Source: Gemmatimonadota bacterium (lineage in GTDB: Bacteria > Gemmatimonadota > Gemmatimonadetes > Longimicrobiales > Gaopeijiaceae). From it: a stretch of DNA of 64,000 nt. Within the stretch, counting starts at the first letter, position 1. Every line of letters starts with the position of its first letter. The notes under the pieces are model-generated. The model searched no databases and was not told where the DNA came from. It was given only the letters and a program-made list of their open reading frames with translations. The position numbers were made by a program, and so were the translations under genes. Where the stretch lies: positions 62,001-126,000 of the forward strand of contig JAJDXG010000063.1 in NCBI GenBank assembly GCA_022823365.1, given 5' to 3'. This document shows positions 1-64,000 of this stretch, in pieces.

Positions 1-578
1 ATTCGGTGGTGGACCGCGACGGGATGGCGGTCTCGGTCACCTACACGCTGGAGCAGGGCTACGGCTCGAAAATCACGGTGCCAGGGGCGGGCTTCCTCCT
101 CAACAACGAGATGGGCGACTTCAACGGCAAGCCGGGCCTCACCAACGACCGCGGACTGATCGGCACCGAGGCCAACCTGGCGCGGCCCGAGCAGCGCATG
201 CTGTCGAGCATGAGCCCGTCGGTGCTGTCGCGCGACGGCGAGCTGGTGGCGGTCATCGGCACCCCGGGCGGGCGCACCATCATCAATACCGTGATGCAGC
301 TGGTGCTCAACATCGTCGACCATGGCATGACCATCGAGGAGGCGGTGGCCGCGCCCCGGATCCATCACCAGTGGCTCCCGAACAACGTGCGCATCGAGGA
401 AGGCGGAGTTTCGGACGGGGATCTCGCGGCGCTGGAGGCGATGGGCCACGAGGTCCAGGTGAGGGGCAGCCAGGGGCGGGCCAGCTCGATCGGGGTCGAT
501 CCGGAGACCGGCGAGTTCATCGGCGCGCCCGACCCGCGCAGCCCGGACGGAGGAGCGGCGGCACCGTCCGGCAGCTGA
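1..578 (+). CDS. ggt: Gamma-glutamyltransferase, C-terminal part (5' end outside window)
   Basis: The reading frame is open from the window edge and encodes the last 191 or so residues of a gamma-glutamyltransferase, the enzyme that cleaves or transfers the gamma-glutamyl group of glutathione, usually in the periplasm. The visible part is the small (catalytic) subunit after the autocleavage site. It carries the family's GAGFLLNNEMGDFN stretch, then a later SPSVLSRDGELVAVIGTPGG segment that forms the substrate loop, and the helix NTVMQLVLNIVDHGMTIEEAV. The nucleophilic threonine lies upstream and is not in the window. The end is ragged, rich in Pro, Gly and Ala. An MFS transporter gene follows 46 bases later on the same strand. 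Family assignment is firm; substrate is not. Confidence 0.92.
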   Translation, partial: SVVDRDGMAVSVTYTLEQGYGSKITVPGAGFLLNNEMGDFNGKPGLTNDRGLIGTEANLARPEQRMLSSMSPSVLSRDGELVAVIGTPGGRTIINTVMQLVLNIVDHGMTIEEAVAAPRIHHQWLPNNVRIEEGGVSDGDLAALEAMGHEVQVRGSQGRASSIGVDPETGEFIGAPDPRSPDGGAAAPSGS

Positions 579-624
579 CCGCGGCTCTCCTCCGGCAGGA
601 GCGGCCGAAGAGGTCCGCGATGCG

Positions 625-1848
625 TTGCGCGGGAAAACCCGGACGCTGCTCGTGAAGGAGCACACCGCACCGGCCCACCCCTACCTCGTCGTTTTCGCCC
701 TCTGGCTGCTCGTGTTTTCTGCGAGCAGTCAGACCATGGTGATCGCCCCGATCCTGCCCCTGATCCGCGAAGAGCTGGGCATCGCCGATGCCCTTCTGGG
801 CACCCTGGTCACGGTCTACAGCCTGATGGTGGGGATCATGGCCGTGATCTCCGGCCCGATCTCCGACCGCATCGGCCGGCGCCGCATCCTGCTGCTGGGA
901 GCGGGGGCGATGACCTGCGCCCTGGCCCTGCACACCTTCGTGGATTCCTTTCCGGAGTTCCTCGTGGTGCGCGTGCTCGCGGGCGCCGCGGGCGGCGTGC
1001 TCTCCGGCGCGGCGGTCTCCTACGTCGGCGACTATTTTCCCTACAGGCGGCGCGGATGGGCGACGGGCTGGGTCATGAGCGGGTCGGCCGTCGGCCTCAT
1101 CATCGGCATCCCCGTGGGCGTCCTGCTGGCGGGTGAATTCGGCTTCCGCAGCCCCTTCTACTTCTTCGGCGTCATGATGGCGCTGACCTTCCTGCTGGTG
1201 TACACGCGGGTGCCGCAGCCCCCCGTGAAGCGCCGGCGCTCGCGGTTGACGGTAAACCGCGCGATCGCGGGCTACGCCGTCATGCTGCGCCGCCCCGAGA
1301 TCGCCTTTGCCGCGCTGGCCTTCTTCACCGTGTCGCTGGGCGTTGCACTGTTCGTGGTCTACTTCCCCACCTGGCTGGAGGCCTCCCTCGACGCCACCTC
1401 CGAACAGATCGCATCGCTGTTCCTGGTGGCCGGGGTGGCCAACGTCATCGCGGGTCCCCAGGCCGGGAGGCTGTCGGACCGGGTGGGCCGCAAGGTGATG
1501 GTGATCTCCTCCTGCCTGGGCCTCTCGGTGGTCATGCTCGCGACGGTGCCGCTCATCACCAGCCTCTGGGTCGCCTATCCGCTCTACGCCGTGATGATGA
1601 TGATGATCGCGATGCGCACGAGCCCGTACTCGGCACTCCTGACGGCGCTCGTGCCCGCCAGCCGGCGCGGTTCTCTCATGAGCCTGACGGTCGCGCTCGG
1701 GCAGGTGGGATTCGCGCTGGGCGCGATGTTGGCGGGGTACTCCTATGCCAATCTGGGATTCGCCGGCAACACCGTCATCGGAGCGGTCGCGGTGCTGTGC
1801 ATGGGATGGATGGTGTGGGCCAGGCTGCCCGAGCCGGAGCGGGAGTGA
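625..1848 (+). CDS. Major facilitator superfamily transporter
   Basis: A 407-residue integral membrane protein with about 12 hydrophobic segments, typical of MFS secondary carriers. The signature between helices 2 and 3 is present (GPISDRIGRRR), and a second copy appears in the C-terminal half (AGRLSDRVGRK), as expected from the internal duplication. An acidic and polar region separates the halves around residue 200 (VKRRRSRLTVN). The start given is a TTG; an in-frame GTG at 652 is an equally plausible start and would remove nine residues. The gene is convergent with the serine hydrolase pair downstream, only 25 bases away. Substrate cannot be read from the sequence; exporters and organic-acid or drug carriers share this layout. 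Confidence 0.85.
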   Translation: MRGKTRTLLVKEHTAPAHPYLVVFALWLLVFSASSQTMVIAPILPLIREELGIADALLGTLVTVYSLMVGIMAVISGPISDRIGRRRILLLGAGAMTCALALHTFVDSFPEFLVVRVLAGAAGGVLSGAAVSYVGDYFPYRRRGWATGWVMSGSAVGLIIGIPVGVLLAGEFGFRSPFYFFGVMMALTFLLVYTRVPQPPVKRRRSRLTVNRAIAGYAVMLRRPEIAFAALAFFTVSLGVALFVVYFPTWLEASLDATSEQIASLFLVAGVANVIAGPQAGRLSDRVGRKVMVISSCLGLSVVMLATVPLITSLWVAYPLYAVMMMMIAMRTSPYSALLTALVPASRRGSLMSLTVALGQVGFALGAMLAGYSYANLGFAGNTVIGAVAVLCMGWMVWARLPEPERE

Positions 1849-1873
1849 CGGAGCTGCCGGCGGCAGGCCGAGG

Positions 1874-3196
1874 CTAGCGGAGCGCCCCGTACACCAGCGC
1901 GCGCAGCTTCTGGTGATCGTCCAGGCCGGCGGCCGGGATGACCTGGGTGAAGTAGACCATCACCAGCCGCTCCACCGGGTCCACCCAGTAGGTGGTGTGG
2001 TAGGCGCCGCCCCAGCCGTAGTCCCCGAGCGAGCCGGGCTCGCCGGCTCCCCCCAGATCCAGGCGCACGCTGAAGCCCAGTCCGAACCCCATCCCCGGCG
2101 CGAAGAGGTCGCCCACGTGGTTGCTGGTCATCAACGCGACGCTTGCGGGAGACAGGATGCGCGCGTCGCCGAGGGTGCCGCCGTCGAGCATCATCTGAAG
2201 GAAGCGGGCGTAGTCGCGCGCGGTCGAGAGCAGTCCCGCACCGCCCGAGAAGCTGACCCGGGGACCGTCCACGTACTGCCCCTGCGCATCCATGCCCTCA
2301 CCGTCGCGGGCCCGCACCAGTGCGCCCGGCGTTCGCCGGTTGTAGACCGTCGCAAGCCGGTCGCGCTTCTCCGGCGGCAGGTAGAAGTGGGTGTCGCGCA
2401 TGTCCAGGGGTTCGAAGATGCGCGAGTGCAGGAAGGCCTCGAGGGTCTGTCCCGAGACCGCCTCGACCAGCGCCCCCAGGATGTCGGTGTTGTAGCCGTA
2501 GACGAAGCGCTCCCCGGGCTGGGCCTGGAAGGGCAGCGATCCCATGCGGTCGACCGTCGCGCGCACGGGTTCGTCGCGGTGGGCGAAATACCACCCGGTG
2601 ATCTCCGCCTCCCGCCAGCGGTCCGCTCCGGGGCCGCCCATGCCGTAGGCGATCCCGGCCGTATGCGTGAGAAGGTCGCGAACGGTGATCGGCCGTCGGG
2701 ACGCCACCACGTCGTACCCGCCGTCCGGCAGCGGTTCGGCCACGGTGGTCTCCGTGAAGGCCGGCAGGTGCTTCCCGACCGGATCGGAAATCAGCAGCGC
2801 GCCGTCCTCCTGCAGCAGCATCACGGCCACGCTCACGACGGCCTTGGTCTGCGAAGCGATGCGGAAAATCGCGTCCGCCCCCAGCGGCGTGCGCGCCTCC
2901 AGGTCGGCGAACCCGGTGGCGTGCTCGTAGACCACTGCGCCGTCGCGAAGCACGGCGACGACGGCACCGGGCAGGCGGCCGTCGGCCACGTAGTCGTCCA
3001 GCAGGGTGCCGATACGCTGGAGGCGGCCGGCGACGAAGCCCGCCTCGGCGGGGGTGGCGCGGGGCAGCTCCTGGGCGGCAGCTGCCGCCGGAGCCAGCCC
3101 ACCGAGGAACAGCGCGCCGAGGAGCGCGGCGGCACTGCGCGCGCGAGGTCTTGCGTAGCGACAACTTCTACCGGTCATGACGCGCCACGAACCCAT
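1874..3196 (-). CDS. Beta-lactamase-fold serine hydrolase, exported (paralogue B)
   Basis: A 440-residue class C beta-lactamase/penicillin-binding-fold hydrolase (Pfam beta-lactamase family, COG1680 type). After a signal peptide ending near AAAAAQ it shows the nucleophile motif SQTK, a downstream Tyr-containing motif in the segment YGYNTD, and a C-terminal YHTTYW stretch where the third motif is expected. The start was chosen at 3196 because GGAGGAG lies just upstream, inside the end of the neighbouring gene: the reading is GAC-TGA-G-ATG, so the two genes are translationally coupled. It is very similar along its whole length to the adjacent upstream gene, so the pair is a tandem duplication. 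Such enzymes act as esterases, D-amino-acid peptidases or beta-lactamases; which one is unknown. Confidence 0.88.
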   Translation of the reverse strand: MGSWRVMTGRSCRYARPRARSAAALLGALFLGGLAPAAAAAQELPRATPAEAGFVAGRLQRIGTLLDDYVADGRLPGAVVAVLRDGAVVYEHATGFADLEARTPLGADAIFRIASQTKAVVSVAVMLLQEDGALLISDPVGKHLPAFTETTVAEPLPDGGYDVVASRRPITVRDLLTHTAGIAYGMGGPGADRWREAEITGWYFAHRDEPVRATVDRMGSLPFQAQPGERFVYGYNTDILGALVEAVSGQTLEAFLHSRIFEPLDMRDTHFYLPPEKRDRLATVYNRRTPGALVRARDGEGMDAQGQYVDGPRVSFSGGAGLLSTARDYARFLQMMLDGGTLGDARILSPASVALMTSNHVGDLFAPGMGFGLGFSVRLDLGGAGEPGSLGDYGWGGAYHTTYWVDPVERLVMVYFTQVIPAAGLDDHQKLRALVYGALR

Positions 3197-3197
3197 C

Positions 3198-4505
3198 TCA
3201 GTCTCCTCCCAACGCCCCGTATACGATCGCCCGCAGCTTCTGATGCTCATCGAGGCCAGAGGCGGGGATTACCTGCGTGAAGTAGACGACCACCAGCCGT
3301 TCGGCCGGGTCGACCCAGGAATCGGTGTGGTACGCCCCGCTCCAACCGTAGTCGCCGATCGAGCCCGGCTGTCCCGCTGCTCCCAGGTCCAGGCGGATGC
3401 GAAATCCGAAGCCGAAGCCCATGCCCGGCTCGGGGAACATGTCGCCGATGTGGTTGGCGGTCATGAGTGCGACGCTCGCGGGCGAGAGGATGCGCGCATC
3501 GCCGAGCGAGCCCCCGTTCAGCATCATCTGGAGGAAACGGGCGTAGTCGCGCGCGGTCGAGAGCAGCCCCGCCCCGCCCGAGAAGCTGGCTCGCGGCCCG
3601 TCCACGTATTGTCCCTGCTCGGTCATGCCCCCGCCGTCGGCGGCGCGGAACAGCCGTCCGGGTATCTCCTCGTTGTAGACGGTGGTGAGCCGGCCGCGTT
3701 TCTCCAGCGGAAGGAAGAAATGGGTGTCGCGCATGTCGAGCGGCTCGAAGATGCGGGATCGCAGAAAGTCGTCGAGCGTCTCGCCCGAAAGCTCCTCCAC
3801 GAGGGCGCCCAGGATGTCGGTGGAGTAGCCGTGGATGAACTGGGTGCCGGGCTGCGCCGCAAAGGGCAGCGATCCCATGCGGTCCACCGTCGCGCGAATG
3901 GGTTCGCTGCGGTGTGCGAAGTACCATCCGGTGACCCCCGCTTCGCTCCAGCGCTCACCGGCCGGCCCGGATCCGTACGCGATCCCCGAGGTGTGGGTCA
4001 GCAGATCGCGGATCGTGATCGCCCGCTCCGCCGGCACCACCTCGAAGCCGCCCGGAAGGAGTTCAGCCACCTGGGTGCGCGCAAATGCCGGAAGGTACTT
4101 GCCGATCGGATCCGAGAGCAGCAGCGCGCCCTCTTCCTGAAGCATCATCACGGCCACGCTGACCACCGGCTTGGTCTGCGAAGCGATGCGAAAGATCGCG
4201 TCCCGGGTCATCGGCCGTCGGGCTTCGAGATCGGAGAACCCCGCCGCGTGTTCGTACACCACGGCTCCGTCCCGCAGAACGGCCATGACGGCGCCCGGGA
4301 GGCGGTTGTCGGCGACATAGTCGTCCAGCAGCACGCCGATGCGCTCCAGGCGCCCGGGCACGAAGCCGGTCTCGGCGGGGGCGGCGCGCGGAAGCTCCTG
4401 CGAAAGGGCGAGGTCCGGGGCCAGCCCGGCGAGGATCGGGACGGCAACGAGAACCGTGGCCGGGAAGGACGGAACGCGGCTGGAGAACCGGGGCGGATAT
4501 CGCAT
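3198..4505 (-). CDS. Beta-lactamase-fold serine hydrolase, exported (paralogue A)
   Basis: A 435-residue hydrolase of the same family as its downstream neighbour, with a signal peptide (hydrophobic stretch before LALSQ), the SQTK nucleophile motif and the YGSGPAGERW and YSTDILG segments matching those of the paralogue. The start at 4505 is supported by AAGGGGG about nine bases upstream. A much longer open frame continues upstream across the opposite strand, but that part is antisense to the M1 aminopeptidase and is not coding. The gene is first in a two-gene operon, separated from the second by one base. It is divergent from the aminopeptidase lipoprotein, so all three may be functionally linked in periplasmic peptide or ester breakdown (inference). 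Confidence 0.88.
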   Translation of the reverse strand: MRYPPRFSSRVPSFPATVLVAVPILAGLAPDLALSQELPRAAPAETGFVPGRLERIGVLLDDYVADNRLPGAVMAVLRDGAVVYEHAAGFSDLEARRPMTRDAIFRIASQTKPVVSVAVMMLQEEGALLLSDPIGKYLPAFARTQVAELLPGGFEVVPAERAITIRDLLTHTSGIAYGSGPAGERWSEAGVTGWYFAHRSEPIRATVDRMGSLPFAAQPGTQFIHGYSTDILGALVEELSGETLDDFLRSRIFEPLDMRDTHFFLPLEKRGRLTTVYNEEIPGRLFRAADGGGMTEQGQYVDGPRASFSGGAGLLSTARDYARFLQMMLNGGSLGDARILSPASVALMTANHIGDMFPEPGMGFGFGFRIRLDLGAAGQPGSIGDYGWSGAYHTDSWVDPAERLVVVYFTQVIPASGLDEHQKLRAIVYGALGGD

Positions 4506-4601
4506 CTGGTGGCCCCCTTGGCAGGTAGTCTCGCTGAATGGCCATTCCGTCGGGTCGCGAGGCTGCCGGACCGGTCCGCGGTCAGGTCCATGGCTCGGCC
4601 G

Positions 4602-4630
4602 TTGGCGGCAACCGACGGCATCCGTGATAT
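4602..4630 (+). promoter_or_regulatory. Possible promoter for the M1 aminopeptidase gene
   Basis: In the 198-base divergent gap, TTGGCG at 4602-4607 and TGATAT at 4625-4630 are separated by 17 bases and lie about 75 bases upstream of the GTG start. The match to sigma-70 boxes is only partial (TGATAT shares three of six bases), so this is weak. Confidence 0.2.
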
Positions 4631-4703
4631 TGGGCCACAACCGATCATGCCCGCAATTCAGGCGGTGGGCCGAGGTTCGCCCGCCGCCCCGGAGGACATC
4701 AGC

Positions 4704-6479
4704 GTGTATCCCAGACGGCTCGCCGGCACCTCGACTACGCTCTTCGCCCTGGCAGGCCTCGGCGCCCTGGCCTGTGCCCCCGCCACCCCGCCCGCGGCCG
4801 ACACCCCGGTTCCCGGGCTCGCCCCGGACGTTCCCCTCGAGCCCGGGGCCGTGATGAGCATCCCCGAGCCGGATCCCGTGGAGGCCGGGCGAGCCCCCCT
4901 CCCCGGCGAGTACGCGGGCGCCTTCGACGTCCTCCACTACGACCTGGAGTTGTCGCTCCACCTGGACCGGAGCGACTTCGACGGCCGCGCGCGCATTCTG
5001 GTCGCGCCCCCCGCCGACCCCGAGACGCCGATGGAGTTCGACCTGGTGGGCCTCGCCGTTCACGCCATCGAGGTCGACGGCGTCCGCACTCCGTTCGAGT
5101 ACGCCGACGGCAAGCTGCGCGTCTTCGCGCCGCCGGGCGCGACCGGCACCGTGGAGGTGGCCGTGGCGTACGGCGGCACCCCCGACGACGGCCTGATCCT
5201 GCGCGACAACGTGCACGGCGACCCGGCGGCCTTCGCCGACAACTGGCCCAACCGGGCACGCTTCTGGTTCCCGTCGGTCGACCACCCGAGCGACAAGGCG
5301 ACGGTGGAGTACACCATCCACGCACCCGCCGCATGGCAGGTGATCGCCAACGGCACCATCGCGGCGCCGCCCGCCCCCACCGACGACGACGCGCTGGGAG
5401 GCGCGGAAGGCCGGCGCACCTGGCGCTGGACCACCTCGGTCCCCATCCCCAGCTACACGATGGTCATCGGCGGCGCCGACCTCGCGGTGCGCCAGGTGGG
5501 GCTGGCCGCGTGCGGCGACTCGCCCGTCTCGCCGCGCAGCGACGGCTGCACGCGCGTCAGCTACTGGGTCTATCCCCAGGATGTCGACAACGGCGCGCGC
5601 ATCTTCGGGCGCGCGGCGGAGATGGTCGACTTCTTCACCGACCTCATCGGCCCCTACCCCTACGAGAAGCTGGCCAACGTGCAGAGCGCCACCCGCTTCG
5701 GCGGCATGGAGAACTCCTCGGCCATCTTCTACACCGAGCAGGGCATCGCCCAGGGCCGCAACATGGAGGGCACCGTCTCGCACGAGATCGCGCACCAGTG
5801 GTTCGGCGACAGCGTCACGGAGTCGGAGTGGTACGACCTGTGGCTCTCCGAGGGCTTCGCCACCTACTTCGGGGCGCTTTTCTTCGAAGAGGCCGACGGA
5901 CCCGGGGACTTCCGCGGAAGGATGGAAGGAAGCCGGCAGCGCGTGCTCGCCTCGAGCGACGTCAACCGTCCCGTGGTCGACCGCGAGGAGACGAACCTCT
6001 TCAACCTGCTCAACGCCAACAACTATCCGAAGGGCGGATGGGTGCTGCACATGCTGCGCGGCATGCTGGGCGACGAGACGTTCTTCGCCGGCATCCGCAG
6101 CTACTACGCGCGCTTCCGCGACAGCGTGGCGGGCACCTCCGACTTCCGCGCCGTCATGGAGGAGGCGTCCGGGTCCGACCTGGGCTGGTTCTTCGAGCAG
6201 TGGCTCTACCGGCCCGGTTATCCGGTGGTCGCCTCCGAAACCGCATGGGATGCGGAGGCCGGCGAGGCGGTGGTCACCATCCGGCAGACGCAACAGGCCG
6301 ACTGGCCCACCTTCCGGCTCCCCCTGGACATCGAGTTCGAGGTGGGCGGCAACGCTGAACGCAGCCGCGTCGAGGTCACCGGGAGGGAACAGACGTTCCG
6401 CATCCCGCTCGAGGCCGCGCCTTCCGGCACGACCCTCGACCCGGACGACTATCTGCTCATGCAGACGGGCGGCAACTGA
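4704..6479 (+). CDS. M1 family metallopeptidase, lipoprotein
   Basis: A 591-residue M1 (aminopeptidase N/leukotriene A4 hydrolase type) zinc peptidase. The exopeptidase motif GGMEN is near residue 333, followed by HEIAHQWFGD near residue 360 and the third zinc ligand in WLSEGFATYF, giving HExxH-x18-E. The N-terminal beta-sandwich domain precedes these. The GTG start at 4704 was chosen because GGAGG lies eight bases upstream (4691-4695) and because it gives a short signal ending in GALAC, a lipobox; the protein is therefore probably lipid-anchored. The open frame extends far upstream of this start but antisense to the serine hydrolases, which I reject. It should remove N-terminal residues from peptides at the cell envelope; its C-terminal ERAP-like helical domain is short. 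Confidence 0.93.
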   Translation: MYPRRLAGTSTTLFALAGLGALACAPATPPAADTPVPGLAPDVPLEPGAVMSIPEPDPVEAGRAPLPGEYAGAFDVLHYDLELSLHLDRSDFDGRARILVAPPADPETPMEFDLVGLAVHAIEVDGVRTPFEYADGKLRVFAPPGATGTVEVAVAYGGTPDDGLILRDNVHGDPAAFADNWPNRARFWFPSVDHPSDKATVEYTIHAPAAWQVIANGTIAAPPAPTDDDALGGAEGRRTWRWTTSVPIPSYTMVIGGADLAVRQVGLAACGDSPVSPRSDGCTRVSYWVYPQDVDNGARIFGRAAEMVDFFTDLIGPYPYEKLANVQSATRFGGMENSSAIFYTEQGIAQGRNMEGTVSHEIAHQWFGDSVTESEWYDLWLSEGFATYFGALFFEEADGPGDFRGRMEGSRQRVLASSDVNRPVVDREETNLFNLLNANNYPKGGWVLHMLRGMLGDETFFAGIRSYYARFRDSVAGTSDFRAVMEEASGSDLGWFFEQWLYRPGYPVVASETAWDAEAGEAVVTIRQTQQADWPTFRLPLDIEFEVGGNAERSRVEVTGREQTFRIPLEAAPSGTTLDPDDYLLMQTGGN

Positions 6480-6594
6480 CGGGCCGCCATCGGGATCGAA
6501 GCTGTAAACACTTGTATTCGCGGCCCCGATGCGCGACCATGGCAGTTTCCGCCTACCCACCAGAAGCCCAACATGAAATGAATGGAGACGGCTC

Positions 6595-7629
6595 TTGGCA
6601 GGGACCACACATCTCAGGTTTGAGCGCGACATCGCCGAACTGCAGCGGCAGATCGACGGCCTTCGCGCGCTGGCGGACGAGAAGGGCATCGACGTGGTGC
6701 GCGAAATCGAGGTCCTTCGCAGCCGTCTCGCGGCCATGACCGAAGAGACCTACCGCAACCTCGCCCCCATGGAGCGCGTGCAGGTGGCCCGCCATCCCAA
6801 TCGCCCGTACATGCTGGACTATGTGGAGCGCCTCTTCACCGACTGGATCGAACTCCACGGGGACCGGAGCTATCGGGACGACCAGGCCATCGTGGCGGGC
6901 TGGGCGTGCCTGGACGGGCAGTCCCTGATGGTCATCGGCCAGCAGAAGGGCCGGGCCATGAAGGAGAACCTGCGCCGCAACTTCGGCATGCCTCATCCGG
7001 AAGGATACCGTAAGGCGCTGCGCCTGATGCAGATGGCGGAGAAGTTCGGGCGTCCGGTCGTGACCGTCATCGACACCCCCGGGGCGTACCCCGGACTCGG
7101 CTCCGAGGAGCGCGGCATCGGCGAGGCCATCGCCCGCAACCTTCGCGAGATGGCGGCACTGCGCGTCCCCACCGTCTCCATCGTCATCGGCGAAGGCATG
7201 TCCGGCGGCGCGCTCGGCATCGGGGTGACCGACCGCATCCTCATGCTGGAACACGCCGTGTATTCGGTGATCTCCCCGGAAGGGTGCGCCGCCATCCTCT
7301 GGCGATCGCGGGACCACCGCGAGAAGGCCGCCGAGGCGCTGCGCCTGACCTCGGGCGATCTGCTCAGGCTGGGCGTGGCGGACGACATCATCGGGGAGCC
7401 GGTCGGGGGCGCCCACTCCGACTGGGAAGCCGCCTCGAGGAGCGTCTCCACGGCTCTCAAGCGGCACCTGGCCGAGTTGACCGCGCTCGACAGCGACGAA
7501 TTGCTGTCACGGCGCTGGGCCAAGTACGAGACGATCGGGGACTGGGCCGGGAAGGCGATCGATGAGTCCGGGTTCACAGGGCCCCGACTCGACGAGGAGA
7601 GCGGCAGAAGCATGGGAGCTGGCGGCTGA
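6595..7629 (+). CDS. accA: Acetyl-CoA carboxylase carboxyltransferase subunit alpha
   Basis: A 344-residue AccA, which with AccD transfers carboxyl from biotin to acetyl-CoA to make malonyl-CoA for fatty-acid synthesis. Visible family features are the N-terminal coiled helix (LRFERDIAELQRQIDGL), the RPYMLDYVERLF segment, the MPHPEGYRKALRLMQMAEKFGRP block, and VIGEGMSGGALGIGVTDRILMLEHAVYSVISPEGCAAILW near the oxyanion site. The TTG at 6595 is taken as start because GGAG lies seven bases upstream and the following residues match the usual N-terminus. accD is not in the window. RicT and MetG genes follow closely on the same strand, likely as one transcript. Confidence 0.95.
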   Translation: MAGTTHLRFERDIAELQRQIDGLRALADEKGIDVVREIEVLRSRLAAMTEETYRNLAPMERVQVARHPNRPYMLDYVERLFTDWIELHGDRSYRDDQAIVAGWACLDGQSLMVIGQQKGRAMKENLRRNFGMPHPEGYRKALRLMQMAEKFGRPVVTVIDTPGAYPGLGSEERGIGEAIARNLREMAALRVPTVSIVIGEGMSGGALGIGVTDRILMLEHAVYSVISPEGCAAILWRSRDHREKAAEALRLTSGDLLRLGVADDIIGEPVGGAHSDWEAASRSVSTALKRHLAELTALDSDELLSRRWAKYETIGDWAGKAIDESGFTGPRLDEESGRSMGAGG

Positions 7630-7658
7630 GGACGTACCCCGCCCGGGTTCGAGAATAG

Positions 7659-8507
7659 ATGCCAGAGTTCGCGGAAGTCCGGTTCAAGGGAACACGCAAG
7701 GACTACTTCACCTGCCAGCCCGGCGCGCTTCAGCCGGGCAGCTGGGTGATGGTGGAGGCCGAGCGCGGCCGCGATCTCGGCCGCGTGACCGCCCTGGGCG
7801 CCATCGCCGAACGCAAGTGCTCCTCATCCGGTGGATGCGCGACGCCGGAACCGTCCCGCAGGGTTCTGCGGCAGGCTCTCGCCGACGAGATCCGGCACGT
7901 GAGCCAGCTTCGCACCGACGAGGATCGCGTGCGCGCGGTGGCGCGCGACAAGGTGGCCGCCCACAGGCTGAAGATGAAGGTCACCGAGGCGGAGTGGCAG
8001 TTCGACCGCAAGAAGCTGATCATCTACTTCACGGCCGACCGGCGGGTCGACTTCCGGGCCCTGGTCCGCGATCTGGCCCGCACCTTCCGCACCCGCATCG
8101 AGTTGCGCCAGATCGGCGTGCGCGACGAAGCCGCGATGCTCGGAGGAGTCGGCCGCTGCGGGCGCGAACTGTGCTGCTCGACCTGGCTCCCCTCCCTGCG
8201 TCCGGTGAGCCTTCAGCTGGCCAAGGACCAGCGCCTCTCCCTGAATCCGTCGCAGATCTCCGGTTGCTGCGGCCGTCTCATGTGCTGCCTCAAGTACGAA
8301 CACGACGCGTATGTTCGGGCGCGCCGGCGGTTCCCGCGCGAGGGAAGGTCGGTGAACACTTCGCTGGGGCGGCAGAAGGTGATCGCGGTGGACATCTGGA
8401 GCGAGACGGTCACCCTTCTGGCCGGCGACGGAGCCCGCCGCAAGGTGACGCTGAAGGAACTCAGGAAAGAGGTGTCCGGGGTTCCCCGGGGGAAACGCTC
8501 AGACTGA
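7659..8507 (+). CDS. ricT: PSP1 C-terminal domain protein, RicT/YaaT type
   Basis: A 282-residue protein of the RicT (YaaT) family, known in Bacillus as part of an iron-sulfur RicA-RicF-RicT complex that promotes mRNA maturation through RNase Y. The cysteine clusters typical of the family are visible: CSSSGGC near residue 50, GRCGRELCCS near 168, and SGCCGRLMCCLKYEHD near 205. The conserved KYEHD follows. No ricA or ricF is present here and the phylum may use it differently. It begins 29 bases after accA and ends seven bases before the metG start, an arrangement (PSP1 gene next to metG) seen in many bacteria. Confidence 0.9.
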   Translation: MPEFAEVRFKGTRKDYFTCQPGALQPGSWVMVEAERGRDLGRVTALGAIAERKCSSSGGCATPEPSRRVLRQALADEIRHVSQLRTDEDRVRAVARDKVAAHRLKMKVTEAEWQFDRKKLIIYFTADRRVDFRALVRDLARTFRTRIELRQIGVRDEAAMLGGVGRCGRELCCSTWLPSLRPVSLQLAKDQRLSLNPSQISGCCGRLMCCLKYEHDAYVRARRRFPREGRSVNTSLGRQKVIAVDIWSETVTLLAGDGARRKVTLKELRKEVSGVPRGKRSD

Positions 8508-8514
8508 CCCGGAC

Positions 8515-10059
8515 ATGAGCCGACGACGCTATCTCACGACGCCGATCTACTACGCGTCGGGCGAGCCCCACATCGGGCACGCCTATACCACGATTCTCAC
8601 CGACGTGCTGGCCCGCTTTCACCGCCAGACCGGTGCCGAAACGAGATTCCTCACCGGCACCGACGAACACGGTCCCAAGATCGCCGAGGAGGCCGCCCGG
8701 CGCGGCCTGACCCCGATCGAGCTGTGCGACCGCATGGCGGGCCGCTTCCGCGAGGCGTGGGATGAACTCGACATTTCCTTCGACCGCTTCATCCGCACTA
8801 CCGAGGCGGATCACATCGCCGTCGTCAGCGCCTTCCTGCAGCGGCTCCACGACAAGGGACACATCTACAAGGACCGCTACCTCGGATGGTACTGCATCCA
8901 CGAGGAGCGCTACTGGACCGAGAAGGACCTGGGGCCCGGGGAAACCTGTCCGGACTGCCGCCGGCCCGTACGCCAGATCGAGGAGGTCAACTACTTCTTC
9001 CGCATGAGCGCCTTCCAGGAACGGCTGGTGCGCCACATCGAAGCCAACCCGGACTGGATCATTCCGGCCGTGCGGCGGAACGAAGTGCTCGGGTTCCTGC
9101 AGCAGCCGCTCGAGGACCTCTCGATCTCCCGTCCGCTGAGCCGCGTGAGCTGGGGCGTTCCCCTCCCCTTCGACCCTGAACACGTCTGCTACGTGTGGGT
9201 GGACGCGCTCATCAACTACGTGACCGCATCGGGCGCCATCGACCCCGGGGCCGCCCCGGACGAGCAGGGATTCGGCACCCCCGTCGAGTCGTGGTGGCCC
9301 GCCGATCTGCACGTCATGGGCAAGGACATCCTCACCACCCACGCGGTGTACTGGCCCACCATCCTGATGGCGTGCGAACTGGAGTTGCCGCGGCATATCC
9401 TCGCCCACGGATGGTGGCTCGTGGGCGAAACCAAGATGTCCAAGTCGCTGCAGAACGTGGTGGATCCCCTCGCCCTCATCGCGACGCACGGAGTCGACGC
9501 GGTGCGCTGGTATCTGGTGCGCGAGATGCCCACCGGCAGCGACGCGTCGTACACCCCCGAGCGCTTCCTCACCCGCTACGACGAGCTCTCCAACGTCCTT
9601 GGGAACCTCGCCAGCCGGGTGACGTCGATGATCGCGCGCTACCGGGACGGCGCCCTCCCGGACGCCGCGGGGCAGGGCCTGGCGGCCGAGACCGGCGAGA
9701 CCCTTCGGCGCTACCGGGACTTCATGAAAGGCCTTCGCCTGCATCGCGCCCTGGGCGCGGCGATGGATCTCGCGCGGCACGCGAACCGATACGTGGAGGA
9801 GCGGGAGCCGTGGCTCCAGGCGAGGGATCCGGAGAGAGCACCGGACCTCGACGAAACGCTGGCCTCGCTCGCGCGTTGCCTTACGGTGCTCGCCGCACTG
9901 CTGGAGCCGGTCATGCCGGCGAAGATGGGCGTGCTGGCGGGAACCTTGGGGCTTGCCCGGGTTCCCACCCTGGACCGGGCACTCGACGCTCCACTGGCGG
10001 GACGAGCCGTCACCCGGGGCAAACCTCTCTTCCCGCGGGTACGGCTGCCCTCGGCTTGA
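8515..10059 (+). CDS. metG: Methionyl-tRNA synthetase
   Basis: A 514-residue class I synthetase that charges tRNA-Met. The HIGH motif is in GEPHIGHAYTT near residue 20, the zinc-binding knuckle includes CPDC in GETCPDCRRP near residue 143, and KMSKS occurs as GETKMSKSLQNVVDP about 60% along. The length corresponds to the short bacterial form, ending after the anticodon-binding helical bundle and lacking the C-terminal Trbp111-like dimerisation domain that E. coli carries. The gene is read directly after ricT with a seven-base gap. Function is firm. Confidence 0.97.
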   Translation: MSRRRYLTTPIYYASGEPHIGHAYTTILTDVLARFHRQTGAETRFLTGTDEHGPKIAEEAARRGLTPIELCDRMAGRFREAWDELDISFDRFIRTTEADHIAVVSAFLQRLHDKGHIYKDRYLGWYCIHEERYWTEKDLGPGETCPDCRRPVRQIEEVNYFFRMSAFQERLVRHIEANPDWIIPAVRRNEVLGFLQQPLEDLSISRPLSRVSWGVPLPFDPEHVCYVWVDALINYVTASGAIDPGAAPDEQGFGTPVESWWPADLHVMGKDILTTHAVYWPTILMACELELPRHILAHGWWLVGETKMSKSLQNVVDPLALIATHGVDAVRWYLVREMPTGSDASYTPERFLTRYDELSNVLGNLASRVTSMIARYRDGALPDAAGQGLAAETGETLRRYRDFMKGLRLHRALGAAMDLARHANRYVEEREPWLQARDPERAPDLDETLASLARCLTVLAALLEPVMPAKMGVLAGTLGLARVPTLDRALDAPLAGRAVTRGKPLFPRVRLPSA

Positions 10060-10134
10060 CTGGCTTCGGCCGGCACGGATAGGTTGAAGCCCCTGCCGTG
10101 TTTGTCGCTCCCTGCCCTCGATCACTCCTGAGGC

Positions 10135-11073
10135 ATGCCAAACAAATCACTCGGCGCCAAGCTGAAGACCAGGTTTTCGATCCTGGTAGTGCCGCCCGGC
10201 GGCGGGCGGCACCGACAGTTCGAGGTCTCGCCCCGGCTGCTCCTCTCCTGGGCCGGCGTCATGGTCCTCGTCCTGGCGGCCGTTTTCTTCGTCTTCTCCG
10301 GTGGCCCGCACCGGATGGAGGCGCGCCAACTGGCCGCGAAGAACCAGGCCATGGCCGAGGAACTGGCCGGCATCCGGCGGGAGGTGGCGAGCCTTGAGGG
10401 CGCGGTCGAAGGCCTGTCGGAACAGAATGCGCAGGCCCGCGCTCTGGCCGGGCTGGAGTCCATCGACGCCGAGGTGCTCCAGGCGGGCGTGGGGGGTCCC
10501 GGCACCATCACGCCCCGGTCGCACCCTCTGTGGGGCCTCGACTCGCTGTATTCCAAGGACGCCTTCGCGACCTCCTTCGATCTGAAGGCGCTCGAGCGTC
10601 GGGTGCAGCTGCTCGGCACCAGCCTTACCGAGGCCGCGGATTCGCTGAACCGGCATCGAGACTGGCTGGAGTCGTTTCCCTCCATCCTTCCGGCCCGCGG
10701 CTTCATCTCCAGCCGCTTCTCCTCCGCCCGCATGCATCCGATACACCACCAACCGCTCCCGCACGAGGGCATGGACATCTCGGCCCCCGCGGGCTCGCCC
10801 ATCGTGGCTACCGCCAAGGGGAAGGTGACCTCCACCGGCAGCCGGAGCGGGTACGGCCTGACCGTGCTCGTCGAGCACGGCTTCGGGTACGAGACCCTGT
10901 ACGGCCACGCGAGCCAGATTCTGGTGCGGACAGGTCAGGAAGTGGAGCGTGGCGAAGTTATCGCGCTGGTGGGGAGCACAGGGATCACGACAGCTCCGCA
11001 TGTGCACTATGAGGTGCGCCAGAACGGAAGGCCGATCGATCCGCACCGGTTCGTAATCGACGTCATTCCCTGA
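10135..11073 (+). CDS. M23 family metallopeptidase (LytM-type murein endopeptidase)
   Basis: A 312-residue, membrane-anchored member of the M23 family, which cuts peptidoglycan cross-links. One transmembrane helix lies at about residues 33-55 (LLLSWAGVMVLVLAAVFFVF), followed by a coiled coil (about 60-110) and the C-terminal LytM domain. Zinc-ligand motifs are present: HEGMDISAP (HxxxD) and the HVHYEVR block, with the LYGHAS segment between, so the enzyme should be active rather than an EnvC-like activator. The layout resembles proteins linked to cell division or bactofilin-associated wall remodelling. It precedes two M16-like genes with little spacing. Confidence 0.9.
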   Translation: MPNKSLGAKLKTRFSILVVPPGGGRHRQFEVSPRLLLSWAGVMVLVLAAVFFVFSGGPHRMEARQLAAKNQAMAEELAGIRREVASLEGAVEGLSEQNAQARALAGLESIDAEVLQAGVGGPGTITPRSHPLWGLDSLYSKDAFATSFDLKALERRVQLLGTSLTEAADSLNRHRDWLESFPSILPARGFISSRFSSARMHPIHHQPLPHEGMDISAPAGSPIVATAKGKVTSTGSRSGYGLTVLVEHGFGYETLYGHASQILVRTGQEVERGEVIALVGSTGITTAPHVHYEVRQNGRPIDPHRFVIDVIP

Positions 11074-11089
11074 TCCGGCCCCAAAGCTG

Positions 11090-12277
11090 GTGACGGCCGC
11101 ATTCCTCGCCGGGGTCGCCCTCCTGAGCGCGATCTCCGACCCCGGGTCACTCCGTCCGGACACGGTTCTCCGCCCGCCTGACGGCCCGACCATCGCCTTC
11201 GTCGAAGCCACCGGCTCACCGGCGGCGGCGATCCGCATCACGGTACCCTTCGTCGACTCCGAGTCCGGCGCGGGAGCCGGTTACCTCATTCAGCTGATGG
11301 CGCTGGAACGCGTCCGGAGACTCCGGGAAACGCTGGGCATCGAAGTCCTGGCGCACCGCACCTCGCTCGGACTCGTCTATCGCCTGAACGGCGCGGTCGC
11401 GGACTTCGACCATCTTGCCGGCGTTGCGCGGGAACTCCTGGCCCGCCCGGCATCGCCCGGTTTCGTGGCGGCCCGAACGCGCCTCGAAGGCATGAACCGC
11501 CAGGAGCGGGAAACCGCCCGGGGCGCGCTGCGGCTCCGGCTTCGCTCGCGCATGGCTTCACCGATTCCGCCGGTGACGGGAACCCTCGAGTCGCTGGCGG
11601 CGCTGAACCCGGCCCGCCTGGTGGAGCGTTGGCGGGAATCGCACCGCCGGCGCAACCTCTCCGTGGTCGTGGTGGCCGACCTGCCGCTGGAGGCCGCGTT
11701 CTCGGCTCTGGCAGAACTGGGGGAGGCGGGGCCGGCGCCGGAGACGGATCGGCTACCGGAGGCGACTGCAAGAAGGTTCCCGGCCATCAGGCCCGAGCGC
11801 ATCCGGGTCTGGTACGGGGAGGCTTATCCGTCGGGTAACGCGCGAGATCCGCGCTCCGCGCTGCTCGCGCGCATCGCGAACAACCGCCTTCGGGAGTTGG
11901 GCGGCGAATTCGAGCCTCAACTCGAGCGGTGGGAGCTGGGAGAACGGTCGTGGCTGGTGTTGACAGCGGCGGCCTTCTCGCGAAACGCGACGGCGATGCG
12001 CGCCCGCGTTCGAGACTACATCCGCGACCTGCGGGCGGCGCTGAGCCCGACCATCGTGCGCAACGCGAAGTCGTCGCTCCGCTCCGAGCTCATCCTGGAG
12101 GGGCGCTCGCCCGGCGGGCTGGCGGAGGTCATCGGCCGACATCTGGACGCCACGGGCGATGCCGACGCGGCGGCGGACTATCTGCGCCGCCTGGAGGAGG
12201 TCGATTTCGAAGTCATGACCGCCTTCCTCGACGAGGTCGCCGCGGCGGAGACAATTACCGCCGAGGTGGCGAACTGA
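11090..12277 (+). CDS. M16-like (insulinase-fold) protein without zinc motif, first of a pair
   Basis: A 395-residue protein with the overall pattern of an M16 peptidase subunit: an N-terminal signal-like stretch, a domain in which GAGYLIQLMALERVR occupies the place where active enzymes have HxxEH, and a C-terminal half with the ANNRLRELGGEFEPQL and SPGGLAEVIGRH elements. Because the histidines and glutamate are absent it should not hydrolyse peptides. The GTG start at 11090 is 16 bases after the M23 gene. The stop overlaps the next start (TGATG), so the two proteins are probably made together as a heterodimer. M16 membership is inferred from order of motifs by eye and needs a profile search. 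Confidence 0.65.
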   Translation: MTAAFLAGVALLSAISDPGSLRPDTVLRPPDGPTIAFVEATGSPAAAIRITVPFVDSESGAGAGYLIQLMALERVRRLRETLGIEVLAHRTSLGLVYRLNGAVADFDHLAGVARELLARPASPGFVAARTRLEGMNRQERETARGALRLRLRSRMASPIPPVTGTLESLAALNPARLVERWRESHRRRNLSVVVVADLPLEAAFSALAELGEAGPAPETDRLPEATARRFPAIRPERIRVWYGEAYPSGNARDPRSALLARIANNRLRELGGEFEPQLERWELGERSWLVLTAAAFSRNATAMRARVRDYIRDLRAALSPTIVRNAKSSLRSELILEGRSPGGLAEVIGRHLDATGDADAAADYLRRLEEVDFEVMTAFLDEVAAAETITAEVAN

Positions 12278-13548
12278 TGTCCAAATCCCCCCCTCGGAGG
12301 CGGCGGCTCACATGGACGGCGCTGTGGGCGATCCTGTCGCTCGCCGCTCCCGCGAGCGGTCTGGCCGCGGTCCCGGATACGCTGCAGCTGGTGGTCGTGA
12401 GCGAGCGGCCGTGGACGTCCGCCGTCGCCGTCACCTTCTCTTTCGCAGGCGGATACGGCGACGATCCGCCCGGCGCCGAGGGAACCGCCTGGCTCCTGGG
12501 CAGGGTGCTCGAGCGGGCCGTCGCCGCCAGCCTCGCGGAAACGGGCGCGGTCGCGGCCATCGAAGTGGAGGGCGACCGCACCTGGGTCACCCTGCTGACA
12601 ACGTCGGACGACTGGGCGGCAGCGTACCGCATTCTCACGCGCACGCTGTTCACCGACCAGCTCGATGCGGCGCTGGCCGCGGAGACGCGCTCCGAGTTGT
12701 CGGGCCAGGTGTTCTTCCAGCGTGACGCGCCCGTGCGCGCGTTCGAGCTGGAGGCGCGGCGCATGCTCCTCGGGGCGGAGCGCGCCCGGCCCCCCATGGG
12801 CACTCCGTCAAGCGTGAACGGCATGACGGTCGAGGCACTGGAGGCGACGCGGGCGCGCACCTACCGAATGGACGAGGCGCGGCTGGCCGTGGTGGGCGCG
12901 GTCGAACCGGCCGAGGCAGCCTCCATCGTCGGCGCGCACCGGACGATGGCGCGGCGCGGGGAGCACGCCTGGGTGGTGGAGGGCGCGCCCATGCCGCCGC
13001 GCACCCCGGGGTGGGCGTGGGAGACGGGCGACCGGACCTCGGTAGCCGACGACATCACGAACAACTGGATCCGGGCCGCCTACCCGTTCGAGGGAACGAC
13101 GTCGCGACGGCCAATGGAATTCCTCGCGCACGTGATCGGCGAGCAGTTGGGTATCAACCTTCCCGCTCCGGGGCTGATCAGCCGCCGGGTCGAGGTTCGC
13201 GAGCTGCCCGGCGGGCCCGTGCTGCAGGTGACGATCGCCGCCCAGTGGCCGACCGTGCGGGCCTGGGAGCAGCGAATCGTGGACATCGTGGATCATCTGT
13301 CCGCCGGCAACCTTTCCCCGGACGACCTGAACCGGCAGTACCGGAGGTTCCGGTCGGCACGGGCGCTCGAAATGGCGGATCCCGGGCGCGAAGGCCGCCG
13401 ATTGCTCATCGAAGCGGAGTCGGACGGCGGGCCGGGGGAACCGCGCGCGCCCATGGAGGGTCTGTCTTCCGAGGAGGTCCAGCGGGCGGCAGCCGGCCTC
13501 GGCGAACCACGCGTGCTGGTCTACGGACCTGGGGGGCCGCCGTCTTGA
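12277..13548 (+). CDS. M16-like (insulinase-fold) protein without zinc motif, second of a pair
   Basis: A 423-residue exported protein with a signal peptide (ALWAILSLAAPASGLAA) and an M16-like arrangement: the FSFAGGYGDDPPGAEGTAWLLGRVLE segment replaces the region where an active enzyme has a glycine-rich run followed by HxxEH, and RTYRMDEARLAVVGAV matches the domain-linking strand typical of the family. No HxxEH is present. The ATG overlaps the stop of the preceding gene by one base, indicating coupled translation. The long frame open upstream of this start lies inside the previous gene and was discarded. Probably a non-catalytic partner or chaperone-like subunit in the periplasm; no substrate can be named. 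Confidence 0.65.
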   Translation: MSKSPPRRRRLTWTALWAILSLAAPASGLAAVPDTLQLVVVSERPWTSAVAVTFSFAGGYGDDPPGAEGTAWLLGRVLERAVAASLAETGAVAAIEVEGDRTWVTLLTTSDDWAAAYRILTRTLFTDQLDAALAAETRSELSGQVFFQRDAPVRAFELEARRMLLGAERARPPMGTPSSVNGMTVEALEATRARTYRMDEARLAVVGAVEPAEAASIVGAHRTMARRGEHAWVVEGAPMPPRTPGWAWETGDRTSVADDITNNWIRAAYPFEGTTSRRPMEFLAHVIGEQLGINLPAPGLISRRVEVRELPGGPVLQVTIAAQWPTVRAWEQRIVDIVDHLSAGNLSPDDLNRQYRRFRSARALEMADPGREGRRLLIEAESDGGPGEPRAPMEGLSSEEVQRAAAGLGEPRVLVYGPGGPPS

Positions 13549-13662
13549 TGCATCGGCATGGGGGCAGTTACCTTGCGGCCCGAATTCCGTCGAGTGCATC
13601 GCCTGCGAGCCGGAAGGAGCCAGCTCGGAAGTTTCAACGTGATAGCCTGGAGTAACTGCACC

Positions 13663-14430
13663 ATGAGGAACGTAATCCTTTTCCTCGCTTTCGCCGGCAC
13701 CATCGCCTCCGCCGCATGCGGGCCGACCGACGTCACGATCAACGCGCAGATGGAGGTTGCCGGCGCCGAGGGAACAGAGCTGCGGCCGCTGGCCGACATG
13801 GAGATCCAGCTCCTTCCCTTCGACCGGGACGCAATCTTCGACTCGCTGGCGGGCGAAGCCGGCACCGCCGAGCCGGAGATTCCACCGGATCTGCTCGAAG
13901 CCCAGAGCCAGGTTGCCGCGGCACAGGCGGAATGGCAGAGCCGGGAGAGCGAGTGGTCGCTGCTGAGGGAGGACCTGCTCAGCCTCAGCACGGAAATGGA
14001 ACGGCTCAACCCGGCCGAGGCCCAGTACCGGGTGCTGTTCATGGAGTTCGACGAGAAGGAGCAGCGACTCGCCCAGGTGGAGCGCCAGCGCGACGCCGCC
14101 TTCGAGGAGTTCACCTCCATCCAGGGATCCATGATCGAGCAGGCCGACCAGGTCAGGATGCTCCGGGAGATGTGGGGAGACGATGCTTTCGCCGACTACG
14201 GCACGGTCGCCCAGTTCATGATCGATGTGAGTGGTCTGGACCCCGTGGTGGACACCACCGACGCCTCGGGGGGCGTGGCCATGGCGGCGCCCGCCGGGCA
14301 GTACTGGGTATACGCGCGCTGGGAGCGCTCCTTCGACGAGCTCTACTGGAACGTCCCGCTCACGGTGGAAGGTGAGCCGGTGACCTTCACGCTCGACGAA
14401 AGCAACGCACAGGTTCGGCCCATCCTCTGA
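13663..14430 (+). CDS. Coiled-coil lipoprotein of unknown function
   Basis: A 255-residue predicted lipoprotein. The start at 13663 is preferred over an upstream frame extension because GGAG sits ten bases upstream and because it yields a clean signal with lipobox IASAAC. The middle (about residues 80-165) is a charged, Glu/Gln-rich coiled coil. The C-terminal part has a beta-rich look (GGVAMAAPAGQYWVYARWERSFDELYWNVPLTV), reminiscent of carboxypeptidase-regulatory-like or transthyretin-like domains that line cell-surface proteins; this is a weak resemblance. The gene stands alone between the M16-like pair and the MobA/XdhC cluster. No function is proposed. Confidence 0.7.
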   Translation: MRNVILFLAFAGTIASAACGPTDVTINAQMEVAGAEGTELRPLADMEIQLLPFDRDAIFDSLAGEAGTAEPEIPPDLLEAQSQVAAAQAEWQSRESEWSLLREDLLSLSTEMERLNPAEAQYRVLFMEFDEKEQRLAQVERQRDAAFEEFTSIQGSMIEQADQVRMLREMWGDDAFADYGTVAQFMIDVSGLDPVVDTTDASGGVAMAAPAGQYWVYARWERSFDELYWNVPLTVEGEPVTFTLDESNAQVRPIL

Positions 14431-14480
14431 TCGGACGGGACGGGCGCTCGCCCGGTCACCCGGGCCGGGACCCCGGCCTC

Positions 14481-15080
14481 GTGGATCGTCCACCGAAGCT
14501 GCTGGGCGTAGTGCCCGCCTGCGGACTGTCCACCCGCATGGGAAGCGCCAAGGCGCTTCTCGATGCGGGTGGGCAGTCCTTTCTGATGCGTGTCGCGTCC
14601 GCTCTCGCGGCAGCCGGGTGCGACCCGGTGGTCGTGGTGGCGAGGGAGGCGGACGGCGCCGTGGCGCGGGAAGCGGAAGCTGCCGGCGCCGTGGTGGCGG
14701 CCAACCCCGACCCCGACGAAGGCCCCATCTCGTCCATCCGGCTGGCGCTGGCGGGATGGGGCGCCGCGATGGACGGGTGCGCCATCTGTCCGGTCGATCA
14801 TCCGCTGGTGACGGGCGCCACAGTGCGGTCGCTGGCGGCGTCCTTCGAGGAGGGGTCGGCCGACATCGTGCTTCCGACCTGGCGCGGCCGGCGCGGCCAC
14901 CCGGCCCTCTTCCATCGCCGCGTGTTCCCCGAACTTCTCGATCCCGCTCTTCCCGAGGGAGCCCGCACGGTCGTGCGGCGGCGCCCCTCCCGCGTCCGCG
15001 AATGTCCGGTGGAGGACGCCGGGGTGGTCGCCGACATCGACACGCCGGCCGAATACCGCCGCCACTTCCAGGTGGCGTGA
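14481..15080 (+). CDS. MobA/MocA-like nucleotidyltransferase
   Basis: A 199-residue NTP-transferase of the MobA-like family. Members such as MocA transfer CMP to molybdopterin before insertion in xanthine dehydrogenase-type enzymes. The nucleotide-binding signature is present in slightly altered form: PACGLSTRMGSAKALL in place of the usual LAAGxSxRMGxxK. Downstream come GPISSIRLALAGW, CPVDHPLV (metal-binding aspartate) and RGRRGHPALF, all typical. The GTG start follows the previous stop by 50 bases. The next gene is an XdhC protein three bases later, so a role in cytidylyltransfer to molybdopterin for a molybdenum hydroxylase is the best guess. A close alternative is a sugar-phosphate nucleotidyltransferase. 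Confidence 0.8.
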   Translation: MDRPPKLLGVVPACGLSTRMGSAKALLDAGGQSFLMRVASALAAAGCDPVVVVAREADGAVAREAEAAGAVVAANPDPDEGPISSIRLALAGWGAAMDGCAICPVDHPLVTGATVRSLAASFEEGSADIVLPTWRGRRGHPALFHRRVFPELLDPALPEGARTVVRRRPSRVRECPVEDAGVVADIDTPAEYRRHFQVA

Positions 15081-15082
15081 CC

Positions 15083-15955
15083 ATGGCCGAGCTGCCGACA
15101 CGCGACGCAGGCTCCGGCCCCGACGCGGCTGCTGCGGCCGCCCGCATCCTGGAGTCGCTGCGGGGGTCGCGGGGCACGGTCGAGCTGCTGGTGGTCTCGG
15201 ACAGCGAAGGGCGCGCGGCGGGCGCCCGCATGCTGGTGCGCCCGGACGCGGTCGAAGGATCGCTCGGGGATCCCGAACTGGACGCGGCCGCACTGGCCGC
15301 CGCCAGCCGCGAGCGGCTGGCGCGCGGGCACGGCGGGTCCCTCCACAACCTGCAGACGCCGGCGGGCCGGCGTCTGCAGGTGTACGCGGAGGGCCACCGT
15401 CCCCGCCAGGAACTCATCGTGGTGGGCGCCGGGCACATCGCCCAGCCCCTCGCCACGCTGGGCACGCTGCTGGACTTCGAGGTCACCGTGCTGGACGACC
15501 GTCCCGAGTTCGCCACCCGCGAACGGTTCCCGGACGCAGCCGCCGTGCGCACCATCGATTTCGACGATCCCCTCTCCGGCATCGACGTCCACGCCGGGTG
15601 CCATTTCGTGCTGGTGACGCGCGGGCACAAGTACGACTACGAGTGCCTGCGCCGCCTGCTGGCCCGCCACGGCGAAGCGAAGCCGGCATACCTCGGCATG
15701 ATCGGCAGCCGCCGCCGCGTGCGCGCCACCTTCATCCAGCTCGAGGCGGAGGGAATCGCCCACGAGGCCATCGCCCAGGTGCGCGCTCCGGTGGGCCTCG
15801 ACATCGGCGCGCAGACGCCGGCCGAGATCGCGGTGAGCGTCCTGGGGGAGATGATCCTCGAGCGGCGCGGCGGCACGGGCGAGCCGCTGAGGACCCGGGA
15901 GCGCATCGTCGAGCGCTTCCTGGCGAAGAAACCACCTGCAGGGAGCGTGAAATGA
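15083..15955 (+). CDS. XdhC-family protein with Rossmann domain
   Basis: A 290-residue XdhC/CoxF-type chaperone, a family that binds molybdenum cofactor and inserts it, sulfurated, into xanthine dehydrogenase-like enzymes. The C-terminal XdhC Rossmann domain is clear: ELIVVGAGHIAQPLATLGTLLDFEVTVLDD, then VLVTRGHKYDYECLRRLL and YLGMIGSRRRV, and VGLDIGAQTPAEIAVSVLGEM. The N-terminal third is a divergent version of the XdhC/CoxI domain and lacks the CGG motif, which appears instead in the next gene. Start and stop overlap with neighbours or nearly so (three bases from the MobA-like gene, ATGA overlap with the next). No molybdoenzyme subunit is in the window. Confidence 0.87.
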   Translation: MAELPTRDAGSGPDAAAAAARILESLRGSRGTVELLVVSDSEGRAAGARMLVRPDAVEGSLGDPELDAAALAAASRERLARGHGGSLHNLQTPAGRRLQVYAEGHRPRQELIVVGAGHIAQPLATLGTLLDFEVTVLDDRPEFATRERFPDAAAVRTIDFDDPLSGIDVHAGCHFVLVTRGHKYDYECLRRLLARHGEAKPAYLGMIGSRRRVRATFIQLEAEGIAHEAIAQVRAPVGLDIGAQTPAEIAVSVLGEMILERRGGTGEPLRTRERIVERFLAKKPPAGSVK

Positions 15956-16296
15956 GCTCGCCGGGCGACCAGGACGTCTACGAAGCCGTTCTCGCGACGG
16001 TGCGGGCCGGCCGGCCGGCGGCGCTCGCGACCATCGTCTCCACGCGCGGGTCGACGCCGCGCAAGGCCGGCTCGCGCATGCTGGTGGACCCGGAGACCGG
16101 GCTGGTGGGCACGGTCGGAGGGGGGTGCGGAGAGGCGGAGGTCATCGAGGCCGCGCACGAAGTGATCGAGGACGGCGTTCCGCGCCTGGTAAAGGTGGAC
16201 CTCACCGAGGACCTGCTGGGATGGAGCCCGGCCGTATGCGGCGGCATCATGAACATCTTCGTGGAGCGGGTGTGCCCGAGCGGCGAGCACACATGA
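15952..16296 (+). CDS. XdhC/CoxI N-terminal-domain protein, stand-alone
   Basis: A 114-residue protein consisting only of the XdhC/CoxI N-terminal domain. It shows ALATIVSTRGSTPRKAGSRMLV, then GTVGGGCGEAEVIEAA and SPAVCGGIMNIFVERV; the cysteine in the CGG motif is the residue thought to matter for cofactor handling in this family. Its start overlaps the preceding XdhC stop (ATGA) and GGGAG lies seven bases upstream; its stop overlaps the next start the same way. Domain and partner thus come as two separate polypeptides, which probably assemble. Together they would serve a molybdenum hydroxylase encoded elsewhere. Confidence 0.87.
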   Translation: MSSPGDQDVYEAVLATVRAGRPAALATIVSTRGSTPRKAGSRMLVDPETGLVGTVGGGCGEAEVIEAAHEVIEDGVPRLVKVDLTEDLLGWSPAVCGGIMNIFVERVCPSGEHT

Positions 16297-16859
16297 GCCC
16301 GGAGCCGGGCCGCTCTCTTCCCCACGTCACCATCCACTATCTGCGGCCCCCGGATCACCTCCGGACCTTCCGCCAGCCCATCATCCACAAGAACCCGCAG
16401 GTGATCGTCACCTTCTCGCGCCGCATCCGCGTCCCCTCGCCGATGGAACTGGACGGGGAGGTCGTGCTCGAGACCGGATCGGACATCGTCTGGTTCACCT
16501 TTCCGGGCCTCTGGCACGACATCGGCCGCTTCCACAACGCCCGGGGCGCGTTCACGGGCTTCTACGCCAACCTGCTCACGCCCGTCGAGATGCTGCCTGG
16601 AAACATCTGGCGCACCACCGATCTCTTTCTCGATGTGTGGATGAAGCCGGGAAAGGCGCCGAGGCTCCTCGACGAGGACGAACTTCGGGACGCGCTGAAC
16701 GCGGACGCGCTCGAGGCCGGGACGGCGCGGCGCGCCCGGGAGGAAGCGGAGAGGATCCTGGAGCGCGCGGGCGCCGGCGCGTGGCCTCCTCCCGTGGTGC
16801 ACGAATGGACGCGGGAACGGGCGCTCGAAGTGCTGAACGACATCGACGACCCGGATTGA
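16293..16859 (+). CDS. DUF402 domain protein
   Basis: A 188-residue protein with the DUF402 fold (FomD/NtdP-like nucleoside phosphate hydrolases). The core is visible as DIVWFTFPGLWHDIGRFHNARGAFTGFYANLLTPVEM, followed by TTDLFLDVWMKPGKAPRLLDEDEL, where the aspartates and glutamate usually bind metal, and a charged helix at the C-terminus. The start overlaps the stop of the XdhC N-domain gene (ATGA), so it is the last gene of the MobA/XdhC set. Known members hydrolyse nucleoside di- or triphosphates or CMP adducts; a link to cofactor nucleotide chemistry is a guess from context. Confidence 0.75.
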   Translation: MSPEPGRSLPHVTIHYLRPPDHLRTFRQPIIHKNPQVIVTFSRRIRVPSPMELDGEVVLETGSDIVWFTFPGLWHDIGRFHNARGAFTGFYANLLTPVEMLPGNIWRTTDLFLDVWMKPGKAPRLLDEDELRDALNADALEAGTARRAREEAERILERAGAGAWPPPVVHEWTRERALEVLNDIDDPD

Positions 16860-16874
16860 ACCACCTTCGCCGCC

Positions 16875-16901
16875 CCGGCTGGAACGCCGGAACTCGCGTT
16901 C
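16875..16901. terminator. Candidate bidirectional terminator between convergent genes
   Basis: In the 48-base gap between two convergent genes, CCGGC at 16875-16879 can pair with GCCGG at 16886-16890, or alternatively GAACGC at 16882-16887 with GCGTTC at 16896-16901. There is no real T-run, so rho-independent action is uncertain. Confidence 0.35.
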
Positions 16902-16907
16902 GTTCTC

Positions 16908-17117
16908 CTACGCGTCCCCGTCCTCCACCCGGTACGCGGCGCACAGCCGCTTGAGGTCCACGTAGAGATCCCCGAGCACGTGCGGGTCTTCGCGGAGGCA
17001 GTCGATGAGGCGTTCGCTCGAGTTCAGACCGGCGCTGGGCAGCCGGACGTCCTCGTGGTGATAGACCCCTCTGTCGACGAACACCAGGCGCACCGTGGCG
17101 GTTTCGCCTGCGCTCAT
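16908..17117 (-). CDS. Small protein coupled to DsbA-like gene, unknown
   Basis: A 69-residue protein that I do not recognise. It has no signal or membrane segment and reads as a small alpha/beta domain: a strand-like start (ETATVRLVFVDRGVYHHEDVRLP) and an acidic helical end (RLIDCLREDPHVLGDLYVDLKRLCAAYRVEDGDA) with two cysteines. The ATG overlaps the stop of the DsbA-like gene (ATGA), arguing for coupled translation and a real gene. The pattern is reminiscent of small regulatory or partner proteins, but nothing allows a function. Confidence 0.6.
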   Translation of the reverse strand: MSAGETATVRLVFVDRGVYHHEDVRLPSAGLNSSERLIDCLREDPHVLGDLYVDLKRLCAAYRVEDGDA

Positions 17118-17860
17118 GGCTCGCCTTCCGTCAGCTGCTCGACCGCGTCCTCGATGGTGTTGTAACTGGTGTCCGGCAGCCTTCTCGCAGCTCCGCTTCC
17201 ACGGCTGACCAGAACGCTCGGGGTACTGGTCAGGCTGAGTGCGCTGGCCAGTCGGAGGTTCGCCGACACCCGGTCGGCGTGCCGGTCCGAGTTGAGGCAG
17301 TCGCGAAACGCGTCGTCGTCGAGCCCGAGGGCGCGGGCGTATCCGACGAAGTTCCCCATCGGATCGCCCGAGGCCGCCCAAGAGAACTGATTGTCGAAGA
17401 GCGTGCTGTGGTATTCCCAATAGCCGCCCTGGTCCCCGGCACAGTGGGACGCTCGCGACGCGAGGAACGAGTTGGAGTGAATGCCCACCAGCGGCAGATC
17501 GTAGAAGACGAACTTCGCCCGCCCCGTGCCGACCAGGTTCAGTTCGATGAGGGGCTTGACCCCGGAGGCGAACATGGCGCAGCCCGGGCACTGATAGTCC
17601 CCGAACTCGACGACCGAGATGGGAGCGTCCGGGTCTCCCAGTTCGCTGCCATATGCCAGGTTGACGAGCTCCTCGTCCGAGAGGTCGCCCAGGTCCACGG
17701 GCTCGGTGACGGCGTTGCTGAACACCGTCGATCCGGTCGTGTAGACCGCCGCCACCACGCCGATGAGCGCCACCCCACCGAGGATGAGGTAAAGGCGCTT
17801 GACGCCGCCGCCGGTGGGCTTCTGCCTCATTTCCTTTCGCTGCCGTGCTCTGCTGGACAT
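17114..17860 (-). CDS. Membrane-anchored DsbA/thioredoxin-fold protein
   Basis: A 248-residue thioredoxin-fold protein of the DsbA type. An N-terminal basic tail is followed by one transmembrane helix (LYLILGGVALIGVVAAVYTTG), then the thioredoxin domain with the redox motif CPGC in VVEFGDYQCPGCAMFA and the family's cis-proline in SLTSTPSVLVS. A helical insertion separates these halves, as in DsbA and in the BdbD/DsbA_4 group. The start at 17860 is supported by GGAG eight bases upstream. It should introduce or reshuffle disulfide bonds outside the membrane. The small gene downstream is translationally coupled. Confidence 0.88.
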   Translation of the reverse strand: MSSRARQRKEMRQKPTGGGVKRLYLILGGVALIGVVAAVYTTGSTVFSNAVTEPVDLGDLSDEELVNLAYGSELGDPDAPISVVEFGDYQCPGCAMFASGVKPLIELNLVGTGRAKFVFYDLPLVGIHSNSFLASRASHCAGDQGGYWEYHSTLFDNQFSWAASGDPMGNFVGYARALGLDDDAFRDCLNSDRHADRVSANLRLASALSLTSTPSVLVSRGSGAARRLPDTSYNTIEDAVEQLTEGEP

Positions 17861-17895
17861 CTCCGCTACTCCGTCGCCGGTCGTTGTCGATAAAC

Positions 17896-17915
17896 CACGC
17901 GCTTCTGATCGCGTG
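17896..17915 (-). terminator. Hairpin downstream of the HAD gene
   Basis: Read on the minus strand, CACGCG and CGCGTG form a six-base stem with an eight-base loop, followed by GGTTTATC. It lies about 105 bases past the HAD stop and just before the DsbA-like gene, and could end the gyrA-dehydratase-HAD transcript. The T-tract is short. Confidence 0.3.
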
Positions 17916-18020
17916 ATGGGGTGGCGGGCGCGATGTGTGCCCCGCACCTCCGGCCGCCGGTTAACTTGGTGCGTCGGCGAACCCGCGCACAAGATGGGCA
18001 GTTCTCTCTCGACCCTTCGC

Positions 18021-18740
18021 CTACGCCATCAGCACGTCGACCACTTCCCGGGTGCGGGTCAGGTCGGGCGCGACGTGGTCCGCGCCGGTGGCTTCCAGTT
18101 CGGCCGCACCGAAGTGCCCGGTGGCCACGGCGACGGTGCGCGCCCCGAAGTGGCGGCCGCATTCCACGTCGAGCGGGGTGTCTCCCACGACCACCACCGA
18201 CTCCGGCGGGAAGCGCACCCCCCATATCTGCTCCGCCCGGCCGACGGCGACAGCGGGCAGGTGGTTGCGGCTCTCCCGGTCGCAGCCGAAGCCGCCCGCC
18301 GGGAATGCGTCCGATGCCAGCCCGGCCGACCCCAGCTTCAGGCGCGCGCCCTCCCGGATGTTGCCGGTGACCAGGCCCATCGCCACGTCCTGGCGGTCCT
18401 CCAGCGCCGCCAGCAGTTCGGGCACGCCCGCCAGCGCGGTAACGGGCTTCCCGGGCAGGCGCCGCTCGAGTTCTCGCGGGTACAGAGTCCACAGCCGGGG
18501 CAATCCCTCGTCGATGCGGCCATCGTCGAGCCCCGCCCTGCGCAGGAGTTCGCGCGCGATCTGCGGATCGGTCCGGCCCGCGAAGACGACCTTGGGCGCC
18601 AGCCGGGCGACCCGATCGAGCGTCAGGTTCATGGGAGGAGTGGCGCCGAACACCCGCGCCAGCGCGACGGTGAACGCCTCCTTGGCCGGGCCGCCCCACA
18701 CCAGGGTGCCATCGATATCGAAGAGGATGAGGCGCTTCAC
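18021..18740 (-). CDS. HAD-superfamily hydrolase (phosphoglycolate phosphatase-like)
   Basis: A 239-residue haloacid dehalogenase-type phosphatase. Motif I is LFDIDGTLVW at the N-terminus, with the nucleophilic and acid aspartates; motif II is the threonine in GLVTGNIREG, and motif IV is VVVVGDTPLDVECGRHFGARTVAVATG, close to the Gph/PGPase group. A helical cap lies between about residues 15 and 100. The GTG start at 18740 overlaps the stop of the dehydratase gene (GTGA). A long upstream frame extension lies inside that gene and is not used. Substrate is a small phosphorylated metabolite, unknown. Confidence 0.88.
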   Translation of the reverse strand: MKRLILFDIDGTLVWGGPAKEAFTVALARVFGATPPMNLTLDRVARLAPKVVFAGRTDPQIARELLRRAGLDDGRIDEGLPRLWTLYPRELERRLPGKPVTALAGVPELLAALEDRQDVAMGLVTGNIREGARLKLGSAGLASDAFPAGGFGCDRESRNHLPAVAVGRAEQIWGVRFPPESVVVVGDTPLDVECGRHFGARTVAVATGHFGAAELEATGADHVAPDLTRTREVVDVLMA

Positions 18741-19705
18741 AATTCCGCCGCCGAATCCGCGCGCGCCACGAGGGCGGCGACATCGGCGTTGCCGCCGCTG
18801 ATCACGGCCGCGACCCGGTCGCCGAAGTCGGCGGCCCGCGACCGGAGCGCCGCCACCGTGGCGGCCCCCGAGAACTCGGCCACCAGCTTTGCGCGCTCGA
18901 GCAGGAAGACGGCCGCGTCGCGGATGGCGTCGTCGGACACGAGCACCACCTCGTCCACCAGGTCGCGCACGAGCGCGTAGGTGAGGTCGCCCACCTGCAC
19001 CGGCGCGAGCCCGTCCGCGATGGTGTCGATGCCGTCGATGCGCACCACCCGGCCCGCGTCCAGCGCGGCCCGCATGGACGCGGCCCCCTCGGGCTCCACC
19101 CCGATGATGCGCATGCCGGGGCACAGGGCCCGCAGGGCCACCGCGGTGCCCGCCGCCAGCCCGCCGCCGCCGATGGGAACGATCGCGGTGTCCACCTCGG
19201 GCCAGTCCGCGGCGATCTCCAGGCCCACCGTGCCCTGGCCGGAGATGATGTCCGGATGGTCGAAGGGCGGGACGATCGCGAGCCCCTCGGCGGCGGCGAT
19301 CTCCTCCGCCCGCGCGCGGCGCTCCACCGAGGTGGTGCCCTCGAACACGACCTCGGCCCCCAGCCGGGCCGCGCCCCGGTGCTTCACGGCCGGCGCCGTG
19401 GTCGGCATGACCACCACCGCGCGCACCCCGCGGATGCGGGCCGCCAGCGCGACCCCCTGGGCGTGGTTGCCCGAGGAGTAGGTGATCACCCCGCGCGCCA
19501 CATCCTCATCGGAGAGCCGGGAGATGAAGTTGTAGCTCCCGCGCAGCTTGAAGGCGCCGCAGCGCTGGAGCGACTCGCACTTCAGGCGCACGCTCGCGCC
19601 CACCTCATCGGAAAGATCGGGGGACCAGAGCAGCGGGGTGCGTACCGCCACGCCCTCCAGGCGCCCCGCCGCCGCACGTACGCTTTCGAGCGACGGAACC
19701 GTCAC
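18737..19705 (-). CDS. PLP-dependent threonine/serine dehydratase (or serine racemase)
   Basis: A 322-residue fold-type II PLP enzyme. The cofactor lysine is in [11 protein letters not shown] near residue 55, the SSGNHAQG loop binds the substrate carboxylate, and [11 protein letters not shown] holds the PLP phosphate. The protein lacks the C-terminal ACT-like regulatory domain of biosynthetic IlvA, so it belongs to the short group that includes catabolic TdcB-type threonine dehydratases and serine racemases. The start overlaps the gyrA stop and the stop overlaps the HAD start, so all three genes are coupled. Deamination of threonine or serine is the most likely activity; racemase activity cannot be excluded. 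Confidence 0.87.
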
Positions 19706-22230
19706 CCGGTGCCCTCCCGCCCGGCGCCGGTGGCCGCCTCCTGGCCACCTTGCGGGCCGCCGTCTCCAGCCTCCGGGCCGGCCTCGTCCCCGTTGTCGCC
19801 CATCACGCGCGCCAGATCGACCAGCTCATCGTTCTCGTCCAGGTTCACCAGGCGCACCCCCTGGGTCAGCCGGCCGATCACGCGGATCTCGTCCACGCGC
19901 TGGCGGTTCACCACGCCGTTGCGCGTCACCAGCATGAGTTCGTCGGACGGGTGCACGGCCTTCACCGCCACTACCGGGCCCGTCCTGTCGGTCGTCTTCA
20001 TGTTGATGACGCCCAACCCGCCGCGCCGATGCAGCGGATACTCCGCGACCGCCGACCGCTTGCCCATGCCGCCCCGCGTGGCCACCAGGATCGACGAGTC
20101 CTCGGACGGGACCATCATGCCCACCACCTCGTCGTCTCCCCGCAGGCGAATGCCGTTCACCCCGCGCGCCACCCGTCCCATGGGACGCACATCCGACTCG
20201 CGGAAGCGAATGGCCTTGCCGGCGCGCGTGGCCAGGAGGACCTCGCTGGCGCCGTCCGTGATCTGCACGTCGATCAGCTCGTCGTCCTCATCCACCCGGA
20301 TGCCGTGGATGCCCACCATGCGGACGTTGCCGTACGCCGAGAGCGGCGTCTTCTTGACGATGCCCTTGCGGGTGCAGAACAGCAGGTAGCAGTCCGGCGC
20401 GAAGGTGCGCACCGGCACGAACGCGGCGACTTCGTCCTTCGGGTCGATGTCGCGCAGGTTCACCACCGGCTTCCCGCGCGAATAGCGCCCCGCGTCGGGC
20501 GCCTCCCAGACCTTGATCCAGTGGCACTTCCCCGACCGGGTGAAGATCATCAGGTAGTCGTGGGTGGAGGCCACGAAGAGGTGCCCGACCTCGTCCTCGT
20601 CCTTGGTGGCCATGCCCTTGAGCCCCCGCCCCCCGCGCCGCTGCGCGCGGTAGGTGGTCAGCGGGATGCGCTTCAGGTAGCCCTGCCGGCTGACGGTGAG
20701 CACGACCTCCTCATCCTTGATGAGGTCCTCCATCTCCAGGTCGGCCACGCCGGTGAGGATCTCGGTCCGCCGGTCGTCCCCGAACCGCTTCGCGACCTCC
20801 CGGAGCTCCTCGACGATGATCTGCATGCGCCGCGGCCTGCTGGAGAGGATTTCGTCCAGCTCCGCGATGACGGCGCGCACGTCGGCCAGCTCCCGCTCCA
20901 GCTTGTCGATCTCGAGACCGGTGAGCCGTGCGAGGCGCATGTTGAGGATCGCCTCGGCCTGACGTTGGGTGAGGGGGGAAGAGAACGGCTCCGCCCGCAG
21001 CCGCGCCCCGGCGGTGGCGGTATCGGGCGAGGAGCGGATGATGGCGATCACCCGGTCGATGTTGTCGACGGCGATCTTGAGGCCCTCGAGAATGTGTTCG
21101 CGCTCCCGAGCCTTCGCCAGCCGGAACTCGCTCCGCCGCACCACCACGTCGTGCCGGTGATCCACGAAGTGGAAGAGGATCTCGCGCAGCCCCATCACTC
21201 GCGGCACGCCGTTCACCAGCGCCAGCAGGATGGTGCCGAAGGTCGCCTGCATCTGGGTGTGCTTGTAGAGCAGGTTCAGCACCACCTGGGGCACGGTGCC
21301 GCGCTTCAGCTCGATCACGATGCGCATGCCGTCGCGGTCGGACTCGTCGCGTAGCGCCGACACCTGGGTGAGCTTCTTCTCGCGCACCAGCTGGGCGATC
21401 TGCTCGATCAGGCGGGTCTTGTTGACCATGAACGGGATCGCGCGCACCACGATGCGGGCGTTGGTCCGCTTGCCCGCATCCTCCACGTCGGTGCGGGCGC
21501 GCATCACGACGCGGCCGCGGCCGGTGCGGTAGGCGTCGCGGATGCCGCGGCGGCCGCAGATGAAGGCGCCGGTGGGGAAGTCGGGCCCGGTGACGATGCT
21601 CTCCAGCACCTCCTGGGGGAGGTCCGGGTTCTCGATCAGCGCGATGGTCGCGTCGACCACCTCGCGCAGGTTGTGGGGCGGGATGTTGGTGGCCATTCCC
21701 ACCGCGATCCCCGAGCTGCCGTTGACCAGCAGGTTGGGCGCGCGCGCGGGGAGCACCGTGGGCTCGTCGATGCGCCCGTCGAAGTTGGGGATGAAGTCGA
21801 CGGTTTCCTCGTCGATGTCGGTGAGCAGCTGGGTCGCCAGCGGGGTGAGCCGCGCCTCGGTGTAGCGGTAGGCCGCGGGCGAGTCCCCGTCGATGGAGCC
21901 GAAGTTGCCCTGGCCATCGACCAGCGGGTAGCGCAGCGAGAAGTCCTGCACCATGCGCGCCATGGAGTCGTAGACCGCCGAATCGCCGTGCGGATGGTAC
22001 TTGCCCAGCACCTCGCCGACGACGGTGGCGCTCTTCTTGTAGGGGCGGCCGGGGCCGAGCCCCAGTTCGCTCATGGCGTAGAGGATGCGACGATGGACGG
22101 GCTTCAGGCCGTCGCGGACATCGGGGAGCGCGCGGCGGACGATGACGCTCATCGAATAGTCGATGAACGACTCCCGCATTTCGTCTTCAAGCAGGCGCGC
22201 GAGTATCCGTTCTCCGGGGGCGGAATCCAT
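19702..22230 (-). CDS. gyrA: DNA gyrase subunit A
   Basis: An 842-residue GyrA. The catalytic tyrosine is Tyr123 in [10 protein letters not shown], and the quinolone-determining segment reads [12 protein letters not shown] with Ser84 and Asp88 at the positions of E. coli Ser83 and Asp87, i.e. the drug-sensitive state. The C-terminal beta-pinwheel carries the GyrA box as QRRGGRG, which distinguishes it from ParC, so it should wrap DNA and introduce negative supercoils with GyrB. The acidic, Gly-rich tail is short. A GAGG element lies upstream of the ATG. gyrB is not adjacent. The downstream genes overlap by four bases each. Confidence 0.97.
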
Positions 22231-22327
22231 GCAGATGCCTCGTGGGGGTTAGGCGCGCGGGAGCACGCTGCCGGCAGGCCCCGCCCTCATCCGCGATGAC
22301 GACGGAACGAAACGCTCCTGATTGGCC

Positions 22328-22684
22328 TCAGGTGCCCGGTGCCGGATAGTAGATGGCGAGCGCGTGGCCGATGAGTCCCTGGTTGCGGCCGATGTCGGCG
22401 GTCGCCTGGCTGCGCGTGGTGTCTTCGATGCGCTCGAAGATGATGGCATCCGCGCCGAGCGCCGCGGCTTCGGTCCGGAGCATGAGCAGCATGTCCTCGT
22501 TGGATGTGCCCAGGGGCGCGCGTGCCGTGACCGGACCGATCGTCCGGTAGCCGTCGCGGGCGGCCTGACCCATCGCGGGTACGATGACTTCGACTTCTTC
22601 CGGACCCGCCTTGGGAGGCAGCTGCACGCCGGCGCACGCCGCAAGGACTCCGGAGAGAGCGAGAATGGCGAGTACGTTCCTCAT
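22328..22684 (-). CDS. Small lipoprotein, unknown
   Basis: A 118-residue predicted lipoprotein with a signal ending in VLAAC. GGAG six bases upstream supports the start at 22684 rather than the longer frame. The mature part has an alternating alpha/beta pattern, including VEVIVPAMGQAARDGYRTIGPVTARA and LRTEAAALGADAIIFERIED, which resembles YbjQ-like or DUF4156-like small periplasmic proteins (the LGADAII element is typical). It sits between gyrA and the uvrA-M16 operon on the same strand, after a likely terminator, so it may start its own transcript. Confidence 0.7.
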   Translation of the reverse strand: MRNVLAILALSGVLAACAGVQLPPKAGPEEVEVIVPAMGQAARDGYRTIGPVTARAPLGTSNEDMLLMLRTEAAALGADAIIFERIEDTTRSQATADIGRNQGLIGHALAIYYPAPGT

Positions 22685-22749
22685 CCGCTTCTCCTCGTGA
22701 AATGAACACATTCGGGGCCGACGATTCGGCGGTCCTGCGGAACCCCCTG

Positions 22750-22783
22750 AAAATAACAGAAAGCGTAGGGGAGAGCTACGTTT
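22750..22783 (-). terminator. Intrinsic terminator after the uvrA-M16-M16 operon
   Basis: Read on the minus strand, CGTAG (22780-22776) pairs with CTACG (22768-22764), flanked by AAA upstream and a T-rich tail CTTTCTGTTATTTT (22763-22750). It follows the M16 gene by about 45 bases. The T-rich run stands out in this GC-rich DNA. The stem is only five base pairs plus possible A-T extensions. Confidence 0.5.
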
Positions 22784-22825
22784 GCGGCCCTCGACGAGGC
22801 TGCGAATTTCGAGGTCCGCCCGCGC

Positions 22826-24934
22826 CTACCGGCCGGGGATCTCCACCAGCTCGATGGTAACCGGCGATCCGGTGATCTCGCGTCGAATGAGCACATGGGG
22901 CCTGTCGACCGTCACATACAGGCGCTCGCTCCCCCGGCCCCCGCTCAGGCTGATTTCGAAGACCTCGAACGTCCCGGCGGGAACTGTGATCTCCTCCCTG
23001 CCACGGACGCGAATGGTCATGGTTCGCACCCTGCCGGTCAGCAGACTGGCCAGCGGAAAACGGATTTCTCCGCCCTCTTCGAGTTCCGAGATCCACACCA
23101 CCAGTTCCGCCATGTCGCCCAGCAGTGCGCCACGCACCACCTCCCGATCGAAGTCCTCCTCCTCTCCACCTCCGGCGACCCGCCCGGTGACGCGTTCGCC
23201 ATCGATCTCCGCCTCGGCCGTGAACCGTCCCACGGAGCTCGCCAGCTGGAGTGTGGCGGCGATCGGCCGGAAGGTTCGCGGCGAGAAGAACACCTCCTGG
23301 ATCCTCGTAACGCCTTGCTCGCGCGTTGTCGCGGTGAACGACATCGCGCGCTCGTCGTTGCGGGTGGCGAAGCCCAGCATGCGCTCCATATCCGCGACCT
23401 GCCGATCCCGCACCCTCCAACGGTAGCGCCAGATGCCGGGCTCGAGCACCGAAGGATCGTACGCGATGTCGGAGTCCCGTACCTCGACGTCGTCGATGGT
23501 GAGCCGGTTGCCCTCGGCGTCGACCATGCGCACGCGGCCGAACCGCGTCAGGCCGGTGCGGACCTGAGTGGCGTCGCCCACCACCACGACGACGGCGCGC
23601 TCCGGATCGAAGTGCTCCACCAGCGCGCCCCGGATGTCGTCGGGCGCCACGGCCGCGACCCGGTCGCGGTACGACACCAGCTCCTCGGTGGAGCGGCCGC
23701 GCAGGCGATAGGTCATGACCTGGCTGGCGATCGCCTGGGGCGTCTCGATGGTCCGCGGAAACGACCCGATGAGATAGTCCTGCACGTCCGACAGTTCATT
23801 GTCGGGGATCGGTTCGGAGCGAATGAGGTCGACCTGGTTGAGCAGCTCCGCCAGGGCGCTGTCGGTGACCTCGCTGCGCACCTCGGCGTTGGCGAGGAAA
23901 TAGCCCAGATCGCGCTTGCGCACCGCGGACGTGTACGATCCGTAGGTCCATCCCCTTTCCTCGCGCAACACCTGGAAGAGACGCCCCGTGCTGGAACCGC
24001 CCAGTACGCGGCTGCCCAGGTTGAGCGGCATCCAGTCTTCGTGGTCGCCCTTCATGGCGGACTGTCCGACCAGGATGGTGGACTGCACCGATTCCGGCCG
24101 GTGCACCAGGATGATCTCCTTCTCTTCGCGGGCGGGAATGTCGAAATAGGTGGGGGGCCGCGAGGGACCGGGCTCCCAGTCGGCCAGCGCCGCGTTGAGG
24201 CGGGCCTCGATGTCGTCGACCGTCACGTCGCCCGCGACGACCACGAGCGCGTTGGTGGGCTTGTAGTGGCGCAGGTGGTAGGCGATCAGGTCGGAACGCC
24301 GGATGCGCTCGATGCTCTCGGGCGTGGGGAGAAGCCCGTAGGGATGGCGTCCGTACACCGCTTGCTGGAATTCCCGGCTGGCCAGGAATCCGGGCGAGCC
24401 GAGCTGCACCTGGAGGCCCGTGACCGTCTGCTGGCGGTATTGGTCGATCTCTTCGACGGGGAAGCTGGGGTTGACGACGATGTCGCCCAGGAGCTCGAGG
24501 CCGATGTCGAGCTGGGAGGTCACGACGCCGAGAACCACGCTCGTCCAGTCGTCGCCCGCGACCGCGGACAGGGTCGCACCGATGTGGTCGGTGGCATCGG
24601 CGATCTCCAGCGCGGTGCGGCTATCCGTGCCCTTGTTGAGCAGGCTGGCCACCATCGCGGCCACGCCCGCGCGGTTGCGGGGATCGGCGGCGTTGCCCGC
24701 CCGCACCACGAGGTTGACGGTGACGAAGGGCTGTTCGTCGTGGGGCACCACGATCAGGTCGGCGCCGTTGGACAGCAGACGCTCCTCGAAGGCCGGAAAC
24801 GGGATGTCGTCGAGCGGCAGGGGCTCGGGAGGGCCATCCTGCGCGACGGCGATTGCCGGGCCGGCGAGCGCGATGCCGCCCAGGACCAGCGCGGCGAGCC
24901 GGGCGCGGCCCGGGGTTCTGCGCGGCACGATCAT
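22826..24934 (-). CDS. M16 family protein, inactive-type subunit with C-terminal extension
   Basis: A 702-residue exported protein whose first 460 or so residues follow the M16 pattern: LSNGADLIVVPHDEQPFVTVNLVVRAGNAADP, then GVAAMVASLLNKGT where active members have HxxEH, and later HPYGLLPTPESIERIRRSDL and LFQVLREERGWTYGSYT, the C-domain Arg/Tyr region that binds substrate. This is the usual non-catalytic beta-type subunit. The last 200 residues form a separate beta-rich domain (about 480-702) resembling DUF3108-like outer-surface domains. A signal peptide ends near AIAVAQ. The ATG overlaps the stop of the active M16 gene (ATGA), so the two likely form a heterodimer. Confidence 0.88.
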   Translation of the reverse strand: MIVPRRTPGRARLAALVLGGIALAGPAIAVAQDGPPEPLPLDDIPFPAFEERLLSNGADLIVVPHDEQPFVTVNLVVRAGNAADPRNRAGVAAMVASLLNKGTDSRTALEIADATDHIGATLSAVAGDDWTSVVLGVVTSQLDIGLELLGDIVVNPSFPVEEIDQYRQQTVTGLQVQLGSPGFLASREFQQAVYGRHPYGLLPTPESIERIRRSDLIAYHLRHYKPTNALVVVAGDVTVDDIEARLNAALADWEPGPSRPPTYFDIPAREEKEIILVHRPESVQSTILVGQSAMKGDHEDWMPLNLGSRVLGGSSTGRLFQVLREERGWTYGSYTSAVRKRDLGYFLANAEVRSEVTDSALAELLNQVDLIRSEPIPDNELSDVQDYLIGSFPRTIETPQAIASQVMTYRLRGRSTEELVSYRDRVAAVAPDDIRGALVEHFDPERAVVVVVGDATQVRTGLTRFGRVRMVDAEGNRLTIDDVEVRDSDIAYDPSVLEPGIWRYRWRVRDRQVADMERMLGFATRNDERAMSFTATTREQGVTRIQEVFFSPRTFRPIAATLQLASSVGRFTAEAEIDGERVTGRVAGGGEEEDFDREVVRGALLGDMAELVVWISELEEGGEIRFPLASLLTGRVRTMTIRVRGREEITVPAGTFEVFEISLSGGRGSERLYVTVDRPHVLIRREITGSPVTIELVEIPGR

Positions 24935-26315
24935 GGGATCACTCCTCCGGTGGGCCGGGCGACGACAACGGTTCGGTTCTCGGGAACGAGGTATTTGCGG
25001 GCGACGTTCAGGACGTCGTCGAGGGTCACCGCCTCGTAGTGCGCGAGCACGTTGTTGACCTCGAAGGGATCGCCGTACGTGAACGCGAAGGACTGCAGGA
25101 TGTTGGCCTTGGCATTGACCGTCATGCGGCTGGCAACCTGCGAGGCGCGCTGCTGGTTGAGCGCCTTCTCCAGCTCGCGCTCGGTGATGCCGTCGGCCTT
25201 GAGCTTCTCGATCTCTTCCTCGATGACGGCCCGGATCTCTTCGATGTTGCCGCCGGCGTGCGGCAGGCTGCCGAACAGCATGAGTCCGGATCCCAGCCGC
25301 TGCTGCAGCCCCGAGATGACGACCGGAGCCAACTCGTCCTGTTTGACCAGGCGCTGGTGCAGGCGGCTGCTCTCGCCTGCGCTGAACACCTGGGAAAGCA
25401 CCGCAAGCGGGAACACGTCCGGATGGCCGGCCTCCGGGACGTTGTACCCCATGTAGAGGAACGGCAGCTGCGCGTGCTCGTCGCTGACCGAAGCCGTGCG
25501 TTCCCCGTCGGTGCGGGGCGTGACCGGCGGGTCGGGAAGCGGCGGCACGTCCTGCCCCCGGGGAATCGCGCCGAAATACTCCTCCGCCAGCGCGCGGATC
25601 TGGCCGGTGGTCACCGCACCGACCACTGCCAGCGTGGCGTTGTTGGGCACGTAGTAGCGCTCGTAGAAGTCCTCAACGTCGTCGGTGGTGGCCGCGTCGA
25701 GATCCTCCATGGAGCCGATCGGCGTATGCCGGTAGGGCTCATAGTCGGTGGAGAGCGAGTCCAGGACGATGTTGGCCTGCGCGTACGGCTGGTTGTCGAT
25801 GCGGAGGCGGCGCTCCTCCTTCACCACTTCGCGCTGGTTCTCGAAGCCGCGTTCGCTCACCACCAGGCGGGCCATGCGCTCCGCGTGCAGCCAGAAGGCC
25901 AGGTTGACCCGGTTGGAGGGGAGGGTCTCGAAATACGCCGTGCGGTCGGTCGAGGTGGTGCCGTTGTAGGTGCCGCCGGCGTTGTTGACCAGCCGGGCGA
26001 AGTCGCCGTTGCCCAGGTTCTCGGTTTCCTCGAAGACCAGGTGCTCGAAGAAGTGTGCGAACCCGGTCCTCCCCGGCACCTCGTGCGCGCTGCCGACGTG
26101 ATACCACATGTGGACCGCCACCACCGGCGCCGAGTGGTCCTCGCTCACGATCACGCGCAGGCCGTTGTCGAGCGAGAAGGTGTCGATGGGGATCGGGGGC
26201 AGTTCGAAGGCCTGGGCGCGCGCGGGCCCAGGCGCGGCGCCCCAGACCAGCACCAGGCATGCCAGGACCGCGGCCCCGCGCGGTGGAAGCGCGAGCGCGC
26301 CGATTCGCTTTGCGT

Positions 26316-26319
<4 letters not shown>
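24931..26319 (-). CDS. M16 family zinc metallopeptidase, active subunit
   Basis: A 462-residue exported pitrilysin-family peptidase. The inverted zinc motif HFFEH is at residues 89-93 in GRTGFAHFFEHLVFEET, and the third ligand glutamate is in the REVVKEERRLR helix about 75 residues later. A signal peptide ends near GPARAQ. The start is GTG at 26319, overlapping the uvrA stop (GTGA). The following gene is the partner lacking the zinc motif, also overlapping. Such pairs degrade peptides or unfolded periplasmic proteins. The link to uvrA may be only transcriptional. Confidence 0.92.
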
Positions 26320-29159
<2,840 letters not shown>

Positions 29160-29168
29160 GGGAAGAAC

Positions 29169-29196
29169 ATACTACCGGTCGGGGGGCGTCGGCCAA
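29169..29196 (-). promoter_or_regulatory. Candidate uvrA promoter
   Basis: On the minus strand, TTGGCC (29196-29191) and TAGTAT (29174-29169) are separated by 16 bases, each matching four of six sigma-70 positions. The -10 box ends nine bases before the uvrA ATG, which would make transcription begin almost at the start codon. Confidence 0.4.
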
Positions 29197-29223
29197 GAAG
29201 AAGCAATCCGGATGTGCTGCCGC

Positions 29224-29237
29224 TTGTCGCGCGACAA
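29224..29237. promoter_or_regulatory. Perfect 14-bp palindrome, candidate operator
   Basis: TTGTCGCGCGACAA is a perfect inverted repeat in the 181-base gap between uvrA and the divergent hybrid kinase. A further half-site GACAAG lies at 29255-29260 and an eight-base palindrome GATATATC at 29242-29249. The left arm TTGTCG could also act as a -35 box with TATCTT at 29246-29251 (16-base spacing) for the kinase gene, so a bound protein would block it. Which regulator binds is unknown; the kinase's own DNA-binding domain or an SOS repressor for uvrA are both possible. Confidence 0.5.
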
Positions 29238-29340
29238 ATCGGATATATCTTCGTGACAAGTGAGCGACACGCGAGCAAAGGGCGGGCCGTCCGGGGCGCA
29301 TGCGCCGTGCGCGATCGGGCGGCTCGGAAGGGATGAGAGA

Positions 29341-31704
29341 ATGGCGGGCGATTCGGGTGGATTGAGGATGGAGATCGAGGCGCTCCGGGAACGGGTGTCC
29401 AGGCTGAGCACGGCTGTGCTGCGCGCGAGCGCCAGCCTCGACCTCGACACCGTGCTGCAGGAGGTCGTCGACAGCGCACGCGTCCTGACCGGGGCGCGCT
29501 TTGGCGTGATCGTCACCGTCGACGGCACCGGACAGGCTGAAGAGTTCGTAATGTCCGGCTTCGCTCCGGTCGAGCAGGACGAACTGGTCGCCTGGGCGGA
29601 CGGCCCGCAGCTGTTCGAACAACTCAAGAGTCTTGCCGCGCCGATTCGTGTAGGGGACCTGCCGGCCTATGTCCGGGCGCTGGGCTTCTCGGATGACGTG
29701 ATGCCATCGAAGACGATGCTGGGCACGCCGCTGCGACATCGCGACATGAACGTCGGCAACTTCTTTCTCGGCGAGAAGGAAGGCGGGCGCGAATTCACCG
29801 ACGCCGACGAGGAAGTACTGACGCTGTTCGCGGCCCAGGCGGCGACCGCGATCGCCAACGCCCGCGCGCACCGCGACGAGCGCAGGGCGCGCGCGGATCT
29901 GGAGACGCTTATCGAGACCTCGCCGGTAGGAGTGGTGGTATTCGACGGGCCAACCGGCGCCCCGGTGTCGTTCAACCGGGAAGCGCGCCGGATCGTCGAC
30001 GCGCTGAACCACCCCGGGTCGACTCCGGCGCAGCTACTGGAGACGATCACATGTCGCCGCGCGGACGGAAGAGAGGTCGCCCTGGCCGAGTTTTCGCTCG
30101 CGCAGTTGTTGGGCACGGCCGAAACAGTGCGCGCCGAGGAGATGACGCTTTCGGTCCCCGATGGCCGGAGCGTGACCACCCTGGTCAACTCGACTCCGAT
30201 CCAGGAGGAGGACGGCACAGTCCTGAGGGTCGTGGTCACGCTGCAGGATCTGGAGCCGCTGGAGGAACTGGAGCGCATGCGCGCCGAATTCCTTGGCATC
30301 GTGAGCCACGAGTTGCGCACGCCGCTGATCTCGATCAAGGGCTCCACGGCAACCGTTCTGGGCGCATCGCCGGCGCCGGATCCCGCCGAAATGCTGCAGT
30401 TCTTCCGGGTCATCGACGACCAGGCCGACCGCATGCGCGGCCTGATCGGCGAGCTGCTCGACCACGGGCGCATCGTGACGGGCACACTGTCGGTGTCGCC
30501 CGAGCCGGTGGACGTCGTCTCCCTGATAGACCCGGCGCGGAGCGCGTTCGTGAGCGGCACAGGTCGGCACGCCCTCGAGATCGACCTGCCCGAAGACCTG
30601 CCTCGGGTCCTGGCCGACCGGACGCGCATCGTCCAGGTCCTGGGCAACCTCCTGTCGAACGCTGCGAAGTACTCCCCCGAATCGTCGCCCATCCGGATCG
30701 ACGCCAAACGGGAAGGCGTGCATGTCGCGATCTCCGTGAGCGACGGGGGCCGCGGCGTGCCGCCGGACCGACTGTCGCATCTGTTCCGCAAGTACGCGGC
30801 GCCGACGGACGGAGACCGGGAGCGAGGCGGGGCGGGGGCGGGCCTCGGCCTGAGCATCTGCAAGGGGCTGGTGGAAGCGCACGGCGGCCGGATATGGGCC
30901 GAGAGCGGCGGCGTGGGACAGGGCACGCGGTTCACCTTCACGGTGCCCGTGGCCGAGGAGCCCGTCACCGCCGCGCCGGGTCCGGCCCGCCCCGGGCGGC
31001 GCATGGCGGTGGAAGACCATGAGGAGACGCGCATCCTGGTGGTCGACGACGACCCCCGGATGCTTCGGTACCTCCGGGACGCGCTCACCGGGGCGGGCTA
31101 TGCCCCGGTGGTGACCGGGGACCCCGAGGAGGTGGCCAGCCTCATCGCGATGCACAAGCCCGGGCTGGTTCTGCTGGACTTGCTGCTGCCCGGGACCGAC
31201 GGCATCGCGTTGATGGAGCGGGTACCGGAGTTGAGCGACCTGCCCGTCATCTTCATCTCCGCCTACGGACGGGACGAAGCCACCGTCCGGGCGCTGGACG
31301 CGGGCGCGGCCGACTACATCGTCAAGCCGTTCTCTCCATCAGAGTTGACGGCAAGGGTGCGGGCCGCGCTTCGACGGGTAGCCGGTCCCGAGCCTTTTGT
31401 CCTGGAGGAACTGACCATCCGGTACGACCAGCGGCGCGTCGCCGTCGCCGGCCGGTCCGTGCAACTGACCCCCACCGAGTACGAGTTGCTGCGCGTGCTG
31501 TCGGTCAACGCGGGACGGGTGCTGACACACGAGTCGCTGCTGCGCCAGGCGTGGCCACGCGGCGATCGGCGCCCGCCCGACCCCAAACTGGTGCGGGCCG
31601 TCGTGAAGCGGCTGCGGCGCAAGCTGGGCGACGACGCGGCCAACCCGGCCTACATCCGCAATGAGCGCGGGGTCGGCTACTTCATGCCCGCCGGGTCTCG
31701 CTGA
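29341..31704 (+). CDS. Hybrid sensor kinase fused to an OmpR-type response regulator
   Basis: A 787-residue one-protein two-component system. In order: GAF domain (about 15-175), PAS-like domain (about 185-305), HisKA with phospho-acceptor His323 in FLGIVSHELRTPL, HATPase with NLLSNAAKYSPES and SDGGRGVPP and GAGLGLSICKGLVEAHGG, a receiver with phospho-acceptor Asp613 in GLVLLDLLLPGTDG and the lysine in YIVKPFSPSEL, and a C-terminal winged-helix DNA-binding domain ending YIRNERGVGYFM. No transmembrane segment is visible, so it senses in the cytoplasm. The start at 29341 follows GGAAGGGATGAGAGA; a GTG at 29260 would add 27 residues. Having kinase, receiver and output in one chain is uncommon. 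Confidence 0.9.
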   Translation: MAGDSGGLRMEIEALRERVSRLSTAVLRASASLDLDTVLQEVVDSARVLTGARFGVIVTVDGTGQAEEFVMSGFAPVEQDELVAWADGPQLFEQLKSLAAPIRVGDLPAYVRALGFSDDVMPSKTMLGTPLRHRDMNVGNFFLGEKEGGREFTDADEEVLTLFAAQAATAIANARAHRDERRARADLETLIETSPVGVVVFDGPTGAPVSFNREARRIVDALNHPGSTPAQLLETITCRRADGREVALAEFSLAQLLGTAETVRAEEMTLSVPDGRSVTTLVNSTPIQEEDGTVLRVVVTLQDLEPLEELERMRAEFLGIVSHELRTPLISIKGSTATVLGASPAPDPAEMLQFFRVIDDQADRMRGLIGELLDHGRIVTGTLSVSPEPVDVVSLIDPARSAFVSGTGRHALEIDLPEDLPRVLADRTRIVQVLGNLLSNAAKYSPESSPIRIDAKREGVHVAISVSDGGRGVPPDRLSHLFRKYAAPTDGDRERGGAGAGLGLSICKGLVEAHGGRIWAESGGVGQGTRFTFTVPVAEEPVTAAPGPARPGRRMAVEDHEETRILVVDDDPRMLRYLRDALTGAGYAPVVTGDPEEVASLIAMHKPGLVLLDLLLPGTDGIALMERVPELSDLPVIFISAYGRDEATVRALDAGAADYIVKPFSPSELTARVRAALRRVAGPEPFVLEELTIRYDQRRVAVAGRSVQLTPTEYELLRVLSVNAGRVLTHESLLRQAWPRGDRRPPDPKLVRAVVKRLRRKLGDDAANPAYIRNERGVGYFMPAGSR

Positions 31705-31863
31705 AGGCAGTCCCCTCGCCGCGACCCTGCTCCCAGGTCCATTGGTTGCTCGCGAACACCTTTCGTGCCAACGTGTTTCCGCATTCCGGCGTGTCCGGTC
31801 CCGCCCGTGCGAACCGGAGCCGGAACCTGATCCCGATTCCGGCATACTTCGGAGACCGTGACA

Positions 31864-31878
31864 CCGCCCGTTGGGCGG
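31864..31878 (+). terminator. GC-rich hairpin after the hybrid kinase gene
   Basis: CCGCCC (31864-31869) and GGGCGG (31873-31878) form a six-base stem with a GTT loop, outer bases CGTG and CACG possibly extending it. It lies 160 bases past the kinase stop and 54 bases before the oxygenase start. There is no T-run; it may be a terminator or a leader structure. The rest of this 227-base gap shows nothing I can name. Confidence 0.3.
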
Positions 31879-31931
31879 GACAAACCACGTTGTGCGCCGG
31901 ATCAGACCGTCGTCGACACCGGATTCCCACC

Positions 31932-32756
31932 ATGAGTCGAAACGCCATCACCTTCACGCCGGTGACCCCCGTAATCGGCGCCAACGTCGACGGGATCGAC
32001 CTCGGCAATCTGTCTGACTCCGAGTTCGCCGTTCTGTACGACGGCCTCATGGACCACGGGGCGCTCTTCTTCCGCGACCAGGACATCTCCATCGAGAGCC
32101 AGAAGCTGCTGGGACAGCGCTTCGGAAAGCTGGTCGCGCATCCCAACGACCCGGGGGTGGACGGCCATCCCGAGGTCATGCCGATTCACGCGGACGAGAA
32201 CTCGGTGCGTGCGACCGGCGAGGAGTGGCACTCCGACGTGTCGTGCGACCCGCTCCCGCCCATGGGCTCGATCGTGCGCATGCATACCGTCCCGGAGACC
32301 GGCGGAGACACCCTGTTCGCCTGCATGTACGCCGCGTACGCGGCCCTCTCCGAGCGGATGCAGGCTCTGCTCAACGGGCTGCGGGCGGTGCACGACGGCG
32401 CGCCCTACTACCAGCGCGTGAATCGGCTGCTCGACCGCGACCACCGGGGGCGCACCTACCCGCGGGCGGAGCACCCCGTCATCCGCACCCATCCCGTGAC
32501 CGGCCGCAAGGCGCTCTTCGTCAACAAGCTGTTCACGCAGTGCATCATCGACCTTCCCAACGGCGAGAGCCGGGCCCTTCTCGACTTCCTGTTCGACCAT
32601 GTCAGCCGTCCTCACTTTCAGTGCCGCTTCCACTGGCGGCCCAATTCGGTGGCCATGTGGGACAATCGGTGCACGCAGCATCACGCGATCTGGGACTACT
32701 GGCCCGCAACCCGATCGGGATACCGCGTAACCATCCAGGGAGAAAAGCCAGAATGA
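31932..32756 (+). CDS. TauD/TfdA-family Fe(II)/2-oxoglutarate dioxygenase
   Basis: A 274-residue member of the TauD/TfdA family, which hydroxylates sulfonates, herbicides, carnitine-type or other small acids using 2-oxoglutarate. The iron ligands are the HxD pair in EEWHSDVSCDP and the distal histidine in DNRCTQHHAIWDYWPATRSGYRV, where the arginines bind 2-oxoglutarate. The N-terminal ITFTPVTPVIGANVDGIDL and ALFFRDQDISIESQ blocks are also typical. The ATG at 31932 was chosen because the family's N-terminus begins there; an upstream frame extension is not conserved-looking. The stop overlaps the next start (ATGA). Substrate unknown. Confidence 0.9.
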   Translation: MSRNAITFTPVTPVIGANVDGIDLGNLSDSEFAVLYDGLMDHGALFFRDQDISIESQKLLGQRFGKLVAHPNDPGVDGHPEVMPIHADENSVRATGEEWHSDVSCDPLPPMGSIVRMHTVPETGGDTLFACMYAAYAALSERMQALLNGLRAVHDGAPYYQRVNRLLDRDHRGRTYPRAEHPVIRTHPVTGRKALFVNKLFTQCIIDLPNGESRALLDFLFDHVSRPHFQCRFHWRPNSVAMWDNRCTQHHAIWDYWPATRSGYRVTIQGEKPE

Positions 32757-33091
32757 AGATCCGGAGCGAACATCAGGACCGGGCACTCGTCGTGAGCGTG
32801 AGCGGCCGAATCGACTCCGGCAACGCGCGCGACTTCCAGTCCGGGATGGACGGCCTCCTCGACAAGGGAGGCAGGGGCGTGATCCTGGACTGTGAGCAGC
32901 TCAGCTACGTGAGCAGCGCCGGGCTGCGCGTCCTGCTCCGGGTCACCCGGCATCTCGACCAGAAGCACGTCCCCTTCGTGGTATGCTCGCTGTCGCCCAT
33001 GATTTCCGAGGTCTTCCAGATCAGCGGCTTCGACAGGATCATCCCGGTCGCGACCTCCCGCGCCGACGCCCTCGCCACCCTTCCCCGCTAA
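32753..33091 (+). CDS. STAS-domain protein (anti-sigma factor antagonist type)
   Basis: A 112-residue single STAS domain of the SpoIIAA/RsbV type. Proteins of this kind bind an anti-sigma kinase and are switched by phosphorylation of a serine. The core reads VVSVSGRIDSGNARDFQ and then LDCEQLSYVSSAGLRVLLR, with the phosphorylatable serine in the SSAGL motif. The start overlaps the stop of the TauD-like gene; hisG begins 33 bases later. No partner kinase or phosphatase is nearby, so it may work with distant partners. Confidence 0.9.
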   Translation: MKIRSEHQDRALVVSVSGRIDSGNARDFQSGMDGLLDKGGRGVILDCEQLSYVSSAGLRVLLRVTRHLDQKHVPFVVCSLSPMISEVFQISGFDRIIPVATSRADALATLPR

Positions 33092-33124
33092 CAGCCATTC
33101 CCGGACCTGAACGGGGAGAATCGC

Positions 33125-33994
33125 GTGCCGCCCCTGAGAATCGCGCTGCCCAACAAGGGCCGCCTGTCGAAGAGCGCCCTGGCGCTCCTGCGCAAGGCCG
33201 GGCTGCGCGCCCGCATGCGCAGCGACCGCTCCCTCACGGCGCCTCTCGGCAACGATCATCAGGCCATCTTCCTGCGGGCGGCCGACATCCCGGAGCTGGT
33301 GGCGGACGGAGCGGCGGAGGTGGGTGTCACGGGCGCGGACCTGGTCGCCGAGAGCGGCTGCGAGGTGCGCGAACTGCTGGACCTGGAGTTCGGCCGATGC
33401 CGGCTCGTGGTCGCGGTGCAGGATGAGAGCGACATCCGCGGCATCGCCGACATCCCCGCAGGCACGCGCGTGGCCACCGCGTTTCCGCGGCTGACGCGAT
33501 CGTATTTCGAGAGGTTCGGCATCGCGGTCGATATCGCAACCGTGTCCGGAGCCGCCGAAATCGCGCCCCATCTGGGGGTGGCCGAGATCATCGCGGACCT
33601 CACGGCGACGGGCTCCACGCTGCGCGTGAACGGGATGCGGGAGGTGGAAACCATCCTGGAGTCCACCGCCCGCCTGATCGCAGGCGAAGCGGTGCTGGAG
33701 CAGGCCGGCTTCGCCGACAGGATCTCCGAACTCTGTCTGGCGCTCGAATCGGTCCGTCTCGCGCGCGAGAAGCGATACCTGATGGCGAACGTGCCCCGTG
33801 ACCGGCTGGATGAGGTCAGGCAGGTCATACCCGGCATTTCCGGGCCGACCATCGTCGAGGTGATGGGAGGGGGCCCCTGGGTCGCGGCGCACGCGGTGGT
33901 CGACGCGGATTGCCTTTCCAGCACGATTCCGCGACTGAAGAGGCTCGGGGCGGAGGGCATCCTGGTAACCGCGATCGAGAGGCTGATGCCTTGA
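33125..33994 (+). CDS. hisG: ATP phosphoribosyltransferase, long form
   Basis: The first enzyme of histidine synthesis, joining ATP and PRPP. At 289 residues it is the long form, with a C-terminal regulatory domain (about 205-289, including KRYLMANVPRDRLDEVRQVIPGISGPTIVEVMGGG), so it should be feedback-inhibited by histidine without HisZ. The N-terminal LRIALPNKGRLSKSALALLRKAGL and the PRPP-binding ADLTATGSTLRVNGM are clear. GTG start at 33125 with GGGGAG upstream. It heads the his operon: the downstream hisD starts at a TTG overlapping its stop. Confidence 0.96.
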   Translation: MPPLRIALPNKGRLSKSALALLRKAGLRARMRSDRSLTAPLGNDHQAIFLRAADIPELVADGAAEVGVTGADLVAESGCEVRELLDLEFGRCRLVVAVQDESDIRGIADIPAGTRVATAFPRLTRSYFERFGIAVDIATVSGAAEIAPHLGVAEIIADLTATGSTLRVNGMREVETILESTARLIAGEAVLEQAGFADRISELCLALESVRLAREKRYLMANVPRDRLDEVRQVIPGISGPTIVEVMGGGPWVAAHAVVDADCLSSTIPRLKRLGAEGILVTAIERLMP

Positions 33995-35283
33995 AACTGG
34001 CCTTCGATGCGCCCCTCGAGGCGATGAGCGCGGATGAACGCCGCCTGCTGCTGGAGCGGCGCCCTCCCGAAGAGGCGGGCGTGCGCGAGGCGGTGGCCGC
34101 GATCGTCGCCGACGTGCGCGCGCGCGGCGACGACGCCCTGCGCGAACTGGCGCGCGAGCACGACCGGGTCGAACTGGACGCCCTTGAGGTTCCGCGCACC
34201 CGATGGCGGGAGGCGGCGCGCCGGCTCTCCGCAGACGTGACCGCAGCACTCGAGCGCGCAGCCGCCAACATCGCCGCCTTCCACCGCGCGCAACTGCCCG
34301 CCGACTGGGAGATGGAGACCGAGCCGGGCGTGGTGGTCGGGCGGCGCCGGGTGCCGCTGGCCGCCGCCGGAGTGTACGCGCCGGGCGGCCTGGCCGCCTA
34401 CCCGTCCAGCGTCCTGATGGGCGTGATCCCCGCCCGCGAGGCCGGGGTCGGAGAGGTGGTGGTGTGCTCCCCGCCCGGGCCGGACGGCGAACCCCCCGGG
34501 GCCATCCTGGCCGCGTGCGCGCTGGCGGGCGCTTCCCGGCTGTTCGCAGTGGGGGGGGCGGGCGCGGTGGCGGCCATGGCATACGGCACCGAGTCGGTGC
34601 CCGCGGTCGACGCGGTGGTGGGGCCGGGAAACCGCTGGGTCACCGAGGCCAAGCGGCAGGTGGCGGGCGACGTGGTCATCGATGCGCCCGCCGGGCCCTC
34701 CGAGATCGCCGTGGTGGCGGACGGCACCGCACCCGCCCGACTGGTCGCGCTCGAGATGGCCGCCCAGGCCGAGCACGACCCCGACGCATCGGCCGTGCTG
34801 ATCACGCCCAGCGCCCGCCTCGCCGCGGATGCGAGGCGGGCGCTGGGCGCGGTCGTGGCGGAGTCGGCGCGGCGGCAGGTGGTCGGCGAGGCGCTGGCCG
34901 CCCGCGGCGCGATCGTCCTGACGCGCTCGCTCGGCGAGGCCACCGGCTTCGCCCGCGCGTACGCGCCCGAACACCTCGCCCTGTACGTCGCCGACCCGGA
35001 CGCCGCCATGGAGCAGGTCCCCACCGCAGGCACGGTCTTCCTGGGACCGGCCAGCTCGGTCGCCTTCGGAGACTACATGACCGGCGCCAACCACGTCCTT
35101 CCCACCGGGGGCCTGTCGCGGTCGTATTCGGGCCTGTCGGCCGACCACTTCGTGCGCTCGTTTACCTGGCAGCGCATTCTGCCCGAGGCGGCCGCGTCGC
35201 TGGCGCCTCCGGTGGCTCGCCTCGCCCGGCTGGAAGGACTCCCCGGACACGCCGAGACCGCTCTTGCAAGGATCGCCCCATGA
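33991..35283 (+). CDS. hisD: Histidinol dehydrogenase
   Basis: A 430-residue zinc enzyme that oxidises histidinol to histidine in the last two steps of the pathway. The family signatures are present: GPGNRWVTEAKRQVAGDVVIDAPAGPSEIAVVAD, the zinc and catalytic residues in MAAQAEHDPDA, then APEHLALYV and FGDYMTGANHVLPTGG. I take the TTG at 33991, which overlaps the hisG stop (TTGA) and gives an N-terminus starting KLAFDAPLEAM; the frame is open further upstream within hisG but that extension is not family-like. Confidence 0.96.
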   Translation: MKLAFDAPLEAMSADERRLLLERRPPEEAGVREAVAAIVADVRARGDDALRELAREHDRVELDALEVPRTRWREAARRLSADVTAALERAAANIAAFHRAQLPADWEMETEPGVVVGRRRVPLAAAGVYAPGGLAAYPSSVLMGVIPAREAGVGEVVVCSPPGPDGEPPGAILAACALAGASRLFAVGGAGAVAAMAYGTESVPAVDAVVGPGNRWVTEAKRQVAGDVVIDAPAGPSEIAVVADGTAPARLVALEMAAQAEHDPDASAVLITPSARLAADARRALGAVVAESARRQVVGEALAARGAIVLTRSLGEATGFARAYAPEHLALYVADPDAAMEQVPTAGTVFLGPASSVAFGDYMTGANHVLPTGGLSRSYSGLSADHFVRSFTWQRILPEAAASLAPPVARLARLEGLPGHAETALARIAP

Positions 35284-36407
35284 CCCCGTTCCCCCGCGAA
35301 GGCTTTCGCGCTCTCAGGCGCTACACCCCGATCGAGGACCCGGTCGAGATCGAGCTGTCCGACAACACCAACCTCTGGGGTTGCCATCCCGACGCTCTTG
35401 CGGTGATGCGCGACGCCGGCTCGGGCGACATCTCCAACTATCCGCAGGCCTACTCGAGCGATCTTCGCGACGCCGTCGCCGACACGTTCGATGTCCCCGC
35501 CGATTGCGTCATCACCGGATGCGGCTCCGACGACGTCCTGGACTCGACCTTCCGGGCGGTGTGCGATCCGAGTGCGCGGGTGGCGTTTCCAAACCCCACC
35601 TTCCTGATGATCCCGCACCTGCTGGTCGTGAACAGTCTGCAGGGGGTTCCCCTGGGAGACGCGCGCCGGCCGCCCTCGCCCCGGCAGCTGCTCGATGCCG
35701 GCGCGGACCTGATCTACGTCTGCACCCCGAACAACCCCACCGGAACAGCCCTCTCCCGGGCCTGGATCGACGAGCTGCTGGACGGCGTGGGGGCTACCGG
35801 TCCAGTCGTCATCCTCGACGAGGCGTACTACGAGTTCAACGTGGCATCCCCCGGCTACGACCCGGGTGACACATCGCTCATCGAACGCGCGCTCGCGGTT
35901 CCGCGCATCATGATCGCGCGCACCTTCTCGAAGGCGTACGGCCTCGCCGGGCTGCGCGCCGGGTTCGGCATCGCCCATCCGGATCTGCTGGGTGAAGTCG
36001 AGAAGGCCCGCGGTCCTTTCAAGGTCGGTCTGCTCGCGGAACGGGCGGCGGCGGCGGCGCTGCGCGACCGGTCCGGCTGGCTCGAGCCCACCGTGCGCGA
36101 GATCGTCGCCTGCCGCAAGCAGCTGGTGGCCGAACTGCGGCGGCGCGGCGGCGATCCGCTGCCCTCTTCCGCGAACTTCATCATGCTGCCGGTGCCGGCT
36201 CCCGCGGTCGAGGTGACGCGGGAGATGATCGCCCGGGGCATCGCCGTGCGGCCCTTCCCCAACGTGCCCGGGGTTGGCGAGGCGCTGCGCGTGACGGTGG
36301 GCCCGCCGCCGGTCATCGAGCGGTTCATCGAGGCGTGGGTCGATGTCTGCCACCCGGTCGCCGGGGATGCCAGCCAGGGAGCCGTCGCAGCGGAGGCCGC
36401 CGGATGA
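35280..36407 (+). CDS. hisC: Histidinol-phosphate aminotransferase
   Basis: A 375-residue fold-type I PLP aminotransferase that makes histidinol phosphate from imidazole-acetol phosphate. Family blocks include VEIELSDNTNLWG, TGCGSDDVLDSTFRAV, YVCTPNNPTGTALS, and the PLP lysine in RTFSKAYGLAGLR. The start overlaps the hisD stop (ATGA) and its own stop overlaps the hisH start. The context inside the his operon settles the substrate among the many related aminotransferases. Confidence 0.94.
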   Translation: MTPFPREGFRALRRYTPIEDPVEIELSDNTNLWGCHPDALAVMRDAGSGDISNYPQAYSSDLRDAVADTFDVPADCVITGCGSDDVLDSTFRAVCDPSARVAFPNPTFLMIPHLLVVNSLQGVPLGDARRPPSPRQLLDAGADLIYVCTPNNPTGTALSRAWIDELLDGVGATGPVVILDEAYYEFNVASPGYDPGDTSLIERALAVPRIMIARTFSKAYGLAGLRAGFGIAHPDLLGEVEKARGPFKVGLLAERAAAAALRDRSGWLEPTVREIVACRKQLVAELRRRGGDPLPSSANFIMLPVPAPAVEVTREMIARGIAVRPFPNVPGVGEALRVTVGPPPVIERFIEAWVDVCHPVAGDASQGAVAAEAAG

Positions 36408-37006
36408 CGCTGCGCGTCGGCGTCTTCGACTACGGCGCGGGCAACCTGCATTCCCTGGTCAAGGCGATCGAGGTCTCGGGCGCGTCCACGCAGGTCTTCA
36501 CCGACTGCCGGGAGGCGCTCTCGGCGGACGCGCTGGTTCTTCCCGGGGTGGGCTCCTTCGCGACCGCCGCGCGTGCTCTCGGCGGCGCGGGAGACGAGGT
36601 GCGGGAGGCGCTGGCGGAGGGTCTGCCGTGCCTGGGGATCTGCCTCGGCATGCAGATCTTGTTCGAGGAGAGCGACGAGGGCGGCGGCCCGGGCATCGGC
36701 CTCCTGCCGGGACGCGTGGAGCGGCTCCAGGGAGAGATCGTGCCCCACATGGGATGGAACGACGTGGCCACGGGCGGCGATCCGCTCTTCGCTGGCACGC
36801 CGAACCTCATCGCGTATTACGCCAACAGCTACGTCTGTCGCCCCCGGGACGAGGATTCGGTGACCGCCTGGTCCGAGTACGAGGGCGACCGGTTCGCGGC
36901 CGCCGTGCGCCGCGGGCGCTGCTGGGGAACCCAGTTCCACCCGGAGAAGAGCTCCCGGCCCGGGCTGCGCATCATCGCCAACTTCCTGAAGGAGGCGGCC
37001 CGGTGA
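36404..37006 (+). CDS. hisH: Imidazole glycerol phosphate synthase, glutaminase subunit
   Basis: A 200-residue class I glutamine amidotransferase that feeds ammonia to HisF. The nucleophilic cysteine is in PCLGICLGMQILFEES, the catalytic histidine and glutamate are in WGTQFHPEKSS, and the N-terminal VGVFDYGAGNLHSLVKAIE is diagnostic. The start overlaps the hisC stop. A 55-base gap follows before hisA; no separate signal was seen in it. Confidence 0.96.
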   Translation: MTLRVGVFDYGAGNLHSLVKAIEVSGASTQVFTDCREALSADALVLPGVGSFATAARALGGAGDEVREALAEGLPCLGICLGMQILFEESDEGGGPGIGLLPGRVERLQGEIVPHMGWNDVATGGDPLFAGTPNLIAYYANSYVCRPRDEDSVTAWSEYEGDRFAAAVRRGRCWGTQFHPEKSSRPGLRIIANFLKEAAR

Positions 37007-37061
37007 CCCGGGGATCGGCCCGGCGGAACGACCTGCTTGAAACGGCAGCCGGGGCCCCGCC

Positions 37062-37775
37062 GTGATCGCCGTTCCCGCCATCGATCTCAGCGGCGGTCGC
37101 TGCGTCCAGTGGGTGGGCGGACTTCCCGAGACCGAGCAGGTCTCCCTCCCCGACCCGGCAGCGGTCGCCGCGCGCTGGTGGCGCAAGGGCTTCAGCGCCC
37201 TGCACGTGGTGGATCTGGACGCCGCGCTGGGCAGGGGCGACAACCGCGCCCTGGTGCGCGAGTTGATGGCCTGCACGGACGCAGTCACCCAGTTCGGGGG
37301 CGGGGTGCGCGACCGAGAGGGCATCGAGCGGGCGCTCGCGGACGGCGCCGACCGGGTCATCGTGGGGACCCGGGCCGTCGAGGATTCCCCGTGGCTCGCC
37401 CGCGCGGCAGCAACATTCCCCGGCCAGGTCGTGGTCGCGGCCGACATGCGTGACGGGATGGTGCTGCGCCGGGGCTGGACCCGCAGCAGCGAAACCACCA
37501 TCGAGGACTTTCTGGCGGCGTTGGACGATCTTCCCCTGGCGGGCGTACTGTGCACGGACGTGGCGCGCGAGGGCCGCGTGCAGGGCAGCGACCTGCGTCG
37601 GGCCGAGACCGTCATCCGGGCGTCGTCGCATCCCGTATGGATGTCCGGGGGTATCAGTTCCGTGGAAGAGTTGCGGCGTCTGCGTGGGATGGGAGCCGCT
37701 GGAGCGGTCCTGGGTATGGCCCTCTACGACGGTACCCTGCCCGTCGAGGCGGTGGCGCGCGACTTCGGCGGATGA
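37062..37775 (+). CDS. hisA: ProFAR isomerase
   Basis: A 237-residue TIM barrel that isomerises the aminoaldose ProFAR to the aminoketose PRFAR. The two catalytic aspartates are in VPAIDLSGGRCV near the N-terminus and in VLCTDVAREGRVQG, and phosphate loops appear as FGGGVRD and WMSGGISSVEEL. The half-barrel repeat with HisF is visible. GTG start. Distinguished from HisF by the AIDL and TDVAREG motifs and by the neighbouring hisF. Confidence 0.94.
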   Translation: MIAVPAIDLSGGRCVQWVGGLPETEQVSLPDPAAVAARWWRKGFSALHVVDLDAALGRGDNRALVRELMACTDAVTQFGGGVRDREGIERALADGADRVIVGTRAVEDSPWLARAAATFPGQVVVAADMRDGMVLRRGWTRSSETTIEDFLAALDDLPLAGVLCTDVAREGRVQGSDLRRAETVIRASSHPVWMSGGISSVEELRRLRGMGAAGAVLGMALYDGTLPVEAVARDFGG

Positions 37776-37803
37776 GGCAATCGAAAGGCAAGGAGCGGTG
37801 ACG

Positions 37804-38355
37804 ATGGGCGAGATCCTGCGCGAGACCGGCGAGACGCGGGTCCGCGTCACGGTGGACCGCGGAGACCGGCCTCCCCGCATCGACACCGGAGACGGCTTTC
37901 TCGATCACATGCTCGTGACGTTCGCCCGCTACGCCGGGCTCGAGCTCGAGGTCGAGGCGCGCGGCGACCTGCACCACCATCTCGTGGAGGACGTGGCGAT
38001 CGCGCTGGGGATGGCGCTGGCCGACATCGTCCCCGAGCACGCGGCGCGCTACGGCTGGGCTCTGGTCCCGATGGACGAGGCGCTGGTCGAGGCCGCGATC
38101 GACGCCGGGGGGCGGGCGTATTACGCCGGCGATCTCCCCACCAGCCTCGCCGATCACTTCTTCCAGAGCCTTTCCACGCATCTCGCCGCGACCTTGCACA
38201 TCCGCGTCGTCCGGGGCCGCAACCGCCATCACGTGATCGAGGCCGCGGTGAAGGCGACGGGGTTCGCCCTGCGCCAGGCGCTCGAGGAGGGCGACAGCGT
38301 CTTCAGCACCAAGGGCGCGGTGCGGGTAACCCGCGATCCCGCTCCGGGCAACTGA
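37804..38355 (+). CDS. hisB: Imidazoleglycerol-phosphate dehydratase
   Basis: A 183-residue manganese-dependent dehydratase, monofunctional (no histidinol phosphatase domain). Metal-binding histidine clusters are visible: DGFLDHML, GDLHHHLVEDVAIALG, and NRHHVIEAAVKATGFALRQAL, with the FFQSLSTHLAATLHI segment between. The start ATG has AGGAG eight bases upstream; an in-frame GTG six bases earlier is too close to it. A separate histidinol phosphatase must exist elsewhere. Confidence 0.95.
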   Translation: MGEILRETGETRVRVTVDRGDRPPRIDTGDGFLDHMLVTFARYAGLELEVEARGDLHHHLVEDVAIALGMALADIVPEHAARYGWALVPMDEALVEAAIDAGGRAYYAGDLPTSLADHFFQSLSTHLAATLHIRVVRGRNRHHVIEAAVKATGFALRQALEEGDSVFSTKGAVRVTRDPAPGN

Positions 38356-38364
38356 GACCCCGTC

Positions 38365-39150
38365 ATGCTTCGCCCGCGCATCGTGGTCTGCCTGGACGTC
38401 CGCGACGGACGGGTGGTCAAGGGAACCCGCTTCGTGAACCTGCGCGACGTGGGCGATCCGGTGGAGCTGGCCGCCCGCTACGAGGCCGACGGGGCCGACG
38501 AGGTGGTCTTCCTGGACATCACCGCGTCCCACGAGGGTCGCGCCACGCTGCTCGACACGGTGCGCAGAACGGCGGAGGCGCTCTTCATCCCGCTGACGGT
38601 CGGGGGCGGGGTAGGAACCGTGGACGATGTGGGCGCGCTGTTGCGGGCCGGCGCCGACAAGGTGAGCGTTAACTCCGCCCTCGCCCGCGAGCCGGAACTC
38701 GCCGCCGAGGCCGCGGCGCGCTACGGCAGCCAGTGCCTCGTCGCCAGCGTGGACGCGGCCCACGAGGGGGATGGATGGCGTGTGTACACGCACGGGGGCA
38801 GGTTGCCCAGGGACCTGGACGCGGTCGATTGGGCTGCAGAGTGCGCGCGCCGGGGGGCGGGCGAGATCCTGCTCACCAGCATCGACCGGGATGGCTCCCG
38901 CATCGGGTACGACCTGGAGCTGACCCGCCAGGTCGCGTCGCGGGTATCGGTCCCGGTGGTGGCCTCCGGCGGCGGCGGTTCGGCGGAGGACGTGCTGGAA
39001 GTGCTGACCGCAGGAGGAGCTTCGGCCGCCCTGCTGGCCGGTATCCTCCACGACGGGGTGACCACCGTGACGAACATAAAGTCCGCACTCAAGGCGCGCG
39101 GGATGTCGATGCGCGCATCGAACGGCGCTGAAAGGAGCAGCCAGAGATGA
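38365..39150 (+). CDS. hisF: Imidazole glycerol phosphate synthase, cyclase subunit
   Basis: A 261-residue TIM barrel that uses ammonia from HisH to make imidazole glycerol phosphate and AICAR. Signatures: [26 protein letters not shown] at the N-terminus with the first catalytic aspartate, [22 protein letters not shown], and the second aspartate in [15 protein letters not shown], then [13 protein letters not shown]. The stop overlaps the hisIE start (ATGA). The C-terminal 20 residues are a non-conserved polar tail. Confidence 0.96.
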
Positions 39151-39911
39151 CCGTCCCACCGGATGCACGGACCCGAAACGGGCCGCCGGCCACGCTTTCC
39201 GGCCGGCACATTCAGCATACGCGCGACCTGACCCGCGTCAGTTTCGACTCCGATGGCCTCGTTCCCGCGATAGCCCAGGACGCCAGGACCGGCGAAATGC
39301 TAATGTTGGCGTATGCCAGCCGCACCTCTCTCGCCCTGACCCTGGATACGGGCCAGATGTACTTCTGGTCCCGAACCAGAAAGGAGATCTGGCGCAAGGG
39401 CGCGACCTCCGGGAACGTGCTGTCGCTGGTATCGCTGCATGTGGACTGCGATGGGGACGCAGTGCTGGCGAAGGTGCGGCCGGCCGGGCCGGTGTGCCAC
39501 ACGGGAGCCCGAACCTGCTTCGTCGACCCGGGGAAGCAGGAACCGGAGGCGACCGCCGCCGCGCCCGAGGAGGATGAGTCGGAGGGACGACCCACCTTCC
39601 GCGGAGGCGAGGTGCTGGACAATCTCTGGATCACTCTTCGCTCCCGCGCCGCGGAAATGCCGCCGGGAAGCAACACCGCGCGCCTGCTCGCGGACAGGAA
39701 TCTCCGCCTCAAGAAGCTGGGCGAGGAGCTGGTGGAGCTGACCGTCGCCCTGACCCGCCGCGACCCCGCGGCGATAACCGGGGAAGCGGCCGACCTGCTG
39801 TACCACCTGATGGTCGCGCTGATGGGCGCGGGCGTCTCGCTCCACTCCGTCGGCGCCGAACTCGCCCGCCGCGCGGGCGACGATACACCTGGAAGGAGGA
39901 ATGACCCATGA
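39147..39911 (+). CDS. hisI: Bifunctional phosphoribosyl-AMP cyclohydrolase / phosphoribosyl-ATP pyrophosphatase
   Basis: A 254-residue HisIE fusion carrying out steps two and three of histidine synthesis. The cyclohydrolase domain (about 25-130) has the block [26 protein letters not shown] with its metal-binding aspartates and the zinc cysteines in CHTGARTCF; the pyrophosphatase domain (about 150-250) is the MazG-like helical bundle with the [22 protein letters not shown] and [13 protein letters not shown] blocks. The first 25 residues before the cyclohydrolase are a non-conserved leader. The stop overlaps the start of the SPFH gene. Confidence 0.95.
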
Positions 39912-40801
39912 CGTCCGCATTGCTTGCCATATTCACCATCATCGCCGGCGGGCTCATCCGCCTGTTTTCCACCACCACAGGCCGGAATCCCGGCATGACC
40001 CGGCTCATCTCCTACGGGGTGATGACGGCCGGCGTCGCGCTGCTCGCGATGAACTCCGTCATCCTCATCGACGTCGGCGAGGTGGGTGTTGAGCACTTTC
40101 TGGGGAGCGTCAACCAGCGCCCGCACGCGCAGGGCGTCCATGTCGTGAATCCCCTCGCGAGCATCGAGAAGATGTCGGTGCGCGAGCAGAGCTTCCCGCA
40201 GGGAGGGACCGTCGAGCGCATCGAGGCCCAGACCAGCGAGCAGTTGAACGTGACGCTGGAGGTGTCGGTTCTCTATCAGATCGAGCCCAGCCGGACTCCC
40301 ACGCTCTTCCAGGAGCTGGGGACGGAGCGCCAGATCACCGCGGCCATCGTGCTCAATTCCGTGCGCAACGGAGTCCGCGACGCTGTCGCGACGCGCTCCA
40401 TCAACGAGATCTTCTCCCCGGACCGGGCAGAGCTGTCCGACAACATCGAGGCCGCCATCCAGGCCAGCGCCGAGGACCGCATCAACGTGGTGCAGGCGTT
40501 CGTGCGCGACATCCAGGCCCCGGAGGGCGTGCGCCAGGCCATCGAGGAGCGCCAGCAGCGCGAACAGCAGGTGGCTCAGGAGCGCTTCCAGACCGAGATC
40601 ATTCAGGAGCGCGCCCGCCAGCAGATCGAGGAGGCGAGGGGCATCGCCGAGGCCCAGCGGATCATCTCCGAAGGCCTGACCCCCGAGTACCTGACGTTCC
40701 ACTACATCGAGAAGCTGGGCGAACTGCCCGCGGGTTCGGTGGTGTACGTGCCCACCGAGGGCGGGATCCCCCTGATGCGGTCCCTCGGCGGGAGCGACTA
40801 G
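39908..40801 (+). CDS. SPFH/prohibitin-family membrane protein
   Basis: A 297-residue SPFH protein (stomatin/prohibitin/flotillin group). One or two N-terminal hydrophobic segments (about 3-20 and 32-52) precede the SPFH domain, which begins VILIDVGEVGVEHFLGSV and includes the VERIEAQTSEQLNVTLEVSVLYQI strand pair. A coiled coil covers about 205-245 (IEERQQREQQVAQERFQTEIIQ). The C-terminal GLTPEYLTFHYIEKLGELPAGSVVYVPTEGG is prohibitin-like. Such proteins form membrane ring scaffolds and regulate proteases. Its ATG overlaps the hisIE stop and shares the AAGGAGG upstream, so it is transcribed with the his operon, which is unusual. Confidence 0.87.
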   Translation: MTSALLAIFTIIAGGLIRLFSTTTGRNPGMTRLISYGVMTAGVALLAMNSVILIDVGEVGVEHFLGSVNQRPHAQGVHVVNPLASIEKMSVREQSFPQGGTVERIEAQTSEQLNVTLEVSVLYQIEPSRTPTLFQELGTERQITAAIVLNSVRNGVRDAVATRSINEIFSPDRAELSDNIEAAIQASAEDRINVVQAFVRDIQAPEGVRQAIEERQQREQQVAQERFQTEIIQERARQQIEEARGIAEAQRIISEGLTPEYLTFHYIEKLGELPAGSVVYVPTEGGIPLMRSLGGSD

Positions 40802-40826
40802 CGGCCCGCAGACCGCTGCCCGGCTG

Positions 40827-41891
40827 ATGGGAAGGGGAAGGCGCCTGCTGCTGCTGGGGGTCGCGGCCACCGGACTGGTGGCTGCGGCGACCTCCTGCTC
40901 ACCCCTGTACGTCCTGCGCGCGGGATGGGAGGAGGCGCGCATCCTCACGGCCCGGCGGCCCATCGAGGACGTCATCGTCGATCCGGACACCGACGAGCGC
41001 ACGCGCGGCAAGCTCACCTTCGCCCGCCTGGCGCGCGCCTTCGCCATCGACGAACTGGGGCTCGACGTCGGCGACTCCTACACCACCTACACCCACCTGG
41101 ACCGCGACACCCTGGCGATGGTGCTGTCCGCGGCCGAGAAGGACCGCCTGGCGGCGCGGACCTGGTGGTTTCCGGTGGTGGGCCGGGTTCCCTACCGGGG
41201 ATTCTTCGACCTGGACGACGCCCTCGACGAACAGCGCAAGCTGGAAGAGGAGGGATTCGACACCTGGCTGCGCCCCACCTCCGCCTTCAGCACCCTGGGG
41301 TGGTTCGCGGACCCGCTGATGTCCACGGTGCTGCGCCAGGACGAGATCGGGGTGGTGCAGACCATCCTGCACGAAGTCTCGCACGCCCACCTCTGGGTGC
41401 CGGGAAGCGTCAGCTTCAACGAGAGCTTCGCCACCTTCGTGGGCGACGCCGGCGCGGCCGCGTTCTTCTGCGCCGACTCGGGCGAGATCCCGACCGTGCG
41501 CTGTACGCGCGCGCGCCAAAGGTGGGGCGATGCGATGAAGTTCTCGGTCTTCCTGGACGGCCTGGTGGCGGACCTGGAGCGCGTCTACGGCGATGCCGCG
41601 CTCACCCGCGAGCAACGCCTGTCGGCACGTGAACGGATCTTCGCCGAGGCTCTGGAGCGCTTCACCGCCGAAGTGCAGCCGACCTTCCAAGCCAGCACCT
41701 ACGCGGGGTTCGTGGACACCCCGCTCAACAACGCCACGCTGCTGGCGCGCATGCGCTACTACCATCGCCTGCCCGACTTCCAGGCGCTGCTCGATGAACA
41801 CGACGGCGATCTGGGCTCGGCCATCGCGGCGATCAAGGCGGGGACCGAGGAAGCCGGGGACCCGTTCGAGGTGCTCGGCAACCCGGGATAG
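40827..41891 (+). CDS. Predicted aminopeptidase, lipoprotein (COG4324/Aminopep family)
   Basis: A 354-residue protein of the uncharacterised zinc aminopeptidase family (Pfam Aminopep, COG4324). The signal carries lipobox AATSC with lipidated Cys24. The metal-binding HExxH is HEVSH at residues 182-186 in TILHEVSHAHLWVPG, followed by Glu199 in FNESFATFVG as the probable third ligand. The family-typical WWFPVVGRVPYRGFFD block is around 113-128. It starts 25 bases after the SPFH gene. Substrate unproven; assignment rests on the distinctive motif spacing. Confidence 0.87.
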   Translation: MGRGRRLLLLGVAATGLVAAATSCSPLYVLRAGWEEARILTARRPIEDVIVDPDTDERTRGKLTFARLARAFAIDELGLDVGDSYTTYTHLDRDTLAMVLSAAEKDRLAARTWWFPVVGRVPYRGFFDLDDALDEQRKLEEEGFDTWLRPTSAFSTLGWFADPLMSTVLRQDEIGVVQTILHEVSHAHLWVPGSVSFNESFATFVGDAGAAAFFCADSGEIPTVRCTRARQRWGDAMKFSVFLDGLVADLERVYGDAALTREQRLSARERIFAEALERFTAEVQPTFQASTYAGFVDTPLNNATLLARMRYYHRLPDFQALLDEHDGDLGSAIAAIKAGTEEAGDPFEVLGNPG

Positions 41892-41958
41892 ACGTACAAT
41901 GGACGAGATTCGCCCCAACCGACCCCGGCAGTGGACATGCAGCGACAGGAGAAGACCA

Positions 41959-42993
41959 ATGACTACCACCGTACGCTCCACGACACGCCCCGCGACACAC
42001 CTGTGCGCCGCGCTGTCACTCGCCGCGCTGCTGGCCCTCGCCCCGCCGCATCCGGGCGCGGCGCAGTCCCATCACCCGCCCGCCGAGCCGCCCGCCGAGT
42101 GGGGGCCGATCTCGATCAATCTGGAGGAGTTCGAGTACCCGTATCCGGTCGAGTTCATGAACCTGCGCGTCTACGGCCAGGATGTGCGGATCGCCTACAT
42201 GGACGTCGCTCCGGTCGGGCCCGCGAACGGTCGCGCCGCGGTCTTCCACCACGGAGGCAGCTACTACGGCTGGTACTGGAAGAGCCAGATCGAGGCCCTC
42301 GCCAACGAGGGGTACCGGGTCGTTGTGAAGGACCGGCTCGGCTGGGGGAAATCGTCCAAGCCGATTCTGCCCTACAGCATGAGCCTGCACGCCTCGAACA
42401 CGGCCCGGCTGATGGAACACCTCGGCATCTCCGAGGCCGCCATCATCGGACACTCCATGGGTGGGATGATGGCAACCCGTTTCGCCTTCCTGTATCCCGA
42501 GAAGACGACGCATCTGGTCACCATCAACCAGATCGGCCTGACCGACAACCGCGCCGGGCGCGGGTTTCGTCCGTTCGATGGCGAGATCGACGCCGACCCG
42601 GACCTCCAGCGCGCCTACGAGGCGGACGTGCGGACCGACACGCGCCGCTACGTGGAGTGGAAGCCGGAGTACCTGGACCACCTGCGCATCCGGCACGGCC
42701 AGCGGCTGAGCGGGGACTGGCCCCGGCTCGCGTACGTGCGCCGGCTCGGCGGCAACCTGCGCTCGATGGACACCATCGTGGACGACTGGCCGCACATCAG
42801 GACGAAGGCGCTGATCCTCGGCGGCGAGATCGACGGACCGGACTTTCCCGCCAACGCGCGCCGGGCCGCCGAGATCCTGCCCAACGGGGAGCTCTTTCTC
42901 ATCCCGAACATCGGCCACAACCCCCACGAGGAGGCGCCGGACATCGTCAACGCGGAGCTGATCCGCTTCCTGGGCACCGATCCCCGCGAGTAG
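41959..42993 (+). CDS. Exported alpha/beta hydrolase
   Basis: A 344-residue alpha/beta-hydrolase with an N-terminal signal peptide (LCAALSLAALLALAPPHPGAAQ). The nucleophile elbow is GHSMGG with Ser166, the oxyanion HGG lies at about 98-100 in VFHHGGSYYGWYW, the acid is probably in LGGEIDGPD, and the catalytic histidine is in PNIGHNPHEE. The body resembles epoxide-hydrolase/haloalkane-dehalogenase-type enzymes and meta-cleavage hydrolases, but no specific substrate signature is visible. AGGAGA eight bases upstream of the ATG supports the start; an open frame further upstream is inside the preceding gene. Confidence 0.88.
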   Translation: MTTTVRSTTRPATHLCAALSLAALLALAPPHPGAAQSHHPPAEPPAEWGPISINLEEFEYPYPVEFMNLRVYGQDVRIAYMDVAPVGPANGRAAVFHHGGSYYGWYWKSQIEALANEGYRVVVKDRLGWGKSSKPILPYSMSLHASNTARLMEHLGISEAAIIGHSMGGMMATRFAFLYPEKTTHLVTINQIGLTDNRAGRGFRPFDGEIDADPDLQRAYEADVRTDTRRYVEWKPEYLDHLRIRHGQRLSGDWPRLAYVRRLGGNLRSMDTIVDDWPHIRTKALILGGEIDGPDFPANARRAAEILPNGELFLIPNIGHNPHEEAPDIVNAELIRFLGTDPRE

Positions 42994-43054
42994 CACCACA
43001 TCCCCGCCGGGACGAGCACGGCGGCGTTCCGCCCCTTTGACGGAGGCAAACATC

Positions 43055-43450
43055 ATGCGACGAATCGGAATGAGACTCGTGATCGCAGTGTCGATCATCA
43101 TGCTTGCCCAGGCGTGCGTGTCCACGGGCGGCAGTGATGGCGTCCGCCGGGACCCCGACCTGATCCTGGCCGACGAGCTGGCGAACTACTCCACCATGAT
43201 GCTCGGCGACGCGATCCGTCAGCTGCGCCCCCGCTGGATGAACGTGCGCGGCTCGGCCATGGGCTCCGCGGTGCCCGTCATCATGGATGGCGGCGTTCCG
43301 CAGGACTGGATGGTCCTGGAAGCGATACGCCCCAACCAGGTGCACTCGGTTCGCTATCACAACCCCGGCGACGCAACCATGCGCTGGGGGACAGGCTTCC
43401 CGAACGGGCTCATCGAGGTCTCGACCCTGAGGGGACGGGGAGGCCGGTAG
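43055..43450 (+). CDS. Small TonB-plug-like lipoprotein
   Basis: A 131-residue predicted lipoprotein: signal with lipobox MLAQAC, then a short domain. The domain strongly recalls the plug of TonB-dependent receptors: DAIRQLRPRWMNVRG, PVIMDGGVPQDWMVLEAIRPNQVHSVRYHNPGDATMRWGTGFPNGLIEVST, where a plug has the pattern DG-x-n-L-x2-I-x3-I-x2-I and ends in NGVIxVxT. No barrel follows. The start at 43055 has GGAGG eight bases upstream; 18 bases of additional in-frame sequence upstream are ignored. Its role is unknown; it could be a soluble adaptor or partner in outer-membrane transport. Confidence 0.7.
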   Translation: MRRIGMRLVIAVSIIMLAQACVSTGGSDGVRRDPDLILADELANYSTMMLGDAIRQLRPRWMNVRGSAMGSAVPVIMDGGVPQDWMVLEAIRPNQVHSVRYHNPGDATMRWGTGFPNGLIEVSTLRGRGGR

Positions 43451-43548
43451 CGGGGACGCCAGACCGCGATTTCCGGCAAGCGACCGGAGTCGCGCCGGTG
43501 CCTCCCGCGAAGGTTGCGAGAGGCCGCGCCCGGGGCGAACGTAGGGGT

Positions 43549-46002
43549 ATGGAAGACACCCCCACCCGGAACTACTCCCCCTCCCAGGTCGAAGCGAAGT
43601 GGCAGCGGATCTGGGAGGAACACGGTGCCAACTCCTTCTCGGCAGAGGAGCTTCGCGCCCCCCGGTCGCCCTACTTCAACCTGATGATGTTCCCGTATCC
43701 CTCCGCGGAGGGGCTCCACGTGGGCAACATCTACGCGTTCACCGGGGCGGACATCCACGGGCGCTTCCAGCGGCTGCGGGGGCACGACGTCTTCGAGCCC
43801 ATCGGCTTCGACGCCTTCGGCATCCACTCCGAGAACTTCGCGTTGAAGCACGGGACCCATCCAATGGATCTGATCCCGGCCAACGTCGCCAACTTCACCC
43901 GCCAGTTGCGCCGCATCGGGGGCATGTTCGACTGGGATCACTCGGTGGACACCACCTCCCCCGACTACTACCGCTGGACCCAGTGGATCTTCCTGAAGCT
44001 GTTCGAGGCCGGGCTCGCCGAGCGCAAGAAGGCGCCCGTCAACTGGTGTCCCTCGTGCATGACCGTGCTGGCCAACGAGCAGGTCGAGGACGGCCTGTGC
44101 GAGCGTTGCGATGCCACCGTCGAACAGCGCGTGATCGCGCAGTGGTTCTTCCGCATCAGCGACTACTCCCAGCGTCTGCTCGACAACCTGGACCACATCG
44201 ACTGGTCGGACTCGACGCGCAAGGCGCAGGCGAACTGGATCGGCCGCAGCGAGGGCGCCCGGCTGGTCTTCCCCGTAGCCGGCTCCGACGACGTGATCGA
44301 GGTCTTCACGACCCGCCCGGACACGATCTTCGGCGCGACCTACATGGTGCTCGCGCCCGAGCATCCGCTGGTGGACGGCATCACATCCCCCTCCCATCGC
44401 GACCAGGTGCGCGCATACGTCGACCGGGTGGCGGCCATGGACGTGGTCAGCCGCCAGAAGACGGCTGGCGAGAAGAAGACCGGCGTCTTCACCGGCGGGT
44501 ACTGCGTGAACCCCGCCACCGGGGGAGAAATCCCGGTCTGGGTCGCGGACTACGTCCTGGCGGGGTACGGCACCGGGGCGATCATGGCGGTGCCCGGCCA
44601 CGACGAGCGCGACTTCGAGTTCGCGAACGAGTTCGGACTGCCCGTGGTGCGGGTGGTGGCGGGGCCCGGGGACGGCGCCGACACCCCGCTCGACGAGGCC
44701 TACATCGACAACGCCGCAGGGCGCATGGTGAACTCCGGCCGCTTCGATGGGATGAGCGTGCCGGAGGGCAAGGCCGCCATCACCGCCGCCCTCGAGGAGC
44801 GCGGGCTGGGCGAGAAGCAGGTCAATTACCAGCTGCGCGACTGGTGCATCTCGCGCCAGCGCTACTGGGGCCCGCCCATCCCCATCGTGTACTGCCCGAC
44901 CTGCGGCGCGGTCCCGGTTCCCGAGCGCGACCTGCCGGTGATTCTGCCCCGCATCGAGGACTTCAAGCCCGACGACGACGGCGTGAGCCCCCTCGCGCGC
45001 GTTGAGTCGTGGTACAGCGTGGACTGTCCGGCCTGCGGGAGCGCCGCGCGCCGCGAGACCGACGTCTCGGACACCTTCCTGGACAGCTCCTGGTACTTCC
45101 TGCGCTACCCCTCGGTCGGATGCGACGACATCGCCTTCGACCCGGACGTCACCCGGCGGTGGCTCCCGGTGGACAGCTACATCGGCGGCAACGAGCACGC
45201 GGTGCTGCACCTGATGTACGCACGCTTCATCACCATGGCGCTGCACGACATAGGGCTGCTGGACTTCGAAGAGCCCTTCACCCGCTTCCGCGCCCACGGC
45301 ATCATCGTCAAGGACGGGCGCAAGATGTCGAAGACCCGGGGCAACGTGGTCACACCCGATCCGGTGATCGAGGAGTTCGGCGCCGACACCTTCCGCCTGT
45401 ACCTGATGTTCCTGGGGCCCTTCACCGAGGGCGGGGACTATCGCGACGACGGCATCCGGGGACCGTTGGGGTTCCTGAGAAGGCTCTGGGACGCCGTGCT
45501 GCGCGCCGCGGACAACGACGCGGATCCCGATCCCCGCCTCGAGGGACAACTGCACCGCACCATCGAACAGGTGACGCGCCAGATCGCCGATCTCCAGTAC
45601 AACACCTGCATCTCGGGGATGATGGAGTACCTGAACGCGGTGCGCGCGGGAGGCCGGACGCCGGCGCGGGCCGAGATCGAGCCCGTCGTGCTGATGGTGG
45701 CGCCCTTCGCGCCGCACATCGCCGAGGAGCTGTGGGAACGGCTCGGGCACGAGGGCGGACTGTTCGGGCGCGCCCGCTGGCCCGAGTACGACCCGGAGAA
45801 GGCCAGGCGGCGCATCGTGAAGCTTGCCGTGCAAGTCAACGGCAAGGTGCGCGGCACCATCGAAGGCCCTTCGGAGATGAGCCGGGAGGATGCGGAGGCG
45901 CTCGCGCGCGAGCAGGAGAACGTCGCGCGCTTTCTCCGGAACGGGTCCGTGCGACGAGTGATCTACGTACCCGGCAGGCTGATCAACCTGGTGGTCGGGT
46001 GA
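43549..46002 (+). CDS. leuS: Leucyl-tRNA synthetase
   Basis: An 817-residue class I synthetase charging tRNA-Leu. The HIGH-type motif is HVGN in PSAEGLHVGNIYAF, KMSKS appears as KMSKT in KDGRKMSKTRGNVVTPDPV, and the CP1 editing domain is present (TTRPDTIFGATYMVLAPEHPL, GTGAIMAVPGHDERDFEFA), so mischarged tRNA should be cleared. Zinc-knuckle cysteines appear in CPSCMTVLANEQVEDGLCERC and in CPACG. The C-terminal domain ends ...RLINLVVG. The ATG at 43549 fits the family N-terminus better than the 17-residue extension upstream. Confidence 0.97.
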   Translation: MEDTPTRNYSPSQVEAKWQRIWEEHGANSFSAEELRAPRSPYFNLMMFPYPSAEGLHVGNIYAFTGADIHGRFQRLRGHDVFEPIGFDAFGIHSENFALKHGTHPMDLIPANVANFTRQLRRIGGMFDWDHSVDTTSPDYYRWTQWIFLKLFEAGLAERKKAPVNWCPSCMTVLANEQVEDGLCERCDATVEQRVIAQWFFRISDYSQRLLDNLDHIDWSDSTRKAQANWIGRSEGARLVFPVAGSDDVIEVFTTRPDTIFGATYMVLAPEHPLVDGITSPSHRDQVRAYVDRVAAMDVVSRQKTAGEKKTGVFTGGYCVNPATGGEIPVWVADYVLAGYGTGAIMAVPGHDERDFEFANEFGLPVVRVVAGPGDGADTPLDEAYIDNAAGRMVNSGRFDGMSVPEGKAAITAALEERGLGEKQVNYQLRDWCISRQRYWGPPIPIVYCPTCGAVPVPERDLPVILPRIEDFKPDDDGVSPLARVESWYSVDCPACGSAARRETDVSDTFLDSSWYFLRYPSVGCDDIAFDPDVTRRWLPVDSYIGGNEHAVLHLMYARFITMALHDIGLLDFEEPFTRFRAHGIIVKDGRKMSKTRGNVVTPDPVIEEFGADTFRLYLMFLGPFTEGGDYRDDGIRGPLGFLRRLWDAVLRAADNDADPDPRLEGQLHRTIEQVTRQIADLQYNTCISGMMEYLNAVRAGGRTPARAEIEPVVLMVAPFAPHIAEELWERLGHEGGLFGRARWPEYDPEKARRRIVKLAVQVNGKVRGTIEGPSEMSREDAEALAREQENVARFLRNGSVRRVIYVPGRLINLVVG

Positions 46003-46091
46003 GGTTGGCCGCGGCGTCTCCGATGCTCGCCGCGCCCGCCTTGCCCCTCGCGTCTCCCCCGTCCGCTCCCGCATCCTGAGAAAAGGCTGAA

Positions 46092-48134
46092 ATGCCCGCT
46101 TCCGCGCTTCCGGACCCCGCACTCTCGCGCCTCGCCATCGACGCCGTGCGCGCCCTCTCCATGGATGCCGTGCAGAAGGCCAACTCCGGGCATCCGGGGG
46201 CTCCGATGGGGCTGGCGCCGGTGGGGTATCTGCTCTGGACCCGGCACCTGCGCCACAACCCGGCGAACCCGGAGTGGAGCAACCGGGACCGTTTCGTGCT
46301 GTCGGCCGGGCACGCGTCGATGCTCATCTACTCGCTCCTGCATCTGACCGGCTACGACCTGCCGCTGGAGGAGATCCGGAACTTCCGGCAGTGGGGATCG
46401 CGGACGCCCGGGCATCCGGAGTACGGGCACACGGCGGGGGTCGAAACCACGACCGGCCCGCTGGGTCAGGGCGTCGCCAATTCGGTGGGGATGGCGCTCG
46501 CGGAGCGCTGGCTGGCGGACCGCTTCAACCGCTCCGGACACGCGGTGGTGGACCATCACACCTGGGCGCTCTGCTCGGACGGCGACCTCATGGAGGGCAT
46601 CTCGCACGAGGCGGCCGAGTTCGCGGGCCACCAGCGGCTGGGCAAGCTGATCTGGGTATTCGACGACAACCAGGTCACCATCGACGGCGGGACGGACCTC
46701 TCGTGCTCCACCGACCACGAACAGCGCTTCCGGGCGTACGGGTGGGACGTGCGGCGGGTGGACGACGGCACCGATCTGGCCGCGCTGGACGCGGCGCTGG
46801 CAGGGGCGCGCGCGGAGGCCGAGCGGCCTTCGCTGGTCATCGTGCGCACCACCATCGGGTACGGCAGTCCCGGCAAGGCGGGGTCGTCGAGCGCGCACGG
46901 GGCGCCGCTGGGGGTGGAGGAGGTGGACGCGACCAAGCGCAACCTGGACTACCCGTCCCGCGACCCATTCCACGTGGAAGCGGAGGCGCTGGCGCACTGG
47001 CGGCAGACGGCGGTGCGGGGGGCGGGGCTGGAGGAGGCGTGGCGGGGGCGGTGGGAGGCCTACCGGGCGGCGCATCCCGCCGCGGCCGAGGAGTTGCGCA
47101 CGGCCCTGGCGGGCGAGCTGCCGGCCGGCTGGGACGCGGACATCCCCGACCTGAGCGCGCCGCCGAAGCCGCTCGCGACCCGCGTGTATTCCGGGCAGGT
47201 GCTCCAGGGGCTGGGCCGGCGCATCCCCAACCTGCTGGGCGGCTCGGCCGACCTGGCCGGCTCCAACAAGACGACCCTGCCCTGGGAGGACAACCTGCTG
47301 CCCGGGACGCCGGGCGGGCGCACGATCCACTTCGGCGTCCGCGAGCACGCCATGGGAGGCATCCTGAACGGGATGGCGCTGCACGGGGGCGTGCGCCCGT
47401 ACGGGGGCACCTTCCTCATCTTCTCGGACTACATGCGGCCTTCGATCCGCCTAGCGGCGCTCATGCACGTGCCCGTCACCTACGTGTTCACCCACGACAG
47501 CATCGGCGTGGGCGAGGACGGCCCCACCCACCAGCCGATCGAGCAGCTGGCGTCGCTGCGCGCCATCCCGGGCGTGCTGGACCTGCGGCCCGCGGACGGC
47601 CCCGAGACCGCCGAGGCTTGGAGGGCAGCCCTCGCGTACAAGGAAGGGCCCAGTTTCCTCGCGCTCACCCGCCAGGCGGTGGCGACCATCGACCGCGACC
47701 GGGCGGCTCCGGCGAGCGGGCTGCACCGGGGCGGCTACGTCCTGCTCGAAGCGGACGGCGGCGACGCCGAAGTGATCCTGATCGCCAGCGGCTCGGAGCT
47801 GGGGGTGGCGGTGCAGGCGCGGGCGGTGCTGCAGGCTGAAGGTGTGCCGACCCGGGTGGTCTCCCTCCCGAGCTGGTTCCTCTTCGCCCGTCAGCCGCAG
47901 GGTTACCGCGACGAAGTGCTCCCCCCCGCCGTCACCGCGCGCGTGTCCGTGGAAGCCGGGACGACCGCCGGCTGGACCCGCTGGACCGGCGACCGGGGCG
48001 CTTCGGTCGGCATCGACCATTTCGGGGCGTCGGCCCCGGGCGCGGTTCTGTTCGAGAAGTTCGGGATCACGGCGGAGGCGGTGGTGGCGAAGGCACGCGC
48101 GCTGGGGCGGGTGCCACAGCCGGTCCGGGGCTAG
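46092..48134 (+). CDS. tkt: Transketolase
   Basis: A 680-residue thiamine-diphosphate enzyme of the pentose phosphate pathway. Features: the N-terminal [29 protein letters not shown] block, the cofactor-binding run [20 protein letters not shown], and the pyrimidine-domain glutamate in [20 protein letters not shown]. The transketolase C-terminal domain completes the chain, with [19 protein letters not shown] near the end. A purine-rich AAAAGG element lies upstream of the ATG. It stands alone, 89 bases after leuS. Confidence 0.96.
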
Positions 48135-48140
48135 TCGCAG

Positions 48141-48158
48141 GGGCCGCCCCCGGCCCCC
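48141..48158. terminator. GC-rich hairpin between tkt and the Fic gene
   Basis: GGGGCC (48141-48146) and GGCCCC (48153-48158) can form a six-base stem with loop GCCCCC, six bases after the tkt stop and before the convergent Fic gene. No T-run follows on either strand. Confidence 0.35.
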
Positions 48159-48203
48159 GCTCAGTCGTGGCAAGTCCGCGTCAGGAGCCGTGGCATGGCC
48201 GGA

Positions 48204-49595
48204 TCATTGTTGCTCCCCTGAGCGTCGGTCGATTTCGTCCCTCACGGCCCGGCAGATGACGACCGCCGCGGGATCTCCGGCGGGATCGGGTACATCCAGT
48301 TCCGAATAGGGAACGCGGCGATTACAACCATCGATCGACCCTCCATCGATATCGGCTGCGAACTCGACATCTTCGCCACCGAGCTTCCATGTCATTCTCA
48401 GTTGCATGGAGAACGCCCTTCCTCGCCCTGCGAATGCGGTCAGCGTCAATCCAACCCTCAGCTCCAGCATCCGGTCATTGGAAAGTCGAAACCCCGGCAA
48501 CACGATATGGGACTGCTTGGTCTGCCTCCAATGTGTCTCCGTGAAGACGTTGCCGGCAGGGAATGTCGGTCGAGCCTCCCTTATTCGTATGTGTGAACCC
48601 CAGTACGTCTTGGCAAACAACCGTTCCAGCGGCGCCAGCCCCTCCTCGACCTCCTCCAGAACGGGACGCATCCACAGGAAGAACACGTTGTCCAGTCGTT
48701 CGACATCCGCCTTGGCGGGCGCGCCCATGCTGTACTTCCGAGCGAACAGTTCGCTTTCCTTGCGACTATCTGCCGCCTCACGCACGGATTCTCCCTTCGC
48801 GGCCTGGATCGCCAGACCGAGCGACCACAGGACATTCTCCAGCATGAACCCCGAGAGCAGCCCCATGCGACCCACGTCGGCATTCTGAAGCGCCCCGATG
48901 TAGCGGTCCCGCTCGGCGCTCTTGATCACCATCGGTGGCAGGCCGGACCTCAGCAGGACGTAGTTGGTGAGTAAACGCGCCGTTCGTCCGTTTCCGTCAT
49001 CGAACGGATGAATCCGCAAGAAGCTCCAATGTGACTCGGCCAGAAACAGTGGTAACCGAGACCGGCTCAGATCCAGGTCGCGCAAGTCGCGCCAAAAGTC
49101 ACGGATCCACGCCTGCATGAGTGCGGGGGTCTCTTCCGGCTCCGCGAACCGATGGAGTTCTCCGGTCGCCGTTCTCACATGGTTCGGCTGCGTCTTGTAA
49201 TCTCCCGGGACGATCCGCTTCCGGGTCTGTTGCCCGTCCGGTGTCTGTGCAACGTGCCAGAACGGCTCCTTGAGAAGAATCTTGTTCAGGTCCCGTATGT
49301 CGCCCTCGCCAAGAACCCGCTCTGAGCCGGCCAGATGTCGCGTGTGCTTGATCGCGACATCGTGCGCCTTCATCTCCTCGTAGTGGCGCATCGGATGCCC
49401 GCCGGATGTGCGACCGAAGATGAGCAGCAGCTCCGTCTCGTGGTAGGTGAGCGTGTTGCCCTCGATGTGGTTGCTGTTGTAGTTCCACTCGAGGCGCAGC
49501 TTCCTCCACAGCCGCTCGTCGTCTTCCTCTCGCATGGTCGCCCGGCGCTCCCGCCATTCCGAGATCGCCGCCGCCAATGCCCCCGAGTCCATCAT
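48204..49595 (-). CDS. Fic family protein, class II (N-terminal inhibitory helix)
   Basis: A 463-residue Fic enzyme, probably an AMP-transferase modifying hydroxyl side chains of a target protein. The catalytic motif HPFDDGNGRTAR is complete at residues 196-207. The autoinhibitory motif of the class II type, S-x-x-x-E-G, is seen as Ser41-Glu45-Gly46 in SNHIEGN, upstream of the Fic core, so no separate antitoxin is needed. The C-terminal 200 residues are uncharacterised (possibly target-binding). ATG ATG gives two adjacent possible starts; AGGGG lies upstream. Base composition is lower in GC than the flanks (37 of 60 in 48421-48480). It lies downstream of the AAA/DUF4143 gene, 109 bases away. 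Confidence 0.9.
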   Translation of the reverse strand: MMDSGALAAAISEWRERRATMREEDDERLWRKLRLEWNYNSNHIEGNTLTYHETELLLIFGRTSGGHPMRHYEEMKAHDVAIKHTRHLAGSERVLGEGDIRDLNKILLKEPFWHVAQTPDGQQTRKRIVPGDYKTQPNHVRTATGELHRFAEPEETPALMQAWIRDFWRDLRDLDLSRSRLPLFLAESHWSFLRIHPFDDGNGRTARLLTNYVLLRSGLPPMVIKSAERDRYIGALQNADVGRMGLLSGFMLENVLWSLGLAIQAAKGESVREAADSRKESELFARKYSMGAPAKADVERLDNVFFLWMRPVLEEVEEGLAPLERLFAKTYWGSHIRIREARPTFPAGNVFTETHWRQTKQSHIVLPGFRLSNDRMLELRVGLTLTAFAGRGRAFSMQLRMTWKLGGEDVEFAADIDGGSIDGCNRRVPYSELDVPDPAGDPAAVVICRAVRDEIDRRSGEQQ

Positions 49596-49704
49596 CGTCC
49601 CCTGCTTGTTCCGCTGTTACCTGTCCGGCAGGTTGGTAGCCCAGAGGCCGTAATGTACCCCAATGTGCCAACCTCGTCGTACCGGTTCCATGCCGACGTC
49701 TCCC

Positions 49705-50982
49705 TCACGGCCCCAACACCCCCACGGGAATCACGCCCACGCCATCCGGTCGCTGGTATCCGTAGCCGCTGCCGGTGATGACGGCGAGCGCCGCCGGCTG
49801 ACCGCTACGGGCCGTGTCCACCCGGTTCGCAAATCGGAGAAGCGCGGCGGCGGCCTCGTCGATTCGTCCCTGGCCCAGCTTGACCTCGAACGCGGCCCAT
49901 CGCCCCGGACCGGCGTCCACGACCGCGTCGACCTCCAGACCCGTGTTGTCGCGATAGTGGTAGACGCGCGCGTCCATCGCCTGAGCGTACACACGCAGGT
50001 CTCGAACGACCATTGATTCGAAGAGCAATCCGAACCACGGGATGTCCTTCATCAGGTTCTCGGGTCTGGCATTCAGCGCCGCGGTCGCGAGCGAAGGATC
50101 CGTGAAGTGCCGTTTCGGAGCGTGCCTGAGGCGTGATCGAGACCGCAGATGCGGGGCCCACGGTGGCTGGTGCTCCACCACCATGAGGCGTTCGAGGGCA
50201 GCGAGGTAGGAGCGGGCGGTCTCTCCCGAGAGCGAATGGTCCGCACCGCCCGCATCCGTCGCCATGGTCGCGAGGGACGCGCAGGTCGCCGTGTTTCGCG
50301 CGAGCGTCTGGAGGAACCGGCCAACCCTGCCCGGATCCCTGCCGATGCCGTCTACGCGCCGGATGTCCACCCGGCGGATTTCGTCCAGGTAGTCGCGGTT
50401 GGCCAGCATTGCATGGTCCTCGGACTTCCGCCGAAAGTGACCGGGCCAGCCACCGACGCAAACCAGCGTGGCCAGATCCTGAAGAGGCAGGTTCCGAACC
50501 AGGCTCGGCACGGGCTCGCCCTGGAGAACCCGCCTCAGGGAAACCCGCCCCGTCGCGCGTCCGAGTTCGAACAGCGACATGGGGCGGAGCCGAAGGCGGC
50601 TTATCCGGCCGGCTCCGGTATGTCGCGTGATGTCGTCGGGCGGAACGGCGGAGCCGGTGAGGATGAAGTGGCCCAGGCCCGGGCGGTCATCGACGGCCCG
50701 CCGCACGTAGTTCCAGATGTCGGGCTCGGCCTGCCACTCATCGATCAATCGCGGAGTCGTGCCTTCCAGGAGCAACCTCGGATCGACCGCCATCGTCTGC
50801 TGCACGGCCGGATCCGCGTCCATGAGGACTTCGCTCGCTGCTGCCTGCCTGGCCGTCGTGGTCTTGCCGCAGACCCTCGGCCCTTCGATCACGACCGCCC
50901 CGGCTGCCGCGAGCCTCTCGGTCAGTTCACGGTCGGCGATCCGGGGACGATAGCCGGACGCGGGCGGGGAATCGGGTGTCAT
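49705..50982 (-). CDS. AAA-type ATPase with DUF4143 domain
   Basis: A 425-residue protein of the large AAA_14/DUF4143 ATPase family, widespread and of unknown function. Walker A is GPRVCGKTTTAR at about 34-45, Walker B lies in PRLIDEWQAEPDIW, and sensor-like FILTGSA follows. The DUF4143 part includes LFESMVVRDLRVYAQ and a C-terminal block GLEVDAVV...AAFEVKLGQ with the D-x-n-E-x-K spacing of a restriction-endonuclease-like fold. The ATG at 50982 is chosen because a promoter -10 box ends about seven bases before it. Four 23-bp repeats precede it. A longer frame reads into the repeats (start of the peptide LLQNHD...). Fic lies downstream. Confidence 0.85.
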   Translation of the reverse strand: MTPDSPPASGYRPRIADRELTERLAAAGAVVIEGPRVCGKTTTARQAAASEVLMDADPAVQQTMAVDPRLLLEGTTPRLIDEWQAEPDIWNYVRRAVDDRPGLGHFILTGSAVPPDDITRHTGAGRISRLRLRPMSLFELGRATGRVSLRRVLQGEPVPSLVRNLPLQDLATLVCVGGWPGHFRRKSEDHAMLANRDYLDEIRRVDIRRVDGIGRDPGRVGRFLQTLARNTATCASLATMATDAGGADHSLSGETARSYLAALERLMVVEHQPPWAPHLRSRSRLRHAPKRHFTDPSLATAALNARPENLMKDIPWFGLLFESMVVRDLRVYAQAMDARVYHYRDNTGLEVDAVVDAGPGRWAAFEVKLGQGRIDEAAAALLRFANRVDTARSGQPAALAVITGSGYGYQRPDGVGVIPVGVLGP

Positions 50983-50989
50983 GATTGAA

Positions 50990-51018
50990 AGTATGGCAGA
51001 TCGATCGTGGTTTTGCAA
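50990..51018 (-). promoter_or_regulatory. Candidate promoter of the DUF4143 ATPase, -35 inside a repeat
   Basis: On the minus strand TTGCAA (51018-51013), the core of the repeat unit nearest the gene, is followed after 17 bases by CATACT (50995-50990). Transcription would begin at or next to the ATG at 50982, giving a leaderless or nearly leaderless message. No Shine-Dalgarno sequence is visible. Confidence 0.5.
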
Positions 51019-51094
51019 CAACACCAGTCGTGTTTTTGCAATTTATTTGATCGGGTGTTTGCAATAACTTCAACCGTGGTTTTGCAATATCACC
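51003..51094. repeat. Four contiguous 23-bp direct repeats (iteron-like)
   Basis: Four units lie head to tail with no spacer: 51003-51025, 51026-51048, 51049-51071 and 51072-51094. TTTGCAA occurs in each at exactly 23-base intervals (51012, 51035, 51058, 51081). The plus-strand consensus core is CGTGGTTTTGCAA; the C, G, and the TTTGCAA are invariant, the 3' part varies. The array is AT-rich (24 GC in 51001-51060), unlike its surroundings. The fourth unit overlaps the stop codon of the TPR gene, and the first carries the -35 box of the ATPase gene. The form suggests cooperative binding sites for a protein, about two helical turns apart. Confidence 0.9.
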
Positions 51095-54000
51095 TGCCTT
51101 CCAGCCCTGCCGCCGCGGCAAGCCCCCGCCGGATGAGTGCCTGCTCGATCACTTCAGTAGGCGACGCCGCGCCGGCGAGCGAATCGGCGCGGGCGCGCAA
51201 TGAGGCGACCGCCTCGGCGCTGACGGGCTCGGGGTCGGGCCCACCGTCGGCGCCTCCCCCCACGACCCCGAGCAACAACCGCACCAGCCGCTCGTCCGGA
51301 TCGAAGGGACGGCCCTGACCGAGCGACTCCGGCCACTCGAGCGCCCTCTCCAAATGGCCGCGGGCGGCCGCGCGGTCCCCGCCATCGAGTTCGTCCAGCG
51401 CGGCCCCGACGTGCGCCAACTCGTACAGGCGATGGCTCTCGCGGGCGTTCTCCGAGGGAAGGACATGCGTGTCCGCCAGGATCCGGATCGCCTCGCCGTG
51501 GTCGCCCGCCTGTAGAAGCGCGCGCACGTGGAGGAGGTCGAGGTTGAAATCGCCCGGGAAGAGCTCGCGGCCGCGACCGGACGTCTCGAGTGCTTCCGCC
51601 CATTGCCCCGCTTCCTGCAGGTGCCGGACGAGGGCGACGTGCAGGAGGCGGCTGCCGGGATCCACGGCCACCGCGCGCCGGAAGTCCGGTCCCGGGTCGC
51701 CGCCCATGATCTCTGCCAGGTGCGCACGCGCCGCGTACACGGGCCCGTAGTCGGGTTCGTCGCCCAAGGCTGCCAGCACGTCAGCCGCCTCGGCGTCTCG
51801 GTCTAGCGCCCACAGGTTCAGCCCGAGCAGGTAGCGCCAGCCCCAGTGCGGGTCTTCGGCAGCCGCCCAGCGCAGGACCGGCAGGGTCTCGGGCCGGTAG
51901 GGGAAGGCGAAAGCGGGATCGATCCCACCGCTCAGCATCCCCGCAGCGTCAGCCAGGAAGGCGCGCCACGCCGCGGGCACCGGGCCACCGCCCACCTCGT
52001 CGGCCAGCGCCAGCAGGTGCGCAGCATCGTCCGGCAGCCCGCGGTTTGCGTAGCCCACGGCGAGCTCCAGCAGCGTCTGCCCCGGATACTCGCTCCGCAT
52101 CGATGCCGCGAGGCGGGCGGCCGCCCCGTCCGCGGACTCTCCGTATCGGTCGTCACGCGCCGCAAGGTACCGTTCGGCCAGGAAGAAATGGTTGAGTGGA
52201 TCGAACTCGAGCAACTCCGCGAGCACGCGCGCCGCCCCGATCCCGTCCCCCGCCAGACGCGACGCGATCGCCAGCACTTCCCGCGCCGGAATGCTTGCCT
52301 GATCGTGTTCGAGCGCCAGCGCGGCGTGGCGGCGCGCCTCCGCCAGATCTCCGCCTTCGAGCGCCAGTTCCGCCAGCCGAACGCGCGCGGCGGCACGGAA
52401 GGCCACCGAGCGGGCGGCCCATCCGAACGAATCGTACGCGTCGGCGCGGCGCCCCAGGGCGCGGTACAGGTTTCCGGCGAGGAAGTTGGCCTCCGGATCA
52501 TACGTGTCGAGCTGGAGCGCACGCCGCGCGTGCACGAGACCCTCCTCGTAGCGGGCCGACCTCAGCGCCAGCGCGCCCAGACCCAGCAACGCCTCCCGGT
52601 TCCACGGCTCGGCTGCGAGCGCCCGGTCGTAGAGCGCCCGCGCTTCAGGGTAGCGGCGGCCACGCGCCAGCTCCCGCGCCTCGAACACCACGCGATCCGT
52701 CTCCGGCAGGGCGTTCCAGGCCTCGGCGTTCGTCGCAAAGGGCCGGGACACCACTCGGTCGCCATCAAGTCCGCAAATCCCGCCGAGACCGGCCTCGCCC
52801 GGATTCGAGCATCCCTCCAGACCCAGTCCGGGCAGCGAAACCCGCCAGGGGCTGTCGGGCGCGACGTCGACCTCGACCACCACCGGCTGGAGGGGCTCGA
52901 GCGCCACCGCGCGCGCCGCGACCTGCTCGCCCCCGGACCACGCCTTCACCGTGTCGGCACTGGTCCCGAAGGCCTGGACCACCACCCGAAGGCGGCCATC
53001 CTCCTGCTCCACGTGCATGGCGCCGTGGGGAGAGGCGTCCGTGAGGCCGCCGGTCCCCTCCAGGGGAAACCAGACCTCCGTCCAGCGGCTGGCCGAGAGG
53101 GGCTCGAACCCGGCCTGCGAGATGGGGTTGCGGTCCGCCCCCGGCTGGTACTGCACGTGCAGCCGTCCCGCCTGGAACTCGACGTACTGCCCGTCCGTGT
53201 CGGTGAGGAGATCCTCCCAGATCCCGCCTTCGCGCGACAGCGCCCACAACCACATCTTGCGCCCGGGCATCTCTTCATGCGGCGCCCAGTGTCCCCAGCC
53301 GTAGCCATCGTCGTGATAGTAGCCGCCGAAGAAGTCGTTCAGCGCGCCCACCACGTGGTACGACTTGCTTCCCCCGAACGCGTTGTTGCGGTAGAGAGGC
53401 AGGAAGCGCCCATCCTCGTCCGCGGGCCAGGGACGCACCCGCCCGGAGTGCTCCAGGTAGGCGTTGCCTGGCACGAAAAGCTCCAGGTCGTCCTGCGCGA
53501 AGGCCGCCGCCGTCATCCAGTTGTAATACGGCTGCTCCAGCGGGGTCGGATTGTGCCACAGCACGCGCGTCTCGAAGGCGGCCCGATCCGGGGGCAGGCG
53601 TATCTCGACGCGCCACGGGGTGCGTGACGGCAGGTCCATGGCGCCAACGATGGCACTCACGCTTCCGTCCGCGTTCTCCCGCAGATCGTAGTCGACGGGG
53701 GTGGCGGTGGCCGGCGTGTGGCCGATCACGCCGAAGTTGAATTCGATCCCGCCCGAGGTCCACGGCCCGCGCAGCGCGATGTCCCGGAATTTCATCACCT
53801 CGTTCCGGTAGATGAACTCGTGGCCGGTCGCCTTCACCACCGCGCCCCACACCTTGCCGCCTACCTCGGGAAGAACGAAGACCTCGATGAGATCGTTCTC
53901 CATGCGCACGACCTTCCATTCCCGGGGCTCCGGCGTCGCGGCGTATCCCTCGAACGTGTGGTAGGGGTACAGCCTGCGGTCGGTGGCAAGCACTGGGACC

Positions 54001-54149
54001 GGATTCGGGTCCGAGAACGGGTAGGTGTCGAGGACGCGCTCCTCCTCGGAAATGCGCGCGCGGGGCCCGGAAGGCGCGCACGAGGCGGCGGTGAGGACGA
54101 CGCACAGGATGGCCGTGGCGAGCGGCTCGCGGCCAGGCCGCGACTTCAT
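51090..54149 (-). CDS. DUF5107 and TPR-repeat lipoprotein
   Basis: A 1019-residue predicted lipoprotein (lipobox TAASC). The N-terminal 450 residues match the DUF5107 pattern: NDLIEVFVLPEVGGKVWGAVVKATGHEFIYRNEVMKFRDIALRGPWTSGGIEFNFG, with GHTPATATPVDY, and PTPLEQPYYNWM, reminiscent of galactose-mutarotase-like beta-sandwiches. About 510-960 is a series of TPR-type helical repeats (AEPWNREALLGLGALALRSARYEEGLVHARRALQLDTYDPEA is one). Domain order is common in Bacteroidota and related bacteria next to glycan enzymes, though none is here. The ATG at 54149 was chosen because it gives the signal. It likely binds carbohydrate and partner proteins; an enzymatic role is unproven. Confidence 0.83.
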   Translation of the reverse strand: MKSRPGREPLATAILCVVLTAASCAPSGPRARISEEERVLDTYPFSDPNPVPVLATDRRLYPYHTFEGYAATPEPREWKVVRMENDLIEVFVLPEVGGKVWGAVVKATGHEFIYRNEVMKFRDIALRGPWTSGGIEFNFGVIGHTPATATPVDYDLRENADGSVSAIVGAMDLPSRTPWRVEIRLPPDRAAFETRVLWHNPTPLEQPYYNWMTAAAFAQDDLELFVPGNAYLEHSGRVRPWPADEDGRFLPLYRNNAFGGSKSYHVVGALNDFFGGYYHDDGYGWGHWAPHEEMPGRKMWLWALSREGGIWEDLLTDTDGQYVEFQAGRLHVQYQPGADRNPISQAGFEPLSASRWTEVWFPLEGTGGLTDASPHGAMHVEQEDGRLRVVVQAFGTSADTVKAWSGGEQVAARAVALEPLQPVVVEVDVAPDSPWRVSLPGLGLEGCSNPGEAGLGGICGLDGDRVVSRPFATNAEAWNALPETDRVVFEARELARGRRYPEARALYDRALAAEPWNREALLGLGALALRSARYEEGLVHARRALQLDTYDPEANFLAGNLYRALGRRADAYDSFGWAARSVAFRAAARVRLAELALEGGDLAEARRHAALALEHDQASIPAREVLAIASRLAGDGIGAARVLAELLEFDPLNHFFLAERYLAARDDRYGESADGAAARLAASMRSEYPGQTLLELAVGYANRGLPDDAAHLLALADEVGGGPVPAAWRAFLADAAGMLSGGIDPAFAFPYRPETLPVLRWAAAEDPHWGWRYLLGLNLWALDRDAEAADVLAALGDEPDYGPVYAARAHLAEIMGGDPGPDFRRAVAVDPGSRLLHVALVRHLQEAGQWAEALETSGRGRELFPGDFNLDLLHVRALLQAGDHGEAIRILADTHVLPSENARESHRLYELAHVGAALDELDGGDRAAARGHLERALEWPESLGQGRPFDPDERLVRLLLGVVGGGADGGPDPEPVSAEAVASLRARADSLAGAASPTEVIEQALIRRGLAAAAGLEGR

Positions 54150-54328
54150 TCGAGCGCCGATATTGTTCGTCCAAACGTGTCGCACGACGTAATTCCCTGG
54201 TCGAAGACAAGGCTCCCCGGCTCCATGCCGGCATCCATTCCGATCCCACGGTATCGGGATTCCATCGATTTCCGCCAGCACCGGCGAGTCGCGGCGTAGC
54301 ACACAGCAGCCGATCCTCTGACCGGCCG

Positions 54329-55159
54329 TTAGGACCCCACCGCGCTCGCCAGCCTCCCGGAGATCTCTCGAAGCCGCAGCCACTGTTGGTAGAAGAGCGG
54401 CAGCAGCATCACGGATTCCATGAACTGGAACACGTACATGACCAGGGCGAAGACCGCGCCGTACTCCGGCGCATCCGTCACCGCGGCGCTCACCGCGAAG
54501 ACCAGCAGAGCGATCATGAACACCCAGTTGATCCCGAAGTTGGCCGCTTCCAGGTCGGAGAGACGGATGTTCCAGCGCATCATGGCGCGCAGGTGTTCGC
54601 CCAGGCGGCCGGGATCGCCGCTGTCGACCGCGTCGACCTGCCGTTCGTGCTCGTCGTTGAGCCCCTGGTTGTACCGCGTGGTCAGCCTGCCGGTGAGGGC
54701 GTAGAGGGTGACGGTGGCAGCGGCCGCCGCGAGACAGCCGAGGAAGACCCGAAAGTTCAGAGTCGCAACGATCACCAGGGTGCCCACCAACCCGAGCATG
54801 CTGTTGATGAGCCCGGGCATCGAATTCTCGAAGAACTCCACGATCTCCCTGAGCATCCCGAGGCGCGCCGTCCGGGTCGAAGTGCTGGAGCCCTCGGCGG
54901 CGGCCACCATCTCTTCGCCCAGCGTGGCGTAGATGCCCCCGTAGGCCCGGCTGTCCACCAGGCGGCGGACCACCGCGATCCCCATGGTGGCGACGCCGAG
55001 GATCGCGAGTTCGTAAAGACCCCGGGCCGAATCGGCGAGAACGCTGTCGATGGCGCGGCCGATGACGAGTGGAAAGAGGACCCACCCGGCCGCCTCCAGA
55101 ACGACCAGCGTCAAGGTCAGCGCGAAACGTCCCGCGAAACGCTTCAGGAAGACCTTCAT
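54329..55159 (-). CDS. ABC-type six-helix membrane domain, no ATPase
   Basis: A 276-residue membrane protein resembling the transmembrane half of an exporter-type ABC transporter (ABC_membrane_3 type): FLKRFAGRFALTLTLVVLEAAGWVLFPLVIGRAIDSVLAD, then a coupling-helix-like YATLGEEMVAA and pairs of helices at about 120-160 and 220-265. No nucleotide-binding domain follows; the gene ends after ASAVGS. It starts 28 bases after icmF in the same direction and is probably the last gene of the lipid arm. It may pair with an ATPase elsewhere, or serve a non-transport role. Confidence 0.75.
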   Translation of the reverse strand: MKVFLKRFAGRFALTLTLVVLEAAGWVLFPLVIGRAIDSVLADSARGLYELAILGVATMGIAVVRRLVDSRAYGGIYATLGEEMVAAAEGSSTSTRTARLGMLREIVEFFENSMPGLINSMLGLVGTLVIVATLNFRVFLGCLAAAAATVTLYALTGRLTTRYNQGLNDEHERQVDAVDSGDPGRLGEHLRAMMRWNIRLSDLEAANFGINWVFMIALLVFAVSAAVTDAPEYGAVFALVMYVFQFMESVMLLPLFYQQWLRLREISGRLASAVGS

Positions 55160-55187
55160 GCGGATTCCGGGAGTCCGTGCACGGTCC

Positions 55188-58100
55188 CTACATGTTCCTC
55201 CGGTACTGCCCCCCCACCTCGTAGAGCACCGACGTGATCTGCCCGAGCGTGCACACCTTGCACGCCTCCATGAGTGCGGTGAAGGTGTTGCCCCCCGCCA
55301 GCGCCACCCGCTTCAGCTCCTCGAGCGCGGCTTCGGCGCGGCCCTGGTTTCGCTTCCGGAAGGCTCTGTTCGACGCGATGGCGTAGTCCTTCTCCTCGGG
55401 GTTGGCGCGGATGACTTCCTCGGGCACCCGCGTGGGCGATCCCTCCGGCCCCAGGAAGGTGTTCACCCCCACGATAGGCAGCTCGCCGCTGTGCTTGCGC
55501 GACTCGTACTCGAGCGATTCGTCCTGGATGCGGCCGCGCTGATACATGCGCTCCATCGCCCCGAGCACGCCCCCGCGCTCCGACAGCCGCAGGAACTCGC
55601 GCATCACCGCCTCCTCCACCAGGTCGGTCAACTCCTCGATGATGAACGAGCCCTGAAGCGGGTTCTCGTTGCGCGACAGCCCCAGCTCCCTGCTGATGAC
55701 CAGCTGAATCGCCAGGGCCCGGCGCACGCTCTCCTCGGTGGGCGTGGTGATGGCTTCGTCGTAGGCGTTGGTGTGCAGCGAGTTGCAGTTGTCGCAGAGG
55801 GCGTAGAGGGCCTGCAGCGTGGTGCGGATGTCGTTGAAGGCGATCTCCTGCGCGTGCAGGCTGCGTCCCGAGGTCTGGATGTGGTACTTGAGCCTCTGCG
55901 ACCGGGCATTGGCGCCGTAGACGTGCTTCATCGCCTTCGCCCAGATGCGGCGCGCCACCCGTCCCAGCACCACGTACTCCGGGTCCATGCCGTTGGAGAA
56001 GAAAAACGACAGGTTGGGCGCGAAGTCGTCGACCCGCATCCCGCGCGAGCGGTAGTACTCGACGTAGGTGAAGCCGTTGGCGAGGGTGAGCGCGAGCTGG
56101 GTGACGGGGTTGGCGCCGGCTTCCGCGATGTGGTATCCGGAGATGGACACCGAGTAGAAGTTCCGCACCCCTTCGTCGATGAAGTACTGCTGGATGTCGC
56201 CCATCAGCCGGAGCGCCAGCTCGATGGAGAAGATGCAGGTGTTCTGGGCCTGGTCTTCCTTGAGGATGTCGGCCTGGACGGTGCCGCGGACCACGGCGAG
56301 GGTCTCGCGCCGGATGCGCTCGTAGACATCGCCCGGGAGGACTTCGTCGCCGCTCACGCCAAGCAGCGTCAGGCCGAGGCCGTCGTTGCCCTCGGGAAGC
56401 GCGCCCTGGTAGCGGGGACGCTCCACGCCGCGCTCGCGATGGAGGGCCTGGATGCGCTCTTCGACCTCGGCCTCCAGACCATTCTCCCGGATGTGGAGCT
56501 CGCACTGCTGGTCGATGGCCGCGTTGAGGAAGAAGCCGAGCAGCATGGGCGCCGGCCCGTTGATGGTCATCGACACGCTTGTGGAGGGGTCCGCGAGGTT
56601 GAAGCCGGAGTAGAGCTTCTTGGCGTCGTCCACCGAAGCCACGCTCACGCCGGAGTTCCCGACCTTGCCGTAGATGTCCATGCGCTCGTGCGGGTCCTCG
56701 CCGTAGAGCGTGACCGAGTCGAAGGCGGTGGAGAGCCGATTGGCCAGGCTGGCGCGGCTGAGGAAGTGGAAGCGCCGGTTGGTGCGCTCGGGGCCGCCCT
56801 CGCCGGCGAACATGCGCTGCGGATGCTCCTCCAGCCGCCGCAGGGGGAAGACCGCGGCGGTGTAGGGAAACGCCCCCGGCACGTTCTCGGTGAGCCGCCA
56901 GCGCAGCACCTCTCCCCAGTCGCGGAAGCGGGGCAGCACCACCCGCGGGATGCGCGATCCGGCGAGCGATTCGCTGAAGAGGCTCCGCTCCACCTTGCGG
57001 CCACGAACCTGGTAGGCGTAAGTGTCGGCCTGGTAGCGGCGCTTCACGGCCGGCCATTCCTCGAGCAGGGCCAGGCTGCGTCGGTCGAGGCGCGCGCGGG
57101 TCTGCCGGTAGAGGTCGATCAGGCGGGCGAGGGGTTCGTCCTCACCGGCTGCCGGGGGCAGCTCGGGTGCGATCTCGTCCGGTTCATCGCTGCCGCCAAC
57201 GAGCGCGCTCGCAGCCGCAGCGACGGCCATTTCGGTCCCGGACGAGTCTCCCGCGCCCACTTCGCCCCGCAGCAGCCGGATCGCCCCGTGCAGCTGATAC
57301 AACTGGCGGGCCAGCGCGGCCTGTTCGTCGACACGCCGGCCGTAGCTGCGCCCCGCCTCCACGATCTCCGCCAGATAGCGGGTACGTTCGGGCGGAATCG
57401 GCGTGTGCTCGGCCCGGTCGTCGTCGACGGGGTCGCGCTCGGTTGCGAGCGAAGCGCCGGTCTTGCGCCGCAACTGGTCGAGGAGGGCCAGGTACAGGCG
57501 GTTCACGCCGGCGTCGTTGAAACGCGAGGCGACCGTGCCGTACACGGGGAGCGCCGTGTCGGGCACGCTCCACAGGCGGTGGTTGCGCCGGTACTGCTTG
57601 CGCACGTCCCGGAGCGCGTCCAGCGCCCCCGGGCGATCGAACTTGTTGATCGCGACCACGTCCGCGTAGTCCAGCATGTCGATCTTCTCGAGCTGGCTGG
57701 CGGCGCCGTACTCGGCCGTCATCACGTACAGCGACACATCCGAATGCCCCACCACCTCGGCGCCGAACTGACCGATTCCGGGCGTCTCGATGATGATGAG
57801 GTCGAAGCCGGCGGCCTTGCAGACGTCCACCGCCTGGCGCGCGTGCGGCGACAGGCCGAGGGTCGAGGCGCGGGTGGCCAGCGAGCGCATGTAGACACGG
57901 GGGCTCGAGGCGGCGTTCACCCGGATGCGGTCGCCCAGAAGCGCGCCCCCGGTGCGCCGCCTGGACGGATCCACCGAGATGATCGCGACCCGGCCGTCGG
58001 CGGTGCCGGACAGGTAGCGCCGCACCAGCTCGTCCACCAGCGACGACTTGCCCGAGCCACCCGTCCCCGTGACGCCCAGCACCGGCACCCGCCGGACCGT

Positions 58101-58685
58101 CGCCATCTCGGCCACGAGCGCCATCGCCTCGTCAGCGCCGGCATGGCCGTTCTCGGCCGCCGAGATCAGGCGCGCCACCGCCCCCGCGTCCCCCCGGCGG
58201 AGCGCCCGCACCTCGGCCTCCGGATCCGCGAGCGAGGACCGGACCGAGCGACGCGCACCCTCGAGCACTTCGTCGATCATCCCCTGGAGCCCCATCGCCC
58301 GCCCGTCGTCGGGAGAGAAGACCCGGTCGATGCCGCGCCGGTGCAGCTCCTCGGCCTCCGCGGGCAGAATGGTCCCGCCGCCGCCGCCGAAGATGCGGAT
58401 GTCCGCGCCCCGCTCGCGCAGCAGGTCGCGCACATAGGTGAAGAACTCCATGTGCCCGCCCTGGTACGAGCTGATCGCGACGGCGTGCGCGTCTTCCTGG
58501 ATCGCGCACTCCACGATCTCGAGGGCGGACCGATTGTGACCCAGGTGGATGACTTCCGCGCCCGAATCCTGGAGGATCCGGCGCATCACGTTGATGGCGG
58601 CGTCGTGCCCGTCGAAGAGCGACGCCGCCGTGACTACGCGGATGGGCTGAGCGGTGCTCGGCGGGGCGGCGGCAAGGCGATCCAT
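55188..58685 (-). CDS. icmF: Fused isobutyryl-CoA mutase (IcmF)
   Basis: An 1165-residue adenosylcobalamin enzyme that interconverts isobutyryl-CoA and n-butyryl-CoA (and, in known members, isovaleryl- and pivalyl-CoA). The three fused parts are visible: the B12-binding domain with DGHDAA (axial His27), a MeaB-type GTPase with P-loop GTGGSGKS at 207-214 and NKFD, and the mutase barrel from about 570. Phe606 in [11 protein letters not shown] occupies the place where methylmalonyl-CoA mutase has tyrosine, supporting IcmF over MCM. A perfect AAGGAGG precedes the ATG. It follows the lipid kinase by ten bases. Confidence 0.94.
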
Positions 58686-58695
58686 CCAGCCTCCT

Positions 58696-59703
58696 TCACG
58701 GAACGATCACCGGGAGCGCCGACGGGACGACATCCACCCGCACCTCACCCGTGCGCGATTGATGCACGTCGCCGTCGACCTCGTAACGTACACGCTCGTC
58801 GAACTGCACGGCAAAAGCCCGGTCCTGGCGCAGAGAGACGCCCTTCGCGCCCACATGCCTGCCCTTCTCGGCCAGGCTGAACAGGCGCGCGCGGCCCAGA
58901 GGCGAGGAATCGGCGATCGCGCAGGCGTCCAGCCGACCGTCCTCGAGGTCCGCGTTCGGAGCGATCGGGAACCCGCCCCCGAAGATGCGTCCGTTCGATA
59001 TGGTGAGTATGAGGTGCCGTCCTTCCGTGCTCCATCCACCGCCGTCCGTCAGGCGGAGCCGGGGACTCCTGTAAAGCAACAGTTGCTGCAGCGCGGTGAC
59101 CTTGTACAGGACCGCCCCCCGCAGGAAGCGTGCCCGCAGCGTGGCGTCGATGACCGCGATGTCGAAGCCAAAACCCACCAGGTTGAGAAAGTGGCGTGGC
59201 GTGGCGCGCCAGGGCTCGGCGTCATCCACCTCCGGATGCGGCGCCGGCCGCCACTCCGACACCACCCGCCCGACATCGATGCGCCGGGTCCGGCCCGCTG
59301 CCAATGCCGCCACCGCCTGCGCCGGATCCCCGTAGCTCAGCCCGAGGCTCTTGCCGAAGTCGTTGCCGGTCCCCGAGGCCAGGAGTCCCAGCGTGACATC
59401 CGGGCGCCCGGCCGCGACCACGCGATCCGCCACCTGGCTCCAGGTCCCGTCGCCGCCGACCGCCACCACCAGCTTCGCGCCCCCGGAGATGGCCCGGTCC
59501 GCGAGTTCGGCTTCCTCGCCGGGCGCCGTGGTCGCCGCCGACTCCCAGGAGTCGAGATGCCTGTCGAGGAGTTCCCGGTAGAGCGGGATGCGGCGCGCCC
59601 CCCGGCCGTGCCCCGAGGCCGGGTTGAAGATGACGAAGGTGCGCGCCCCGTCGCTCAGATGCGCTCGAGCTCCTCGAATACCTGGACGCCGTCCGTCATC
59701 CAC
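58696..59703 (-). CDS. Diacylglycerol kinase-family lipid kinase
   Basis: A 335-residue lipid kinase with the DAGK catalytic fold: [14 protein letters not shown] at the N-terminus, the nucleotide-binding [35 protein letters not shown], and the C-terminal [23 protein letters not shown]. Members phosphorylate diacylglycerol, undecaprenol, sphingosine or ceramide. The GTG at 59703 overlaps the previous gene by 49 bases; a CTG overlapping its stop (CTGA, 59658) would start at LSDGARTF and may be the true start. In this operon, with an SPT-like enzyme, a sphingoid or ceramide kinase role is an attractive but unproven guess. Confidence 0.88.
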
Positions 59704-60317
59704 TGCTCGCGGAACGGATAGGTGGACACCCGGTCCAGCGTCAACTGGGAGGTCATGGGGTGCTCGTGGAGCTTCAGCGACCCGGCCTCCTCCTCGTGCT
59801 CGCTGTGCGGCCCCCGCATGTGGATGTCCACCTTGAAGCGGTCTTCGCCGTTGATCATGAACGACTGGTACAGGTGATCGACGGGCTCCGAATCGTGGTC
59901 CGCGACCTCGAAGTCCAGGATCGGCCGGTCACCCTCGCGCACCTCCACGCGCATGCGCCCGTCCGAAGGCAGGAAGCGGATGTCGAGGTCCTTCATGTAG
60001 TGCGGAAGGTGCCAGCGCTCGATGGCGTGCTCGCGCGACGCCTCGGTACTCGTCCCCACCAGGAAGGGATAAAAGGCCGATTTCGCCATGCCCTGGCCCG
60101 GGGCGATCAGCGGCGGCACGATCACCGAGAGCACGATCTCCTGATAGGTGCCGACCATGCTGCCGGTGAAGTCGAAGGCCGTGACGGCCAGGATGCTGGC
60201 TTCGTGCTGGACTTCGAGCGGCTGAAGGTGCGGGGGAAGGATGCGCCGGGCGTCCGACGTGGCGATCTCGAAAAAGGCGCTGACGGCCTGGGAATAGTGA
60301 TATCGGGTCAGGGGCAT
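59655..60317 (-). CDS. Acetoacetate decarboxylase-fold protein
   Basis: A 220-residue protein of the acetoacetate decarboxylase (ADC) superfamily: TYQEIVLSVIVPPLIA, then FYPFLVGTSTEASREHAIERWHLPHYMKDLDIRFL, and later VDHLYQSFMINGEDRFKVDIHMRG. In true ADC the catalytic lysine sits in a PKK motif after this helix; here that place reads PHY, with a lysine two residues on, so decarboxylase activity is doubtful. The ATG at 60317 lies inside the end of the SPT-like gene (ten-base overlap). A hydrolase, aldolase or lipid-binding role is equally possible; related members act on other acids. Confidence 0.75.
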   Translation of the reverse strand: MPLTRYHYSQAVSAFFEIATSDARRILPPHLQPLEVQHEASILAVTAFDFTGSMVGTYQEIVLSVIVPPLIAPGQGMAKSAFYPFLVGTSTEASREHAIERWHLPHYMKDLDIRFLPSDGRMRVEVREGDRPILDFEVADHDSEPVDHLYQSFMINGEDRFKVDIHMRGPHSEHEEEAGSLKLHEHPMTSQLTLDRVSTYPFREQWMTDGVQVFEELERI

Positions 60318-61717
60318 TTTCCGTATTTCTGGAGGATGGAGATGATGATTTCGGCGCCCTCCTCGAGTTCGGACCGGGTGTGCGCCGCCGAGATTGACAT
60401 GCGGAAGCGTGACTTGTGCTTGCCCACGGCGGGGAAGCGGACCGGGTTGATGTAGACCCCCTGGTGCAGCAGGTCCTCGGCGATCTGGAAGATGCCGGCG
60501 TCGTCGCGGATCATGATCGAGATCACCTGCGAGGTGGAATCGCCCACGTCCACGCCGGCCTCTCCGAGCAGCCCGTGCATGTAGCGGGCGTTGTCCCAGA
60601 GCTTTTCGCGCAGTTCCGGCTCGGCCCGCGCGATCTCCAGCGCCTTCAGCAGGCCGGCCGTGACCGGGGGCGGAAGCGCGCACGAGAACACCCGGGAGCG
60701 CGCGAAGCCGCGCAGGTAGTAGATGAGTTCGGCCGGGCCGGCGACGAACCCGCCCAGGCCCCCGAGGCTCTTCGAGAAGGTGCCCAGGTGGATGTCGACC
60801 TCGTCGTCGAGGCCGAAATGCTCCGCGACGCCGCGGCCGTTCGGACCGTAGACGAAGGTGGAATGCGCCTCGTCGATGAGCAGGCGCGCACCGTGCTTCC
60901 TGCACACATCGACGATTTCGGGCAGCTTGGCCACGTCGCCGTCCATCGAGTAGACGCCCTCGACGATCACCAGCTTCTTGCCGCTGAATCCGCGGAGCTT
61001 GCGGTCCAGATCCTCCGGGTTGTTGTGCTTGAAGAAACGTGAGGTCGCCTTGGAGAGGATCATGCCGTCGACGATGCTGGCGTGGGCCAGCTTGTCGGCC
61101 ACGATCAGGTCGCCGGGACGCATCAGCCCCGAGATGAGCCCCACGTTGGCGCTGTATCCCGTCGGGAAGATGAGGGCGCCTTCCTTGCCCTTGAAGTCCG
61201 CCATCTCCGTCGCCAGCCGCTTGTACAGGTCCATGGTGCCCGAGAGCACCGGCGACCCCGAGGCTCCGGCACCGTACTTGCGAACCGCGTCGCAGACCGC
61301 CTCGATCACTTCGGGACGATAGGAAAGGCCCAGGTAGTTGTAGGACGCGAAGTTGATCAGTCCCTCGCGTGTCTCGCTCGTCTTGGGATCGCCGATCTCG
61401 ACACGCGTCGCGGGCGCGGAGCCCATCGGCAGCCCGTAGAGGTAGTAGCCACCGTCGAACTCGGCGTCCTTCCACCATTCGCCGAACGGCTCCAGGATCC
61501 CGAACGGATCCGTGCCCGCCGCGAAGTAGAAGTTGGTGTAGTCGTAGTCGCTGAGTCCGCGAAGCGGCGGCCGCTCGTCCCCCGGCTCGCCCCGGCTCGG
61601 GGCGACCGCCGTCCTCCCGTCCGTCCCGGCGGCGAAGCCATCCCCGGTCCCGTCGCGGGCCGCCCGTCGCGTTGACGCCGAAGCGGATTTCCTGCTAGCG
61701 TTTCCGTTGTCACTCAT
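60308..61717 (-). CDS. Alpha-oxoamine synthase, serine palmitoyltransferase-like
   Basis: A 469-residue fold-type I PLP enzyme of the BioF/KBL/SPT/ALAS family, which condenses an amino acid with an acyl-CoA. Family blocks: LINFASYNYLGLSYRPEVI, GASGSPVLSGTMDLYKRLATEMADF, VEGVYSMDGDVAKL, LLIDEAHSTFVYGPNGRGV and the PLP lysine in LGTFSKSLGGLGG. DEAHS, the SCALPPPV and the GVYINPVRFPAV segments are closer to bacterial serine palmitoyltransferase than to KBL (which has DxSHA) or BioF (DEAHG). The N-terminal 60 residues are low-complexity. The ATG abuts the divergent PlsC ATG (CATATG). SPT identity is a good guess, not proven. Confidence 0.78.
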   Translation of the reverse strand: MSDNGNASRKSASASTRRAARDGTGDGFAAGTDGRTAVAPSRGEPGDERPPLRGLSDYDYTNFYFAAGTDPFGILEPFGEWWKDAEFDGGYYLYGLPMGSAPATRVEIGDPKTSETREGLINFASYNYLGLSYRPEVIEAVCDAVRKYGAGASGSPVLSGTMDLYKRLATEMADFKGKEGALIFPTGYSANVGLISGLMRPGDLIVADKLAHASIVDGMILSKATSRFFKHNNPEDLDRKLRGFSGKKLVIVEGVYSMDGDVAKLPEIVDVCRKHGARLLIDEAHSTFVYGPNGRGVAEHFGLDDEVDIHLGTFSKSLGGLGGFVAGPAELIYYLRGFARSRVFSCALPPPVTAGLLKALEIARAEPELREKLWDNARYMHGLLGEAGVDVGDSTSQVISIMIRDDAGIFQIAEDLLHQGVYINPVRFPAVGKHKSRFRMSISAAHTRSELEEGAEIIISILQKYGKCP

Positions 61718-62542
61718 ATGTTTGCCCGATGTTCTTCCGATCGGACCACACCCGCCATACGGGACACGTCATTGGACCTCCGTGGCGCCTCGACTCTCAC
61801 CGCGCTCGGCGCGGCTTTGCTGGCTTGCGATCTGATTCAGCGCCTCCTGATCGCACCCATGGCGCGATTGCTGCCGGGGAATCGCGACGCTCTGCTCACC
61901 GGGTGGCAGCGCTTCACGGCGCATATGGTCATTTTTTTCCTTCGTCATATGGGCGGGGTCCGTTTCGGCGAACTGCCGGACATCCCGGCAACCGCCGGCG
62001 TGCTGGTGCTCATGAACCACCAGTCGCTGCTGGACATCCCGCTCGTCGTCGCGTCGATGCACGGCGTCTACCCCCGCATCGTGACGCGCCGCCGGTACGC
62101 ACGCGGCGTTCCCCTAATATCCCACATGACAAGGCTGTACCGATACCCCTTGGTCGATGCGAGAGCAACCCTGCGCGGCGAGTTGAAGCGGCTTGGCAGC
62201 GAGGCGGCCGCCTCCACACACCCCCTCATCATCTACCCGGAGGGAACCCGGAGCAGGACCGGCCGCATCGGCCCCTTCAAGACGCTGGGGCTGGCGACCA
62301 TTCTGGCGGCACGCCGCTGGAGCGTGTACGTCGTGGTGGCGGACGGATTGTGGAAGTGGACGCGACTCGGGGACTTCTTCGGGAACCTACCGCTGATGCG
62401 CACCCGAGTCGAGTGCCGGGGACCCTTCGAGTCGCCTGCGGCGGATGAGGATATGGATGGGTTCATCAGAGAGATGCGAAGCGTCATGACCGGCATGCTG
62501 GGCGAAATGCGTGGCGTCGCGCCGGCGGTGGAGCCCGCATGA
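61718..62542 (+). CDS. PlsC-type acyltransferase
   Basis: A 274-residue 1-acyl-glycerol-3-phosphate acyltransferase-like protein. The catalytic NHQSLLD (Nxx-H-x4-D type) and the phosphate-binding YPEGTRSRTGR are present. Two hydrophobic helices lie before them (TALGAALLACDLIQRLLIAP and VIFFLRHMGG). The ATG at 61718 touches the ATG of the divergent SPT-like gene, so the true start may be a TTG at 61772 (DLRGASTL). The stop overlaps the next start (ATGA). It probably makes phosphatidic acid or a related N- or O-acyl lipid; acceptor unproven. Confidence 0.85.
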   Translation: MFARCSSDRTTPAIRDTSLDLRGASTLTALGAALLACDLIQRLLIAPMARLLPGNRDALLTGWQRFTAHMVIFFLRHMGGVRFGELPDIPATAGVLVLMNHQSLLDIPLVVASMHGVYPRIVTRRRYARGVPLISHMTRLYRYPLVDARATLRGELKRLGSEAAASTHPLIIYPEGTRSRTGRIGPFKTLGLATILAARRWSVYVVVADGLWKWTRLGDFFGNLPLMRTRVECRGPFESPAADEDMDGFIREMRSVMTGMLGEMRGVAPAVEPA

Positions 62543-63573
62543 AGCGGATGGAGGCATCCATCGAGCATCTGGTCTCGAGGCTGCGCGAGACCGGCGGCGA
62601 CGGCCTGGTGGCCGTGCTCGCGTACGGCTCGCGGCTCGTGTCGGCAAGCCCGGACCGGCACAGCGCCTGGGACCTGATCGTCGTCGTTGACGACTACGGG
62701 GCGTTCTATCGCGCGCTCTCCGAAGGCGGCTACACGGCGCGCAGCGCGGGCCTGCTGGCCACCGTGAGCCGGGTGCTGGCTCCGACCGTCATCGCCTTCT
62801 GGCCCGCTCCGCCGGACGGTCCGCTGGCCAAGTGCCTCGTGCTTTCGCGCGCCGACTTCCAGCGGGAACTCGGGCCGCGCCGCCTCGACCATTTCTGCCT
62901 GGGCCGCATGGCACATCACATCTCGGTGGTGCATGCCCGCGACCCGGAGGCGGCCGCGTGGGTCGAGGAGCTGATCGCCGGGGCGAGGCGGATGGTGCTC
63001 GACTGGACCCTGCCGTTCCTGGAGGGCTCGTTTTCCGTGGACGACTTCTGCAGGCGCATGCTCGAGATCTCGTACGCCGGAGAGATCCGGCCGGAACGCG
63101 GAGGCCGGGTAAGCGCCGTGTACGAGGCTCAGCGGGAAACACTGCGCGGCATCTACACGCCCATTCTGGAGGCCGAGGTGGCGTCCGGGGCGCTCGAGCG
63201 AACGAACGGCAAGTACCGCGCGGCTCGTCCCGCGTCGTCCGTGGCCCAGCTCAGGTTGAACGCGTATTTCGGCATCAGCAAGGCGCGCGCCACGACCCGC
63301 TGGGTCAAGCACATGCTGACCTTCGACAGCTGGTTCCCCTACATCGTGCGCAAGGTGGAGCGGCGCACCGGGATGACGTTCGAGATCACGCCCCTGGAGC
63401 GGCGCTTCCCCTTCCCGCTGCTGCTTCCCAAGGCGTTGCGGGTGTTGCGGGCCGCGCGCGCGCAATCGACAGCGCACGGCAGGTCCACGGGCGGGCGGGG
63501 ACGCCCGGCGTCCGGGGCCCGGACCAGCGGGAGCGGGAGTTCGGGGGCGTCCAACGGAGCCGGGGCATCGTGA
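62539..63573 (+). CDS. Tam41/Mmp37-like CDP-lipid synthase candidate
   Basis: A 344-residue protein resembling mitochondrial Tam41 (Mmp37), which makes CDP-diacylglycerol from phosphatidate and CTP. The nucleotidyltransferase start is VLAYGSRLVSASPDRHSAWDLIVVVDD, where Tam41 has AYGSG...DFxxxVDD. A second block, VDDFCRRMLEISYAGEIR, then LRGIYTPIL, corresponds to the Tam41 segment with LSYSGDFR and RELYGSIL. The C-terminus is a basic, low-complexity tail. It overlaps both neighbours (PlsC-type before, CDP-alcohol phosphatidyltransferase after), which fits a CDP-lipid role. Resemblance is from memory of the family pattern, not a search. Confidence 0.62.
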   Translation: MKRMEASIEHLVSRLRETGGDGLVAVLAYGSRLVSASPDRHSAWDLIVVVDDYGAFYRALSEGGYTARSAGLLATVSRVLAPTVIAFWPAPPDGPLAKCLVLSRADFQRELGPRRLDHFCLGRMAHHISVVHARDPEAAAWVEELIAGARRMVLDWTLPFLEGSFSVDDFCRRMLEISYAGEIRPERGGRVSAVYEAQRETLRGIYTPILEAEVASGALERTNGKYRAARPASSVAQLRLNAYFGISKARATTRWVKHMLTFDSWFPYIVRKVERRTGMTFEITPLERRFPFPLLLPKALRVLRAARAQSTAHGRSTGGRGRPASGARTSGSGSSGASNGAGAS

Positions 63574-64000
63574 GGTCCGAGCTGACGGCCCTGGCCGTGG
63601 TCGTGGGTCTGGCGCTCGCCACCATGCCCGTCTTTGCCCTGAGCGGCGCCAGCCGCGCGATGGACACGCTCGAGTCCTCGGCCCGGGGCAAGTTCGTGCT
63701 CGGATCCTTCGTGCGCCGCTGGTTCTTCTGGTTCGTGCGGCCGGTGGAGCGGGCGTCGCTGCTCCTCGGCCTTTCGCCCCTCTTCTACAACCTGCTGGGG
63801 TTCGCCTTCGGCGCGGCGGCAGGGTGGTTCTTCGCCTCGGGGCGGTTCGCGATGGGAGGCTGGGCGGTCCTGCTCAGCGGCGTCGCGGATGCCATGGATG
63901 GGCGGGTGGCGCGGGCGCGAGGCCTTGCGGGGCCGCGGGGGGCGTTCCTGGACTCGACCATCGACCGGTTCGCCGAGGTGGCCGCGTTCGTGGGTCTGGC
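63570..64000 (+). CDS. CDP-alcohol phosphatidyltransferase, N-terminal part (3' end outside window)
   Basis: The GTG overlaps the stop of the Tam41-like gene (GTGA), and the frame is open to the window end (143 codons). The full CDP-alcohol phosphatidyltransferase motif, D-x2-D-G-x2-A-R-x8-G-x3-D-x3-D, is present, starting DAMDGRVARARG near residue 110. Hydrophobic segments precede it (an N-terminal ALAVVVGLALATMPVFA and others). This family joins a CDP-activated lipid to an alcohol such as glycerol phosphate, serine or inositol. The head-group acceptor cannot be told from the part seen. Context suggests it acts on the product of the preceding gene. Confidence 0.9.
   Translation, partial: MRSELTALAVVVGLALATMPVFALSGASRAMDTLESSARGKFVLGSFVRRWFFWFVRPVERASLLLGLSPLFYNLLGFAFGAAAGWFFASGRFAMGGWAVLLSGVADAMDGRVARARGLAGPRGAFLDSTIDRFAEVAAFVGL

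Follow-up and report, generated by a model that had tools for sequence, protein, structure and literature searches.

The locus and its repeat array

The window, a stretch of 64,000 nucleotides from a Gemmatimonadota bacterium, carries on its minus strand a gene for an AAA_14-DUF4143 ATPase, and the intergenic gap between the stop codon of the preceding DUF5107-TPR gene and the ATG of this ATPase is filled by an array of direct repeats. The features of the locus are, in gene order:

51090-55085, minus strand: upstream neighbour, a DUF5107 and TPR protein (Pfam), whose stop codon adjoins the array and which lies outside the unit
51066-51088, minus strand: repeat unit 1, ATTGCAAAACCACGGTTGAAGTT (gene strand)
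51043-51065, minus strand: repeat unit 2, ATTGCAAACACCCGATCAAATAA (gene strand)
51020-51042, minus strand: repeat unit 3, ATTGCAAAAACACGACTGGTGTT (gene strand)
50997-51019, minus strand: repeat unit 4, GTTGCAAAACCACGATCGATCTG (gene strand), whose TTGCAA (51013-51018) doubles as the predicted -35
50990-50995, minus strand: predicted -10, CATACT, 17 bp past the fourth TTGCAA (from a consensus match and a test of phase; transcript data are lacking)
49705-50982, minus strand: AAA_14-DUF4143 ATPase of 425 aa, ATG at 50982 and stop at 49705 (Pfam, alignment, AlphaFold, PADLOC)
48204-49595, minus strand: downstream neighbour, a Fic family protein (PADLOC PDC-S04/SoFic-like)

The original prediction described a four-fold recurrence of a TTGCAA-type motif at 23-base intervals, in an AT-rich array placed at a gene start, and each of these points is borne out. 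The motif TTGCAA lies at 51013, 51036, 51059 and 51082, with a spacing of exactly 23 bp, the GC content of the array is 40% against 69% in the window, and its edges are found 2 bp beyond the DUF5107-TPR stop codon and 14 bp short of the ATPase ATG. The pair TTGCAA-N17-TTGCAA occurs three times in the window, no match appeared in any of 100 dinucleotide shuffles, and the array received the best score (79; 51004-51089, period 23, 3.7 copies) of the 50 repeats given for the window by Tandem Repeats Finder.

The four copies are imperfect, with a unit-to-unit identity of 65-78%, and their consensus on the gene strand is (A/G)TTGCAAAAnCACGA followed by a variable linker, the core taking up about 16 of the 23 positions and the diverging linker the remaining 7 bp or so. 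The description of the repeats as spacer-free therefore holds for the period but not for the sequence. A CRISPR array was considered and rejected, as there are no spacers of CRISPR length and the 23-bp period is made up of the core of about 16 bp and the linker of 7 bp. A search of the genome for TTGCAA pairs at gaps of 15-18 bp returned only the array and one two-copy site, a TTGCAA pair with 23-bp spacing and without the CACGA part at L023:1501-1529 (G000:C60:72802), which may be due to chance or be a relic.

The Fic gene downstream matches PADLOC PDC-S04 (E=2.1e-28) and SoFic (3.6e-18), which places two candidate defence genes side by side in the window, as also in L024 and L025. Neighbour clustering of 80 homologue loci gave no conservation of a Fic gene beside the ATPase.

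Conservation of the 23-bp period

The original prediction had proposed that the upstream regions of DUF4143 homologues be scanned for tandem repeats with a TTGCAA-type core. A genome scan provided 80 homologues with 51-92% identity to the ATPase of the window, from Gemmatimonadota, Acidobacteria, Proteobacteria, Actinobacteria, Chloroflexi, Rhodothermales, Elusimicrobia and others, and therefore 81 flanks including that of the window. The outcome was strongly positive, given that a 23-bp array exceeded the threshold of a likelihood score in 70 of the 81 flanks, against only one of 281 flanks of neighbouring genes, while the other 11 homologue flanks remained below this threshold at period 23. 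In the comparison of periods by the same score, 69 loci passed at period 23 and 0-2 at each of the periods 19-22 and 24-27. The pooled self-identity of the 5' flanks of the homologues at lag 23 was 0.403, compared with 0.266 for the control windows (z=34), with a second autocorrelation peak at lag 46 (z=22), and each array contains two to seven copies, mostly three to five.

The TTGCAA-type core itself was recovered in one subclade only, and elsewhere it is the spacing that has been conserved instead of the sequence. The units vary by clade (for example, GCCGAATCACCCGTTG, GCCATTTCTGCCGTTG, CATATTTTGCCTGTTG and TTGCGATTCTCGGGC), when aligned they show a 16-bp core with a linker behind it, and their period is constant. 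Arrays of 23 bp also accompany plasmid homologues from Bacteroides ovatus, B. uniformis, Collinsella aerofaciens, Prosthecochloris aestuarii and Spartinivicinus ruber, as well as homologues on gut-phage and IMG/VR contigs, and the arrays of all these Bacteroides, Collinsella, Prosthecochloris, Spartinivicinus and phage-contig homologues have other unit sequences with the same 23 bp.

The imperfection of the units in the window could be taken as the mark of a chance pattern, of a decayed coding repeat or of a CRISPR-like remnant. Such an origin can practically be discarded, since no shuffle reproduced the pair pattern, a single period is conserved in the great majority of the homologue flanks, and 23 bp is not a multiple of the codon.

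The ATPase as the probable reader of the array

The ATPase has Pfam matches above the gathering score to DUF4143 (PF13635; 121 bits, cut-off 28.1) and AAA_14 (PF13173; 45.9 bits, cut-off 27). In 55 sequences, the Walker A residues G39-K40-T41 and the PD-(D/E)XK residues E322, D352, E366 and K368 are invariant, and the AlphaFold2 model built with 55 homologues (pLDDT 91.2, pTM 0.91) predicts an AAA+ domain (about 15-190), a winged helix (about 212-294) and a C-terminal PD-(D/E)XK nuclease. The predicted winged helix comprises the helices 217-229, 237-248 and 253-265, the last of which is the recognition helix, together with a strand pair. Among the PDB structures matched by Foldseek, the leading ones were 2qen, an ATPase from Pyrococcus, and 2qby, Orc1/Cdc6 bound to origin DNA; their whole-chain TM-scores are low, 0.20-0.30 in the case of Orc1/Cdc6. 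A sequence search of the PDB gave no convincing match to the ATPase, NCBIfam and PHROGs gave none, and a library of viral structures returned only generic AAA+ matches of the clamp-loader type.

The original prediction proposed that the repeats serve for binding, with either the ATPase or a partner as the protein that recognises them. Neighbour clustering found no gene conserved beside more than six of the 80 homologues, which makes a dedicated partner unlikely, and the part of the claim that concerns the ATPase is the one that gains support, given that the repeat covaries with its predicted recognition helix. The correlation of distances with the protein was r=0.60 for the repeat core and 0.12 for the linker. 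When the rest of the protein was removed, the best local predictor of the core was the segment 222-236, with 252-266 among the top five (47 sequences), and in a larger set of 79 sequences the two top predictors were the residues 222-236 and 247-261. DNA columns 8-11, taken alone, were best predicted by the residues 247-261 and 252-266, and of the top 40 residue-base couplings eight involve this helix region (residues 247-258), where 1.2 would be expected (nominal p 1.5e-5).

In these statistics the pairs, although correlated, are counted as if they were independent, and the phylogeny is removed only in part. When remote sequences were added to the covariation set, 21 of 100 arrays had an uncertain phase and were excluded. 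Some residues outside the winged helix (N346/T347 and T63) are also found among the top coupled pairs, and columns 12-16 point partly to the AAA+ segments 91-105 and 121-135. A weaker second signal couples columns 1-2 of the core with N346/T347, in a hairpin of the nuclease domain, a hint that this domain may touch the array as well. It had been suggested that a nuclease-like motif in the C-terminus makes DNA recognition plausible; the nuclease residues are indeed invariant, but the domain that probably reads the DNA is not the nuclease but the winged helix, which is contained in the Pfam DUF4143 region.

The array could in principle be read by another DNA-binding protein, encoded elsewhere, with the ATPase as merely the regulated gene, as there are no direct binding data and a promoter of this kind could serve any regulator. 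Paralogues within one genome, however, have different unit motifs, and likely orthologues across two genera retain theirs (L006/L140 TTTCTCGTA; L009/L147 GTTGAAAA-ATGTCT), so that this reading needs one dedicated regulator for each paralogue, when no gene is conserved nearby and the unit sequence tracks the recognition helix of the ATPase. Given this, a foreign reader appears very improbable, and we consider it quite likely that the ATPase binds its own array, a self-recognition that is well supported but inferred, in the absence of binding, footprint or expression data.

Promoter register and the proposed effect of binding

The promoter was called by consensus match. Its predicted -10 occupies the position in which the next TTGCAA would lie, one 23-bp period on, and the ATG of the ATPase is found 8 nt downstream, which would imply a leaderless mRNA, an inference for which there are no transcript data. 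In the 30 homologues with a recognisable pair, the phase of the -35 and -10 relative to the array is constant (Rayleigh p about 1e-8). In the TTGCAA clade, where a repeat doubles as the -35, the phase of the -35 is partly given by construction. This does not apply to 16 loci with a -35 outside the array, and in all 16 it starts 19-22 bp after the last core.

The array, the conservation of its period, its paralogue-specific units, its promoter register and the lack of a conserved partner gene were observed directly. We favour, with some reserve, the interpretation that the ATPase reads the array as the operator of its own promoter, a model for which no binding, footprint or expression data are available. 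Each 23-bp unit would be bound in a fixed direction by a single protomer, through the recognition helix of its winged helix at the least, and protomers placed side by side on three to five units may form an AAA+ row that winds up around the DNA, with binding along the array inferred to be cooperative. A length of 23 bp corresponds to approximately 2.2 turns of the duplex. Contacts between neighbouring protomers in the AAA+ row may explain, again by inference, how a constant period can go together with diverging sequences.

Should the ATPase bind, its effect is probably repression, although the sign and the role of the regulation are inferred and have not been shown. In the clade of the window, as in L105-L107, units overlap the -35 and -10 or occupy the space between them, and in the TTGCAA clade a loaded array with a unit in this position should block the RNA polymerase, which would result in autorepression. 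In many homologues, however, the repeats stop a short way before the -35, an arrangement that also suits activation. In the GCCGAATCACCCGTTG-type clades, for example, some 20 bp separate the last core from a weak -35 whose phase is fixed, and an ATPase bound upstream of it might recruit the RNA polymerase and establish a positive feedback. Activation seems improbable, given that in the window clade and L105-L107 a bound protein should block the polymerase.

The array may also be mainly a platform in cis, on which the ATPase-nuclease is stored, assembled or kept inactive until it is released or armed by invading DNA, with transcription as a secondary matter. The intact nuclease residues, the ORC/STAND-like AAA+ fold, the coupling of columns 1-2 to the nuclease-domain residues 346-347, and a number of copies (three to five, up to seven) that exceeds the needs of a simple repressor are all compatible with this, and the family is a listed defence candidate, PDC-S01. 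On the other hand, the arrays lie at the start of the gene itself and in promoter register, which an operator explains directly, and two relatives from the same genus retain the repeats after the loss of the ATPase, which indicates that the array alone is tolerated, so that a platform seems unlikely. Another reading is a one-gene immune switch, in which the AAA+ nuclease would polymerise on the array, the gene being silenced and the protein resting, until invader DNA or another trigger releases it from the array as an active nuclease. The orthogonal arrays of the many paralogues would then avoid cross-silencing, but we regard this switch as speculative and rather improbable.

Relation to known systems

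The ATPase of the window is a candidate of the defence family PDC-S01 by its PADLOC match (PDLC04790, E=1.6e-68, residues 11-389), with antiviral activity unproven. As described for this family, it is an ATPase fused to a PD-(D/E)XK domain (PMC12988326), and no operator array was described for PDC-S01 in the literature searched. PDC-S01 has been described as ranking fourth in frequency among the candidate defence systems of prokaryotes, most of which still await experimental validation (PMC12988326). A search of the literature, which did not cover most subscription journals or any bioRxiv preprints, found no report of a DUF4143/PDC-S01 operator, and novelty remains unproven.

Direct-repeat operators and iterons are already known, and iteron plasmids present directional direct repeats of approximately two turns, with the cognate winged-helix Rep encoded next to them. 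The array of the window is similar in its directional repeats of about two helical turns beside a cognate winged-helix gene, with autoregulation likely, and the iteron-type criterion of direct repeats with a fixed period and orientation beside the cognate gene is met in 70 of the 81 flanks, while binding by the cognate winged-helix protein is suggested only by the covariation with the recognition helix. The DUF4143 arrays differ in being mostly chromosomal, with many paralogues per genome, in having an AAA+ nuclease as the protein, and in the lack of evidence that they act in a replication origin. Orc1/Cdc6 and the archaeal STAND-type ATPases (2qby, 2qen), which are among the top Foldseek matches, share the combination of AAA+ and winged helix, but the similarity is remote (TM 0.2-0.5), the ATPase of the window has an additional nuclease domain, and its sites are arranged in tandem at the promoter of its own gene. 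The type II toxin-antitoxin operons with autorepression are also small and dispensable loci, with their own operator overlapping the promoter, whereas the locus of the window has a single gene without a conserved partner. A two-gene operon of this type was rejected, as no neighbour is conserved in more than six of the 80 loci.

The constant 23-bp promoter array offers a ready DNA substrate for each PDC-S01 protein, and together with the tracking of the recognition helix it predicts the binding domain and the spacing of the protomers, so that function can be tested directly. Dozens of natural pairs of recognition helix and site also constitute a data set on protein-DNA specificity.

The wider DUF4143 family and the decay of the locus

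There are 19 DUF4143 matches in the genome of the window and 34 in a genome of the same family. In a sample of the phylum, 23 of 48 DUF4143 genes have direct repeats of 22 or 23 bp (above the 99th percentile of controls). The 22-bp period is found in a minority of genes (L006, L140, L127, L187 and L188, and also on Rhodoferax and Agrobacterium plasmids), and it may be the mark of a subfamily with a different packing of the protomers.

Many DUF4143 genes without an array have one inverted repeat adjoining the start codon (at L111, for example, it reads CTTGAATATTGAGCGGCGTGCGCTCAATATTCAAG), a statement that is weakened by the fact that only eight of the 48 pass a strict inverted-repeat threshold. 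A single long inverted repeat next to the start codon, with a sequence that differs from gene to gene, was observed at L111, L108, L128, L136, L149, L130, L005 and L001. The Thermus DUF4143 gene on pTT27 has no direct array, and a short inverted repeat lies beside its start instead. The plasmid-dependent induction of TT_P0211 requires Argonaute (PMC4406477), but this was not counted as evidence, given that the tag was not matched to the Thermus gene.

Finally, the DUF5107-array-ATPase-Fic locus is decaying in the genus of the window, and the ATPase gene looks dispensable. L195 and L197 have kept three repeats, with no ATPase match within the flank examined, and L198 and L200-L202 show no array either, with a C-terminal remnant of the ATPase in L201 and L202. 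The three TTGCAA-type repeats follow the DUF5107 gene at L195:3000-3075 and on the minus strand of L197 (about 1500-1430), where they merge into a stretch that resembles the RWAAFEV codons of the nuclease domain, as could be produced by an internal deletion.
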